From positions 18,476,001 to 18,540,000 of the forward strand of contig NC_068569.1 of the NCBI RefSeq assembly GCF_025698545.1: DNA of 64,000 nucleotides. The letters are read 5' to 3'. Origin of the DNA: Gossypium raimondii. Lineage: Eukaryota; Streptophyta; Magnoliopsida; Malvales; Malvaceae. Below are positions 1 through 64,000 of this stretch, piece by piece. The translations under genes were made by a program, and so were the position numbers. Position 1 is the first letter of the stretch, and each line of letters starts with the position of its first letter. The notes beneath the pieces were generated by a model that saw nothing but the letters and a program-made list of their open reading frames with translations, had not been told where the DNA came from and searched no databases.

Positions 1-115
1 AACATTAAGTTCAACTCAAGAAACTCAAATCCTATTTTCGATTCACATGTACAATTATATATAATTATTAACATTAGATTCAACTTAAAGAAACTTGTAT
101 CTTACATTCTAACCT

Positions 116-148
<33 letters not shown>

Positions 149-1594
149 CATATCATTTCATTCAATTCAAAACATTGCATCATTTATTCGAACCACATAT
201 ACACATACAATTTATATCATTAAATTCAACTTAAAGAATTTGTATTACACATTCGAACAATATCATATATTTATTTAATATATGCTATTAACTTCATCTT
301 ATTAAACTCAAGCATGCACGATATAACATATTCAATATTTGTAAAATAAAATTTCAACATTCCAATTTCTACTTGTATATCCGGTTAACAATATGAAAAT
401 AACAAAGCTAATTCAACTTATTAAACTTAAAACATACATTCGGCTAACAATTTATATAATTCATAAAATCAAATTTAGCTTATAGAACATAAAATTCAGC
501 TTATAGAACATATATATATTCTAATTTAATGACATACATTTGCTATTAGACTTATTTCGGATATCAGCGGACACGATCGACTATTCGATTACTTTCGTTT
601 TTCCCCGATCCAAATTCGTTTTCTTCGTTTCTTGATCTAAACATAATCAAATTTAACCTTTTATTCATCAAAACATTCAATTAAGTTCAAAATACATAAA
701 TGGTAAAATTACCATTTTGCCCCTAACATTTTACACTTTTTGCAATTTAGTCCTTTTTGCACAAAACACAAAATACACAAAATTTGCCCATACCACACAA
801 GGGCTAAATATTCATGGTTCTCATACAAGTCCACACATTGCATTTATTTCACACTTTAGTCCCCCAAAAATTTAATTTCACAATTTAACCCTAATTACTC
901 AATTTCATCAAAAATTCAAAAACAATACATGTTAATCTAACAAATATATTTCATATTTCACCTACTAGCATCATAAAATTCAAGCATTCATCAATGGCAC
1001 ATTTCAAAATTATTCACAATTCACAAAATTAAGACATGGGTTTTGAAGAACACGAAACAACGATCTTAAAACGTAAAAATTTTTAAAACCCAACAAAATA
1101 CATACCTAAATTAAGGATTACAAGTGCGAACCAAGCTTTCTTTTTTTTTCTTTGTCTTTTGAAGTTTCGCTAAAATGATGAACCTTTTGCATGTTTCTTT
1201 TATTTTTATGTTTTATTATAACATATATTATCAAAATTTTTAGTTTACCAATTTAACCTTAAATAATTAATATACAAAACATATAATATAAGGTCATTCT
1301 TGACCATTGGCATCCACTAACTTATATAGTGGGCTAATTGCATCATAGAACCTCCAAATTATAAAGACAACAACAATTAAACACTTTCATATTTAACCAC
1401 TAAATTTTCATTTTACGCGATTTAATCTTTTTTATTTAATTAGACACTCAAATGACAAAATTAAAACACGAAAATTTCACACAATTAAATTCACACATAA
1501 TAAACACACAAAATAATATTAAAATATTTTTTTAACTCGGACTTGTGGTCCCGAAACCACTATGTCCAATTAGAGTCGAAATCGGGCTGTTACA
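1..1594 (-). mobile_element. Gypsy-type LTR fossil, minus strand
   Basis: Read on the minus strand, the sequence starting at 1594 begins TGTAACAGCCCG and runs leftwards off the window. TGTAAC at the start is typical of a large group of plant Gypsy LTRs, and the following stretch mentions no reading frame. The region is AT-rich with short C-rich blocks. The other end is outside the window, so I cannot say whether it is a solo LTR or part of a longer element. It looks old and decayed. The family assignment is by recalled sequence style. Confidence 0.5.
119..146. repeat. (TA)n microsatellite
   Basis: Uninterrupted TA dinucleotide run of about 14 units inside the LTR-derived sequence. Confidence 0.9.
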
Positions 1595-2906
1595 GATACT
1601 TCGACTTCGAGTCGTTGAGACACTGAGTGTCAAATTATTACTTCGGATAAATTCGATGAGGTAATGGGTACCAATTTACTTCGGCATGGCCGATGAGACA
1701 CTGAGTGTCAACTTATTACTTCGAATTATCCGATGAGGCACTGAGTGCCAAACTGGTGTGTTTTGGTTGGATCCGTGTATCCGTCCGAGTCCGTGTCATG
1801 TTAATAGGGGTTATTGAATAAAATAGTGTTATGATTGATATTGAGTGGTGATTTGAGATATGGTTAGAGACATATGATTTGTGTATTTATGAATTGAATA
1901 TGAATTAACAATATTGTTGTTCAAATGATTTGTGTTCATATTGTGAAAAGCTATCTGGGATAGCAAATGATAAAAATTGAATGTGTTAAAAATACCTTAT
2001 TTATGAAATGAATAATTGTATGAGTACAGTTATTGTATGTTATATTATTTCACTTTTAAGCATTCAGATTATAGAAATATCACTGAGTTTATACTCAGCG
2101 TAAGGTTTGTTTTCCGTGCGCAGGTTAGGTTAAAGTCAGATTGTTGATTCAGCATCCATCAACAATCCCGAACTCAAAACGTGGTGATGTATATTTTTTT
2201 TGTGTCGGCATGTACCTAGGATGTCTTATGCTTGTCATTTTAGGATGTGAATGTAAATGATGTTATTAGATGATACTGGTTACTTGTATACATGATCATA
2301 CCTGTTAAGTTGAGGTTTAATATGACATGTTTAAGTTGATGCATAAGTGAGAGTGATATAGGCAAATTTGGGTTGAAATTCGTATGAATTTAGAATTAAC
2401 TTAAATGGTGTTTTATTTGATTGTTTTGATAATATATGTGAAGTACCTATGAGGGTACATTGGTTAGGAAACTAGGGTGATTGTTTTGACATGTTTTAAA
2501 GGTATTAAATCATGTTTTAAAGTGATTGATCAATTGGTTTTTGAGTTGATTGGTGTTCAAGGTTGTAGGGACGGTAAACTTGATTTTTAAGGTTCATTTT
2601 GAGTCCACACGGCCAGACACACGGACATGTGACTGGATCGTGAGAGACACATGACTAACACATGGGCGTGTGTCCCATGTACCTAGGAAAATTTTTAAAA
2701 TTTTACGAAAAATTCCTAGAGTATCGATTTTGTTCCGATTTGTTTCTAACACATTTTTTGAGCCTCGGGGCTCATAAAAAGGGACAACATGATTAAATTA
2801 TGATGTGTATGCTAGATGATTATATAATGTTCATATTTGATCTGAAAAGTCTGGTACTGCTCCGTAACCTTATTTCGGCGACGGATAAGGGTTAGGGGGT
2901 GTTACA
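1595..2906 (+). mobile_element. Gypsy-type LTR fossil, 3' part
   Basis: The sequence carries the repeated phrase GACACTGAGTGTCAA and related blocks (about 1615-1755), then runs to an end GGGGGTGTTACA at 2906. Ends in GTTACA match LTRs that start TGTAAC. It abuts the oppositely oriented LTR sequence at 1594, so elements have been nested or joined here. No coding domain is visible. Old and broken; family by sequence style only. Confidence 0.5.
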
Positions 2907-4523
2907 AAATTGATGTTAAATTTATTTATATAGATCTGGATAGATCAAATAAGGAGTTAGATCGAGAAATGGAAAAAGTGTCAGGTTAGTAGAGTTCCAT
3001 ATACGGGTAAGTGACGAGGTAAGTTTGTGTAACCAATTTGTGTATATTTATATGTTTGAATTGAATGTTGTGTACATGTGAATGTATAAATTCTATGAAA
3101 ATATGAAATTGATTACATGTTCAATAATGCCCGATAAGTAATAAGTCCCGTTTGAATAAATGAAATTCGATGGATACAGGATTTCCGTATTAGTTTTGGT
3201 TCTGGATATGTTGCGAACACACCATAGCTCGAAAGAACATCCTGTTATAAGTCCTCTCGAGCATCCTATTACATGGTTACTGCAAGCATCCTAATCGGTA
3301 TTAATCCTGCATATGTTGCAGACATACCATAGCTCTTTGTGAACGTCCTGTTATATGATCGGTATTGATCCTGCATATATTACGGACATACCGCAGCTCT
3401 TTATAAGCGTCCTGATATATGGCTACCCGGAGCTTCCTGATAATAGCTCTTCAGAGTTACTTGTTAAGCTCACATGAGCTTTCTGTTTCAATCTCTTATG
3501 ATTTTCCTGTTATAGCCCGGATAAGCTTCCTGTTACATAGCTCATATCGAGAAGGTCGGAACTTGGTCGGAGACACATCACACTATCCCTCGGACTTCTC
3601 GGTATATAAAGCAAGCTAAATTTTGGTATAATGGCATGTATAAGCTAAGTTAGGTATAATGATGAAATATTTTGGTTGTAACTAGCCATTGGAATGACTA
3701 GTGTAAGGCATATTTTAATGTAATTATATAAAGCCTTATCAAGTTTGATGTGTGATAAAATTGTGAGATGATGGGAAGTATACAAACCTATTGATGAATG
3801 GTTTTGAATTATCATAATTGATAAAGTATACTTATAAGGATTAATGTGTTTTTGGTAAGTTTAAACACTTGCACATATGAGATAATATGTCATGCATAAA
3901 ACTTGGTATTGGCATTGATTTGAGGGTTATGAATTGGCTTGTGAATATGTTTGGATGATGTTGTTGGTGAAAGGCAATTTGGGTGAGAAAAGTGGCCAGA
4001 AAATGGCCTATTTTTCGTCCACACAGACAGAGACACGGGCGTGTGTCTCAGCTGTGTGTGATACACGACCATGCGTATGGGCGTGTGGTTAGGCCATATG
4101 TCCCCTGCACCTAATTTTCAAAAATTAAATTGTCTACACAGCCTAGCACATGGGCATGTGGTTGGCTGTGTGACCCAAGTCAGAGAGTTATACGGGTTTG
4201 GACACGGGCTGGGACATGGCCATGTGCCTCACATTGAATGTCAGCACGGCCTAGGATACAGGCGTGTCACTTAGCCGTGTGAGCCACACGGGTATGTGTC
4301 CCCTGCACCTAAGGAAAATTTTTAAAATTTTGCGAAAAATTATCTGAGTTCTCGATCTAGTCCTGAATTATTTCTAATGCATAAATTGGGTTTCGAAGGC
4401 CCATATAAGAGACATTATGATTGATTGAGTTAGATTCTGGATATGAATATTAAATGATACGATTTAATTATATTTGATGTGTAAACTCTGATAATGCTTC
4501 GAATTTGTGTTAGGGATGTTACA
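2907..4523 (+). mobile_element. Gypsy-type LTR fossil ending inside a LINE
   Basis: A second LTR-like block, ending GGGATGTTACA at 4523. Its first half contains internal near-tandem units, and its second half contains the CACGGGCGTGTG-style blocks (4030-4300) often seen in Malvaceae Gypsy LTRs. The next base, 4524, is coding-derived sequence of a minus-strand LINE just before where its RNase H domain should follow, so this LTR sequence appears to have interrupted that LINE. Broken; no internal protein domain is seen. Confidence 0.5.
3180..3425. repeat. Internal near-tandem repeats of the LTR
   Basis: The phrases CCTGCATATGTTGC, GACATACC and CATAGCTC recur about every 60-75 bases three times, ending with related GCTTCCTG units to about 3535. 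This looks like regulatory-repeat structure within an LTR. Confidence 0.6.
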
Positions 4524-7500
4524 AAGTGATCTCTTGACAATAGCCTCGAATAAAACCCAGGAGTTCCTGCATGGAGAACATAAGACCTTCATGTATCATT
4601 TTATTCTTTCGATGCCATAAAGCCCATAAAAAAGTAATTAAAACCTGTTTGTTGTTTTCAGCTGCTGCATGAAAAGTGTTTACTAACCAGTCTTTGCAAT
4701 TCGAGGTAATCCCAACTGGAGCCATTGTGATATTTAAAGAAGCCTAGAGCTATTGTAAAACACCACAGGACCACATCAAGTGGTTAGAATCCTCCGGAGC
4801 CTCCTTACATAGTGGACAAACTACATCAACATTTAATCTTTGCTGAAAAAGATTGCTAAAATAAGGCACATAATTATTGAATAGCCTCCACATATGTACT
4901 TTTACTTTAATTGGTATGTGCATAGTCCAAAGTGTGTTGCAAAAATCCTTGTATTTGTCTACTGTAGACAAATTCTAGTCATTGTTCTGTAATTTTTCTG
5001 TAACTAAAGCTCGATACCTACTCTTCACGGAATACTCCCCAGTAGCCTCGTGTTTCCAAACCAACATATCGTGAGATCTGGAGCTGGCAAGAGGGAATGG
5101 TAAAAATTCGGTTCGCTTGGTCTTATCAACGAGTCTGCTGATCACCTCTTTATTCCAGGTATTTGTCTCAACATCAGTTAACTGGTTCACTGTAATCTAG
5201 GAAAGATTTATGCTCTGAACTGATAACCTACTATTTCCTGGACCAGGCAGCCATGGATCATTCTACATATTCACACTACCACTGCTACCAATACACCGAA
5301 GTAACCATTCTGCAACCATATCCCTGACACTACAAATACTCCTCCAAGTAAATGAAGGGTAAGAACCAACCTTAGCTGATAAAATATCTATGAATGGATA
5401 ATAACGAGCTTTTAAAACCTTCGATAACAGGCAATTGGGAAAGGAAAAAATACGTCAAGCTTGTTTTGCTAATAAAGCTTTATTAAACAAAAACAGATTC
5501 CAAAATCCCAGCCCACCAACAAACTTAGGTTTACACAACGCATTCCAATTACTCCAATGAATGGCTTTTGCTGATTTATTATTAGACCACCAGAATTTAT
5601 TCAAAATACCCTCTAACTTGCGACATAAAGTTTTTGGCAAAGCAAAACACTGCATAACATATACAGGGATTGCTTGTAGAACTGACTTAATGAATACTTC
5701 TTTTCCTCCAATCGAAAGATAACGCAAACTCCACCCATCAATTCTTTTCTTGAAATGGTCAACAAAATTAGCAAAAGCCCACCTCTTCTTTCTTCCAACC
5801 ATCATTGATAATCCCAAGTACTTCTCAAGGTTTGTAGTTACACGAACACCTAAAATGTCGGTAACTGTCTCTCATACATTAGATGCCACATTTGCACCAA
5901 AATAGATAAGCGATTTATTGAAATTCACCCGTTGCCCTGAATATTGTTTCGAACAGCATTTGCTCCCTCACGCGAGGCATCCCAAAAAAGAATACAGTCA
6001 TTTGCAAAGAACAAATGGTTAATTAAGAGTCTTTCCCTTCCAATTGGACCACCCCGAATTAGACCTTTCTATTTAGCCTCATAGAGTAGAGTAGAAAAAC
6101 CCTCTACACATATTAAAAATAGATAAGGGCTGAGCAGATCACCCTACATCAATCCTCTTGAAGGTGAAAATCACTCACTAGTATCCCCATTGAGACCCGC
6201 AGTATAGGAGACAAAACAAACACACCTCATAATGAGAATGACCCAATCAGTATGAAAACCCAATCGGATCATCATTCCAGCTAAAAAATCCCACTGAACA
6301 TGATCATACGCTTTACTCATATCGAGTTTAAGCGCAAAATTCCCTTTCCACTTCTCTTTCTTATTTTAAGGGAATGTAAAACCTTATATCCGATTAACAC
6401 ATTATCCGAAATATGTCTTCCTGGGATAAAAGCCCCTTGAGCTTCATTAATACAACATCCCAATATTGCACTCATACGCTCTTACAAGACTTTCGCAATA
6501 ATTTTGTAAACCACATTACAAAGACTTATAGGTCTGAATTGTGAAAGATTTTTTGGTTTCTCAACTTTATGAATCAAAACGATATGGTTTTTCTTAATTT
6601 CAACCATTTTAATTTCAACTTTAAAAGCAACTAAATAGTAGCTAGAAATTTCAGGTCTAACAATATGCAAGTACTTTTGGTAAAATATTACTTAAAAACC
6701 ATCAATCCCGGGGCCTTCAGGGGTGTCATCGTTTTAACAACATGCCCAATGTCCTCAGTGAAAGGTTTGAACAGCTCGTTATTCATACTCGTAGTGATCC
6801 GTTGCTTCATTAACCCAAACAACCATTCATCATCACCTGTCTCAGAGGTCGAAAATAAATTGTTGAAATACTTCAAGGCAAGCTGTAGCATCTTAGCTTT
6901 CGTTGAAAACCAACGTCCATCCTCCACTTTCAAACCAGTTATCCGGCTACGATTTTGGCGATGAACAGCGACTTTATAAAAAAAAGCTTGTATTTTGATC
7001 CCTATTTTTCAACCAGTTGATACGAGCTCGTTGTTTCCAAACAATTTCCTCTTTATCAACCTTCAAACTAAGGTCTAACTGAACATATTTAATTTCAGCC
7101 AAAACCTCATCAGATGGATCCCTACTATAAAGCTCAAGTAGTCGTTCTTCTAAATCCAAACAAGTTTTCCTTTGCTCCCTGTTCCGTAAACAACTCCATT
7201 GTTGGAATTGCTGCCCCATTTTCGTAAGCTTAACCGAGATACTTCTAGCCAAATCATCTCAATTTCTTTTTACCTCCTCAAAGGGATGTTCTAAACACCA
7301 TCTGGCCTCAAAACGAAAAAGCTTAGCACCATATCATTGAGCATCTCTTCGCATACTTGTCGTGTCCAAAAGAATCGGTAGTGGTTCGAAAAAGTACGAC
7401 TCAAATGCTCTACTTGGTATCCTGAAAAGAGATTCATCCAATCCAACGACGAAACTCCCTTATCAAGTCTTTCCCGTATATTAGTTGACAAAAATCTTCT

Positions 7501-7926
7501 TCTCTCCCACTTAAACCACCTACCGATGAAACCCAAATCATTAAACTCGCAATCATCCAACACGCTTTAAAACTCAATCATCTGTCGTTTTGATCTAAGA
7601 CGTCCACCCTTCTTCTCAACAGAATTCATGATCTCATTGAAATCCCTAATCACAAGCCAATAGATCATTTGATCATGTCCCAAATGTCTAAGCAGCTCCC
7701 ATGACCCATGCTTACTCCGTTCATCAGGATTCCCATAAAACCCTGTTAAACACCAAGCTTCTCCACATTCATTGTCATGAATATTACCATCAATATGATA
7801 ATAAGAATAGCTCTTAAGCCAAATCAACGAATTCCCTTTCCAACCCAAGGATAAACCACCTTTTGAACCTATCGCCCCAATATCAATACCGTTTTCAAAA
7901 CCACATTTCAACCTAACCATTTTCAT
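4524..7926 (-). pseudogene. L1-type LINE ORF2 remnant: endonuclease, reverse transcriptase, zf-RVT
   Basis: Read on the minus strand, pieces in several frames give the ordered domains of a plant L1 ORF2. The apurinic endonuclease is at 7926-7291, with GGLSLGW, FYGNPDERSKHGSW and RDFNEIM, where GDFNEI is usual. The reverse transcriptase follows at about 7250-5455, with KAPGLMVF in place of KAPGPDGF, FRPISLCNVVYKIIAKVL, and GRKKRWAF followed by LSIGGKEVFIKSVLQAIP. The zf-RVT domain is at 5190-4750, with GEYSVKSRYRAL and CPLCKEAPEDSNHLMWSC. The last piece (4725-4519) is the linker before RNase H; the RNase H domain itself is absent because LTR sequence begins at 4523. Many frame changes and stops mean it is not functional. 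The domain order is certain; the clade (L1) follows from it. Confidence 0.88.
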
Positions 7927-8059
7927 CTTTTTTTAACTTAATTTTGTTTCTATGAGAAACAAAATCTTGGGATTAATGGCCCTCAATTTTTTTTGAGCCT
8001 ACTAACAATCTGTGGTCTCCCCAAACCACGAACATTCCAACTTAGGATTTTCATTGCAT

Positions 8060-9330
8060 TCAGCTACTCTGCCCTGCAGAGCTAGCCGTTAAATCGAAAG
8101 AACCTCCTTCAATATTATTCCACGAAGAATTTATTGAAACACCCACTATCCGTTGTCGTTTCTTTCCTTCCAAAGAAATTAGAGGATCATTTTCCTCAGT
8201 CAACACCACATCCATGGGCTCACCAGCACTAACGACCCCATTCAAATCCCTACTGCCCATGTTACGCCAACTGTCATTCCCCCTAAGTAAAATATGTTCA
8301 ACAGATTCTAAAGGAATAAAAATGGGATTTAGAGACGTTTTCTCCATAACACCCATTGTATTACGCCCAACATCATGCTCCTCCCCTGAATTTCTATTTT
8401 TATTATCTCTTTCCATATCCACCCTACTGCACTCTGAACCGTCTGCTTCACGGAGCCATTTACTCATGACTGTATTTTGTCAGCGCACCACTGCACGCAA
8501 AGAAATATCCTATCAAAATACTATTTTTTATTGTTCAATTAGGGTCCGAAACAGGTAAAAACTCTCCCCATAACTCAGTTTACCACAAATGAAGCAAAAT
8601 AAACTCAGTTTCTCGTACTGAAAACGAGCATAGACAGTCCTCTCCTTTTCGATTAGAATTTTTTTCTTTCTTTTCAACGAAAGTGACACATCCAAGCGAA
8701 CCCGAATGCATATAAATTTTTTAATTTCTGTTGTCAGAATAGAAGTATCATACTCAAGAAACTGTCCCAAAAAATTACCAAATTGCTTGGCCATCGTTTC
8801 CTTCATCAAACCTGGAGGCAAATAATGTATTTGGACCCAAAACTCAGATAAATATAACAGAACTACTAACAGATCTTCTTCCATTTGGATTTTGTGAAGA
8901 ATAACCAAATGATTATTGAAAAACTATGGGGGTACCAAAAAGCACTCTTTGAACATCAAAATCATGGAAAAATTGAAAAAGAAACCTTTTGTCCCCTAAA
9001 TCCAAAATGCAAATCCCCCCAATAGGATGCCAAAGATCAGCCATGGTATTGCATAATGAAGGAAAATGAACAACACTATCAGTTAAACATCGCCCTACCA
9101 AACAAAATTGATAATTCTGATCCACCACCGTAGCCTCCTCATGAAACGCATCCTCTTCCTCATCAAGTAAATTCAGATTGGCTAATCCCTCCTCCATCAC
9201 TCAAAAACAAAGAAACTACCACACCAAAACTAAGAAAATTCAAAGGCAAAAAAAAAAGAAGGAAAAGAATAACCCCGTGTCAAAAGAAAAACAAAACCCC
9301 GTGTCAAAAGATAGAATTTTTAAAAAAAAT
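8060..9330 (-). pseudogene. L1-type LINE ORF1 remnant (DUF4283 plus zinc knuckle)
   Basis: This lies upstream of the ORF2 remnant on the same strand. The first open piece (9200-8913) starts MMEEGLANLNLLDEEEDAF, and it contains CLVGRCLTD and a run resembling the DUF4283 domain that opens plant L1 ORF1. The next piece (8908-8528) has FWVQIHYLPPG and then FCFICGKLSYGESF, a degraded CCHC-type knuckle (normally CxxCGxxGHxxxxC). A basic and acidic tail follows (8467-8060). The leader to about 9330 is A-rich on the plus strand. It is broken across frames. Together with ORF2 this makes a nearly full 5' end on a LINE whose 3' end has been lost. Confidence 0.75.
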
Positions 9331-11210
9331 AGATAAGATTTTAATTATTCAGGAGGTTACACATTTCATGCATGTGTGTAAAAGAAAGAAAAGGTGGATG
9401 ACAATAAAGATTGATATTGAGAAGGCCTATAATCGAGTAGAGGGAAACTTTATGGCGGATACTCTACTTTTTTTGGAGACTCCTACTCGTTTATTTAGGC
9501 TTATGAATTGTATTTCTTCGTTGACTATGCAAATTTTATCGAATGGGGAACCGTCAAATGTGTTTCTTCCAAGTAGGGGCTTACAGTAAGATGATCCTTT
9601 TTTTCATATCTGTTTGTTTTGGAAATGGAAAGGCTTGGCCATATGATTGATAAGGAAGTACCTGGGAAATCGATTCAATTTAGATAAAATGGACTAAGCT
9701 CATCACATTTGTTCTTTGCAAATGATTTAATTTTATCTTGCCAATTTGAACTAGATTAGATGGCATTAGTTAACAATGTATTGAGTGAGTTTAGTGTTTT
9801 TTCTAGTCATAAAGTTAATGCTATGGAAACTCAGGTGTTTTTTTCGAGTAATATTGTCAACGAAGTGGCGAAATCTCTTGCCCAAATGCTCGATTTCTAA
9901 AAGTTTAATGATTTGGCAAGTTACTTGGGAATGTCTTTGTTCCATAAACATGTCACTAGAAAAACCTTTCAGTTTGTTATTGATAAAGTGAGGAACCATT
10001 TAAATGGTTGGGATGCAAAACTCTTGTTAATGGCTAGTAGGGTCACTTTAGCTAAATCAGTTCTGATGGTTATCCTTAATTATTTCATGCGAATAACTTT
10101 GATATTTGTTGGAGTTTGTAACGATATTGAAAAGGTTTTTAGGAATTTCATTTGGAGTGCAATGAACCGAGAAAAAGAGGTGGCTCTTGTCAGGTGAAAA
10201 TATTTATGCCAAGCAATTGATAGAGGTAGTTTAGGCTTCCGTTCTGTAGTCTTACAGAATCAAACATTTCTTTTAAAATTGGGTTTCCATCTTCTAAAAA
10301 ATGCAAATGAGTTTTAGGTTAAAGTTTTGTACTCCAAGTATGGAGTCACAGAGGAAGTTCCTTTGTCTATTGAACGATCAAATTGCTAATTCATTTGGAA
10401 ATCAATTGTAAAATTTTGGTCCATGTGTTTCGTGATTGCCCAAGTGTTGGGTAAATTTTGAGTAGATTAATCCGAGGTGAACAAGCTAAAAATTTCTTCA
10501 ATCTTCCTATCCAAGATTTGCTAGCTGTAAACTCAACTAATAGATTAGAGGTAAAAGTGGATGTGGTTGAGTGAATTACCTTGTTTGGGATGTTTTTTTG
10601 GCTTATTTGGAAGCATCGTAATCAACTGGTTTTTAATGGTTTAAACTTTAGCTGTGATGATATTTATGCTAAAGGTACGGCGTGGGTGAAGCATGTGATG
10701 GAAGCAAAATTGTATAACGAGGTGCGGAATCCCTCGATGTCGAAACATTTAGTTTGGATGGCACCAAATGAGGGGTGGGTTAAGCGATGGTTCGGTCAGG
10801 GAGGAATCAGGACATGCGACAATGGGAGGTGTGATACGGGATCAAGTTGGTAACTGGCTATTAGGCTACTCTAGGCACTTGGGATCATGCTCTATTCTTG
10901 AAGCCGAATTATGGGGGATTTTTGAAGGGGTTAATATGGCTTGGAGTTTGGGTGTTCGTCGAATAGAGGTGGAATGTGACAGCAAAATGGCTTTACAGCT
11001 TGTTGCAGATTAGCAGCGAAACAAGAGCAGCAACAATAGCAGTTTGTGATTGGTATAAGATATGGTCTCGATGTGTGATCCGCCTTGAGAAGTATCCGTT
11101 AAACATGGGTATCGAATGACGAATCAGCTTGCAGACGGCATGATGAAGTTGGCTTATGGTCAACCCTTGTGGGTGGAACAGTTTGGAAGTCCTCTGGAAC
11201 ATCTATAGAG
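9331..11210 (+). pseudogene. 5'-truncated L1-type LINE: reverse transcriptase to RNase H
   Basis: This element enters in mid reverse transcriptase: IIQEVTHFM, then MTIKIDIEKAYNRVEG at about 9400. The catalytic motif at 9712-9735 reads FAND rather than FADD. The thumb region has LNGWDAKLLLMASRVTLAKS, and RNase H follows at 10768-11010, with DGSV, EAELWGIFEG and VECDSKMALQL carrying the D, E and D residues. It ends with QLADGMMKLAYG and a stop near 11207. Stops and frame changes break it. Truncation at the 5' end is normal for target-primed insertion. It sits head to head with the minus-strand LINE and is not its missing piece, because it has the opposite orientation and repeats the RT domain. 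Confidence 0.85.
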
Positions 11211-11379
11211 AATTTTTCTTAATGACACCACGTGTATTATAAATGTTGTTGATGGTAGCTAATATTTTCTGTTACGTGCTTCTATTACGAAAAAGAATAG
11301 TTGTAAACTAAACTGAGCCTCTAAAATTTCACTTGAAGTCTTAAAAAAAAAACTCAAATAATTAATCACTGCACATTTT

Positions 11380-12655
11380 GGCTATTTTACCAAAATAATC
11401 TAAAAAAAATTATATTTACAAAAATAACGCAGGTTTAAAAATAATTACCAAAATAACCTAAAATGAACAGTAAAATGGGGTGGTGGCCTGTCAATGGCCG
11501 GCACCACCTGGTATTTTGGACCCATGATTGCTTGATAGTTGTGTCAGACTTAAAAAAATAATTTTTTTGTGTATTTTTTTTAAAAATCGTATCATACTGG
11601 TATACAGGGAAAAAAAAAGGAAAATTTTTTTTGGGTGCTGGCCTATCAATGGCCGGCACCACCTTTACGGGAAAAAATAATATTTTTTTACATTTTGGGG
11701 TGTCATTGGCCGGCACCAGTATACAAAAAAATTAAAAAAAAAATTTTGGTGGTGGCCTGCCAATGGCCGGCACCACCTTTATGTAAAAAAAAAATTATAT
11801 TTTAGGGTGTCATTGGCCGGCACCAGTATACGAAATTTTTTTAAAAAAATTTTACTTTTTTGGTGGTGGCCTGCCAATGGTTGGCACCACCTTTATGTAA
11901 AATTTTTTATTTTTTTTACATTTTGGAGTGTCATTAGCCAGCACCGGTATACGAAAAAATTAAAAAAAATTTGGTGGTGGCCTGCCAATGGCCGGCACCA
12001 CCTTTATGTAAAACAATTTTTTTTTACATTTTGAGGTGTCATTGGTCGGCACCAATATACAAAAAAATAAAAAAAATTTGGTGGTGGCCTGCCAATGGCC
12101 AGCACCACCTTTATATAATTTTTTTTTTTTACATTTTGGGGTGTCATTGGCAGGCCATCACCAAATTTTTTTTTTATTTTTTCGTATACTGGTGTCGGCC
12201 AATGACACCTCAAAATGTAACATAAAGGTGATGCTGGCCATTGGCAGGCCACCACCAATTTTTTTTTAATTTTTTTTTAATTTTTTCATATTCTAGTGCT
12301 GGCCAATGACACTCGAAAATGTAAAAAAAAAAAATTACATAAAGGTGGTGCCGCCATTGACAGGCCACCACCAAAAAAAATTTAAAATTTTTTCGTATAC
12401 TGGTGCCGGCCAATGACACCCCAAAATGTAAAAAAAAAATTCCTGTAAAGGTGGTGCTGGCCATTGACAGGCCAACACCCAAATTTTTATTTTTATTTTT
12501 TTTCCCTGTATACCAGTATGATACGATTTTAAAAAAATACACTGGTTCAGGCCATTGACAAGCCAAAACCAAAAAAATCATTTTTTTTAAGTCTGACACA
12601 ATTATAAAACAATCATAGGTCCAAAATACCAGGTGGTGCCGGCCATTGAGACCCC
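11380..12655. mobile_element. Large foldback DNA element with inverted tandem array (Mutator-like foldback, inferred)
   Basis: Sequence around 11478-12130 is repeated in reverse complement across 12140-12655. The outermost arms match: GGTATTTTGGACC near 11510 pairs with GGTCCAAAATACC near 12619. Each arm is a tandem array with a period near 110 bp. It alternates a core A (GGTGGTGGCCTGCCAATGG then CCGGCACCACC; at about 11749, 11861, 11971 and 12081) and a core B (GTGTCATTGGCCGGCACCA then GTATAC). At the centre (12136-12165) A and B are fused. The probable left outer end GGCTATTTTACCAAAATAA at 11380 has no partner on the right, so the right outer end is lost. No transposase is seen. Open frames across it are translations of the repeat, not genes. 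Confidence 0.8.
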
Positions 12656-12932
12656 AAGAAAATGTCATTGTCTTTCAAAATTAAATCAAAGATACAAAGA
12701 GGGTTTTAGATGGGGAGGAAGACATGGTCCAACATTAAAAAATGGACCCTCGGAATAAATTTCAGTCATATTTTCATGATCTCTTTGTTGTGACTTTTTT
12801 ATCAGCGTGGCACTCGTGGAAAACTAATGTACTAACTGTTACAAAACTCTCCACCGCCAAAATAATCAGCTGTGATGTCAAAATCAAGTACAAATTATTA
12901 TTTGTCCTTTTTAAAGCAAAAGTACCAATTAT

Positions 12933-12938
<6 letters not shown>

Positions 12939-12968
<30 letters not shown>
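12939..12968. repeat. (TA)n microsatellite
   Basis: Uninterrupted TA run of about 15 units. Confidence 0.9.
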
Positions 12969-12971
<3 letters not shown>

Positions 12972-14443
12972 TGTAAAGCACACCTAATTATTTATGGTTT
13001 TTCGAGACTCGAGTTGATGTGATATATTATAAGAGTAAAGTCACTAATTTTTTAGGAAGATCGAAATTAAATTATAATATTTATAATAGTAAAAAAATAA
13101 TTTTACAATTTTAATAGTCTCTATATTTATAATTTTTAAAGGATTAAATTAAATTTTTATCATTTTTAGGGGGTCAAAGTACAATTTTATCTTTACTAAT
13201 TTAAAATTTTAAAATAAATGGCCTAAATGAAAATTTTTTTCATTTTAGGAGGGTCGGGGTCTCTACCTGCCCCTGGTTTCGCCCCTAACTTATGATGAAT
13301 TTGACGTGTTTAGTAGAAGTTTTTTCCACGAAAAATGACAATAAACATTTTTAAATTTAAAAATTTAACTCCAATTGTTATTTTTGTATTAAATTTATTG
13401 ACCTAATATTCTAAAATTTAAAAAAATCAAATTTAATGTCATATTTCACATTAAAATCATCAGATCAAAATCAAAATTCATAGAACATATATTTAGAAAG
13501 CAGTTTTGAAATATACCACCAATTTTTATTTAAATAAATTCAATATTAATTACTCCTTAAAGAAACATTAAACTTGCAAATACTGTTTCATGTCATATTT
13601 AAGGGTAAATATTTTATTAAATTCTAAAATGAGATAAAATATTTTAAAATGCTCATTTTAATTTGTAATTTTTGCCTATATTTTAATATAGTTATTTAAT
13701 TAAATCTCACTAAATCAAACATTTTGAAATAATAAAATTTCTATATCATTTTGAAAGAGTTTGCACACAAATAACGAATATTTATTTTACAAATATTATT
13801 TCCAAAATAAAAAGTATAAATATTAAATTATCAAATTAGTGCATTGTACAAGTATACAAACTAGTATTATATATTTCAAGGTCTTAGATTCCGGGAGATA
13901 TGGAGGCTTAATTTATTAACTCGTGACATCACACACTTTGCTATAAATGGGTTCTATAAAATTGATAAAATTTTAACAATTTAAAACATCATATGAATGG
14001 ATTAAATTTTAATTTTATAAAACTATTAAATATTTGAAACAATATTATTTCAAAGATATATATTATTTATAAATTTAAAATAATTAGTTTTATTATTAGT
14101 TAAAATTATGTAAGTGAAGATATCAAAACAGAAATTATTATTTAATTATAAATTAAATCCAAATTTTAAATAATAATAATTAAAATCAAATCTTAATTAC
14201 ATATATTGTCATCATTAGAGGATTACTTTCTTAAATTAATGGTTCGTTCTATATAAATTATTTATTTCAATCACAAACATTGTACTCATTTATTTAAATG
14301 AATGAACTTGTTTTTAATTTTTTGTTAAATTAATAAATGTAAAATTATACTTTGGCTCCCTTAAAAATATAAAAATTTGATTTAATTTTTTTTTAAAATA
14401 TAAAGATATAAAATATAATTTAAATTCAACCCAAAACTTTTAA

Positions 14444-14570
14444 GTAATTGAAGTATGCGTAAAACGCGTGATATGCGCGGAACAATAAAGGAATGAGGTT
14501 GTAGTTTGAGTAATTGAAAAATGCGTGAAACGCGTGATATGTGTGGAACAATAAAGGAATGAGGTTGTAG
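14444..14570. repeat. 66 bp direct tandem duplication
   Basis: Two adjacent units start at 14444 and 14510. Both contain TGCGT, AAACGCGTGATATG and GGAACAATAAAGGAATGAGG, differing at only a few positions. Each holds a CGCG-rich patch unusual for the surrounding AT-rich DNA. The high identity suggests a fairly recent duplication. Confidence 0.85.
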
Positions 14571-15099
14571 TCACAGACACGAGCATTTAGAAAAAGGAAA
14601 CTCTAAATATGGGTCCATTGACCAAATTGTTGGTCCTTCATGGCAGCAACATAACCATAAATTTGTGGGTCCATTTTGATTTTGAGGACTCCTAGAGGGA
14701 ATTCCCGCATTTAAAATTGAGGACGGTTAATTTGTAAACATTTATATTGTGACAAAAATAGTGTAAAAGAAAGGACAAAACCGAAATGCCGAGAAAAACC
14801 TTAAAGAATGGACGGAGACAAAATTGGGCAGTATCAAGTATCAACCTTAAACTAACAATAGAAATTGGGATACCAATGAAAAATAAGTGATAAAATATAT
14901 TTTGGTGGTTAAAAATATTTTTATGAATGTTAATTAAAGGATTGATTTACAAGGGTTTAATTGGGTGTAAGTTTTTCATTAGTGTTTAATTGATTTTTAT
15001 TTTTCTATTTATTACTATTAAGTAAATATGTATATCAATCAAACACCATTAATTTAAAAAAACACACACACATTCATTAATTACATTAGTATTATTGTT

Positions 15100-17670
15100 A
15101 TACTCTTATTCCAATAATTATTTAATGGTGTCGATATTTATGAAATAGTGTCAAACTTAAGTAAAAATCGATACCATTTTAGCATTCTGCTTATTTTTAA
15201 AATTGTTCATTTGGTCTATTATCGATACCAAATGCCATTGTATTGATACTTTTCTTAGAAATGGTAAAATCTCACCTCATCAATATCCAATTCACATCAA
15301 ACTCACCTGCTATGATAGGCATTAATAACACACATTCAAACAATTAATATCTAACCAATGTGTCTTTATTGACACCACAAGTTAACTACCAAATCATTAA
15401 CATTCAAACCAAGTCCAACTTATTTCAACTCAAGCAATCAACAAATTATTACTTAGTTACTTCCATACCATCACATTTGACTATTCTTAGCAAACATATA
15501 AGTTAACACTTACCATTTGATACATATAACCATCACTTGAACCTAGATAGACACCATCAAAGCATGCATCAAAGTTTAAACTACAACTATGTATAAGTAA
15601 GCTATCTACACAAACAAGCCATTAAATCATCACTACACACAACTTAAACTCCTATTACATGCCATATAAGCCAAGATGTTTACAAAGTCTACCAAAAGAG
15701 TTTCTGAATAGTGTGATTTCTCGAGTTGACCCAATCTCTCGATTCCACAAAATGTATTCTACAAAGAAAACAAGAACATGAGTAAGCCTACATAAAACTT
15801 AGTAAGTTCGTCGATAAAACGATATAACTTACTGAATTTAAACACAATAATTCAAATAATAGATTAATGAATAGAGTTCTAGTCACAAGACTAATAACAA
15901 AATTCCTGTTAATCACAGTTAACAATAGGTAAAAACTACTCAAACGTTAAAATGAATTAATAATCAATGCCCGATGAACTATACACGGATAAGAGTACAC
16001 GGTTAACCACCCGAGAACACGCCAAACGCTCATATGAGCTAGTCCAACTGATAACACAACTTGGCACCAAGTGCTTAGCCCGTAGGCTAATGTCCGCCCC
16101 CAGTAACACACCAGAAAAACACTGAAATATAACACGATAGTCCGCAACAAATGCAGGACTTCGATATATTCAGTAAACAGAAGATATACAGAGTCATTAT
16201 CACATCTCATATCAATCCCGTACCGTGATCTCATATTCATACATAACAGTAATATCCAAGTCGCAACAAATTAATTCATCCAAAAATGCAATTAAAAATA
16301 TTAGTTTTAAACTGAGCGAACTTACAAGACTAATCCACAATGACAACGAAGGTGTAAAGACTATTCCACTATTTTCTCTTTTTCGCCGATCCCAACCCGT
16401 TCTTGATATAGAATAATAATTTCATTCAATTAACTATATCAGCAGAAAAAATTAAATCATTTCATGCAATTAAGTTCTTTTTGATATTTTATAAATTTAC
16501 CCTCAACATTTCATTTTTATTCAATTTAGTCCCTAGGCCATAAACATGCAAATTAACCATTTTTATTTTAAACCCACCTTGACCGAATCTCTTAGGGCCT
16601 CTCTACAAATCCTATTTGCTGTTATTTCACAACAAATCCTTGTAATTAATTACCTTTAATAATTTAGTCTTTTAACGTTAAAATCATCAAAAAAATACTT
16701 TATAAAATAGTTCAATCTAACACCAAAGCTTAATAATCTTCCACAAACATTCAAGAAAAAATTCAACTCTTCAATGGAAAAAGTTATAATGTTTGATAGT
16801 TTTACGAATTGGTCCTCGGGTTAGCTAGATTAAGCTAATACAAGCTCAAAAACATAAAAATTACTAAAAACGATGAAATTTCACTTACCAAAAGGAGATT
16901 AAAGCTTGACCGAAGCTTTCCCAACCCTAAAATTGGCTATTTGGGTTTTCTTCCACGAAGAAGAACAGAAAATGTTCATATTATCATTTAATTTCTTTAA
17001 TTTTAACTTAAATTTAACTATTTACTAAATTACCCTTTTTATTACAACTTATAAAATTACTAAATCATGTCCATAATATAAGTATATGGTTTAATTAGCA
17101 TCTAAGGAGGGTTTAATTGTGCAATTAGTCCTTCAATTATTTTAAATTATTAGTTAATTAAACTTTATTTTAATTTAACCCTAAACTAATTAGGACTAAA
17201 TGAGCAAATAGCCCAAAAGCTAGTGGATTATCATATCCACCACCGCTTGGACTTCTTGACCATGGTTTAATCATCATTTTGATCTCTTTACTTTTTTAAA
17301 TCTATAGCGATTACATTTTGCCTCTTTTACAATTTAATCCTTTTACCTTAATTAAGCAACTAATCGTCAAAATTACCGTACCAAACTTCAATTCACCTAT
17401 AATACGACTCTGTAAATATTTAATAAAAAAATGCACGAGCTCGGTTTATAGAAACGAGGTCCCAATAATTTATTTTTCGAAACCACTTGACTTCCGGAAC
17501 AACCATTCATACTAACCATTAATTCAATTAGTTAAAATTCATTAAATCAAAATTCAATATAAATTTATTATTTACTCATGTAATTTAAATGCTAATTATA
17601 TGAACTTATTCGTCAGATTTATGATTTTAGAATCACTATTTCTGATACCATTGAAAAACGAATTGTTACA
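15100..17670 (-). mobile_element. Gypsy-type LTR element fossil, minus strand
   Basis: On the minus strand the sequence starts TGTAACAATTCG at 17670 and soon reads ATGGTATCAGAAAT. It then passes blocks typical of Malvaceae Gypsy LTRs, such as the cytosine-rich stretch at 15960-16110 and the GTAAGCC-type leader around 15790. The left limit is a guess. It shares the phrase TTGGTATCAGAAAT and the general layout with the sequence starting at 62717. No coding domain survives. It is old and broken. Confidence 0.45.
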
Positions 17671-19528
17671 TAGTTACCTTCAATCTACAATAACATAGGC
17701 TACCCATGGAACCAGTGTGCTATTTCAAAGTTCTGGTGGACATTGGACAACCTTTAGTACTAAATCTTACTTCAAAAAAATCGACCAAGAGATGAAAGCA
17801 TCTAGATGATTCTTTCCGGCGGGCAAAACCTTAACTTTAAAGAAGACGAAGAAATCGTGAGAAAAGAAATTACTCAAATTCAACATTTTTACATGATGAT
17901 TTCACGTAGGTTAATGAGATGGAAAAAATTTGCAACTTGGCAAGATTTTATTAGTCCAATTTTTTTTAAAAAAAGGATTTATAATTTGAACAAAAATAAA
18001 TTTTAAAAAATTAAAGCGAAAAAACAATATACTTTAAATACCGATTTATACATTAAGCCTCTTCCAACCCAACACAGTGCGCTACAATCAATTTTATGAG
18101 ATTCGGTTCAGTCTTTCTTTTCATTTTTCTTAATATATTTCACTTCCTTTGTTTACAATGTTTTCTCTCCACCTAAGAATTGCAAAGATAAACCACAACC
18201 CAAGTTGGATTATAATATATGCTCATATCATCATTAGCCTTATCTATGAAAAGCAAGGCAGTCCAATTTCGTACCCCAAAACTATTCATTTGTGAAAAAA
18301 GTAATACTATCTATCTATTATCATTACAATACGAATTTTGTAAAATGCAATAATTTTTTTTAGAGTATTGACTCCCCAATACAATTTACAAAACAAGTCT
18401 CATTTCTCTTATTTTCTTAAGCGTCTATATAGACTCATAATTCATTTGTAGTTTATTTTTAGACAATGTGGGATTACTTACTTTTTTAACTAACAACATA
18501 AAATTAAATGCTATACTTGATTCTTAAAATTAAAGACAAAACTTTGTACAACATTAAACTTAATTCTTAAAAATTAAATGTTATTCTTTTGTTTGAGATT
18601 GTTCGATTACAATTTGAGGAGGTTGGTCATTAGACACTAATTATTATCTTTAAATTATTTTTTTGGTAATTCGGTAAAGAATATATGTTATTTATTTTAT
18701 AATTTTTTATTTTCTTTCATTTTTATCGTGAAAATTTTATACATTTATATCGCATTTGTGTTATTTTTCGTTTTATAATCATGTATTAATTTATATTTAA
18801 AATATTATTTGCACTTGCAAGTTTTTTATATTTTTTACAAATAAGAAAAATAAAAATATTCTCATAATAAAATATATTTTTTCAAATATGTAAAATTATT
18901 TAAGTAATTTTCTTGATTGATTTAGTCTCAACTCGACACTAGATAATAATGTAAATTCTTTGTTATCAAATTATTTATTAACTAATGTACTTTTTATTTT
19001 TAGAAATATAGAGAAATGTAAAATAAACATATTAGGTTAATACAATAATATCTATAATTATTGACAAAATAATATCTATATTTAACATATTCAAAAATAA
19101 AAATAAAATATGCATCACTATATTATCTCGTATAAAAATAATGTAGAGTATTTAATGTACTCTCGTACAAGTTTTATACGCTATTAATGAATAATAACGT
19201 AATACCATCATTAAATAAAATAAAAAATAGTGTAGGACTTATAAATAAATACTGATAACTTTTTTAAATATAATTAATTATAAATAGATGCTAAATCTTG
19301 AAGCCCTAAACTATAAACTCTTAAACTTAATATTCTAAACTCGAGAGTTATTAATATTTATTTTTAATAGTTGTAATTAATATTAAATTATATTTAAATA
19401 AATTTATTAGTATTTATTTAATTATTCATTCATTTGATGATAAACTTACCCTTAAAATGGGGTAGGAGATAAGGTTTCTCTGACTTGATTTTTATCAAGT
19501 CACTACCAAGTACCAACATCTTTTGATG
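17671..19528. other. Intergenic DNA upstream of the dioxygenase gene
   Basis: Very AT-rich. I see no conserved protein, RNA gene or clear transposon ends. A short open frame at 17806-18006 has no recognisable motif and looks like chance. Confidence 0.6.
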
Positions 19529-19529
19529 G

Positions 19530-19540
19530 TCTATATAAGA
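19530..19540 (+). promoter_or_regulatory. TATA box of the dioxygenase gene
   Basis: TCTATATAAGA lies 90 bases before the ATG at 19629, in the right place for transcription to start near 19560. The surrounding sequence is unusually GC-balanced, as expected for a core promoter and leader. Confidence 0.65.
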
Positions 19541-19628
19541 AGCCAAACGGGAAGTGAATCACTCACAAAATACAAACTTATCTCAGCCTTCAGATTTTTA
19601 GTTATATCAACTCATCTGAAACTGGAAA

Positions 19629-20975
19629 ATGTTTTCTGTAAAAGAACTAGTTGAATCAGTTCCCCTCACTTCACTTCCTTCCAACTATATCTTCGGTAAT
19701 ACAGAATCTAATCGTCATTGTTTGCTCATGGAACCAGAAGAAACAGTCCCCATCATAGATTTCTCTCTGCTCACATCTCATGATCCTCATCAACGATCCA
19801 AAACCATTACTCAACTCGGCAATGCATGCTTGAACTGGGGATTCTTCATGGTAAACTGATCGGTTCAATTACATATATATACATATAAATATGTATGTAT
19901 GTATGTTTTCTCTTACGCACTGATGAAAGGTCTTAGCGTGGGTTATCTTGTTGTTTTGAGCAGGTAATAAATCATGGAGTGGCGGAGACATTGAGAGACG
20001 AAATGGTAAGGGAAACCGAAAGTTTCTTCGATTTAAGAGGGGAGGAAAAGAAACAGTATGCAGGGAAGAAGCTGTTTGATCCCATAAGGTGTGGAACCAG
20101 TTTCAATGCTAATGTGGATAAGACTCTTCTTTGGAGGGATTATCTCAAGATTCACGTTCATCCCCATTTCAATGCTCCTGCCAAACCTTCTGGCTTCAGG
20201 TACTTCATGCTCCATTACTTTTTTTGTTTTTTAATGATTTCTTTGCCAACTCATGAACCGGGAGATGTTTCTTTTTGCTTGCTTTGCTTAACAGCAAGGT
20301 TCTGCAGGAATACTGCGAAAAGACTGGAGAAATGGCAAATGAGCTGCTTAGAGGGATATCTGAAAGCCTGGGACTGGAAGAAAGGTACATAAATGAGAAA
20401 CTGGGAGTGGAATCTTCGGAGTCTCATCAGCTGTTCGTTGCGAATATGTATCCGCCTTGCCCACAACCTGAGCTTGCAATGGGTCTACCCCCGCACTCGG
20501 ATCACGGGCTCCTCACAATCCTCATGCAAAATGGGATTCAAGGCCTTCAAGTGATGCACAAAGGAAAATGGGTTCTTATCAATCCCCTTCCCAACTCTTT
20601 CCTCGTCAACACAGGCGATCACATGGAGGTACTTATGGGTTTCCTTTCTTGTATGATTTTTGATAGTTGATTAAGACGTTATTGGTTGAAAAATGGATCC
20701 CAACCCTTTTGCAATGTTGATTTCAGATACTGACCAACGGCAAGTATAAAAGCGTGTTGCACAGAGCTGTGGTGAACAACAAAGCCACGAGGATATCCAT
20801 TGGAACTGCACATGGCCCACCGCTTGACACCCTCGTAAGCCCAGCAAAGGAGCTGGTGGCGGACGACGCCGGCCAAGCATATCTAGGTATCACGTATAGG
20901 AACTACTTGGAGCTACAACAGAGCAAAAGTCTCAGTGGAAAATCCTGCTTGGATCGCCTCCGCTTTTCGATGTGA
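19629..20975 (+). CDS. 2-oxoglutarate/Fe(II)-dependent dioxygenase (DOXC class, DMR6/F3H-like)
   Basis: Four exons by frame and GT-AG phase: 19629-19850, 19964-20199, 20295-20628 and 20727-20975, giving 346 residues, a normal length for the family. The N-terminal DIOX_N part holds VPIIDFSLL and then GNACLNWGFFMVINHGV, which spans the first splice. The catalytic double-stranded helix has the iron ligands H220 and D222 in PPHSDHG and H276 in VLHRAVV, and the 2-oxoglutarate-binding pair R286 and S288 in RISIG. All key residues are present. Enzymes of this type hydroxylate or desaturate small metabolites in the cytosol. The sequence resembles the group annotated as 2-oxoglutarate-dependent dioxygenase 19 or DMR6-like, but the substrate cannot be read from it. 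A TATA box at 19530 supports the start. The last coding part is duplicated just downstream. Confidence 0.93.
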
Positions 20976-21225
20976 TCTCGTTCTAGTCACTGTGTTCATC
21001 ATTTCGTCACTTAATATCAGGTGTGCCATATTTTAATCATAGAAAAAGGAAAAAGTTGATTGGTGTGGAGCTACAACAGAGTAAAAGTCTCAGTGGAAAA
21101 TCCAGCTTGGATCGCCTCTGCCTTTGAATATGATCTCGGTCTAGTCACCGTGTTCATCAATTCGTCACTTAATATCACGTGTGCCTTATTTTAATTCATA
21201 AAAAAGGGAAAAAGTTAATTGGTGC
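20909..21225 (+). repeat. 158 bp tandem duplication of the dioxygenase 3' end
   Basis: The unit from 20909 to 21066 covers the last 67 coding bases and the start of the 3' untranslated region. It is repeated at 21067-21225. Both copies share GGAGCTACAACAGAG, AAAAGTCTCAGTGGAAAATCC, TCGTCACTTAATATCA and GTGTGCC. The second copy reproduces the C-terminal codons (ELQQSKSLSGKSSLDRL) but lies after the real stop, so it should be untranslated. It may lengthen the 3' UTR. Confidence 0.88.
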
Positions 21226-21544
21226 TATGTTGCTCGAGTCAACCATGGTAACATGTACCTAAATGATTGTGCAAAAAACAATTATCCTGCTATATCACTT
21301 GCAAAAATTATTGTCTTCATATAGATGGTATATAATATTTTGTTGAACCATGCTTTTGTGACTAAATTGTTGGATAAGGATCATCAAAAAGTAATCATGA
21401 TTATTTTCAATTATGCCCTAAAATCAATAACTATATACAGAACACAGAAACAAGCATCGCTATGGCAGTAAGAACAAATAACCATAAGGGGACATGATGC
21501 AAAACACATAAGTAAATCATAAGCAAACAAAATTCACCAACAAA

Positions 21545-21935
21545 CCTTGAACATCGAAGTTCTGTCAACGCATGCCTTGGCCAAAGCATCAGCCCAACAA
21601 TTCATCTCTCTTGGTATATAACAGAACTGAACAGATGAAATGGCAACCAACACTTCCCTCAGTTTCTAAGGTCGAACTCGAGATGCCGGATTATGACACC
21701 ATGATACCGTCGTAATTTGAGAATCTGATTCAAGTAACACCCTCACATCATCTTTCCAATCAGCAAGCGAGCCAAGTTCCAATGCCACCTTAATAGCTTC
21801 AAGTTCTGCATCAATAGTTTCCAACATTCCTAAAGGCCCTGAGAAAAGAATCTTCACTCTACGGTTATCATCCCTCAGAACTCCCCCATAAGCACCAGTA
21901 AGCTTCAGTGAAGCGAGTTTAATTAACTCCTCTAA
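21545..21935 (-). pseudogene. LINE RNase H domain fragment
   Basis: The minus strand reads RVKILFSGPLGMLETIDAEL, then EAIKVALELG, VLLESDSQITTVSW, and after a stop REMNCWADALAKA. This is the type I RNase H domain at the C-terminus of plant L1 elements, with E in AELEAIK, D in ESDSQ and the final WADALAK box. It is isolated, with no RT beside it. It carries at least one stop and is a relic. A host RVT_3 gene is a less likely alternative. Confidence 0.8.
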
Positions 21936-22548
21936 CTGGACTGGTGAAGACGTTTACTTCTAGTTCACGATTAGGTAGTAAATAATATTGTCGAATATTA
22001 AGTGATTGAGTTTATATCATTAGCCAATTAAATATAAATTTCAATTGGATAATAATAAAAATATTCTTATTTTACAAAATAAATTATATTATTTTAAGAA
22101 ATATAATTTTTTTATTTTATATCACGCAAGCCTGATAACTTTAAACATTTATACTTTATTATTTATATTAATTTTTTCATACATATAGAATTATAGAATT
22201 TTGTTGTTTACTCGCTATAACCTAGTACAGAATTAGCAGATTGGACTTTTCTACCCAAAAATGAAAAAAGTTGATTGGATTTAATGAATGCCGGTGCAAG
22301 AAACACGGGGATACCAGTCTATCCAGTTACCGAGAGACTTTCCTTTTCGGGAAAATGACGGATAATTACCGACCAAATGCCAAATATAGTTCATTTTAGT
22401 AGCGAAAAGCTTGATAGTTGACAAAAGAACCGTTGGTTTTTTTACTTTATCCATTCGTAACTGCATAAATTAACCTCCTTTTCCATGAAAGCTAACTGTT
22501 ATCTTATCCTCTTATCTCTTCCATTCTTGTTATTTTTTCTTGAATTCA
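21936..22548. promoter_or_regulatory. Intergenic region and promoter of the ANTH gene
   Basis: AT-rich to about 22200, then more balanced up to the start codon. No clear TATA box can be chosen. A pyrimidine-rich leader (22500-22540, TCTTATCTCTTCC) precedes the ATG. Confidence 0.4.
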
Positions 22549-23517
22549 ATGGGGTATCGGAAAAACCTAAGAATAGTGTGCGGTAACCTGAAAGATAAGG
22601 GTTCATTGATCAAGACCGTCTTATCATCAAAGCCCCACAAATCTGCCGTTCGTTGCGTGATCCTACGCGCCACCACCCACGGCTCCTCCTCCCCACCATC
22701 AAATCATCGAATTGCCGCCGTCATCTCCCTTGGCCTTGAATCAAAAACCGAAGCATGTTCTTGTATCCAAGCTCTCATGGATCGACTGCATAGCACGAGC
22801 AATGCGTTGGTTGCACTGAAATGCCTCTACACCATCCATAACATCATAGGGAAAGGGTTCTTCATCTTGAAAGACCAGCTCTCAATGTACGAATACTTTG
22901 GGGGTCGAAATTTCCTCAAGTTGTTGACGTTTCGAGACGATTTGGATCCAGAAACAAGGGAAATGTCCAAATGGGTTCGATGGTACGCAGCCATCTTGGA
23001 ACAAAACTTGCTGGTTTCCAAGGTCTTAGGCTGTCACCTTTACAGTAAACGTGCCAAGAATGTTATCGGTAAGGAAAAAGACAATTTCTCGAGTTCGTTG
23101 AACTCCGATTTACTAAATGATATCGATGCTCTCGTTGAGTTCGCATGCCAGGTAGGTGACCTTCCCGATTCGCTTCATCTTCAACGAAAAAGTTTGGTGT
23201 ACGAGATTGTAAGATCCGTCGGCGAAGATTACAGATTGGTCCAACGTGAAATCGGTACTCGAGTTGCGGAACTCGAAGCGCGAATGATGAGTTTGAGTTC
23301 TAGCGAGTGGACTCAGTTCCTGAATTCGTTAACCAAGTTCGAGGATTGTAAGGAGGGAATATCTTTGTTGTTTAGAAACAGAAACAGGAACGATGAGTTG
23401 TGGGATTTAGTGAAGGAAACAAAGGCAAAGCTTGTGGCAGTGATGAAAGAGAGAGGAAATGACGGCAAAAGGACGTTAGTGGTTAGATTCTTACAACGAA
23501 CGAGTGGAGCGAGTTGA
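22549..23517 (+). CDS. Putative clathrin assembly protein, ANTH domain (At4g40080-like)
   Basis: A single exon of 322 residues from the ATG at 22549; the frame is open a little further upstream but has no earlier ATG. The N-terminal half is an ANTH domain of the AP180/CALM type: SAVRCVILRATTHGSSSPPS, then ALVALKCLYTIHNIIGKG and GGRNFLKLLTFRDD, then MSKWVRWYAAILEQ. The helical C-terminal half (SLVYEIVRSVGEDYRLVQRE) also follows the plant At4g40080-like group. ANTH proteins bind PtdIns(4,5)P2 and clathrin to help form coated vesicles, often at the plasma membrane. The short intronless form lacks the long clathrin- and adaptor-binding tail of AP180, so it may be mainly a lipid- or SNARE-binding adaptor. 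Gene family assignment is confident; the exact orthologue is from memory. Confidence 0.92.
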   Translation: MGYRKNLRIVCGNLKDKGSLIKTVLSSKPHKSAVRCVILRATTHGSSSPPSNHRIAAVISLGLESKTEACSCIQALMDRLHSTSNALVALKCLYTIHNIIGKGFFILKDQLSMYEYFGGRNFLKLLTFRDDLDPETREMSKWVRWYAAILEQNLLVSKVLGCHLYSKRAKNVIGKEKDNFSSSLNSDLLNDIDALVEFACQVGDLPDSLHLQRKSLVYEIVRSVGEDYRLVQREIGTRVAELEARMMSLSSSEWTQFLNSLTKFEDCKEGISLLFRNRNRNDELWDLVKETKAKLVAVMKERGNDGKRTLVVRFLQRTSGAS

Positions 23518-24906
23518 CTAGGTTTACTTAACCGGTTGGCATATGGTGTAGAACCGAGTGGTGGTTGGGTGGGGTTTATTTGACCGGTTCCTATAACTCC
23601 ACTTACAATGATTTTCTTTTAAGGACATATACATTGTGTGGTTTTCTCTTTGTTGGGTACATGTGTGGCATTTATTATTTTTGTTGACTTGAAAAAATAA
23701 TAATGTTGAGTGAGGGTTGTTTATTTTGTTTTTTAATTGTATAGTCAATATAAGGAAATCAATTATTGCTATTGATAATGGATTGGTTACAATCTAAATT
23801 TTTTGAATTTTTTTATTAGTTACGAGATTTGATTGTTTTAGTGCACAATTTTAATATACTAGTTTCTAATATACGTTTAATTTTTTATTTGAATTATTAA
23901 ATATAATTAAAATATATTAATTTAATTAACAAATCACCTACACCATATAAATTACAAACAAATAAATAAAAACAGTTCCATCCCAACCTAAATTTAAAAA
24001 AATAATATCATAATATTATTACCTCATCTCTCTCCGGTGTGATTGGTTTTCCGAATGTGATTCAATACCGTCTCTTCCAATAACCATGGTTTTAATGTTC
24101 AATTCTTTTTATATAATTCTAACTTATGCTAATTTTTACTTGATTGACTGTGCTTAACTATCAAATGTTACTTATAAAGCTAAACTTAATTTTAATTGAT
24201 ATACAATTCTAATCTTAATTAAGCGATTTACCATTCTATTCAAGTTGTTTCAATAATACCAATTCTAGAAATGAAACTTAATTTAAATGCGAATAAAAGA
24301 AATTAGTTTGATTAAGACAAGTCACCTATAATTTATAAAGTATATTAAACCAACCATTCATTTACAATTATTTAATCGTATCATTCTCGAATCTTATATT
24401 ATAATCTAAGTAATGTGACAAAATGGAAATTTTGATAAGTGGATCTGTTGATTTTAGTATAATTGCAAATGACAACAATCACAATTAAAATATAATAAAA
24501 TTCAACACAGCTCGCACGTCCCATTGAAAATTTGAAGTATTTCTATTCCACTCAAGCCCAACATTTCGGAATGCTCGGCTCGTAAGCAACACCCAATCGG
24601 GCTCATCTATTTAATTATAACTTCACTGCTTCTGGGCCATATGGGCCCTTCTTTTTGCACCTACAAAACTTAAAACGCTATCATTCAACTATAATTTTAA
24701 AAATATGATCACGCAAAACAAACATATTCTTTCAAATTTGTTTTTTAAAAAATTAACAAGAAAATAACACAGCAAATTAATTTATAAAATATTAAAATTT
24801 AATAAATTACCTTAAATTTTTTATAAAACAAACTTGAAAAGCAGAAAAACAAATACAAAAATAGTTTTTTTCCTTTATAAAGTAATTGTTTTTATTAATT
24901 TTAAAT
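23518..24906. other. Intergenic region after the ANTH gene
   Basis: Contains the 3' UTR of the ANTH gene at the start, then AT-rich sequence without recognisable genes or transposon ends. The minus-strand open frame at 23524-23748 is in UTR sequence and shows no family features. Confidence 0.6.
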
Positions 24907-24911
24907 ATTAT

Positions 24912-27047
24912 TGTAATAGCCAATCAAATCCAATAAAACTTGGGTCAATCCTGACCCAATTGCATTTGGCCCAATAAGGCCCAAGTGTGCTAACCCTAGC
25001 CTAACCCTAAGCAGCAGTTAGCAGTAGCCACCCCACGTCGCAGCAACCTCCAGTGCCGTGCACGCCCCACGTTCGGCAGCCTCCCAAACTGTCCCACATC
25101 TTCGCTGGCACGTCCACTCGCACAACGCTCACACATCTGCAAGCCATAAACAACACTAATAGGATATACACACAGCAAAACAGTTGTAAAAGGATTTAGG
25201 GAGGGCTATATAAAGGCCAATCATTTTCTGTAACTGGGTTAGCAAAAATTTTGTATGAAAATTAACAAGAAATACAAGAGAAAGAAAACGATTTTGGAAG
25301 GTAACAGATTTTGTTCTGTTCTTTTACTGTTTTCACTTTATTTTGTTTTTCTTTTGTTAGCCTAAAACAAAAATAAATAAAAAGAAGAAGGAAAGGGGTT
25401 TTTACCGGTGGTGGCGCGCCGTCGTGGCGCCGTCGTCGTCGTTGTGGCCGGTAAAAAATGGGTCTGAAATGGTGGAAGGGAGGCTGCGGCAAATACAAAA
25501 ATGGCAGAGAAAGGGTTTTGAAATGGGATTTTATAAGGGTTCAAAAGGGGCCATTTGCGCGATTGGTCCTTTTCTTTTTGGGGTTGTTTAAATTAAATTT
25601 ATTATTTCTTTTAAATTTTACTGCATATTTTAATATTGTTTCAATCCGGTCCTCATTGCTGTGCAGTGTTTAGGAGGTTTGGGTAAATTTCTTTTTAGGT
25701 CTTCCTCATGTTACGCGCGTTTTAATTTGCTCCTTTTCACGTTTTCAATTTTCGAATTTAGCCTTTAAATTCTATTTATTTTCAATATTAATCCTTCATT
25801 TGTCATTTTAAGGTTTTTTTTTTATAAATACTGTTAGATTGTTATTATTAGTGTATTATTATTAGTATTATTTAATATTATATTAAATATTAATATTATT
25901 ATGCCTATATGTATATACGCATATGTATGTTAATATATATGTACATACTTTAAATGGCTTTAAAATATATAAACGTGTCTTGTATATTTTATTATTACTA
26001 TATTTTTCTTAGTTTTATATGCATTCGTACATATACATATGTTTTATGAATTTTATATCATTTTCCTTTTTCCTTTTTTAATTCTATATATATATATTTC
26101 TTTTATAATGTACATATTTATACACTATTCAAAGTTATAATAAAATATTTTTCGCATTTTATATATATATTCATATTTTCATAATTTGCTAATATATTAT
26201 GTTTATACATTTTATGTTTATTATTTTTAAAATACATGTATATTTTATTATTGATTCATTTTCGTGATTTTTGTATACGATATATGCACGAGCATTTTAT
26301 CATGTTTTTAAAGAAAATATATATATTGGTTCCATCAAAGTATTAAAATCATTTTTAAAAATTTAAATATTTGGCAATCCTAACTTACTGGATCATGATC
26401 ATTTTTCGATGAATTTAGAAAGCTAAGTATTTATTTTACAATAAATTCGTAATTTTCAAATAAAAGCTTATTCTCGGGAATCAAAAATGTCGGGTCCTAA
26501 CTTACTGGTCGTGACATTTCGTCATCTCGAAATAAGAATTTTTAAAACGAAAGGTGCTATTCGGTATTTGAAATTCTGAGAAATTGTGCCCTAATTTACT
26601 GGGTTTCGATTTTTCTTTATTTGATCTAAATAATCGAATACCCTTTTAGATTTAATTGTGTGAGTTTTAAAATTAAAAGACAAACTTAATTTTAAAGATT
26701 TAAAGGTATTGTGCCCTAACTAACTGGGTGTGATATTTTATTTCTTTGAAATAGGAATGTTTATCTTTTTAATTCATCCTCGAGTTAAAAATTTTTATTT
26801 AAACTCTTTTCAAATTTTCGACATCAAGACATAAAATAATCAAATTTGGTACCGATTTTTGGGCGTTACGAGGGTGCTAACCCTTCCTCGTGCGTAACTG
26901 ACTCCCGAACCTGTTTTCTCAAATTTTACAGACCAGAATTGTTTTTATGGTGAGCCGATCACACCTTAATAAAGGATCGGTGGCGACTCCAATTTTTGTT
27001 TTTAAAGTCAATAACTTATTTTTGTTTTCAAAAAAATGGTTTCGACA
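24912..27047 (+). mobile_element. Solo LTR, Gypsy-like, with 5 bp target site duplication
   Basis: The sequence starts TGTAATAGCC at 24912 and ends TTTCGACA at 27047, 2136 bp in all. Exact 5 bp copies of ATTAT flank it (24907-24911 and 27048-27052). TG...CA ends plus a perfect duplication define a complete LTR with no internal region, as left by recombination between the two LTRs of an inserted element. A promoter-like TATA stands at 25206. The 3' part has a repeated phrase CCTAACTTACTGG or similar (26375, 26495, 26590, 26715) and GGGCGTTACGAGGGTGCTAA, which I associate with cotton Gypsy LTRs. The intact duplication suggests moderate age. The lineage within Gypsy is not determined. Confidence 0.85.
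25204..25216 (+). promoter_or_regulatory. TATA box of the solo LTR
   Basis: GGCTATATAAAGG sits about 295 bases into the LTR, followed by a leader sequence. It is the likely U3/R start. Whether it is still active is unknown. Confidence 0.55.
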
Positions 27048-27310
27048 ATTATATTAATTTATTATTATTAAATGTTAAATAAATTATTGAAAACATCTTC
27101 TTCTTTTTTTACTAAGTTTGGTCTTCAAAATATTTTAAATTAAACTTATATAACAAAATTCAATCAAAAGTCAAAACTTAGTGATAAATCTCAAAATCCA
27201 CTTACAGTACCGTCAAGTTCATTTTTCTATCGAAAGGGCATGGACAATATCAAAATCAAAACAAATACAATTCAAAATTATTAAATATTATTACAAACAT
27301 TATAAAATAT

Positions 27311-29862
27311 TATGGATTATGCCTCACATTTCGGTCAAATTAAAACACAAACAGATAGCAACATCGCGACGACAAAAACAAGGAAGAAGCAAAAATGACG
27401 TCGCAATGTCATGATAGGGGATGTCACGACATGGCGACATGTCATGTAATTTTCTCGGTTTTCTTCTTTCAGTCAAATATTGATTATTAGTCTCAGTCGA
27501 ACTCTAATTAATGTCGATTATTTTAAGAATATTTGACCTATGAAATTAGCTTACAAATAGACCTTCTACAACCTTAGAAAAGAAAACCATGACACTTTTA
27601 GGTATTAGCTTTCACAAGCTTTCAAAGAATTTTGTGTTTACGTTTTTCGGGTTTCAAGGTTTAGTTTTTATCTCCATCTTTGTACTCTTCATTTTTGCCA
27701 ATTTAGTGAAATTATCTTTGCCCGTGGTTTTTTATCCTCTTCGAAGGATTTTCCATGAAATATTTGTGTTCGATCTTTTCCACTTTCATGTTATTTTACT
27801 TATTCATTGTTTACACGGGTTTATCCCCAATAATTTGATATCAAAGCTAGTTCAATTTTCGCATTCAACTCATTTAGAGATGGCAGGAACAATGTTTGAC
27901 GTTAAGAAGTTCGATGCCATCAAAACTTTCAATCTGTGGCAAGTTCGGATGACAACAATACTGGTCCAAAATGGTTTGAAAAAGGTCATTACAAGGAAAA
28001 AGGTCGCAAATATGGAACAATTAGAATGGGAAGAGCTTGACGAGAAGGTCTTATCTGCAATTCAATTGTGCCTCACGAATAATTTATTGCAGGAGGTGTA
28101 GATGGAAAAAACGGTATCCACATTGTGGACAACGTTAGAAAATCTTTATGTGACAATGTCTCTGGTTAACCGGTTGGTCTTGAAACAACATCTATACACA
28201 TTTCGCATGGACAAAAGTTAGCACCTTAGAAATCATACTAGTCAATTTATTACTCTTTTGAATGATTTAAAGAATGTTGAGGTTCAGATTGACGACGAAA
28301 GATCAGACTATACTATTATTGTGCTCTGTACCCATTCCATACAAGTCTCTCAGGGGGACATTGGTTTATGGTAGAGATAAACTCTCGTTCGGTGATGTAA
28401 AGGATCATCTATTGAACAAATACAAACTCGACAATGAGTTTAGTTCGAATAGCAAGTTAGATACGCAAGCCTCAGTTTTGGTAGTATCAAGGAAGCGAGA
28501 CAAGAGATGTTACTATTGTAAGAAGTTAGGTCATGTTAAGGTAGATTGTTACAAACTGCGAAATAAAAGGGTTGTTGGGAGCAATGAGAAAGATTTAGTT
28601 GGTGCGAATTTAGCCGATGAAAAGAGTGATGATTTCTTGTTGGTGTCAACAAGCGAAAGCTCCAAGCTTAAGTCCAAGTGGATCCTCGATTTGGGGTGTT
28701 GTTTCCACATGTCTCCCAACAGGGACTAGTCCTCCACATACAGTTCAGTTGAAGGTGGAGTTGTGCTTATTAGGAATGATTCACCCAATAAGGTAATTGA
28801 TATTGGTATTGTTCAGATCAGGATGCACGACGAGACAATCAAGAGACTGTCAAGTGTCGGGTATGTACATGATTTAAAGAGAAATCTCATCTCCTTACGA
28901 AATTTAGACTCGAAGGGTTCAAGAATTAAATTCGAGTCAATCAGTATTGAGGTATCTCGTGGGGCTCTCATTTTGATGAAAGGTAAAAAAATGACAATCT
29001 TTATGTTCTGGAAGGATTAACGGTGATTGGTGAAATAGGACGTCCATCGTCTGTTAAGGAGTTGAAGTCGACTCGTTTGAAGCGGAGGCAACTTGGTCAT
29101 CGTAGGAAAAATGTATGACCATGTTGTATAAGAGAGGTTCTCTTTTTGGTGTAGGTTTTGAAAAGATACGACATTTCATTCGTGTAAATTAGACATAGGT
29201 CAATTTTGATTTGGCAGTGCACAAGTCGAAGATTAGAAGTCTTCTAGCTTCAAAGTTCAAGCACAACTTTGACTCAATTAATATCCTACAAAGTTCCAGA
29301 TAGGTTTGTGAAGGGCTTTGGCAAAGAAGGCATTGTAGAAATACGAGTCAAGATGGAGATTTGTGGAGTATGCCTCGTATTTCAGTCAAATTAAGGCACA
29401 AACAGATAGTGACATTGTGATGATGAAAATAGGGAGAAGTAGAAATGACGTCACGATGACACGATAGGGGACGTGGTGACGTGTCATGCAATTTTCTCAA
29501 TTTTCTTCTTCTAGTCAAATTCTTATTATTTGTCCTAACCGAACTCTGATTAATGCAATTTTTAGAATATTTAACCTATGAAATTAGCTTATAAATAGGC
29601 ATTGTATAACCCTAGAAAAGATAACCCATAACACTTTTAGGTATTAACTTTTACAAGCTTTCAAGGAATTTTGTGTTTAAGTTTTTTGGGTTTTGGAGTT
29701 TTATTTTTATCTCCATCTTTATTCTCTTTGTTTTTGCTGATTTAGGGAAATTATCTTTACTCATAGTTTTTTATTCTCTTCAAATGAAATTTTCCTGTTC
29801 AATTTTTTTTTAATTTCTACGTTATTTTACTTATTCATTATTTTCTCGGGTTTATCCCAACA
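27311..29862 (+). mobile_element. Copia-type LTR retroelement fossil, much shortened
   Basis: Two LTRs of about 500-520 bp lie at 27311-27832 and 29362-29862. Both carry TTTCAGTCAAATT-like and ACAAACAGATAG sequences near the start and CGGGTTTATCCC near the end. A tRNA-primer-like site TGATATCAAAGCTAG follows the first, and a purine-rich tract precedes the second. The internal part is only about 1.5 kb. It shows Copia gag (FNLWQVRMTTILVQNGL, then a CYYCKKLGHVKVDC zinc knuckle) and protease (WILDLGCCFHMS). Most of pol is missing, and the element is broken in several places. The two LTRs differ at many positions, so insertion is old. Confidence 0.85.
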
Positions 29863-31104
29863 AATCCAAATAAAAAAAGAATGGAGCATATATTCCTACA
29901 ATTGAAGAAGTGGAAATAAAACCTAGTATTTAACATCGAATTTATCGACAAAATATAATATAGACCGACAAACATTAAAAATAAAAAAAATGAAAGGAAC
30001 AAATTTGTGGGATTGGTAATCGTGTGGAATGCAATCGGTGATGTTGTAATAAGAAGGTGAAGATTGAGGCGGTAGCCCCTGGTTTTAGGTAGGGACCGCG
30101 GTTACAACAGCTCTGACAAGAATCATGTGGTTGGGCTTTGGACCACGTGTACGGCTCCTATTTACCCCCACAACTTGTTCCTTGTTCCATTCGAATCAGA
30201 CGATTTCGATATTCATCATCCCTCGTTTCCTATCATTTTCTGTTGACTCTGGTTGTACTACCACTCTCACATAATATTCCCACGTTATTTTTTTCTTACA
30301 GGAATATAGAGTAGGGATATACAGTAACCCTAGATTTCATTTTAATAATTTAGTTTAATATGTACGTCATAGTATTGATTTTGCATGCTTTCACTTGCAG
30401 ATAAGTTCATGTGATTTTCTTTAAAATTTTACAAAAATATAATCTGTTTAATTCTCAAAATTCATACATAGAAACTTCAATTTTTGTCAGACTTATATGT
30501 GAGTTTTATTTTTTAGATTTAATTTCTAAATTGAGTTGAATGTAAGTGGGGTTAAATTATTGGATGCTCTGTAAATGGTACAATCCAGCAAATTATAAGT
30601 AATCGAGCTTACAAGTTGTTCTAAGCTGATACCCTAGGTGGAGGACATCATACAGATCATTATAACAGGGGTATCGATTTAATAATCTTGCAATGAAGTG
30701 CATCAAATTAATATTCCAGCCGTAACATGCTTCTTTTTTTATTTGTCAGGTATTATATATTTAAACAAATTTTAATCTATTGATATTTTGCTATTATTTC
30801 TTTAAGTGTTTACATCACATTTATTTTTATCGTGTTTCATTTTCATGCATGCAAGAGATTTGTCAAATGGGTAGAAGCCTTAAATGTGTCATCTTCTTCG
30901 GCCCATACATACAATGGGCTATAACACTCTAATAATTTGTCATTTTATAACAAAAAGAAAAAGAAAATTAAAGCTATGAGAATAATAATATCATTTTATC
31001 AAAAAAAAACAAACAAGCACCAACAATTGAACATTATTTTTTATTAGCTAACAACCACCTAAAAATGGAAGAAAAATAATTGGGGGGAGTAGGGGGTCTA
31101 AATC

Positions 31105-31377
31105 TTAGGCTGAGGCCATGGCAACAAAAGACGACAATAAGGTGCTGCTGTTTCCCAGAATTTGAGGTCCCTGGTTCCTTGAACCCATATATACTTCTCT
31201 AATTACCGTCCTCATTTTAATTAAAATTAAGTTGAGATTCTGATCAATGCTTAAACTTGTTAAAAACATAATTATGATTAATCCAGTTGGAATAATGGTG
31301 GCAACCATGTAATTCCCACATGCGTCATGGTAAGAATTTTTGGAAGCGAGCTTTGCGCTTGAAACACACACACACAC
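31105..31377 (-). CDS. Small unassigned open frame (low confidence)
   Basis: An open frame of 90 codons on the minus strand; a start at the inner methionine (MVATIIPTGL) would give 67. The shorter form begins with a hydrophobic segment (TIIPTGLIIIMFLTSL) that could be a signal or membrane segment, followed by a basic tail. The first residues of the longer form come from a (CA)n repeat at 31364-31380. I recognise no family and see no known secreted-peptide motif. It could be chance; there are no neighbours within 4 kb to lend context. Confidence 0.15.
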   Translation of the reverse strand: MCVCVSSAKLASKNSYHDACGNYMVATIIPTGLIIIMFLTSLSIDQNLNLILIKMRTVIREVYMGSRNQGPQILGNSSTLLSSFVAMASA

Positions 31378-32509
31378 ACATATTATATATATGTGACGAA
31401 AACCAAGAACAAAGTAATTAATTAATTCAGTAGCTAAGCCTATGTTTGATTTTTTTTTTGGTGTTTTCTTAGGTAATGAGCTGTATTTATGAGTATCTCC
31501 GTACGGTTTGCTTAGTTTTCCTGCTTAATTATTAAAAAAAAACCCTAGCTAGTTAATTTGAATCGTAAACTCTATAGTTTAGCTGTTGAAGCACGTATTC
31601 GTGGTTTGGTTTTTACATTGTTAGTTGCGTTAAGCAAATGAAATCAGAAAGAAGCAATATTTAATGTATCATGGTGTACGATCAAAATATTCACCTCACG
31701 TTTTTCTTCAAACTCTCAAGTCAAAACAATGATCTTAATTATAAAATCAATAAATGCTTGGTGGATGGATTCCATATATCAACCAAAATCAAAGACCAGT
31801 GGTGGCATTTAAAAAAGGTTGCATATAAAATATTTAGTTGTGCTGATGATGGTAATGGAGGTTGGTGTCGATAGTTTGTTTAAAGTTATTTTGATGAGTT
31901 CAGAGAAGAATGAAAGGTTTGGGAAAGTGGTGGTTTGGAGTCAGTGGAGAAGGCTTATATAGTCAATAGGCTTGCTTGATGTGAGTTCCCTAGACGTGTG
32001 TCTTGTTAATAGAGCTAGTAGCTGAGTTATGGTGAACTTTCTGCATTTATACTTGGATGTGATTGGAGTAATTGTAGTCCCTGTTATAGAACGCAGGAGA
32101 CAAGTACTGGTGAAGAACATAGCCTAGCCATTGAGAGCTTGAAGCATCAGGCAGGATGGTGTCTGGTGATAAGGTCTTGTAGGCGAGGTAACATATTGGC
32201 CATAATTGGGTCAAAACTTGAAGGGTGCATCACTCTTTGACTATTGATCTTCAATGCAACAACACCTAACATAAGCAATATTCTTGTGTATATATATTAA
32301 CATCATATGCTTTATCAAGTTGTATATAATAAATTTTATATTAAAATGTAAATTTTATTTCATGTATACTAAATGTAAAATTCAAAATATAAGAAAATTT
32401 AATTAAGTATTATATGTTGAATATATGATGGTTTATTGAATGCTTTTTTAGGAACTTTTAATTACAGATTTGTTGAATAGGATATATAATTGTTGTTTTT
32501 TCAGAATAG

Positions 32510-32512
<3 letters not shown>

Positions 32513-32561
<49 letters not shown>
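32513..32561. repeat. (TA)n microsatellite, about 24 units
   Basis: Pure AT dinucleotide run of 49 bases; the longest simple repeat in the window. Confidence 0.95.
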
Positions 32562-32563
<2 letters not shown>

Positions 32564-35500
32564 GTAACCTTGTATAACAACATTTCACATTAAATTCAAT
32601 AAATTAAGTTCTACTATTTTCAAATTCTTATATCACAAACATATTATCATATGTGTGATGTCCTGTTACCTTATTATTTCCACATATTCCTCACATTTAC
32701 TTCAAGACTAAAATTTCAAAATTTGAAAAGTACAGGATTGAAAATGATCAAAATGTAAAACATGGACCAAGAGTGAATCTATAAAATTTTTAGGAGGGAC
32801 CAAAATTGAATTATAAATTTTAGGGATCAAGGTCAAAATATAATTTTATCATATATTAGTTTATGATTTCATCAATTTTGAAAAGGACTAAAAATTTATT
32901 TTTTTCATTTTGGGGTTCAAAGTGGAAATTACCGTATATAAATTTAATAATTCAATAATTTTCAAGACTAATAGTAGAATTTAACTATTATCGTTTGAGT
33001 CATGAATAAAAACTAAGATTAACCGATTCATAAAATAAATAAAAACTCAAATTTACCAATTAAAGTATATAAATACAAATACTAATAGTATAATTTAGCC
33101 ATATTTTATCCTACTTATTAAATATTATTTTAGATAATTTCTATTTTCATTTTCCTTCTAACCACCATAAAGTCGCGAACATCCTTTTTAAGAAAATATT
33201 AATTTTCGTTCAACATCTTTATTCTGTCTTTTCCTTGGTTTTTATGTTGATTACTCGATACATTCAACACTCCTACCTAACAACTTAAGTTATTGATTTT
33301 CCAATAATAGTTATTTCATATTGAAAATTGAGACGAGGTGTTTTAAAAATAAGATTGATGTACGATGGATCATGATTTTGTCAACTTCAAGGTTAGTTTA
33401 TTATATATTATTAAACTTTTAACTTCTCATCTATCTTTATTTATCTCTTGAAATATATCGTGTTGTTAGAACGAAAGTATTGTTTTCTTTAGGTATTATT
33501 ACGGTCAAGAGCAACGCACATTCAAGATTTTATCCTCCAATTCAAAAGAGAACCTAGGCCGCTTCTTTGAAAACATTGAAGAATGAGAATCTTACCATCG
33601 AAGAATCAAAACATAGCGAAAATCCATAGCATAACAAGGCATTAATCAAACCTATACCTTTGGACTCCTTTTAGAGTTGAGGGACAAAACTTTAAGGTGA
33701 TGTTTGGTTCCAGTAATTTTACATTTATGTAGTAATGTAAGATCTTGGAATAACATTCCTCTCTTTGGATTTCAAAGATTACCTTAACCTCGTAATTTTA
33801 TATTTCCATTAGTGTCAACATTCCGAAATTTACATAATAATTTCAATGTATCTCTTCCTTAGGTAATTTAAGATTGATTTATCATTTTACCTTCTTTTTT
33901 TTAATGTTTTTGATTCATTTTACTTAAACTGAAACAAAATAATACTAACTAATGAATTAAATTCTTCAACTCGCAAATATATTTTTCAAGTAACATTTAA
34001 ACTATTTATAATTTTGGTCAAATTTGTCCTTGACAAATATCTTGTTTTAAAATGTAATTTTCTTTGTTTTTCTTTTCCTATCACAAGCCCTAGTAGGGAT
34101 ATAAAATTAATTTATTAATAAAATAAAATATTATAAGCTTAAATTATTGTGTAGTAAAAAAATAAAAAAAATAAAAGCAAATTATATGGAGATGTGTTTA
34201 ATAAAATGTATTTGTAAGTAATGAATGAAATAGAATAATGTAATTATAGTTTAAACTTTATGATAAAAAAAAGAAAAAGAAAAAAGAGTAGGACTTAGAA
34301 AAAGCGGAAAATAGGAAGATAGACTGTGAAACGGCGCCTTGCTTGCGTGTTGTGAAGGTCAAAAATAGTTAAACGGCAACATGTCTTGTTTGTAAACAAC
34401 AAATTGCAATAAAATTATGAAGTGATTAGTTTAGAAGGAGAGGAAGGCAAATTGTATATTGTTAATGTGATAAAATTAAAAGAATGCCAGTTGTTCCATT
34501 GGGAATACAGACTTAAATTCCGACAGTAGAAGATTAGAATATTGAGATGGAGTTAACAATATTCCATGGGTAAATGAGGGGAAAGGAACCATAAAGAATT
34601 AATGTCTTATTGAAATTGATGTGCCTACCTACCTACCTCATTAATATGTGTTTTATAAAAAAAACCTCCCATTCTTGTGCAAAAATGGACACATTTTTAC
34701 TTGTGCACTAAAAGGAATATGATGAATTCATCAAATCTATTTGCGGCTTTTCATTTTACTAATATAAAACCTATAAATATTGTGCTTAATCTTTAAAACT
34801 TCATAAATTTTCAAATTTAAGGAATTTAAAGATTGAGGTCGATGAGAAAGGGTTCTAAAAGGCCAAAAAAACATAATGCAAAGTTTCAATTTATAATTGG
34901 AAATTAACATTAGGAAGTAGAGAATTTTTTGGGAAGAGAGAGAGAGGAGAAGCATGGGTTTTTTTGTTTTAGGTTAAAAGCGTAGTCTTGGTCGTAGATG
35001 ATTATAGAGTGGCTCTTTGTATGGTCACATGGATTCCTCTGGACATTTACCAGACACCTGAAATATATTTAAAATTAAAATTAAGATAAAACGATAAGCT
35101 GTTTTTATTAGGGGTTTTATTTTTTTATATATATAGATCTTTGATCAGAATCTCTGGTTTATCGTCAGCTTTTTGTCATCTTTCTGAGTTTAATGTCCAA
35201 GTGTCCGACCACATTATTACATAATGAAGCCATAGTCATATCTAATTAGGCGCCTCTGTTTTGTTTGGACAATTTAGAAAAACTATAATACAAAATTAAG
35301 AGGATATTCCGAATTAGTCTAAAGACGAAACAACCCTTTCCTTTTAATTATTAGTTTAATGTCGTTGGCAGGAGACATGACTGTTCCCTTGATATAAAAT
35401 AAAATAAACAACAAAAGGTTACCCATTTCACGATATTAGATATGCCCCTAATTTGGAGTTTGGACCCTTTTCTTACATTGGTATTGTTATTTACTTCGGG

Positions 35501-36024
35501 ACGACTATTCTGAAACAGTAATTGCTCTTTCTCTCTCCAACTGCCATAGAGAATCTCTCTGTCTCTATCTCTATCTCTCCATGGTCTGCAATGTAATCTC
35601 ACGTGCACCATGCTGTAGCTTTTGTTGTTTTTTTAAGGATGAAACCATCTTTTAAAAAGTTGATCAACTTTCTTTCATGAGGGAGAACCAGGGGATGATA
35701 AAAGGAGGACTTTGTTTGGTCTTTTGGATGTGTAGTGCTTTCTTTCTTTCATTTGGGGTTCTTTGTAGGGAACAGTTCCACTCTCTCTCTCCCTCTCAAT
35801 TCTCACCTTTCAGTTCTTATAATTTCAAGAGATTCCCTTTTACGTATTTTATCTCTTCCTTCATCTTTGTCTTTCCACTTTCCTTTTAGGAAAAGAAAAA
35901 GAAAGAGAGAATAGACAATACAAACGTGTGTCTCTTGTGTATGTGTGTGAAACAAAGGACCAACTTTAGAGGGGGAAAAAAAAAGATTGGCAGTGTGTAA
36001 TAAGGATCTGAATTCTTGCAAAAC

Positions 36025-37451
36025 ATGGCATTAGAGGCAGTGGTTTACCCTCCGGATCGATTTACTTACGGTTTCAAGGACATCTTCCCTGTTGCTGGTG
36101 GAGGAGGAGGAGCCTGGGGATATGATTTTTGCTTTCAAGATGAAGATAAAGTTCTTCCTGTGATCCTTGAAACCAACTTACAACAACAAGGGAGTCATGC
36201 AAATTGGGACTCATCGTCTACTTCAGTCATGCAACAACAACATGCAAAGGAATTATGGGATCCTTACTCTTCTTCGCCTGAAACTTGTACTGTCGACCAG
36301 TCTCTCCCTGGTCCTGCAGCTGGTTTCCAAGCTCCAATAGAACCCCCACCAGCTTACACGGCGACCAACGGTGGTGGTAGACGAAAACGTCGTCGCACCA
36401 GGAGCAGTAAGAACAAAGAAGAGCTAGAGAACCAGAGAATGACTCATATTGCTGTTGAACGCAATCGTCGGAAGCAAATGAATGAGTACCTTGCTGCTAT
36501 TAGATCTTTGATGCCAGCTTCTTATGTTCAAAGGGTCAGTTTTTATTTCTCTCTCTTCCGTTTGGACTAATAAAGTAACGATTAACCTTTAGAACAAGTT
36601 TATACAACCCTAATCAACGCTTTCGCTTATTAATTAAGTAATTAACATATTATGACCATTACTTTTTCGATTCTCAAATGTTTGAAGAATCGTAAAAAGG
36701 CATTGGCTGAAAAAAGTGTAGAAATTCCTGATTTTCATGAAAGATCATTCAGATTTGTAGCCTAGGTCAGCTATATTTATATCTTTGCTTTGTCTGACAA
36801 CTAGTTTATACTAACAAATGCATTAACCCTTTTCTCAGGGTGATCAAGCTTCGATTATTGGGGGAGCCATTAATTTCGTTAAGGAATTAGAGCAGCTGTT
36901 GCAGACCATGGAGGCTCATAAGTGGACCACTCAACACCCAGAACACAATGGCGACCCTTCACCCTTTGCTGAGTTTTTCGCCTTCCCGCAATTCTCGACT
37001 CGTGCAACGTCTCACTGCAACAATTCCCCGTCGTCCATGGCAGCTGATCAGCCCATGGCCGCCGAAAGTGTCGCGGATATCGAAGTGACCATGGTGGAAA
37101 CCCACGCTAACCTTAAGATACTCTCCAAGAAACGACCCAGACAACTCTTGAAACTGGTTGCTGGGTTACAAAGCCTAAGCCTCACCATTCTCCACCTCAA
37201 TGTCTCCACTGTTGATGAAATGGCTTTGTATTCAATCAGCGTCAAGGTAATTATTTAACAAACATTTCACTACAAATTTCATTAGTTTAATAGCAAAAAA
37301 AAAAAAAAAACCATCTCAAATTATGGTTGCTGATTTAGAGTGTTAATGGGGACAGGTTGAGGAAGGGTGCCATCTGAACACTGTGGATGAAATTGCAGCA
37401 GCTGTTAATCAAATGCTGCGCAGTATCCAAGAAGAAGCTGCTTTTAGCTGA
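36025..37451 (+). CDS. bHLH transcription factor, group Ia (bHLH94/bHLH96-like)
   Basis: Three exons: 36025-36534, 36839-37246 and 37356-37451, giving 337 residues. All junctions are GT-AG and in phase. The start MALEAVVYP is the characteristic opening of the bHLH94/bHLH96 group, so I chose the ATG at 36025. The bHLH domain is at about 136-194: [20 protein letters not shown] with H141, E145 and R149 (the H-E-R triplet for E-box/G-box binding), then [20 protein letters not shown] and a second helix to LLQTME. A basic patch (RRKRRRTR, 119-126) can act as a nuclear signal. The C-terminal part (about 240-337) looks like the ACT-like domain of this family. Group Ia also includes the stomatal factors SPCH, MUTE and FAMA; the function of this member cannot be read from sequence. 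Confidence 0.93.
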
Positions 37452-40400
37452 GAGAAAACTGAGACGTATAAAGCTTCTATGTCTGTTGTGTCCCGCTGTA
37501 ATTTTTTTTTCCCAAAAATCGATGGATCGAACGGGACTCCATTGTTGTTTTGCTATCTAATTTTCTCGCAAGGTCTGCAAATTTAATATATATTTTACTT
37601 CAATGTATTTTGGAGACATACAGTGTAAGTGTAGCGAAGTGAGTACAATATTTTTCCTAATGTTGGGCCTGCTAATGGAGGCAAGAATTAATCAAATTAT
37701 ATGTCTTATTATTACTACTTGGTAAAGAAAAAAAGTTGCCATCAAACTGTGTCCCATCAGCCACAGTGCAGTCGAAATAGACAGAACCCTGTTACCTACC
37801 ATTGCGTCTCATGTATAAAAAAGAAAAAAGAACATCAAATAATTAAGACACTTAAAGACAGCCATAACCATATCTTCCGGCCGGTTCTTTTGACAAGATA
37901 AACTTATTTTGTACTTATTGTGACAAACTGCCGAATTCATTCATGCAATTCCATTAAAAACAGATAAGATTTATTTAATCGTTGTAATGTTGGAATTAGG
38001 ACAATTTACCATGTTGTGGTATAATGCCACTGTTACAGTGTTACCTAGCTATGCGCCTTCGAGGAAACAACAGAAAGAATAAATGCGTCTTTTTCCCAAC
38101 AATATATTGCAGTTTTTCTTTGTCCTACTTTTATATGAAACTCCTTCCCCTCCTTCTCCAATGTCCATTCCACTTTCTGAATTTAAACTATAGCTTGACA
38201 AACTTTTAACTATGTGTGGGTGCCACAATCACTTTTTTTCTCTCTCAAAAGATTAAGGCATGCAACAGTGAACTCCAGATTCGATGGTCTTACTTTACTT
38301 TTTTTTTTTTTCTGAATCTGTTTAGAGGTTTCTTTGATGATTATCTTCAGCCATTACGTTATAAAGTTTATTTGATTCTTTATCCCCTTTTGGCCTTTTG
38401 TTCTCCTTTTTTGTCATTGAATTTGTTTGATTGAGTGGAAAATAAGTAAAGGGGGTTACTTTTTTTTTTGTGCTGCCCATTCAGATGTTTGCTTTTTTTT
38501 TTCCAATTTTCTTTTTTCTGTTTTTTGAGATAATAAATTATTTTAATGTTTGTAGATGATCATGATCTGGAAACCATATGCCTAAAGTACCACACATGCA
38601 ATCGACAGAATGTGGAACTTGGTTTCCTAAACTTTGCATGATATGAAGAATGAAAACAACAATAATAATAATAATCATTAATCAAGCTTATCTTTATAAA
38701 GATCCATTAGATTTTTGTCGTCCCTTTAGGGAAAATAAAGGAAAGCTAATGAAGGGGACTAGATGTAGCTATAGACCTGCATCAACAAACTTTATAAACA
38801 GCAAAGTTTATAACTATCATTTGATTGATTGTAATTTTTTCGGATTTGAAATTTGAGTTGGCCCATATATAATTTTTCTTAGCTCTTTTTAACCTTTTAT
38901 TAAGGTTTTAAAATTGACGTGGAATCATTTATGTTGGTTTAAGTTATTATTAGTACTAATTTTTTGAAAATTAAAATAAAGGTAAAATTAAATGCAATTA
39001 GTATGATTCGATTCCAAATCACACTTGAAATGGTAAATATCCTGACCATTAAACCAACACACGAAAATATTATGATAAAAACTCTACAAATCACATTAAT
39101 TAGATTCTCCCCAACTAAGCATGTCAAAAAAAAAAGAATTCAGCGAATTCCTCCATTATTTTGGATCAATAATTCATATAGATATGCATTAAAAAGGAAC
39201 ATGTTGTTATAAATATTGAATAATAAAATGGAAAAGACAATCTAATTCATGCTCACATTACATGTCTTGATATGCGAAATTCATCATTCCTTTCGTTAAA
39301 AAATTCACAACTGTTTATTATAAATTACAGATTATCATAAAAAAAAAGTGGGGTTTTTTCCAGTAAAAAAAGGTTTTCCTTAATCTGCAGGAAGTTTGAT
39401 TATAAAAACCAGAAGGTTTTCCTTTAGATTTGAAAGTAGATTGCAGGAAAAAGGGGGTTGTGAAAAAGCTTGGGAGTGGACAGGAGATTCTTTTATGACC
39501 CGTAGAAAAAGAAAAGGGGGAGAGTTTCAGGAAAGATCAAAGAAGTTTCTTTAAGGAAATGATTGTGATTTTGAATTACAATAATAACATCATCATGACT
39601 TCCTTCATATTCCTCTCGCATCTTCTGTTTTCCTCATTTCTACGCTTCTAATAATTATGAAATGCCAATAGCTACTGAATAGTTGCTACCAATGTGATGA
39701 TATAGAAAACATCAAACCTACATTTAGCTGCAACAGTAAAAGTCTGCAATTCCTTTTTGTCCCACAACCACACCTCCCTCAACATTAGATTTCTTATATA
39801 TTTAACCTCATTTAATTTATGCTATATGATTCAACATTTTCAATCACACTTACTCCTTTTATTTAAGGAAATTAATGATTTTTAAGTTTTTTTAATGTTT
39901 CAAAATCAAATTATTAACTTTTTCCCCATATTTCCATTTTTATCTTTTGCAAATAAAAATGTGCATTATGATATGTTTTTTTTTAAAAAAAAATCATGAT
40001 ATAGTAATACACTTGTCACAATAAGTGTGGGTTTGGATGGGCAGTGTAATGCATTTAGCTTACTTTTTATTTCACGCTATCATATAGCCACAATATTTAA
40101 TCTCGTCGCCACCGCTGTTTTTACACTAACAAGATTAGTTGAGGAGGCCAAATCACTTTTTTAGGACGCTAACAAATTAGATTTAAATATATAATGATTT
40201 ATATGTTCGGAGGGTAAAAAGGTAAAAAATTACATTAAACTCTTTTAAAAGAGTTAATATATCATTTAAAATCTGAGTTTAATTTCATTGTTCAATTTAT
40301 TGTTTGGATTCAATGTTTAATTTGAGACTCAGACTAAATGATATCATGTTGCCTAATAAACGCTTCACAAATGTGCTCTAGTAAACAAAACATAAGTCCT

Positions 40401-42364
40401 TAATTGAAACAAAAAAATAAATAAATTCTAAGTACCAAATTAAATATTAAAATCAAACTCAAATACCAAATAGTATATTAAATTTTTTAAAAGCATTAGC
40501 CAGCGATACCTTCTAGAGTTGGCATCAAGAGTTTGAATGCTTGAATTTGAGCTTCACCTTGCACAAATCATGTATGAGCTTTATCCGAATTTATGTTTGA
40601 ATTAAACTCCGTTATATGTGACTATATAGGATTGGTTATATTCGAATTGCGATTTGTACTGTTTAATTCTCCATGTAATAAATTAGAGATTAACCTTTGC
40701 AATTGTCTATCGGCATTCTTTTACAAGTACCTGTCCTTCAATAGAGAAAAAGAAAAACATTAGAGAAACGTCGTCGTATAAACCATCAAGCCATTATCCT
40801 AAGTATTACGTGAAAATGCTTACATACTAAAGAAATCAGGATTTAATAATCAAAATTGAAACAAATGAATGATTAAAAGGAAAGAATTTTGAAGAAAATC
40901 ATCCCGTATCGAAAATAAGGATAGTGTTTGACTCCTACTTTTTCGATAATCCATCCAATGGAAAAATAAAGGGCAATTTGACTGCACCGGTGTGGCAAAT
41001 GATTGAGCTGGCCTCGTGATTACATGTATGATGTATGTATATATAGGGACAACAATGTAGGTGGACATGTAGATATTGTTAAATTTATTATAGTTTTATA
41101 ATTAGTATATTTTTTTTATTTATCACTTATCTTGTTCATATATAATTTTGAAAATTCTTATCACATTCATAGGTGTTGGAAGCATTCATCGCTACTTTAT
41201 CCGCACCGTTTTAATCTAATTTTTGTGACTTATTTCAATTTTTTAAAGTCAAGTAAAATATTTAAATATAATTCTTCAAAAAAATATTTAAACATAAAAT
41301 ATATGATTTTTCATATATTATATATTACACGTTTACCTTTTTAATAGTTTATACATGTACAAGGATATAGTAGTATTTTTATATAGTGAAGCGGGTCGGG
41401 CGGGGGCAAGCAATTATGGTAGCCGCTCTATACTCATTATCTAAAAGAAAAAGTCCACCTTATCTCATTGCGCATTCATTTTTCAAATAAAAAAATCTGC
41501 TCCATTCAAAGTTGAACCAATTCGAAATCGACGAAATATTCTAAATTTTGTCACACATAAATATATACGCTTGCATTTGAAAAATTAAATTTGTCAATGT
41601 CTAATTTTGGAGCAACTTGTTCTTAAGGAACACATACGACACAAGTAAGTCAAACTGGAACAAGTCTGAAGAGATCTTAGATTGATGAAAGGATTTTAGT
41701 TTTAAAATAACAAAGGGAGTTGGGAGGAACAAAACCATGTAAGACAATGCATGCATGGTTGTTAGTAAGTAGATATTATTAACTCCATGAATCTCGAAGT
41801 CGATCTCGCCAAACAAAAAGATTTCGCTACGATCGAAAATGTTTTTTTTTTCTTTGTTTTAAGGATAGATATATATAAATTAGGTATTAAACTGCAAATC
41901 GATTCAAGTGTTTGTCTTTTGTGCTGAGCTTATTAGGTTTGACCATCGTTTTCTCTTTCCGTTGGCGTTGCTTGGTGTTTATTAATGGCATTTGCTGTCC
42001 ATAATGCACCAACTTGCCCTGTTTTTTTTTTGGTGTAAGACTAAGCAATACAAAAATGGCGGATTTGAAGACGACAAAACAGTGTTTTTTTTAACTGAAG
42101 GGATTGGGTCGAGAGATGTAAGTTGATTAAATCCCTTAATTACACTGAGCTGTCTGGGCCTGCTACTTCAAGCTTCTCGAGGCTCTAGCTTGGTGTAAAA
42201 TTTCATTCTTTTTGTCTTGCCTCGTGCATTAAAATCGAGTTAATTGAATTAAATCCATGCAATTTGATTAATTTGATTTTGTTTGTTTATTTTATTTTTA
42301 TCTGGTTTATCTAATTTACAATTGCATCAGACGAATTAATAACTTAATATAAATATATTTTATT
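37452..42364. other. Intergenic region between the bHLH and ATL genes, first part
   Basis: Starts with the 3' UTR of the bHLH gene. The rest is AT-rich with many poly-T tracts and short chance frames. No RNA gene, tandem array or clear transposon end was recognised in this part. Confidence 0.6.
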
Positions 42365-42985
42365 TAGCTGTTTTAATATCCTTAAACTTGGTAATTAGGT
42401 TTATTTTGGTACTTATAGTTTTTTTTTTGTTCATTTTGGTACTTCAACTTGACCACTAGGTCCATTTTAATCTCTAAACTTGAAAAATATAAAAATTTGA
42501 CGATGCGACACTTTGGGATTGCGCCACATCATCATTTGAAATTTATATAAATTTTGAGGTGATTATGTAGTACAACCATATAGTGTTACATTCAGTAATA
42601 ACTAGATCGATGGCTGAACAAGTTAGATCACTAGTTTCCGATTCAATCAATTCGATCGCCAGACCAACAATAATTAAAGAAATAATTAAAAATTCATAAA
42701 ATCTAAAAAATCAAATAAATAAAAAAATTTATTATACCGATTCAACCTGTTCAACTATCGATTTTGTCATGATTTTCAATTTTCACCAATTTCAAGCAGT
42801 TTTCAAGTCAACCGGTTCAACACATTTGTTCGGACCATTATATTGATAAGTTCTTGGTTTGTGGTTTGTTCGATCCGGTTCTATTCCAATACCATTGGTT
42901 ATATCATCAAATCTTGAGAGAGTCTAAGTTCATGGACCAATATATCTAATTGTTAAGTTTAGGGTCAAAAATTATATTATCATTG
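42365..42985. mobile_element. Possible MITE with imperfect inverted ends
   Basis: The left side reads CCTTAAACTTGGTAATTAGG, and the right side in reverse complement reads CCCTAAACTTAACAATTAG, so the ends are imperfect inverted repeats about 600 bp apart. The inside has no coding capacity. Superfamily unclear; no target duplication was confirmed. Confidence 0.4.
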
Positions 42986-43321
42986 AAGTTTATTACATTT
43001 CATCTTTAAAATATATATATAGAATATATATAATAATCTAAGATGAAAAATAAATTAAAAATAGAATTTATATATATTATTTTAGTTTTTGTCCACCACT
43101 TTTTAACTTTTTTATTTAATTATTTAATTTTATAATTAAAAATATATAAATAATTAAACATAGAGGACTAGTTTCTTTAACCTACCGGTCCACTGCACCT
43201 TTATCTTTGTCAAGTTAAAATAAAAGAATTTGAACAATATAATATTTTAAGAAAAATGTTATACAAAAAATTCAAAACATAAATATTAGATGAAAAATGT
43301 TATTTGGTAATTGGTTTGGTC

Positions 43322-43865
43322 TAAACCTGTTCATGAGTTGAGTTATCTGTCCGAACTCGAAGGTCCTTCCAAAATTTAAAAGGGTTTGGGCAAAAATATT
43401 AGGCCCAAAAAATGAGCTTGAGAAAAAAAAATAGGTTTATTTAAAATATAGATCAAGCTTAGACTTGAACATTCAAGGCCCAAACCTGGCCCGACCCATT
43501 TTAAGTTTATAATAATTTATATTATGTTATTTTTAGATATTATGTAATTTAGAACACATTAAAAAAATAAACATATATTAAATATATAATACTATTCTAA
43601 TGTAAACATTAGAATAATGTTAAGATCACTATATAAAAAATTTCAATAAATAAAAATATATTAAATATTAAATATTAAAATAATATAATATAAATATAAA
43701 TTTTTTTAAATAATATGGGTGGGATTAAAATGGACTTGAGTTAGTCTTTTGTAAATATAGGCGGGTTTGAATAAAATTTTAGGCCTAAATTTTGGGCCGG
43801 GTTTGGACAAACATGAAGTATAATAACATCATGCTTAGGCGCAACCCAGCCCATGAACACCTCTA
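43322..43865. mobile_element. Non-autonomous hAT-type element with 8 bp target duplication
   Basis: Left end TAAACCTGTTCATGAGTTGAG; right end in reverse complement TAGAGGTGTTCATGGGCTGGG (16 of 21 match). The flanks are GTTTGGTC (43314-43321) and ATTTGGTC (43866-43873), an 8 bp duplication with one mismatch, the size typical of hAT. The GGCCCAAACC/GGGCCGGGTTTGG blocks inside are partly inverted. It is 544 bp with no transposase. Confidence 0.75.
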
Positions 43866-43873
43866 ATTTGGTC

Positions 43874-44674
43874 CCTCTGCCACGAAGACAACTCGAATCA
43901 GAGAAATTGGACATGGTTGGGCTCTAAACACTGGGCTTATGGCTGCAACCATATGGACCCAAAAACTGATAGGGCTTTGGATCAGTTACTGAACCAGCAT
44001 CAGTACCAATTCAAAATCGTGGCTGGTTGAAAAAGCCCACATCCAAATTTGTTTAGGACATGAAATATTAGTTATAGGTATATAAGCTTAGATCATCATC
44101 TTCAGAGTAAAGAAAAATGTCGATTGATTAGATGGAAATTAGGCCATGAAGAAAACCCAAGTCACCAAAAATTAGGCAAACCTTTTGACTGCTGATGAAA
44201 TTGACTGGTTTTGGTTAGCCTGTATACTTGGTTTCAAGCAACCTCTAAATTATGACTTTCTCTTCTTCTTGACTTGAAAAGCAAGAATTAAAGAAAGATT
44301 GCTTCATTTAAACTAAGAACTATATTCATTTTATCCTCCATAATCATCAATCATTGAAGTTTACCAATTCAACATAAAAAAAAAAAATCAAAATCAATCA
44401 ATTCATCTCTCAGCTGAAACACACTCTTAGTTAACAGCTTAATGAGTTTCTCGCATATACAGATATCAGTTGATATTAAACGTGAAGCTTCAATCAAGTT
44501 ATATATACTTCTGGATTTGAGCCCAAGGCAAAGCAAAATACATGGAATTTATTCTTGTTCCTCTCTTACGTCGTGGGGCTTCATCAACTATCGTGCATAC
44601 AATTTCTCTGTTTTTAACAAATACCGCACACTGTAAACCAAAACTATAATCTAAAAGAGGGAAAGAACTTTACT
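43874..44674. other. Region downstream of the ATL gene
   Basis: Between the hAT-type element and the 3' end of the minus-strand ATL gene. The part next to 44674 is probably its 3' UTR. The plus-strand frame at 44442-44636 has no recognisable features. Confidence 0.5.
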
Positions 44675-45775
44675 TTACAGGGGAAGAATTGAAGAATTCA
44701 TGCTTCGGTAACGTTTGGATGAAGAGAAAAACCTTCCACCACATGAGAACGATCTTTTCATTGTAACTGGGCTTAAATGAAGATGCTGAGATATGGATGA
44801 ATTCCCCATTACCCTAACCTCGTTTTGTGTTTCAACGATGCTTGAATCTGGGTTTTCCACATCCTCTTGAACGCCCAGAAACAAACTTGCAGCTGATGAA
44901 GAAGAAGAAGAATCCATGGAAACGCACCTTTTGATTTGTGTCATCTCTTTAGCCACAACACTGCTTCTTTCCATGCAATCACTTTCTAACAAAACGCCGT
45001 TTTCATCGCCTTCCTTCAAAACCCTTTGGTCATTAGCCTCTGCCAATTCTCTTTCAGCCCTGTTTTCATCAGAATTCATACCTCCAATCTCAGAAGTTTC
45101 TGTCTGATTATTATCGATGATTGCATCCATGTTATCGGGGTTTTGATCCGCTGAAGTTGGAGTGCTACAAAGAGCATCAAAGACGATATGTGCTCGGCAC
45201 AAGGGACAATTAGTGTGAGCCCTCAGCCAAGTGTCGATACACGAAATATGGAAAGCGTGGTTGCATTTAGGCAACAACCTCACCGTCTCATCTTCTTGGA
45301 ACTCATTCAAACACACCGAACATTCCGTCCCTTCAATCAATCCATCACCCTTTTTATACTTACAAACAGTGATGGAATTTATGATGGATTGTTGCAAACC
45401 AACGGTGGTGATGAACCAAATAGGATGATCAATTCGGTTCTCATCGAGGAACTCTTCGTCTGAAGCATCGGTTAGAGTTTGTGATTGCCTGTTATTCCTC
45501 GAACAGCACCAACCAAAACACGACTTCACTACAACCACGTAGTAGCCAACAAGAAGGATCAAACTGGCGAGTACGGAAACCAAGATGATCACATAAGGAG
45601 AGATGTAATGGTTTTGGACCGAGAAGGGAGGAGGCGGCGGCGGCGGCGGCGGCGGTAGGTAATAGTAGTCGGGGTAAGGGTAGCAGTTGTAAGGGCAGGC
45701 AGGGTCACAAAAATCGGGGCATTCTATGGTTTCATTTGTTTCAGTCACAGCCGGAAAAAGCTTTCTGGTTTTCAT
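44675..45775 (-). CDS. RING-H2 finger E3 ubiquitin ligase, ATL51/52/54-like
   Basis: A single exon of 366 residues from the ATG at 45775. The open frame goes 43 codons further upstream to 45904, but that extension is hydrophobic and compositionally leader-like. [14 protein letters not shown] is the start known from the ATL51-54 group. After [11 protein letters not shown] comes a run of ten prolines at 41-50, then a membrane segment at 61-83. The GLD box of ATLs is present as GLQ (126-128). The RING-H2 finger is complete: C152, C155, C171, H173, H176, C179, C190 and C193, with the conserved W183. A serine-rich acidic tail ends [14 protein letters not shown] near the C-terminus, also typical of this group. 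ATL ligases sit in endomembranes and pass ubiquitin from E2 enzymes to targets, often in stress or defence responses; this one's target is unknown. Confidence 0.93.
45626..45655. repeat. Trinucleotide (GGC/CCG)n repeat coding for polyproline
   Basis: GGAGGAGGCGGCGGCGGC and continuing GGC units encode most of the ten-proline run of the ATL protein on the minus strand. It is GC-rich, unlike its AT-rich surroundings, and likely variable in length between individuals. Confidence 0.85.
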
Positions 45776-45935
45776 TGCTATATGAAGAGAGAATGAAGTG
45801 AAGAAAAAAGGGAAAGAAACAAAAAGACTCTTAAGCAGCTGTAAACCTACTATTTTCTTTGAATTCGAAGAGAAGGAATGAATGAAAAATGAAACATTAA
45901 ACATGTCACTTTCAAAGGTTAGTAAAGAGTAAAGA

Positions 45936-45946
45936 CATATTTATAT
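45936..45946 (-). promoter_or_regulatory. Probable TATA box of the ATL gene
   Basis: On the minus strand ATATAAATATG lies about 165 bases before the chosen ATG at 45775. This spacing supports the start at 45775 and argues that 45776-45904 is 5' UTR. Confidence 0.5.
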
Positions 45947-45949
45947 GTA

Positions 45950-46602
45950 ACCATTAGTATTTTAGGACCACGATTTCCCATTAGGCCTTATTTTACTATG
46001 TTGGAAAAAGCTTAGTAATGCAGTCTTCTAGTTATATAAATATACAGCATATTGACCTAAGATGTTGTCACTCGTTATTGGATTCTCATATTTTATTGTG
46101 ATTTACTACTCTATGAGAGATACAAATTTTCCACAATTTTTTGGTAGGCGGTCTTAATCATGACGATAAAATTATAATTTAGATTAAGTGGATATTAAGT
46201 AGTGTTTAACCATATCTCTCATCAAGTTGTCCTAGGGTCATAGTTTAGGGGATATTGTGTAGTTGTCGACTGAAATGGACCTCGTATCTGCAGCTATAAT
46301 CTTTTTTCTTTTTTCTTAATTTTATGTTTTCTTCTTAATCAACCTTAAACCTGCCTTTCATTGATGGAGAGGCTGATCAAATCACAAGGTTGTAGAGATT
46401 GAAAAACGTATATACACGATACATCTATTTCTTTATATACAACTAAGATACAGTTCTGCACTGTAGAGCTACTGCCATGAACATCTCACACGTTTCTCTG
46501 TTTGTACGTGTGGTAAAAGAGAAAGGACCAAGGAAAGGAAAATATTTTTTTAATGTTTTAAAGTATTATTTTATTTTTTTATTGTATTTTAGTTATTCTC
46601 CC
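45950..46602. other. Upstream region of the ATL gene
   Basis: Divergent promoter side. AT-rich; no transposon ends or coding features recognised. Confidence 0.5.
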
Positions 46603-46800
46603 TAGGGACGTCAATGGGGCGGGTTCCGTGGGTCTTGCCCCACTTCGCACTCAATTGAGTAGGGATGGGTACAAGTTTCGCAGGTGGTGAGGCGGGAATG
46701 AGGACAAAAAATTAAACCTGCCGTGAGTGGTAGGACAAGCGTGGGTATGACCTCGTACCTGTCTCATCTCCACCCGTCCCGCCCACATCATATAATAAGC
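46603..46800 (+). mobile_element. Single end of a hAT-type element (fragment)
   Basis: CTAGGGACGTCAATGGGGCG resembles the end of hAT non-autonomous elements in plants, followed by alternating GGGCGGG and GTGGGC blocks up to CCCGTCCCGCCCAC. No partner end was found nearby, so this is a truncated copy. The short GC-rich patch contrasts with 70% or so AT around it. Confidence 0.45.
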
Positions 46801-47389
46801 ATATTTAAAAATAAACATAAATAAAAATTTAATTTTGATAATGGTATTTAACTCACATTCATTGCTTTTTTTTTTTTAGAAAAAAAGGAGAGCACTCCAC
46901 AGTTCCTCATCCAATTTAAAAAAAGAAGAAGAGGAGAGTACTCAACACAGTTTCTCATATGCATGTTTAGGTGAAGTTAAAGAGATACAATACTCACAAT
47001 TGATAGAATAATTAGAAGATGAATGTGATACAAAAGCAATGGGAGTGACATGTATTGACTGATTTTTGGATATTATGTAGAGATTTTATTTTTTACCTTT
47101 TTTAAACTCGTGTTGAAGTTATATTTTATTTACCAATTAAAGGGTTGTGAAGACTTATTTTCTTTTTAAAATGGTGATAGTAGGAATAATGTCACATATG
47201 TTGTCGAGTTCAAGGATAGGTATTTCATATTTTTTCATAAAAATTTGGTTTATATTTATTTGGACAGTATGTCCTTAGTTAATTTAAATGCTTTATTTAA
47301 ATTAAAATGTTGATGTAATTTTAAAATTATTAGCATCGTTAAAATTCTTTGATAAAGTAGGTTCAAGACAATGTCGTCTTTTTTGTCGA

Positions 47390-47582
47390 TAACTACCAAT
47401 TGAAGGTTTTTTTTAATTTCAAACTGTCACACTAGAGAATTTAACCAAAATTTAATGACTTTAATAGGTAGACCTATATTTTTAAATTTGAAAAGTATAG
47501 AAACTAAAAGGACTAAATTAAAAATATGGATTAAATCCATAACTCTTGTGAAGCATAGGGACTAATAGCGGCATTTAACCTA
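47390..47582. mobile_element. MITE fragment of the same type as at 55 kb
   Basis: The right end GGGACTAATAGCGGCATTTA then ACCTA matches the right end of the element at 54994-55518 (GGGACTAATAGCAGAATTTA then ACCTA). Inside are similar phrases such as GGACTAAATTAAAAATATGG. The left end is missing. Confidence 0.55.
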
Positions 47583-48829
47583 AAATAATAAAATCCAACT
47601 AAATGCATTAATAATAAGAGCTAACCCTAAACACTAAACTTATCAAACAAAGTAGTAAGAGATAAAAAATCTAAGCAAATAATTTTTTATAAAATATAAA
47701 AATTTAAATAATATCCACGTAAATAAATATCCCAACGCTTAGATGTTTTGGGAGTCACCACCAAACTCATTGATTGTTCACATACAGTCAATAAATCATG
47801 TTTATTGAGTTTTATTAAAAATTGAAATCACTAAATGCGTTGCCTTTTAGTATCAAATACTTGCAAAGTTTAGAAAGAGTTTTTAAAGTTAAAAATTCAA
47901 ACCTTTAAGGGTTTTTTTTTCCTCTTGAAACGTCAAACTTAAAACATTTTTCATGTTGTTTCAAGTTTAAAGAATAAAATGAACAAATATAAACGTTGTT
48001 TTAAGGCCAAAATAAGTGTGGGATCATGTTTAAAATAATAAAATATAATACTTAATTATACAAATGAGAGGAAAAATGTAATTTTATCTCCGACCATATC
48101 TATAATTATAACTAATACATATTCGAATTAGTTATAATCTATTGAGCGTTCTGATACACACTTGAATAGTTATAGAAAGGACACAAATATGATGGGGTTT
48201 AAGCTAGAATAAATTTTGACGATTAAATTTATAACAAAACATGATTGATATGATGGGGCATGACATGTGAAATTATATTTTAAATATATTAGTTAATTTA
48301 TTAAAATATAAATCATATAAAATTTTATTTAATAAGTGATAGTTTTGATACCCTTTGAAAAAGTTATAAAAAAGAATACCTTAAATATATAAAAATAAAA
48401 ATATGAAAATCCTTTATCATTATTTAAACTGGAAATTAAAAATAAATTCATCTAAAAAAACTACACATATCTTTTAACCATCAAAATAATTCTTTATTTT
48501 TCGATTGTTGATTAGTAAATCGTCTTGTTCCGAAAATGCAAGATTTCGACTCGGCCATTAATGGGAAAATGGATGTATTCAAATTGTTTGGGCTTAAAGT
48601 ACAGGAAATGCCTTGATGGATACCACAAAGTGTTAAACCCATGCTGTGTTTGGAAGATTTTTATAATCTAACCAATCAAATCAAATCAAATCAAGAATGT
48701 AATTTTCTGATAATGTTTTTTTAACACCTTCATTTACTCAAAAAAAATAAGTGAATTAGTTCTTGCATATTATATAAAAGGGTAAATTGATTTTTTTATT
48801 AAATATTTTATCCATTTCTACTGTTAAAA

Positions 48830-49920
48830 ATTGATGTGGCTAGCAGAATAAAATGATAAAGAAGAAAGCAAACCAAGGATCGTATTCAAGTTGTTCGACT
48901 CGAGAAAGAATGATTCAAATTTGGCCTGTATAAAAGAAATAAACAAATTTGGGAATAAAGAAAACGAAAACACTAAAAGAATAAATTTGAGGACAAAGAA
49001 TACATAAAAATAATAAATAAAGAAACAAAAATTTATAAAATAAATAAAATGGAGGATGGAACGAGTAAACCGATTATATGATGGATAGATGGATAAGTGC
49101 CCAATTAAACCCTTTGAGATATAAACTCCCAACAAATTCAATTAATGACTCTAATAAACCCTCCAAGAAATAATTCATTTACAAATTGAAAGATGAAGAA
49201 TGAATTCTCACGACCCCTTAAAGAAAATCAAGAAGAAAATTACTTCTAAAAATCACAAGAAAGGAATCTTGCACAAAGAAATTAACCCCAAGAGATGAAA
49301 ACTTTATTAATAAAAACAATTGTGTATCTAACTAACAATAAAGAAGCTTTTATAGAGGCTAACTAAGTACATCTAAATAAAACTATAAACTGAAACTCTA
49401 ATTAATCTAAACAAAAAGTAGTTTTAAATTAAACTTTCTTTTTAGTAAGAAACATAAAACTTCTAAATAACTTAAAAATCTAAATTTTAGAATAAGTAAA
49501 TAATAAAATAAGAAAACCTAATATATATAATATTGGGCTTATATATAATAAAAATTAAGCCTCAAAATGGAGCCAAATTAGATTTAAACTCGAATTAAAA
49601 GCTTGAAACTTGTAATTTTCGTAATAATTCGGTCCAAAAATTCTGCTCGCACAGTTTTCACCAAAATGATCATAACTTGAACTCCATAACTCGAAATCGA
49701 GTGATTCAAAGTGCGTTTCGAAGTTAATAGATAGGTATTCAAACGCTATGAAAAAATCTCAACCTAGATTTACTTGGATCCCATCCAAAAAGTCATCGCA
49801 AGTCGACTGATTTTTCAAACTTGAAAATTGACAGCTTCGGTGAATGAAATTTAATAAATTTCAGCTCATCTGTGTATGTATCAACTAGACAATTATACAT
49901 GGTGTGTACTTCATTTTAAT
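48830..49920 (-). mobile_element. Probable LTR-type fossil, minus strand
   Basis: On the minus strand a TATA-like sequence CCTCTATAAAAGC (49345-49358) is followed by a leader and a stretch with the look of plant LTR R/U5 sequence. Upstream on that strand (49600-49900) is a compositionally distinct block. No reading frame for a retroelement protein is seen and no ends were fixed. Low confidence on family and limits. Confidence 0.3.
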
Positions 49921-52080
49921 ACTTTTAAATTCTTACCAAACTAATGATAATTAGAGAATATCAAAATTTATGCTTCAAATGCTTAAACTTCCGTGATAGA
50001 GAAAGCAAAAAGTATGAGCGGAAGAAGATAATCCCCGTTGGAATTAATAACCGTCGTTTACTCTTAGTCCTCAAAATTGCTCTCTTGTTGGCTGGTCTAC
50101 CATGTGATGCCATTGTACCGTATTGGACAAATTGACTTATGTAATTACTTTTGGAAAAGGAGAAATGCCAGGGAAACTTATTTGAAATTTGCAGAGGAAA
50201 ACAGTTCATTAGGAATTATGCCTCGCTTACTATTTGCTATACTTTAAGATCAATCGTTGCATTCCGTCTCAAACTCAATGCTTTTTTTAAAAACCTTTTA
50301 TTTTTTAAAATCATGTTTAAAATATAAATTGAAATTTTTAGACAAATACTAAAATATGCTTTTAAGTCTTTGTGGTATTTATATATTTAAAATTTAGTTT
50401 TTTTCAAAATTTAGTCTATTTTTCAAAATTTAAAATTTAGGTACAATTATTAACATCGTTAAAATTCTTTTATTAAATCATTGTGACAATTTGGAAAAAA
50501 AACTTATTCAGCAGTCTTGTAACAAAAAGAAATGACGTTGTAATAAACATTAGTTTAATAGAAAATTTTTAACGACAATTGGACTTGCATTTTTAACTCG
50601 ACAAAGTAGAGGATTCAAATTCTTTAAAATAAAAGTAAAAAATTAAATTTTAAATATATAAAGAGTACAAAGACTTAAATTAAAATTTAACTATAATTTT
50701 TTGAAACATAACCTTAATTCGATTTTACTCAACCCATAAATATCTCTTGCCCTAATATTGTTATTGAGCCAAGGCCTTATTAGTTATATTTTAATATTTT
50801 AATTCAATATTTCTTTTCTATTAATATCAAGACTTGATTGAAATGGTAATTGAAGCTTTCGCTTGGCACTTAAGGGGCACATGTTCAAACTCTATCATTC
50901 CTCTTTCCCTAATATTATATGATAAAAAATACTATATATAATACTGTTGAGTTGGTTTCACCAATCAATCGAGCACTAGTTTAGTTGTGAATTTACCAAA
51001 AACTAATTTATTTAACAAAACAACAAATATGATTTTAATGATGTTTATGTTTTTTTTATTATATATTTTTTGATAAATCTAGAAAAATTTATACATGTAA
51101 CGAAGTTTAAACTTAAGACACCTTAATGTTCACTCTCTCAAGTTTACCATTTTAACCAAAGTCATATTTTGTTTTTGATGAGGGGATGTCAGACTCGCTT
51201 TAGAGAAGTTTTCGAAGTGTCGATTGTTGGGAGACAACAAATCCTTTAGCGGTGCTCAATTTTGTGCCCGGAGTGTCTATACTCAATTTTATCCTTCGGT
51301 TTTGTCTCCCGACTTCACGGAGAGCCTCAAGAGGTTCACAGGGTAGGAGTGCCACACCCACCAAGGAAATGTGAGCATTTGCTCTTAGTGGGGTTTGAAT
51401 TCATGATCTTTATATGGCATTTTTGGATAATATGAAAGAAGTTTTTGTTTATTAACTCTGAAGACAACCTCAAAAGATTTATGGAGTGCCCACACCGTAA
51501 ACCCCTTCGAAATTACCTACAGAGACGAAAGACAAGACTGAAAGATAAAATCCAACATAGTTGCTTCAAGCACTAAGGGTCCGTTAGTACTTTAAGAACT
51601 TTGCTAAGAGCTAATCTGACCTCCAATAATTTTTATGTAAATTTTTAATAAATTTATTACCGAGTATTTCTATAAGCCAGTATAATATAAACCATCTCTT
51701 TAAACTTTTTTTTTTACGCGATTGATGAGTTATTAACTAAGAAAAGACGAAACTGTCAGATCTACTCAAACGAAACACTGCTCACACAAGTAAAACGATG
51801 GGAAAAAAACAAAGACGATATTTTCTTTTGGCCATAACAAACACACAATTTCAACTATGAAATTCAAGGAATATAATAAAATAAAACGTTTCTTTTTATC
51901 TTGGCCATCAAATTCATCGTACACAAAAAGGAAGATTATAATATTGTCTTCCTTACCAATCCAGGTCCATGTCTATAATATTTTGTTTCCCCGTTTCTCT
52001 ACTTGCCGTTCCACACTTTTTTTTCCAACCCTTTTTCTAGACATTAAGGAATCTGTTCTCATCACAACTAACAAGTACTT
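49921..52080. other. Intergenic region before the tandem gene pair
   Basis: AT-rich. The block at 51170-51600 is more balanced and looks like non-coding transposon debris, with no domain I can identify. The last 200 bases (51880-52080) are rich in TTC/TTT and probably form the promoter and leader of the next gene. The frame at 51857-52210 overlaps exon 1 of that gene in another phase and is a shadow. Confidence 0.5.
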
Positions 52081-53205
52081 ATGTCGAGTAGTTCAGGTTT
52101 TATCCTTCCATGCAAGGTTCCCATGGAATCCCGCAAATCCCACCCTTCTATTGTTTGTTTCAGTGAAATCTTGGTGGAACCAAACCACAAGGGGAAACAT
52201 CAGATTCTAAGAAACTCCAAGTTTCAACCTCTGGGCAGTGGTCTTAGATTCCAAATTACTGACAGACATAGTTACATGGTCTTCTGCAACAGTAGTGTTG
52301 AACAAGGACCTGTAATCCCTTCTAGCCCTGCTCCTGCTCCTGGATCCTGGTTTGTCTTTTATATATGTATTTGAAAGGAAAATATATCTTTTAATTTTGC
52401 TCTTCAATGAGGTTTGTCACAGTCATTTCTAAATTTCCAGGAAACCTTGGATTCTGGGATTTCTGATGAGTATAATCCTACCCTTTTGGAGGGGAAACTG
52501 GCGGCCATTATTAAAACTCAAACGTGAGCACTACCCCTCAATATCGTCAATAATTTCTATATATATATACTTCTTGAGCCTAAATTTAGATATGTTGCTG
52601 TATATATGTCTGTAGAGGAAGCTGAAACTGTAATAGACACGGTGGAAACCGTGACGGATATCGTAGAAAAAGTAGCGGAGCAAGTGAAGCAAGTGGCGGA
52701 TAAGGTTGGCGATAGTCTACCAGAAGGCAAACTTAAAGATGCGCTTGAAATTGCTGAAGATATGGCCGAAGGAACAGTCGACGATGCACGCATAGTCGGA
52801 GAGTTCATTGACAAGGTATTGCAATTAACTAAATGCCTTTGTTTTTACCTTTATTTTAATTCTTTATTAACAATTGGATAAGAAAGCTGGTAATTCATTA
52901 TCCTGTATATATTATGTAGACTTTGCGCATCATGATTGGTTCCAATCAAATCCAAGAAATTAAAGATCAGCAACACCTAATTCCTGACATAAATGTTTTA
53001 ATATATTTCTAATTCGAATTAGTACACTAAAACCCGCAACTCCTATAATCTATATATTGAGCCTACTAATAAACTAAATATAATGCAGGTAGAAGATATG
53101 GTAGACCAAGTGGAAGAAGAGTTGGAATCTTTAATAAAACCAAACAGTGGTGATGATGAAGAAGAAGTCAAAGAGAAAAACCAAAAGGGCAAGGGGCATG
53201 TTTAG
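52081..53205 (+). CDS. Unrecognised protein, probably plastid-targeted, one membrane segment plus amphipathic region (tandem copy 1)
   Basis: Four exons by frame, phase and GT-AG: 52081-52349, 52441-52523, 52616-52815 and 53089-53205, giving 222 residues. The N-terminus (MSSSSGFILPCKVPMESRKS) is Ser-rich and basic with few acidic residues, like a plastid transit peptide. A proline-rich hinge (PSSPAPAPGSW) leads to one hydrophobic segment with aromatic borders, WILGFLMSIILPFWRGNWRP (93-112). After PLLKLK comes a long amphipathic helical stretch (118-184) of valine and acidic or basic repeats (VIDTVETVTDIVEKVAEQVK). The tail (185-222) is highly acidic, then lysine-rich. I do not recognise a named family. 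The layout suggests a membrane-anchored plastid protein whose helix lies on a membrane surface or self-associates. A diverged copy with the same exon phases follows 2.4 kb downstream. Confidence 0.75.
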
Positions 53206-54993
53206 GCAAAAAATTGGTACACCTCCACCACTATTCAATTGCAATAATTAACTTGGATGAATGGAGACTACTTGAATGAATCTTATATATTTTTTAAATT
53301 TTTTAAATCTCTAAAACTTTTTTATGAAAAAGAAAAGGGAAAGCTTTGCTTCACATATTCTCACACCATAATTACCAACTATTATCGTCTATCATCGTTT
53401 TAACGAATCAATTTGGATCTCTCAATGACCTAGTCCACGAGCTCACCTCACTCAAAAACCTCACCAGTCGTGACTTATGGTAGTCCACTCTCAACAGAGT
53501 TTCTCGAGCCTGTTCCCTCAACCTCCTAACCAACCCCCACAACCACCTTATCTACCTTACCTACAACATTCTCGCCCTCTCGAAACTACGTTGTTTCATA
53601 GATTCTTCAAACGAGCTTGACACTCGCAATGACTAAAATGACCACCATACGAAACTTGCTCTCAACTTTACCAAAACTAGTTTGGTTCCATGCTCCCTCT
53701 CTCTTCGGTTCACCCATACTCGGCTTCCAATCAAGCTTTTTTGGGAATATCTAAGAAGGTTTAGATTAATTTTATTGTTTGTTTAATTTTATTCATCAGA
53801 AAATGAAAGAAAATGAAAGGAATAATCTACACGATTATGTAAAAATTTGGAAATGAAAAAAAAAATATTTTGAATATAAATAATTCAATTTATGTTTAAA
53901 TTTAATTAAGGATATAGTTTTTCTATATTGATTAGTTAGATCCAATTTTAGTTTCAAAGTTAGGTTATATTCAAAATTAGATTTGATTAAGAATGATTGG
54001 TATTCGATTTTGAGTGAAATTCAATTTAGGAATCATGTGAAAGAAATAAGGACTTGGTTTATTTGGTGGGCAAAAATCATGTTTCTGCAGTGAAGAATAT
54101 GAGAAGAGAGAAAAACAAAGGGGAAGAAGAAAAGGAAAATAAAGAAATAAAAAAATTAAATTGTTCAAAAAATAAAAGTATAGGGATTAGTTTTAACAAA
54201 TGGAAAACATAAAAAAAATTACGTTAAAAAAAATGGAGAATGAATGAAAACATAAGAAGTAGAAGAGAATGGAAACTAAAGAAAAAAAAGTTCAAAAAAA
54301 AAGAAAAAATATTAATTTACTCAAACCGAAAAAATATAGGACCAATTGTATAATTTAACCTAAAATTTTCATTTGGAATAATGGTTTAACGTGTCACGTC
54401 AGCTTACCGTTACATCGTTAATGGCAATTAATGATTCAGCGACTAAAATATTATAACATGATAACGTAAGTGACTAAAATGTAATCAAAGGCAAATAAAA
54501 GTGACTATTTTAATAGGTTACCCTGCGACATATGGGCCCTATTTTTAAACTTCTTTATATAATATTTATATTATTTGGACGTATTTTTTAAATTTCTTTG
54601 TTTTAATAATGAAAGGGAATAATACACATCCATCTAAATTATTGTTGCTTGATAATTAAAAAGATGTTTTTACTTATAATGTGAAATATTAGCTATTCAT
54701 TTTAAACGGAATGTTTAAATTAATTGATATTAATTTTTGAGATTATTAAATATCTATTTTTATATTTTTATTTTTCAATCATATTATTAGATATTACATT
54801 TTATTTTATTTTATTAATAAATAAATAAAATAAATTATAGTTAATACATTAATCAATAAAAAGAAAATAGTATATGAATGTAAGAGTCAAAACATATTCG
54901 AAATGAGAAAAATGCCTCAAATTAACAACTTGCATTCTTTGAAAAGGAAAAGGGCAAAGGGTTTGTTGCGTTTCAAAATTGAACACTAATATC
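53206..54993. other. Spacer between the tandem genes
   Basis: Mostly AT-rich. The block at 53390-53765 is C-rich on the plus strand and gives fragments of plausible coding sequence (DLVHELTSLKNLTSRDL in one frame), interrupted by stops. I cannot name its source; it may be a gene fragment carried in by a transposon. The rest shows long purine runs (53820-54330) and no genes. Confidence 0.5.
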
Positions 54994-55518
54994 TAGGTTA
55001 AATTATGTTATTAGTCCTTATACTTTACAAAAGTTGTGGATTTAATTTTTATACTTTAAATTGGTTATTTTAGTTTTGTACTTTTCAAATTTGAAAATTT
55101 CAGTCATCACCAAACAATAATTATAAATTCATTAAGCCTTTTTATTTCTAAAATTTGACACGACAAATATTACCATGTGTAATATCATGTCGGTTTGTTA
55201 TTTTCATATATTACTAACTAAAAATCTAGTTAATTGATTAACAACTGTCATTTACGTCAAGACTGAAATTTCAAAATTTGAAAACTACAGGACTTAGAAT
55301 GATTCAATTGAATAATATGGACTAAATTTAGAACTGTATGCATAGTACAAAACTACTAACTGAATTTAACCGAACAAATTTAATTGCTACAATTTGGGTC
55401 AGGACTAAAATATCAAATTTAAAAAAGTAAAAGGACTAAATTTGATCAATTGAAAAAGTACAAGGACTAAATCAAAAACTTTTAAAAAGGACAGGGACTA
55501 ATAGCAGAATTTAACCTA
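54994..55518. mobile_element. MITE with about 23 bp inverted ends, TA-flanked
   Basis: The left end TAGGTTAAATTATGTTATTA then GTCC and the right end in reverse complement TAGGTTAAATTCTGCTATTA then GTCC match closely. Both ends sit at TA dinucleotides, which fits the TA target of Tc1/mariner-like MITEs; the superfamily is an inference. Further inside, both arms have GATTTAGTCC or GATTTAATTT-like phrases. It ends only 124 bases before the ATG of the next gene, so it forms part of that gene's promoter or leader. No coding capacity. Confidence 0.75.
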
Positions 55519-55641
55519 ATATTTATATTACCATTTTGCAGTACCATATGTGGAAAAATATTGTGGTGCATATCTAACTGGGTTTGATCTGAGAGAGGTA
55601 AATTAGGTTGTTGAACAAGGCTAATTTCATAGCAGAAAAAT

Positions 55642-58600
55642 ATGTTGACCATCGGATCAATTGTTGTTCTTGGTCCTGGCAAAGCTGAGTGCCTTCATCA
55701 GGAGCCCTTATGCAGATCACAACTCAAAAAAAACACTGCTCTTTGTTTGCCCAATATCTCAAAGCAAAACAACGGGCAGCTGTTTCAGAGAAATCAAACC
55801 TTCCCATCACTCATCAATGGAGGTTGCAGAAACAAGAAGATGAAGTATAACTTGGCTTTTTGTTTTTCTTCTTATCTCCATATGCTAATGCTAGCTGTTT
55901 TGATTGCTTTCCTTGATTTTGAAAAGATTCAGGAAAAATATGCAAGTGATCAGCTGCAGTTTGGAATCAGGGCAACCATCATTTCCTTTTAATCTTATTC
56001 CTGCCGGTTCCAGTTGGTAATTAATTAATAAAACATGCAAATAATTAATACATCTTCATTATGCTATTTGTATTAAAAGAATTAGCACTGAGATATTGAC
56101 AGTGCAGGCAACTGTGGGCTCTGGGAACGTTAGTACCACTTCTCCTCTCCTTCACAACGAGCAAATGGGGGCCATTCTTAAAACTGAAAAGTAAGGATCT
56201 TCTTCTTTCTTCTTAAAGTAACCAGGCATTTCATTTACTTATCTTTATTTGTTGGGTTCATATATGTGTAGATGAGGCTGATAACATGCTAGAGGCAGCT
56301 GAACAGATAACGGATGTGGTGGAAGACGTGGCGGGGAAAGTGGAGGAGATAGCAGATCAGGTCGGCGAACAGCTGCCGGACGGTGGAAAACTTCGGGCTA
56401 CTCTTGAATTGGTTGAGGATTTAGCCGAGGAAACAGCTAAGAACGCACATCTCGCCGGAGATCTCATAGACAAGGTTAGCACTTAGCATTCCACCTAATT
56501 ATTTTGATTATAAAATTAACCTCGGGTTTTTCTTTTCATGAGAAACATGTTATTTTATTCCAACTCAATTATCACATACTTTATCTTTTTGCTCAATTAT
56601 TGTACTTCACACTGCAATTTCAAAAGAAAATTACGGCTTTTTTTCAGAAATAACCAAAATAAATTATTTATTTATAAAAATATCTATTTGTGAAATTATA
56701 TACGAAATAATCTGTTTTGAATAGTGAATCTCGGTGTCACTATTGCCATTAGCGGCACCACTTTTCATAATGGGCTAATCATATACTAATTTTTAAAAAA
56801 TAATAATTTTTTTGGGTGCTATTGTTGTCATTGGCAACACCAGATTAAAGTGATTATATAAAATGTTCAGGGACTTATTAAGCAATTACAGATTGGATGA
56901 AAGCAAAAGGCGCCGCCATGACTACATGCGGGCTCCCAATTAAATGCTTTTAGCCTATTTGCATGTTAGGTCTGTTCTATTTTAAAATTAAATTTAAATA
57001 GTTCCTAAAAATATAAGAATAATAAAAATAAAAATTTTTCATTTTTATATTTTTAAAAAATAATAAACTTAAAAGTTATATAAAATTATTACTTAAATTA
57101 CCCAAATATATCCCTAATAATTTTCAAAATCTTATATTTTTGAAGGACTATTTGAATTTAATTTCAAAAGATGACAAACCTAACATGCAAATAAACTAAA
57201 AATTTAAAAGCATTTAATTTGGCAGCCGGACTAGTGATGGCAAGCATTTTTTTTCCGTCAAATCTAAAAAGGTTATTATTTCATTAGGTTCCTGAATGTT
57301 TTATATAATTACACTTCAGTCTGATGTCACTAATACCAACGATGACACCTAAAAAATTATTATTTTTTAAAACTAGCCAATGATTGGCCCATTATGAAGG
57401 GTGATGCCGCCAATGGCAGCGACGGTATCGAGATTCACAGTTCAAAACGAGTCATTTTTATACATAATTTTACAAATGAGTCATTTTCGTAAATAATTAA
57501 TTTATTTAGATTATTTCTAAAAAAGCCAAAAATTACAGATATAGGCATCATCATATTACTTATTTATTAAATAAATAAATTATTTGTTTATTATTTTAAA
57601 AATTAATGATGAAGTTATTTGTAATTTTCCTTAATTATAATTGTTTTACATTTTATACATCTGATATTTAGTTTTTTACTCTTTTTTTTAATATTAAGGC
57701 CTACTTTTATTTTAACGAATTTAGACCATATTCCTCGTTACATTTGTGAAGCTAGAAGTATTTTTTTTACCACAAAAACAGTGAAGAATAATTGGCTTTT
57801 TGGAGTCAAAATTATGGTGGGAAAACATTTTTTTTTTATCAAAGCAATTTTCAACCACAAGAGTAATGGAGAACTAGCCCTTAGTTCCTCTAGTTTCATT
57901 TAAAAAATGTAGGTCTAATCGTTAATATTATTAAAATTCTTTTGACAAATTTTTGTTCATTACAAATGTTATTTTTAGTTACATGGATATCATGTGATTT
58001 TTTTTAATTTTGAAATGTTACACTAGCATATTTAATAGGAAAATTTTAAGGATGTTAATAAAACTTTAATTAAAATAAAGATGGAGAGATTAAATTCTAA
58101 ATTTATGAAGAGTACATAAATTTATTAGATATTTTAATTTTAATTTTATTACATTTTAAAAGCACGAGTCACTTTATTAAATTCAACTTGCAATTATGCG
58201 AAATGATGGTATGAAACATGGATATTATCTATTTCCAATAATTTAATGCCACGTTAGTAATTTCATTCTAATTTTCAAGATTCTCATTTAAATTTTATTT
58301 TTTCAATATGAAAACGTTGATATGACATTAAACTATTAGAAAAGGATATAAATAAAGTGGTGTCACTTGTTTATACAATCTTTTTTACAATTATTGATCA
58401 TCATCAATAATTGAGTGATTTATTATTTATTTAAAATATACAAATATATACGTATTATTTTTATTTAACATTTAGTTATTAAAAGCTTTAAAACATAAAA
58501 GATATAATGTATTTTAAATTATATAATAAGAGTATAAAAAATAAATCAAATGTTGGACGATATTTCTATGTTTAGACAAATACCTTTTTTGATGCTTAAA

Positions 58601-58715
58601 AATTTTCTTTTTAAAATCTAAAATGCAGGTGCAAGAAATTGAAGATAAGATGGAGTCTTTAATGGAAGCAGTCGACACTAAGGACAACAAGAAACTCAAA
58701 GACGTGCAGGATTGA
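55642..58715 (+). CDS. Unrecognised protein, probably plastid-targeted (tandem copy 2)
   Basis: Five exons by phase: 55642-55822, 55971-56016, 56108-56190, 56272-56474 and 58629-58715, giving 199 residues. Exon 56108-56190 is 83 bp, exactly as in copy 1, and encodes QLWALGTLVPLLLSFTTSKW then GPFLKLK, parallel to the KPWILGFL and PLLKLK of copy 1. The next exon repeats the amphipathic design (EEIADQVGEQLPDGGKLRAT, then LELVEDLAEE and LAGDLIDK), and the tail is short and charged. The 55823-55970 intron, absent from copy 1, is the least certain part; without it the frames do not meet. The last intron is 2154 bp long because it holds an 893 bp foldback transposon. No named family is recognised. 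Confidence 0.68.
56635..57527. mobile_element. Foldback DNA transposon in the last intron of tandem copy 2 (Mutator-like, inferred)
   Basis: The ends GGCTTTTTTTCAGAAATAA and, in reverse complement, GGCTTTTTTAGAAATAATC are inverted repeats that run far inward: GAATCTCGGTGTCACTATTG on the left pairs with GAATCTCGATACCGTCGCTG in reverse complement on the right, then TTCATAATGGGC on both sides. Near the centre TGCATGTTAGGT and ACCTAACATGCA still pair, so nearly all 893 bp folds back. The flanks are GAAAATTAC (56626-56634) and AAAAATTAC (57528-57536), a 9 bp duplication with one mismatch, the size typical of Mutator-like elements. No transposase. It shares its end style and the GGCACCA core with the array at 11380-12655. 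Confidence 0.8.
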
Positions 58716-59044
58716 TGGTGTTAATGTGGATAGTTGGGAGCTGAATCCTTTAAAATAATAAATATAATTTAATTTCTAACCCTCTAAAATTTGTTTTGTT
58801 TGAATGGAAAGTATCAACAAATAACTAAACTACTTGTCATATAATGAACTACTTTGTATAAGATCACCTTATAATATATAATAGGATACATTTACATTTT
58901 TGTTTTTTGCTGCAAAAATCTATTCCAAAATGACACAAACACAACAAATATTTGTTATTTGGGTTACTGGCCCAAATAGAAAAAAGTAAAAAGAAAAGAT
59001 ATTGCCAGGTAAGCAGTAGGGCCACGTTATAGATATTTGGAGTT

Positions 59045-59439
59045 AAATATGGCATAAGTCCTTGTGCTTTTTAAAAATGTGGAATTTAGTTCTTATCTTT
59101 CTATTTTCAAGAACTTAGTACCTTTACTTTTCAGATTTTAAAATTTAAGTCAATTTGTTAATCTTGTTACTTTTTTAGTTAAATTCAAGTTAACTACAAT
59201 TTCATTTTTAATTAAATGGATTGTAAGTGAATCTATATATTTTTTAAAAATCATACCAACAAATTTAACAAATAAATTTATTAGCGTTGACAGTTGGTCT
59301 TGAATTTTGAAATCTAAAAAGTAAAAGACTAAATTCCTTAAAATATTTTGCCAAAAATAAAAAATATATATATTGTATAGGGACTAAATTGTAAATATTT
59401 AAAAAGTATAAAAACTTGTGACGTATTTTCACCATATTT
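59045..59439. mobile_element. MITE with inverted AAATATGG ends
   Basis: Begins AAATATGGCATAAGTCCTTG; the end in reverse complement begins AAATATGGTGAAAATACGTC, and both arms continue to a shared CTTTTTAAA phrase. The middle carries AGTTAAATT-type phrases common in small Malvaceae MITEs. It lies about 310 bases before the coiled-coil gene and may belong to its distal promoter. No target duplication was confirmed. Confidence 0.5.
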
Positions 59440-59752
59440 GGGCTTTTAAAACGCAGTCTAACGGCTAGTCACGGCCACTTTTCATTCAATTTGAAACAAC
59501 TCAGCGAAAGTGAAAACACTCAAGAAAGAGAAAGACAAAAAGGGAGGAAAAAAAATCTCCTTCCGAAAGCCCCCCAAATTCCTCCATTTTTGTCTTCTAT
59601 TTCAAAATCCCTAACTCCAGTTCCGAATTACTTCTAATTTGTTACCCTTTTTCCCCCTACTTTTGACTCCACAGTTTCTCTACAAAGATTATCTTTTGGA
59701 TTTTGTGATATCTTGTGTTCTTCGTCAATCAAAATTTTGAGTGATTGAAAAC

Positions 59753-61459
59753 ATGGGGATTCCTCAAGAAATCGATGATTACATGAAAAGAACCATAGAT
59801 GATTCCTTAGGTCTTCCAATCTCCACTGAATCTTTGCAATTGAAACTCCGTTCCTCCGAAGAAACCCAGCGCCGCCTCCGTGAGCAGTATCTGTTACTTC
59901 TCTCAAAACTGAAAGAGAAAGACCAAATCATCGAGCGGTCAAAGGTGGGTCAACTTTAAAACAAAGCCAAAATATATTTGTATTCAAAATGTGAAATTAT
60001 TGACATTTTTAATGGTCCTCTCCCCCCCCCCCCCCCAAAGGCCGAAGCGAATATGAACGCAGTGGCGTTGAAGAGATTCGTGCAAGAGAATCAGAAGCTT
60101 GCGGCAGAGTGTGCAAATTTGTTAAGTCAGTGTAACAAATGGGAAAAAGAGTGTTTACTTTATGATCGTGATAGGGAGGCGTTGATGGATTTTGGAAATG
60201 AAGCTGATGAGAGGGCAAAGAAAGCTGAGATTAGGGTTCATGAATTGGAAGAGGAGTTAGGGAAGTTAAATGAAGAATTAAGGTTCTACCAACACCGTTA
60301 TGAGAGCCAAGGAGTAAATTTGAATTCTTTTCCCACTAATTTGTTGTTACTAAGTTCTTACTTCTTGTTTATTTTTTTGGACGGATTGATTAGTTTTCTT
60401 TTCTCGTAGTAAATAATGCGATTTTGCTGGATTCAATTGCTAAATTATGGATATTTAGCTTATAAAGAACGGGTTAAACATGTAAACGTAGTTGAATATG
60501 CATTGTGAAACCGTTCTTCTTTGTTGCTGATATCGTCCTAGACAAAACATAAGTTGAACACTGTAAAACTGCTTTGGGGAGATTAATTTCAGTTTTTGCT
60601 TGTCTATGATTGATTAGAAAACCTGCAATCATATATAGCTTAGTCAAGAACTATTATATCTCCATACTGACAATCATAGATCGCACTTGTAGATCGATTC
60701 TTCTTCCGAGGGCGCAATTGAGGAAGATAATTTACTTGAGCCAATTCTAGCAGCATTGATTTGTAAAATTGAAGTTACATCTGGACGTGCATTCTTGGAG
60801 GCAAATACTTCCCTTGAATCATGCCTAAGGTTGCTTAAAATGTGGAACAGGTGATGGTTTTCTTCTTTCACTGCTAAGGGCTTCTTCCATATTTCTGAAT
60901 CAGTTGTAATGACCTCTGGTGCTTTGCAGGTTGAGGCCTTCAACTCAAAAAATTTTGACACTAGCTGCTGAAGTAAAGACCCTTAAGAAAGACAAGGAAC
61001 ATCTCAGGATAAACCTTAGTAAAGCTGAAGAAGAGGTGAGAGAACCAAGGAATTTGGACATTGGGTATGCTTGTCGAAATTTGCTTTTGCCTTGTGACAA
61101 CAAGATATTTTATCTATATAGGTCAAAATTCTGTTTGAAGAAAACAACATATTGGATGAGGCGAACAAAAGATTAGTGAGGCAATCCCGTGAAGAAAAGA
61201 ATCTCCATGATTCTGGTCGGAAGCATACTGGTAGTGCATCTGCAAAGGTGAGGAAAGAGAACAACATCTTGGATTCTCTGTATTTGTTGGTCAGCACATT
61301 CATTAGTTTAATGCTACAATTTGCTTGATTGTGTCACAGACAAACAAACGAAAATCAAGTCCCAAGGTATGCAGCCCGATTGAGAAGAAGATTAACTTCA
61401 CTGAAACAGATTCAACAAGAAAGCCTCTGTCACCCTTCCGATATAACTCCCCGATTTAA
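59753..61459 (+). CDS. Coiled-coil protein of unknown function
   Basis: Six exons: 59753-59944, 60041-60313, 60693-60850, 60930-61035, 61122-61247 and 61340-61459, giving 324 residues; every junction is GT-AG and phase-consistent. The frame before 59753 has no earlier ATG, so MGIPQEIDDYMKRTIDDSLG is the chosen start. The region at about 28-160 is strongly coiled coil (LQLKLRSSEETQRRLREQYL, then a KRFVQENQKLAAECANLL block and a VHELEEELGKLNEELRF block). A second coiled coil is at about 230-275 (LTLAAEVKTLKKDKEHLRIN). The tail is basic and Ser/Pro-rich (KRKSSPK, RKPLSPFRYNSP) with possible proline-directed phosphorylation sites and a nuclear-signal-like KRK. The protein looks conserved in plants, but I cannot give it a tested function. 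The 5' leader at 59490-59750 is purine-rich and then pyrimidine-rich. Confidence 0.85.
60022..60036 (+). repeat. Fifteen-base cytosine run at a splice acceptor
   Basis: An uninterrupted C15 forms the polypyrimidine tract, followed by AAAG at 60037-60040, where exon 2 of the coiled-coil gene begins. Such a pure C run is rare in this AT-rich DNA and prone to length change; it could also be a site of sequencing error. Confidence 0.9.
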
Positions 61460-62352
61460 AAAATGCACAAGATAGGACCTAACTTCTTGTCCATCGATAA
61501 TCTTTGTATCAAAGATGATGTTTTAAGTAGATTTACAGATAGCTTTTCTGAAGCTACAGTGTGTGTAGTTTGCGAGTAATATCTTAGTTTCAAGCACTGA
61601 AGGAAAATCTTATCTTCTTTTTGTTCTCTTATAAGTAATGTTCATTTTCTGCTTTTCTTATTATTCAGAAACCTCCATAACAACCTACCAGCAATTTGCC
61701 CATCACCTTCAAAGTACTTTCTATACAATACTTACATATATGCTAAAATCCCATCTTTCTTTTAGTAAATTGCATTCAGTTTAAGGTATTTCTATATGCA
61801 TGCTTGAATCCCCAAAGCGCACCATTCCAAATGCACACAATTAATACCATCTACCACAAGACTTGAAACAACAAAAGGAAAACTGGGTTTTGATACAATT
61901 ATCAGACCGGTTAAACCACTGATTTCTTATATAATTAGTTTTTTGATCTAGTCCAATTTTAACAACTTTGATCACGAATAAACTAAATTTACCTCGACAT
62001 TCTTTGGTTCAAAGTTTATGAGCCAAACACTTGTTTCCAAATGTTTCTTAGCTTTGCCTGCACACGAAGGTTTATGTTATTACTCATTACATCCTTAAAT
62101 AAATGGTCAAATTCTACTATTAGTCCCTGTATTCTCTAATTTTAAAATTTGAGTCATTACTATTAGTCTATGACTTTTCGTTTCTCTCTTTGGTTCTTTG
62201 TAACCATAGCATTCAATTTTAAAAGATTAAATTACAGCCTATTTGATAAGAAAAAGAAAAGGATGACTTTATGAAATCATCAAACCAGCAGCACTGCATT
62301 GAAGCACAATCCATCAAACAAACCAACAGTGCCCCCCCCCCCCTCTTTTTCG
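61460..62352. other. Region after the coiled-coil gene
   Basis: Begins with the 3' UTR of the coiled-coil gene. At 62105-62140 the phrase GGTCAAATTCTACTATTAGT then CCCTG resembles the left end of the MITE found at 54994, but no right end was found. A C12 run stands at 62332-62343, immediately before the pseudogene that follows. Confidence 0.5.
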
Positions 62353-62703
62353 ATGGCACCAAAGCGTTCAAACCCCATTTAAGTCCAACCAGCTGCTTCT
62401 TCCTCTGAGGAGGTGACTTCTTCTGAGGAAGAAGAAGGGTCTTCAACTGAAGAAGATGATGAGGAAGACCCCAAAACCCAGTCTACTCCATTGATCCAGA
62501 AGAGCCGACCAACCAGAAAGCCTGATTCTGAGTCTGAATCCGACACCGCTGTACCGATTATTAAGCCTATTGCTATTGCGACGAAACCCATGAAGGGGAT
62601 TTTGAGTGCGAAGAAATGCAGATCTAGTAAGCCCTTGGCTTCTCTCGTTAGGGCTTCTTCATCTAAACGGGCTGGGGAGTTTGCCAAAGAAGTGAAACTG
62701 TAA
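62353..62703 (+). pseudogene. Truncated STOREKEEPER/GeBP-like pseudogene
   Basis: From the ATG at 62353 the frame reads MAPKRSNPI, then a stop (TAA at 62380-62382), then continues in the same frame as VQPAASSSEEVTSSEEEEGS to a final stop at 62701-62703. MAPKR followed by a Ser/Glu-rich acidic region (EEDDEEDPK, DSESESD) and then a basic region (KPMKGILSAKKCRSSKP) is the N-terminal half of plant STOREKEEPER/GeBP-type DNA-binding proteins. The conserved DUF573 DNA-binding domain is missing, cut off near the start of an LTR-type element at about 62717. So it has one in-frame stop and lost its 3' half. It could instead be read from a later start as a short acidic protein, which I think less likely. 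Confidence 0.65.
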
Positions 62704-62716
62704 ATACCAAGTTCTC

Positions 62717-64000
62717 ATTGGTATCAGAAATTTCAGTGTAAATATTAAATAAAGATATTTACGAGTCATTATATAAGTGAATTAAAATATGGATGGTCAA
62801 TTTAATAGAAATTGTGATTAATTAGTGTCTAGACATTAAATTTTAAAGTAAAATCGTTATAAATTTTTAATTAAAAAATAATTTGGAGATTTAAATTGCA
62901 ATTAGTCAAAAATTCAAACAACAATTAAACCATGCTTAAGTAAGAATTAGTGGATGGTTGTGATGATAGTTAATTAATTAAACAAATTGTGATTAATTAA
63001 GGTGAAAACATGATTAATTAAGTTAATTAACAAATTAACCTTAGTATAAAAGGAAAATTAGTGGAATGAGAGATGGAAAATCTTCCTTAACTAGCCAAAA
63101 CAAAGAAACCAAGGAGGAGGATGCCATAGCTAGGTTTTTAAGTATTCAACCCTTAATTCAAGTAAGTCTCTAATCAATTTTGCTTTGATTTTTATAAAAT
63201 TTGAATCATGAGAACTTGATTTACTTAACCCATGTACTAATTTGTGAAGCTGTTAAAGTTTTAGAAACTTACCATTGTTTAAAATTAGATGGAATTGGTG
63301 TGAAATTGCTAAAAATTAAGTTTTGATTAAGAAAAGACCAAATTGTAAATCTTAATAGTTAGTTTCGCAATTTAGGGACCAAATTGAATAAAATGTAAAA
63401 CAACCATGAAATTTTAGTAGGAATAGAAAATAAGAGGTCCCTAATTTGTAATTGTGAAATCGGATTTCAATTTGAAGCTTTAGATTGAAAGTTATGTTTG
63501 TCTCGGATTTTAGGGACTAAATTGAATAAATTGTAAAATATGTTTGATATTGTAATTTATTTCGATTTGAATGAAATTTAATAGTATTATATGTTTTGTG
63601 ATTTTATTTAGCTAACATTGATACGAAACTGTCGAGAGGGAAGGGAAAATCGAAAGTCGTCGACAAGTGGCTCGAAATTTTGGTTTGTATTTCTATGATT
63701 CGGGAACCATTTACTTTTTTGCATGTCCATATTATTTTGCATTATATGGTGTTGATATGAGTTATGAATTGAAATAGTATGATTTAATTTATGTGTTAAT
63801 TAATATGAAATTGAGTTGAAGCATGTTGTGTTATATGATAAATTGATGATTTGATGATAAATTGAGATTGAAAGAATATGAATTGAACTATATATATAAT
63901 GAATCGAAAATTGGTTACCCTATTAGTTATTTGGACTAAGTCGGATATAGTTAGCATGCCATAGGGTTAAATTATTGATTGAAAACCATCGTTGTTGGGC
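62717..64000 (+). mobile_element. LTR-type element fossil, entering from the left and continuing off the window
   Basis: Starts near ATTGGTATCAGAAAT (62717-62731), the phrase also seen near the minus-strand start of the 15100-17670 fossil. It then shows the same style: a stretch around GAGATGGAAAATCTTCCTTA, GGGACCAAATTGAATAAA and later GGGACTAAATTGAAT phrases, and a near-terminal CATGCCATAGGG. No protein domain is visible. It adjoins the STOREKEEPER-like pseudogene and may have truncated it. The right limit lies beyond 64000. Old. Confidence 0.5.

Follow-up and report, generated by a model that had tools for sequence, protein, structure and literature searches.

The palindromic array at positions 11380–12656 of the window (the 64,000-nucleotide stretch of the Gossypium raimondii genome that was analysed) is, on sequence grounds, a worn and gene-less copy of a Mutator-superfamily transposon (MULE) with internally repeated ends of foldback type. 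Assignment to the Mutator superfamily is due to the 9-bp target-site duplications and to the MuDR, MULE and SWIM transposase domains found between the same arrays in longer copies (the target-site duplication of the superfamily is 8–11 bp; PMC6446971). A dispersed family of array-ended MULEs, of which the window copy would be a compact member without its right terminus, is very probable, and for this family we infer core binding, mobilisation in trans, internal deletion and unit turnover.

Direct reading of 10800–13200 of the window reveals two inverted tandem arrays, with many inverted pairs, around a centre near 12150. The parts are as follows.

11380–12656, no strand assigned: whole element, read as a compact non-autonomous foldback MULE copy without its right terminus; a genome repeat between flanks that are single-copy save for weak partial matches.
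11371–11379, no strand assigned: left flanking 9 bp, GCACATTTT, at the place expected for a target-site duplication; it has no exact partner elsewhere in the window.
11380–11478, + strand: outer terminal sequence, starting GGCTATTTTACC, common to other copies (from copy comparison).
11479–12109, + strand: left array of ten cores, with A/B alternation after the first two (from core search).
12136–12163, no strand assigned: centre, where the first half of a B core is fused to an inverted half A core (from sequence reading).
12184–12651, − strand: right array of eight inverted cores, some of them degenerate (from core search and arm alignment).
12652–12656, no strand assigned: right end of similarity; the outer terminus of ~100 bp seen on the left side is absent (from arm alignment).

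The foldback over more than 1 kb described in the initial annotation is present, and the self-alignment proposed there as a check displays the central symmetry. When the left arm (11484–12097) is aligned with the reverse complement of 12145–12656, 430 of 465 ungapped pairs are identical (92.5%) with 196 gap columns, and the local score of arm against arm is 301.1 (200 dinucleotide shuffles gave a mean of 25.0 and a maximum of 44.6). The arms are colinear save for one A+B unit (~114 bp) on the left only, one core on the right only and small indels; the left-only unit and the right-only core make up much of the 196 gap columns. The arms have gained or lost units; the initial annotation had suggested unit amplification inside a foldback element. 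Also correctly described were the tandem unit of ~110 bp and the two alternating cores of each arm: TRF gives a 107-bp period in 11630–12155 and 12268–12501, and the cores are A (30 nt) and B (28 nt), whose search patterns partly overlap, so that some core sites are listed twice. Units within the arrays are diverged, not identical.

CCGG had been ascribed to every core, which is wrong as stated. From a reading of the core listing it is at the core position in 8 of 18 whole cores, and there are nine CCGG in the whole element. Near self-complementarity of the cores, when these are folded as DNA, applies to the two A cores tested (z −2.87 and −4.80) and does not extend to the B core, two copies of which are identical (z −0.01). 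As RNA, the window element has a predicted minimum free energy of −720.1 kcal/mol (12 dinucleotide shuffles: mean −297.7, SD 10.0, lowest −320.7), and the predicted fold is essentially one long hairpin with one left unit looped out, in keeping with the very stable hairpin that had been anticipated.

Of the limits first given to the element, the start at 11380 stands. On the right, the arm stops at about 12656 and the outer terminus (~100 bp) was not found in the window copy. Nor was a recognisable target duplication of this copy found in the window, where the nearest one-mismatch match to GCACATTTT downstream is at 13651; since its right end is lost, the copy cannot show one. The window gave no match to any of five queries taken from elements of the family, of which three are pieces of transposase, and yielded neither transposase nor plant mobile domain (PMD) sequence. 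Rfam gave nothing at gathering score on 10800–13200, a tRNA scan of the window found none, and a distant search of a plasmid collection gave no match.

Elsewhere in the window, ORFs in 4000–11300 resemble decayed LINE fragments by eye (two upstream ORFs were searched, with no Pfam match). A 66-bp unit is present twice in tandem at 14439–14571 (91% matches) and a 158-bp unit likewise at 20908–21224 (90% matches), the ORFs just before the latter resembling 2-oxoglutarate dioxygenase by eye, and a 342-aa open frame on the + strand at 22489–23517 has an ANTH domain match (7.7e-12).

The feature is far from solitary. A search of the 751-Mb genome with it gave 190 matches on many chromosomes from the best 40 of 482 candidates, and a 27-nt core pattern has 47 exact genome matches and 411 with up to three mismatches, the reversed control having none. 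The flanks of the window copy match themselves alone, apart from one weak partial match each. Both termini are present in 13 copies among 20 genome stretches examined (these stretches carry L numbers below), and L051 and L052/L053 add two, making 15; one outer terminus was not seen in L032 and in L033/L034. These numbers are lower bounds, coming from the best 40 of 482 candidates for the feature and the best 40 of 512 for the terminus. All 15 two-ended copies start with GGCTATTTTACC or a variant of it. The initial annotation had named, as support for a transposon family, numerous genome copies sharing the arm symmetry, and such copies were found.

Identical 9-bp target-site duplications flank seven of the 15 (L035, whose right end was set 3 bp further in after the alignment was viewed, L037, L040, L047, L049, L050 and L051), and in two more, L044 and L046, 8 of 9 positions match. 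The remaining six are below 8 of 9: L031a has 4, L031b 7, L036 5, L045 7, L048 4 and the 8.1-kb copy L052 3; a shift of the ends by no more than 2 bp brings L031a and L048 to 8 of 9. Among 210 mismatched flank pairs, none reaches 8 of 9 or more.

Copy sizes are 8.1, 6.1, 5.7, 3.6, 3.0, 2.8, 2.2, 2.0 and 1.2–1.4 kb. Long inverted arrays are present in the copies examined, and the core order in the 13 two-ended copies and the window copy is that of long, internally repetitive inverted repeats with variable unit number. In L051, positions 1–1011 match 6148–5155 inverted at 75%. Two compact foldback copies lie ~1 kb apart in L031 (2060–5783; C5:30926060–30929783), and these are the closest over the length of the window copy among the best 40 of 482 candidates. 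Several terminus and core matches are within ~23 kb at C2:40231093–40253710, among the matches listed; this crowding is perhaps local hopping or an expanding cluster.

Coding sequence between the arrays ties the family to a transposase. The 6,148-bp L051 (C10:18142772–18148919) has both termini and a perfect 9-bp duplication, and between its termini are MuDR DBD (1.3e-10), MULE (8.6e-10) and SWIM (2.2e-4) matches in successive frames of one strand. L052 and L053 together form a copy of 8,138 bp (C12:2651460–2659597) with both termini, in the order terminus, array, transposase similarity, PMD similarity (same strand), acidic conserved frame, inverted array and terminus. By Pfam, L033 has MULE (3e-14), MuDR DBD (1.6e-8) and PMD (4.1e-29) and L046 has MuDR DBD (1.2e-9); by similarity, transposase pieces are inside the arrays of L034, L036, L038 and L050, and adjoin the left array of L032, the right side of which is outside the stretch. 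Because the transposase frames are interrupted in the copies read, no active transposase source was identified.

In L033/L034 and L052 the arrays enclose PMD sequence. That every long copy carries it was considered and rejected, as it is inside the arrays in L033 and L052, outside the element in L032 (a PMD-like stretch of 33–40% identity at 642–1251), and without a match in the two-ended 6.1-kb L051. A conserved acidic open frame is also inside elements (L036 5495–5998, L038 3853–4248, L044 3419–3798, L051 1900–2183 and L052 8044–8540); that of L036 has no Pfam match, and the frame may belong to the PMD protein or represent another gene.

Beyond the copies read, a PMD match is within 8 kb of 26 of 109 listed transposase matches, always downstream, the expectation under uniform placement being ~0.35 (the transposase matches are the best 109 of 4,809 candidates and the PMD matches the best 150 of 4,164, with 150 of 151 PMD matches used). 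The orientation differs with relatedness to the L033 query. For transposases of less than 66% identity to it, 18 of 85 are paired with PMD, each on the opposite strand; for those of 66% or more, the figure is 8 of 24, with seven on the same strand. When 61 places of arrays or termini, selected by hand, were compared with the transposases, 7 of the 24 nearer ones and none of the 85 farther ones had such a place within 10 kb. Example transposase/PMD pairs are at C8:58323274/58320556 and C12:2652995/2656271. PMD in plant MULEs, often antisense, has already been tabulated (PMC6446971), and its capture by MULEs has been described (PMC5418596).

In the terminal inverted repeats of this family, a terminal sequence of ~100 bp comes first and the array of A and B cores lies inward of it, and the family extends from coding two-ended copies down to compact ones whose arrays meet head to head. 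The GC-rich cores, conserved within variable A/T spacers, would be binding sites for the family's transposase. In a comparison of 378 sites from 16 elements (A and B mixed, ungapped), the core half beside a 14-bp anchor has an identity of 0.545 between elements (shuffled letters, 0.315), and the spacers have 0.472 and 0.389 (shuffled, 0.411 and 0.375 respectively). This pattern, with the short cores conserved and the A/T spacers loose, would suit a series of sites bound by protein, and for Galileo binding of the transposase to sites within such repeats has been shown (PMC3688188). Transposase from a longer relative may have bound the gene-less copies and moved them in trans, through a cut-and-paste process that duplicates 9 bp of the target. 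The genes themselves would have been lost through internal deletion.

The two arms of one copy may stay alike because units are gained and lost and are exchanged between arms. The nearest neighbours of 167 units were in the same arm for 32, in the opposite arm of the same element for 42 and in other elements for 93, the values with shuffled labels being 6.0, 6.4 and 154.6; the same-element total is 74, as against a mean of ~12 and a maximum of 25. Judged in this way, unit similarity is partly element-specific. An excess of mean unit scores within elements was seen in 10 of 14, and L035, L044, L047 and L048 have none. By eye, the centres of eight compact copies differ, which speaks for independent collapses or for a centre rearranged afterwards, and a single amplified compact subfamily was set aside on this ground. 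The window copy and the two L031 copies have the same sequence leading into the centre, and these three could thus have a common origin. The weak points of the account are the six of 15 copies below 8 of 9, the right end of L035 set after the alignment was viewed, the window copy without recognisable duplication, the four of 14 elements without the unit-similarity excess, and the interrupted transposase frames.

It is extremely improbable that the feature is no transposon and arose as a local satellite, by plain inversion of a tandem array or as an artefact of assembly. Palindromic arrays are difficult to assemble and foldback ends can seed satellites, as reported for Tetris (PMC4079207), but copies with the same terminus and with target duplications are on many chromosomes, and the units of the window copy are diverged rather than identical. 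Satellite and misassembly were set aside on the single-copy flanks and the target duplications. It is doubtful, though it deserves weighing, that the compact copies serve mainly as sources of hairpin RNA, whose transcripts would fold along the arms, be cut to small RNAs and silence the family, a role compatible with a MULE derivative. The high stability predicted for the hairpin speaks for it, as does the precedent of maize Mu killer, which arose from MuDR by rearrangement and silences it (PMC3440606), and the cores are rich in C-to-T-type changes. Transitions across 259 A cores average 11.2% at 2 CG, 11.8% at 4 CHG, 7.5% at 16 CHH and 0.4% at 8 A/T positions, rates that carry no significance test, leave out cores with more than six differences and include the C/T polymorphic position 13, which raises the CHH mean. 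The A set is preferred because the two core patterns overlap and because the B set, with a mixture as its majority sequence, is not pure. The excess suits, indirectly, the decay of methylated cytosine. However, the window copy is without transposase sequence, so its small RNAs could reach only the ends, and the Mu killer paper describes short antisense transcripts unable to form large hairpins, offered as a new model (PMC3440606).

It is also quite improbable that the arrays bind, in place of transposase or in addition to it, a counter-silencing protein encoded by the element, the PMD protein of full-length copies being the candidate. Among Arabidopsis elements, the VANDALs have VANC proteins, which bind short motifs multiplied as tandem repeats (PMC5735166), and PMD sequence is found between arrays here and downstream of related transposases among the matches listed. 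A review already suggests that PMD proteins may be made by elements to oppose silencing (PMC8616336); the arrays as the PMD target are a proposal added here. Set against it are L051, two-ended at 6.1 kb and without a PMD match, and the occurrence of PMD in many plant MULE groups (PMC6446971), which means that it is not tied to such arrays. The further thought of a two-part system, in which PMD protein would bind the arrayed cores and keep the ends open and compact array-only copies would exploit it, is by analogy and a long shot. If true, PMD-carrying MULEs would be a second, independent case of the role that VANC has for VANDAL21.

The reading of the window feature as a foldback-ended MULE copy places it with a kind of element that is already known; here, other members of the family in the same genome carry genes. 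The family has the Mutator superfamily features tested, namely the 9-bp duplication, MULE (DDE) and zinc-finger DNA-binding transposase sequence between the ends (at the level of the family, not in the window copy) and long terminal inverted repeats, together with the foldback structural features of internal repetition and variable unit number within those long inverted repeats. The nearest described combinations are Tm1 and FARE. Tm1, a Mutator/Foldback element of root-knot nematodes (PMC3169594), likewise has terminal inverted repeats that are composite, repeated internally and variable in length; its target duplications are 9 bp long, and some copies carry transposase while others are gene-less. 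It differs in its animal host and its motifs, and the portions of its description used here do not mention a PMD gene. FARE of Arabidopsis, compared by description only, is a plant foldback whose long copies reportedly carry a MULE-domain transposase (Windsor and Waddell 2000, as cited in PMC3169594). Galileo of Drosophila also has long inverted repeats with internal repetition, within which its transposase has binding sites, but belongs to the P superfamily and so to another transposase superfamily (PMC3688188). In VANDALs, terminal inverted repeats are absent or short and degenerate (PMC6446971), unlike the long inverted arrays here, and the VANDAL21/VANC21 motif, as given in PMC5735166, is unrelated to the A and B cores. 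Mu killer is similarly an inverted MULE derivative, but its own inverted repeat holds transposase gene sequence (PMC3440606), whereas the window copy has end arrays only and no inverted transposase sequence in its hairpin. The open-licence papers searched gave no report of this array-ended family.

A striking palindromic array is thus accounted for by the ends of a Mutator-type transposon, and gene-less foldback copies are tied to coding relatives within one genome. Binding of transposase to foldback arrays has been shown for Galileo and in 2013 was called untested for Foldback and Phantom (PMC3688188). The series of copy sizes, with its unit-by-unit variation, could be used to test foldback arrays as transposase binding sites.
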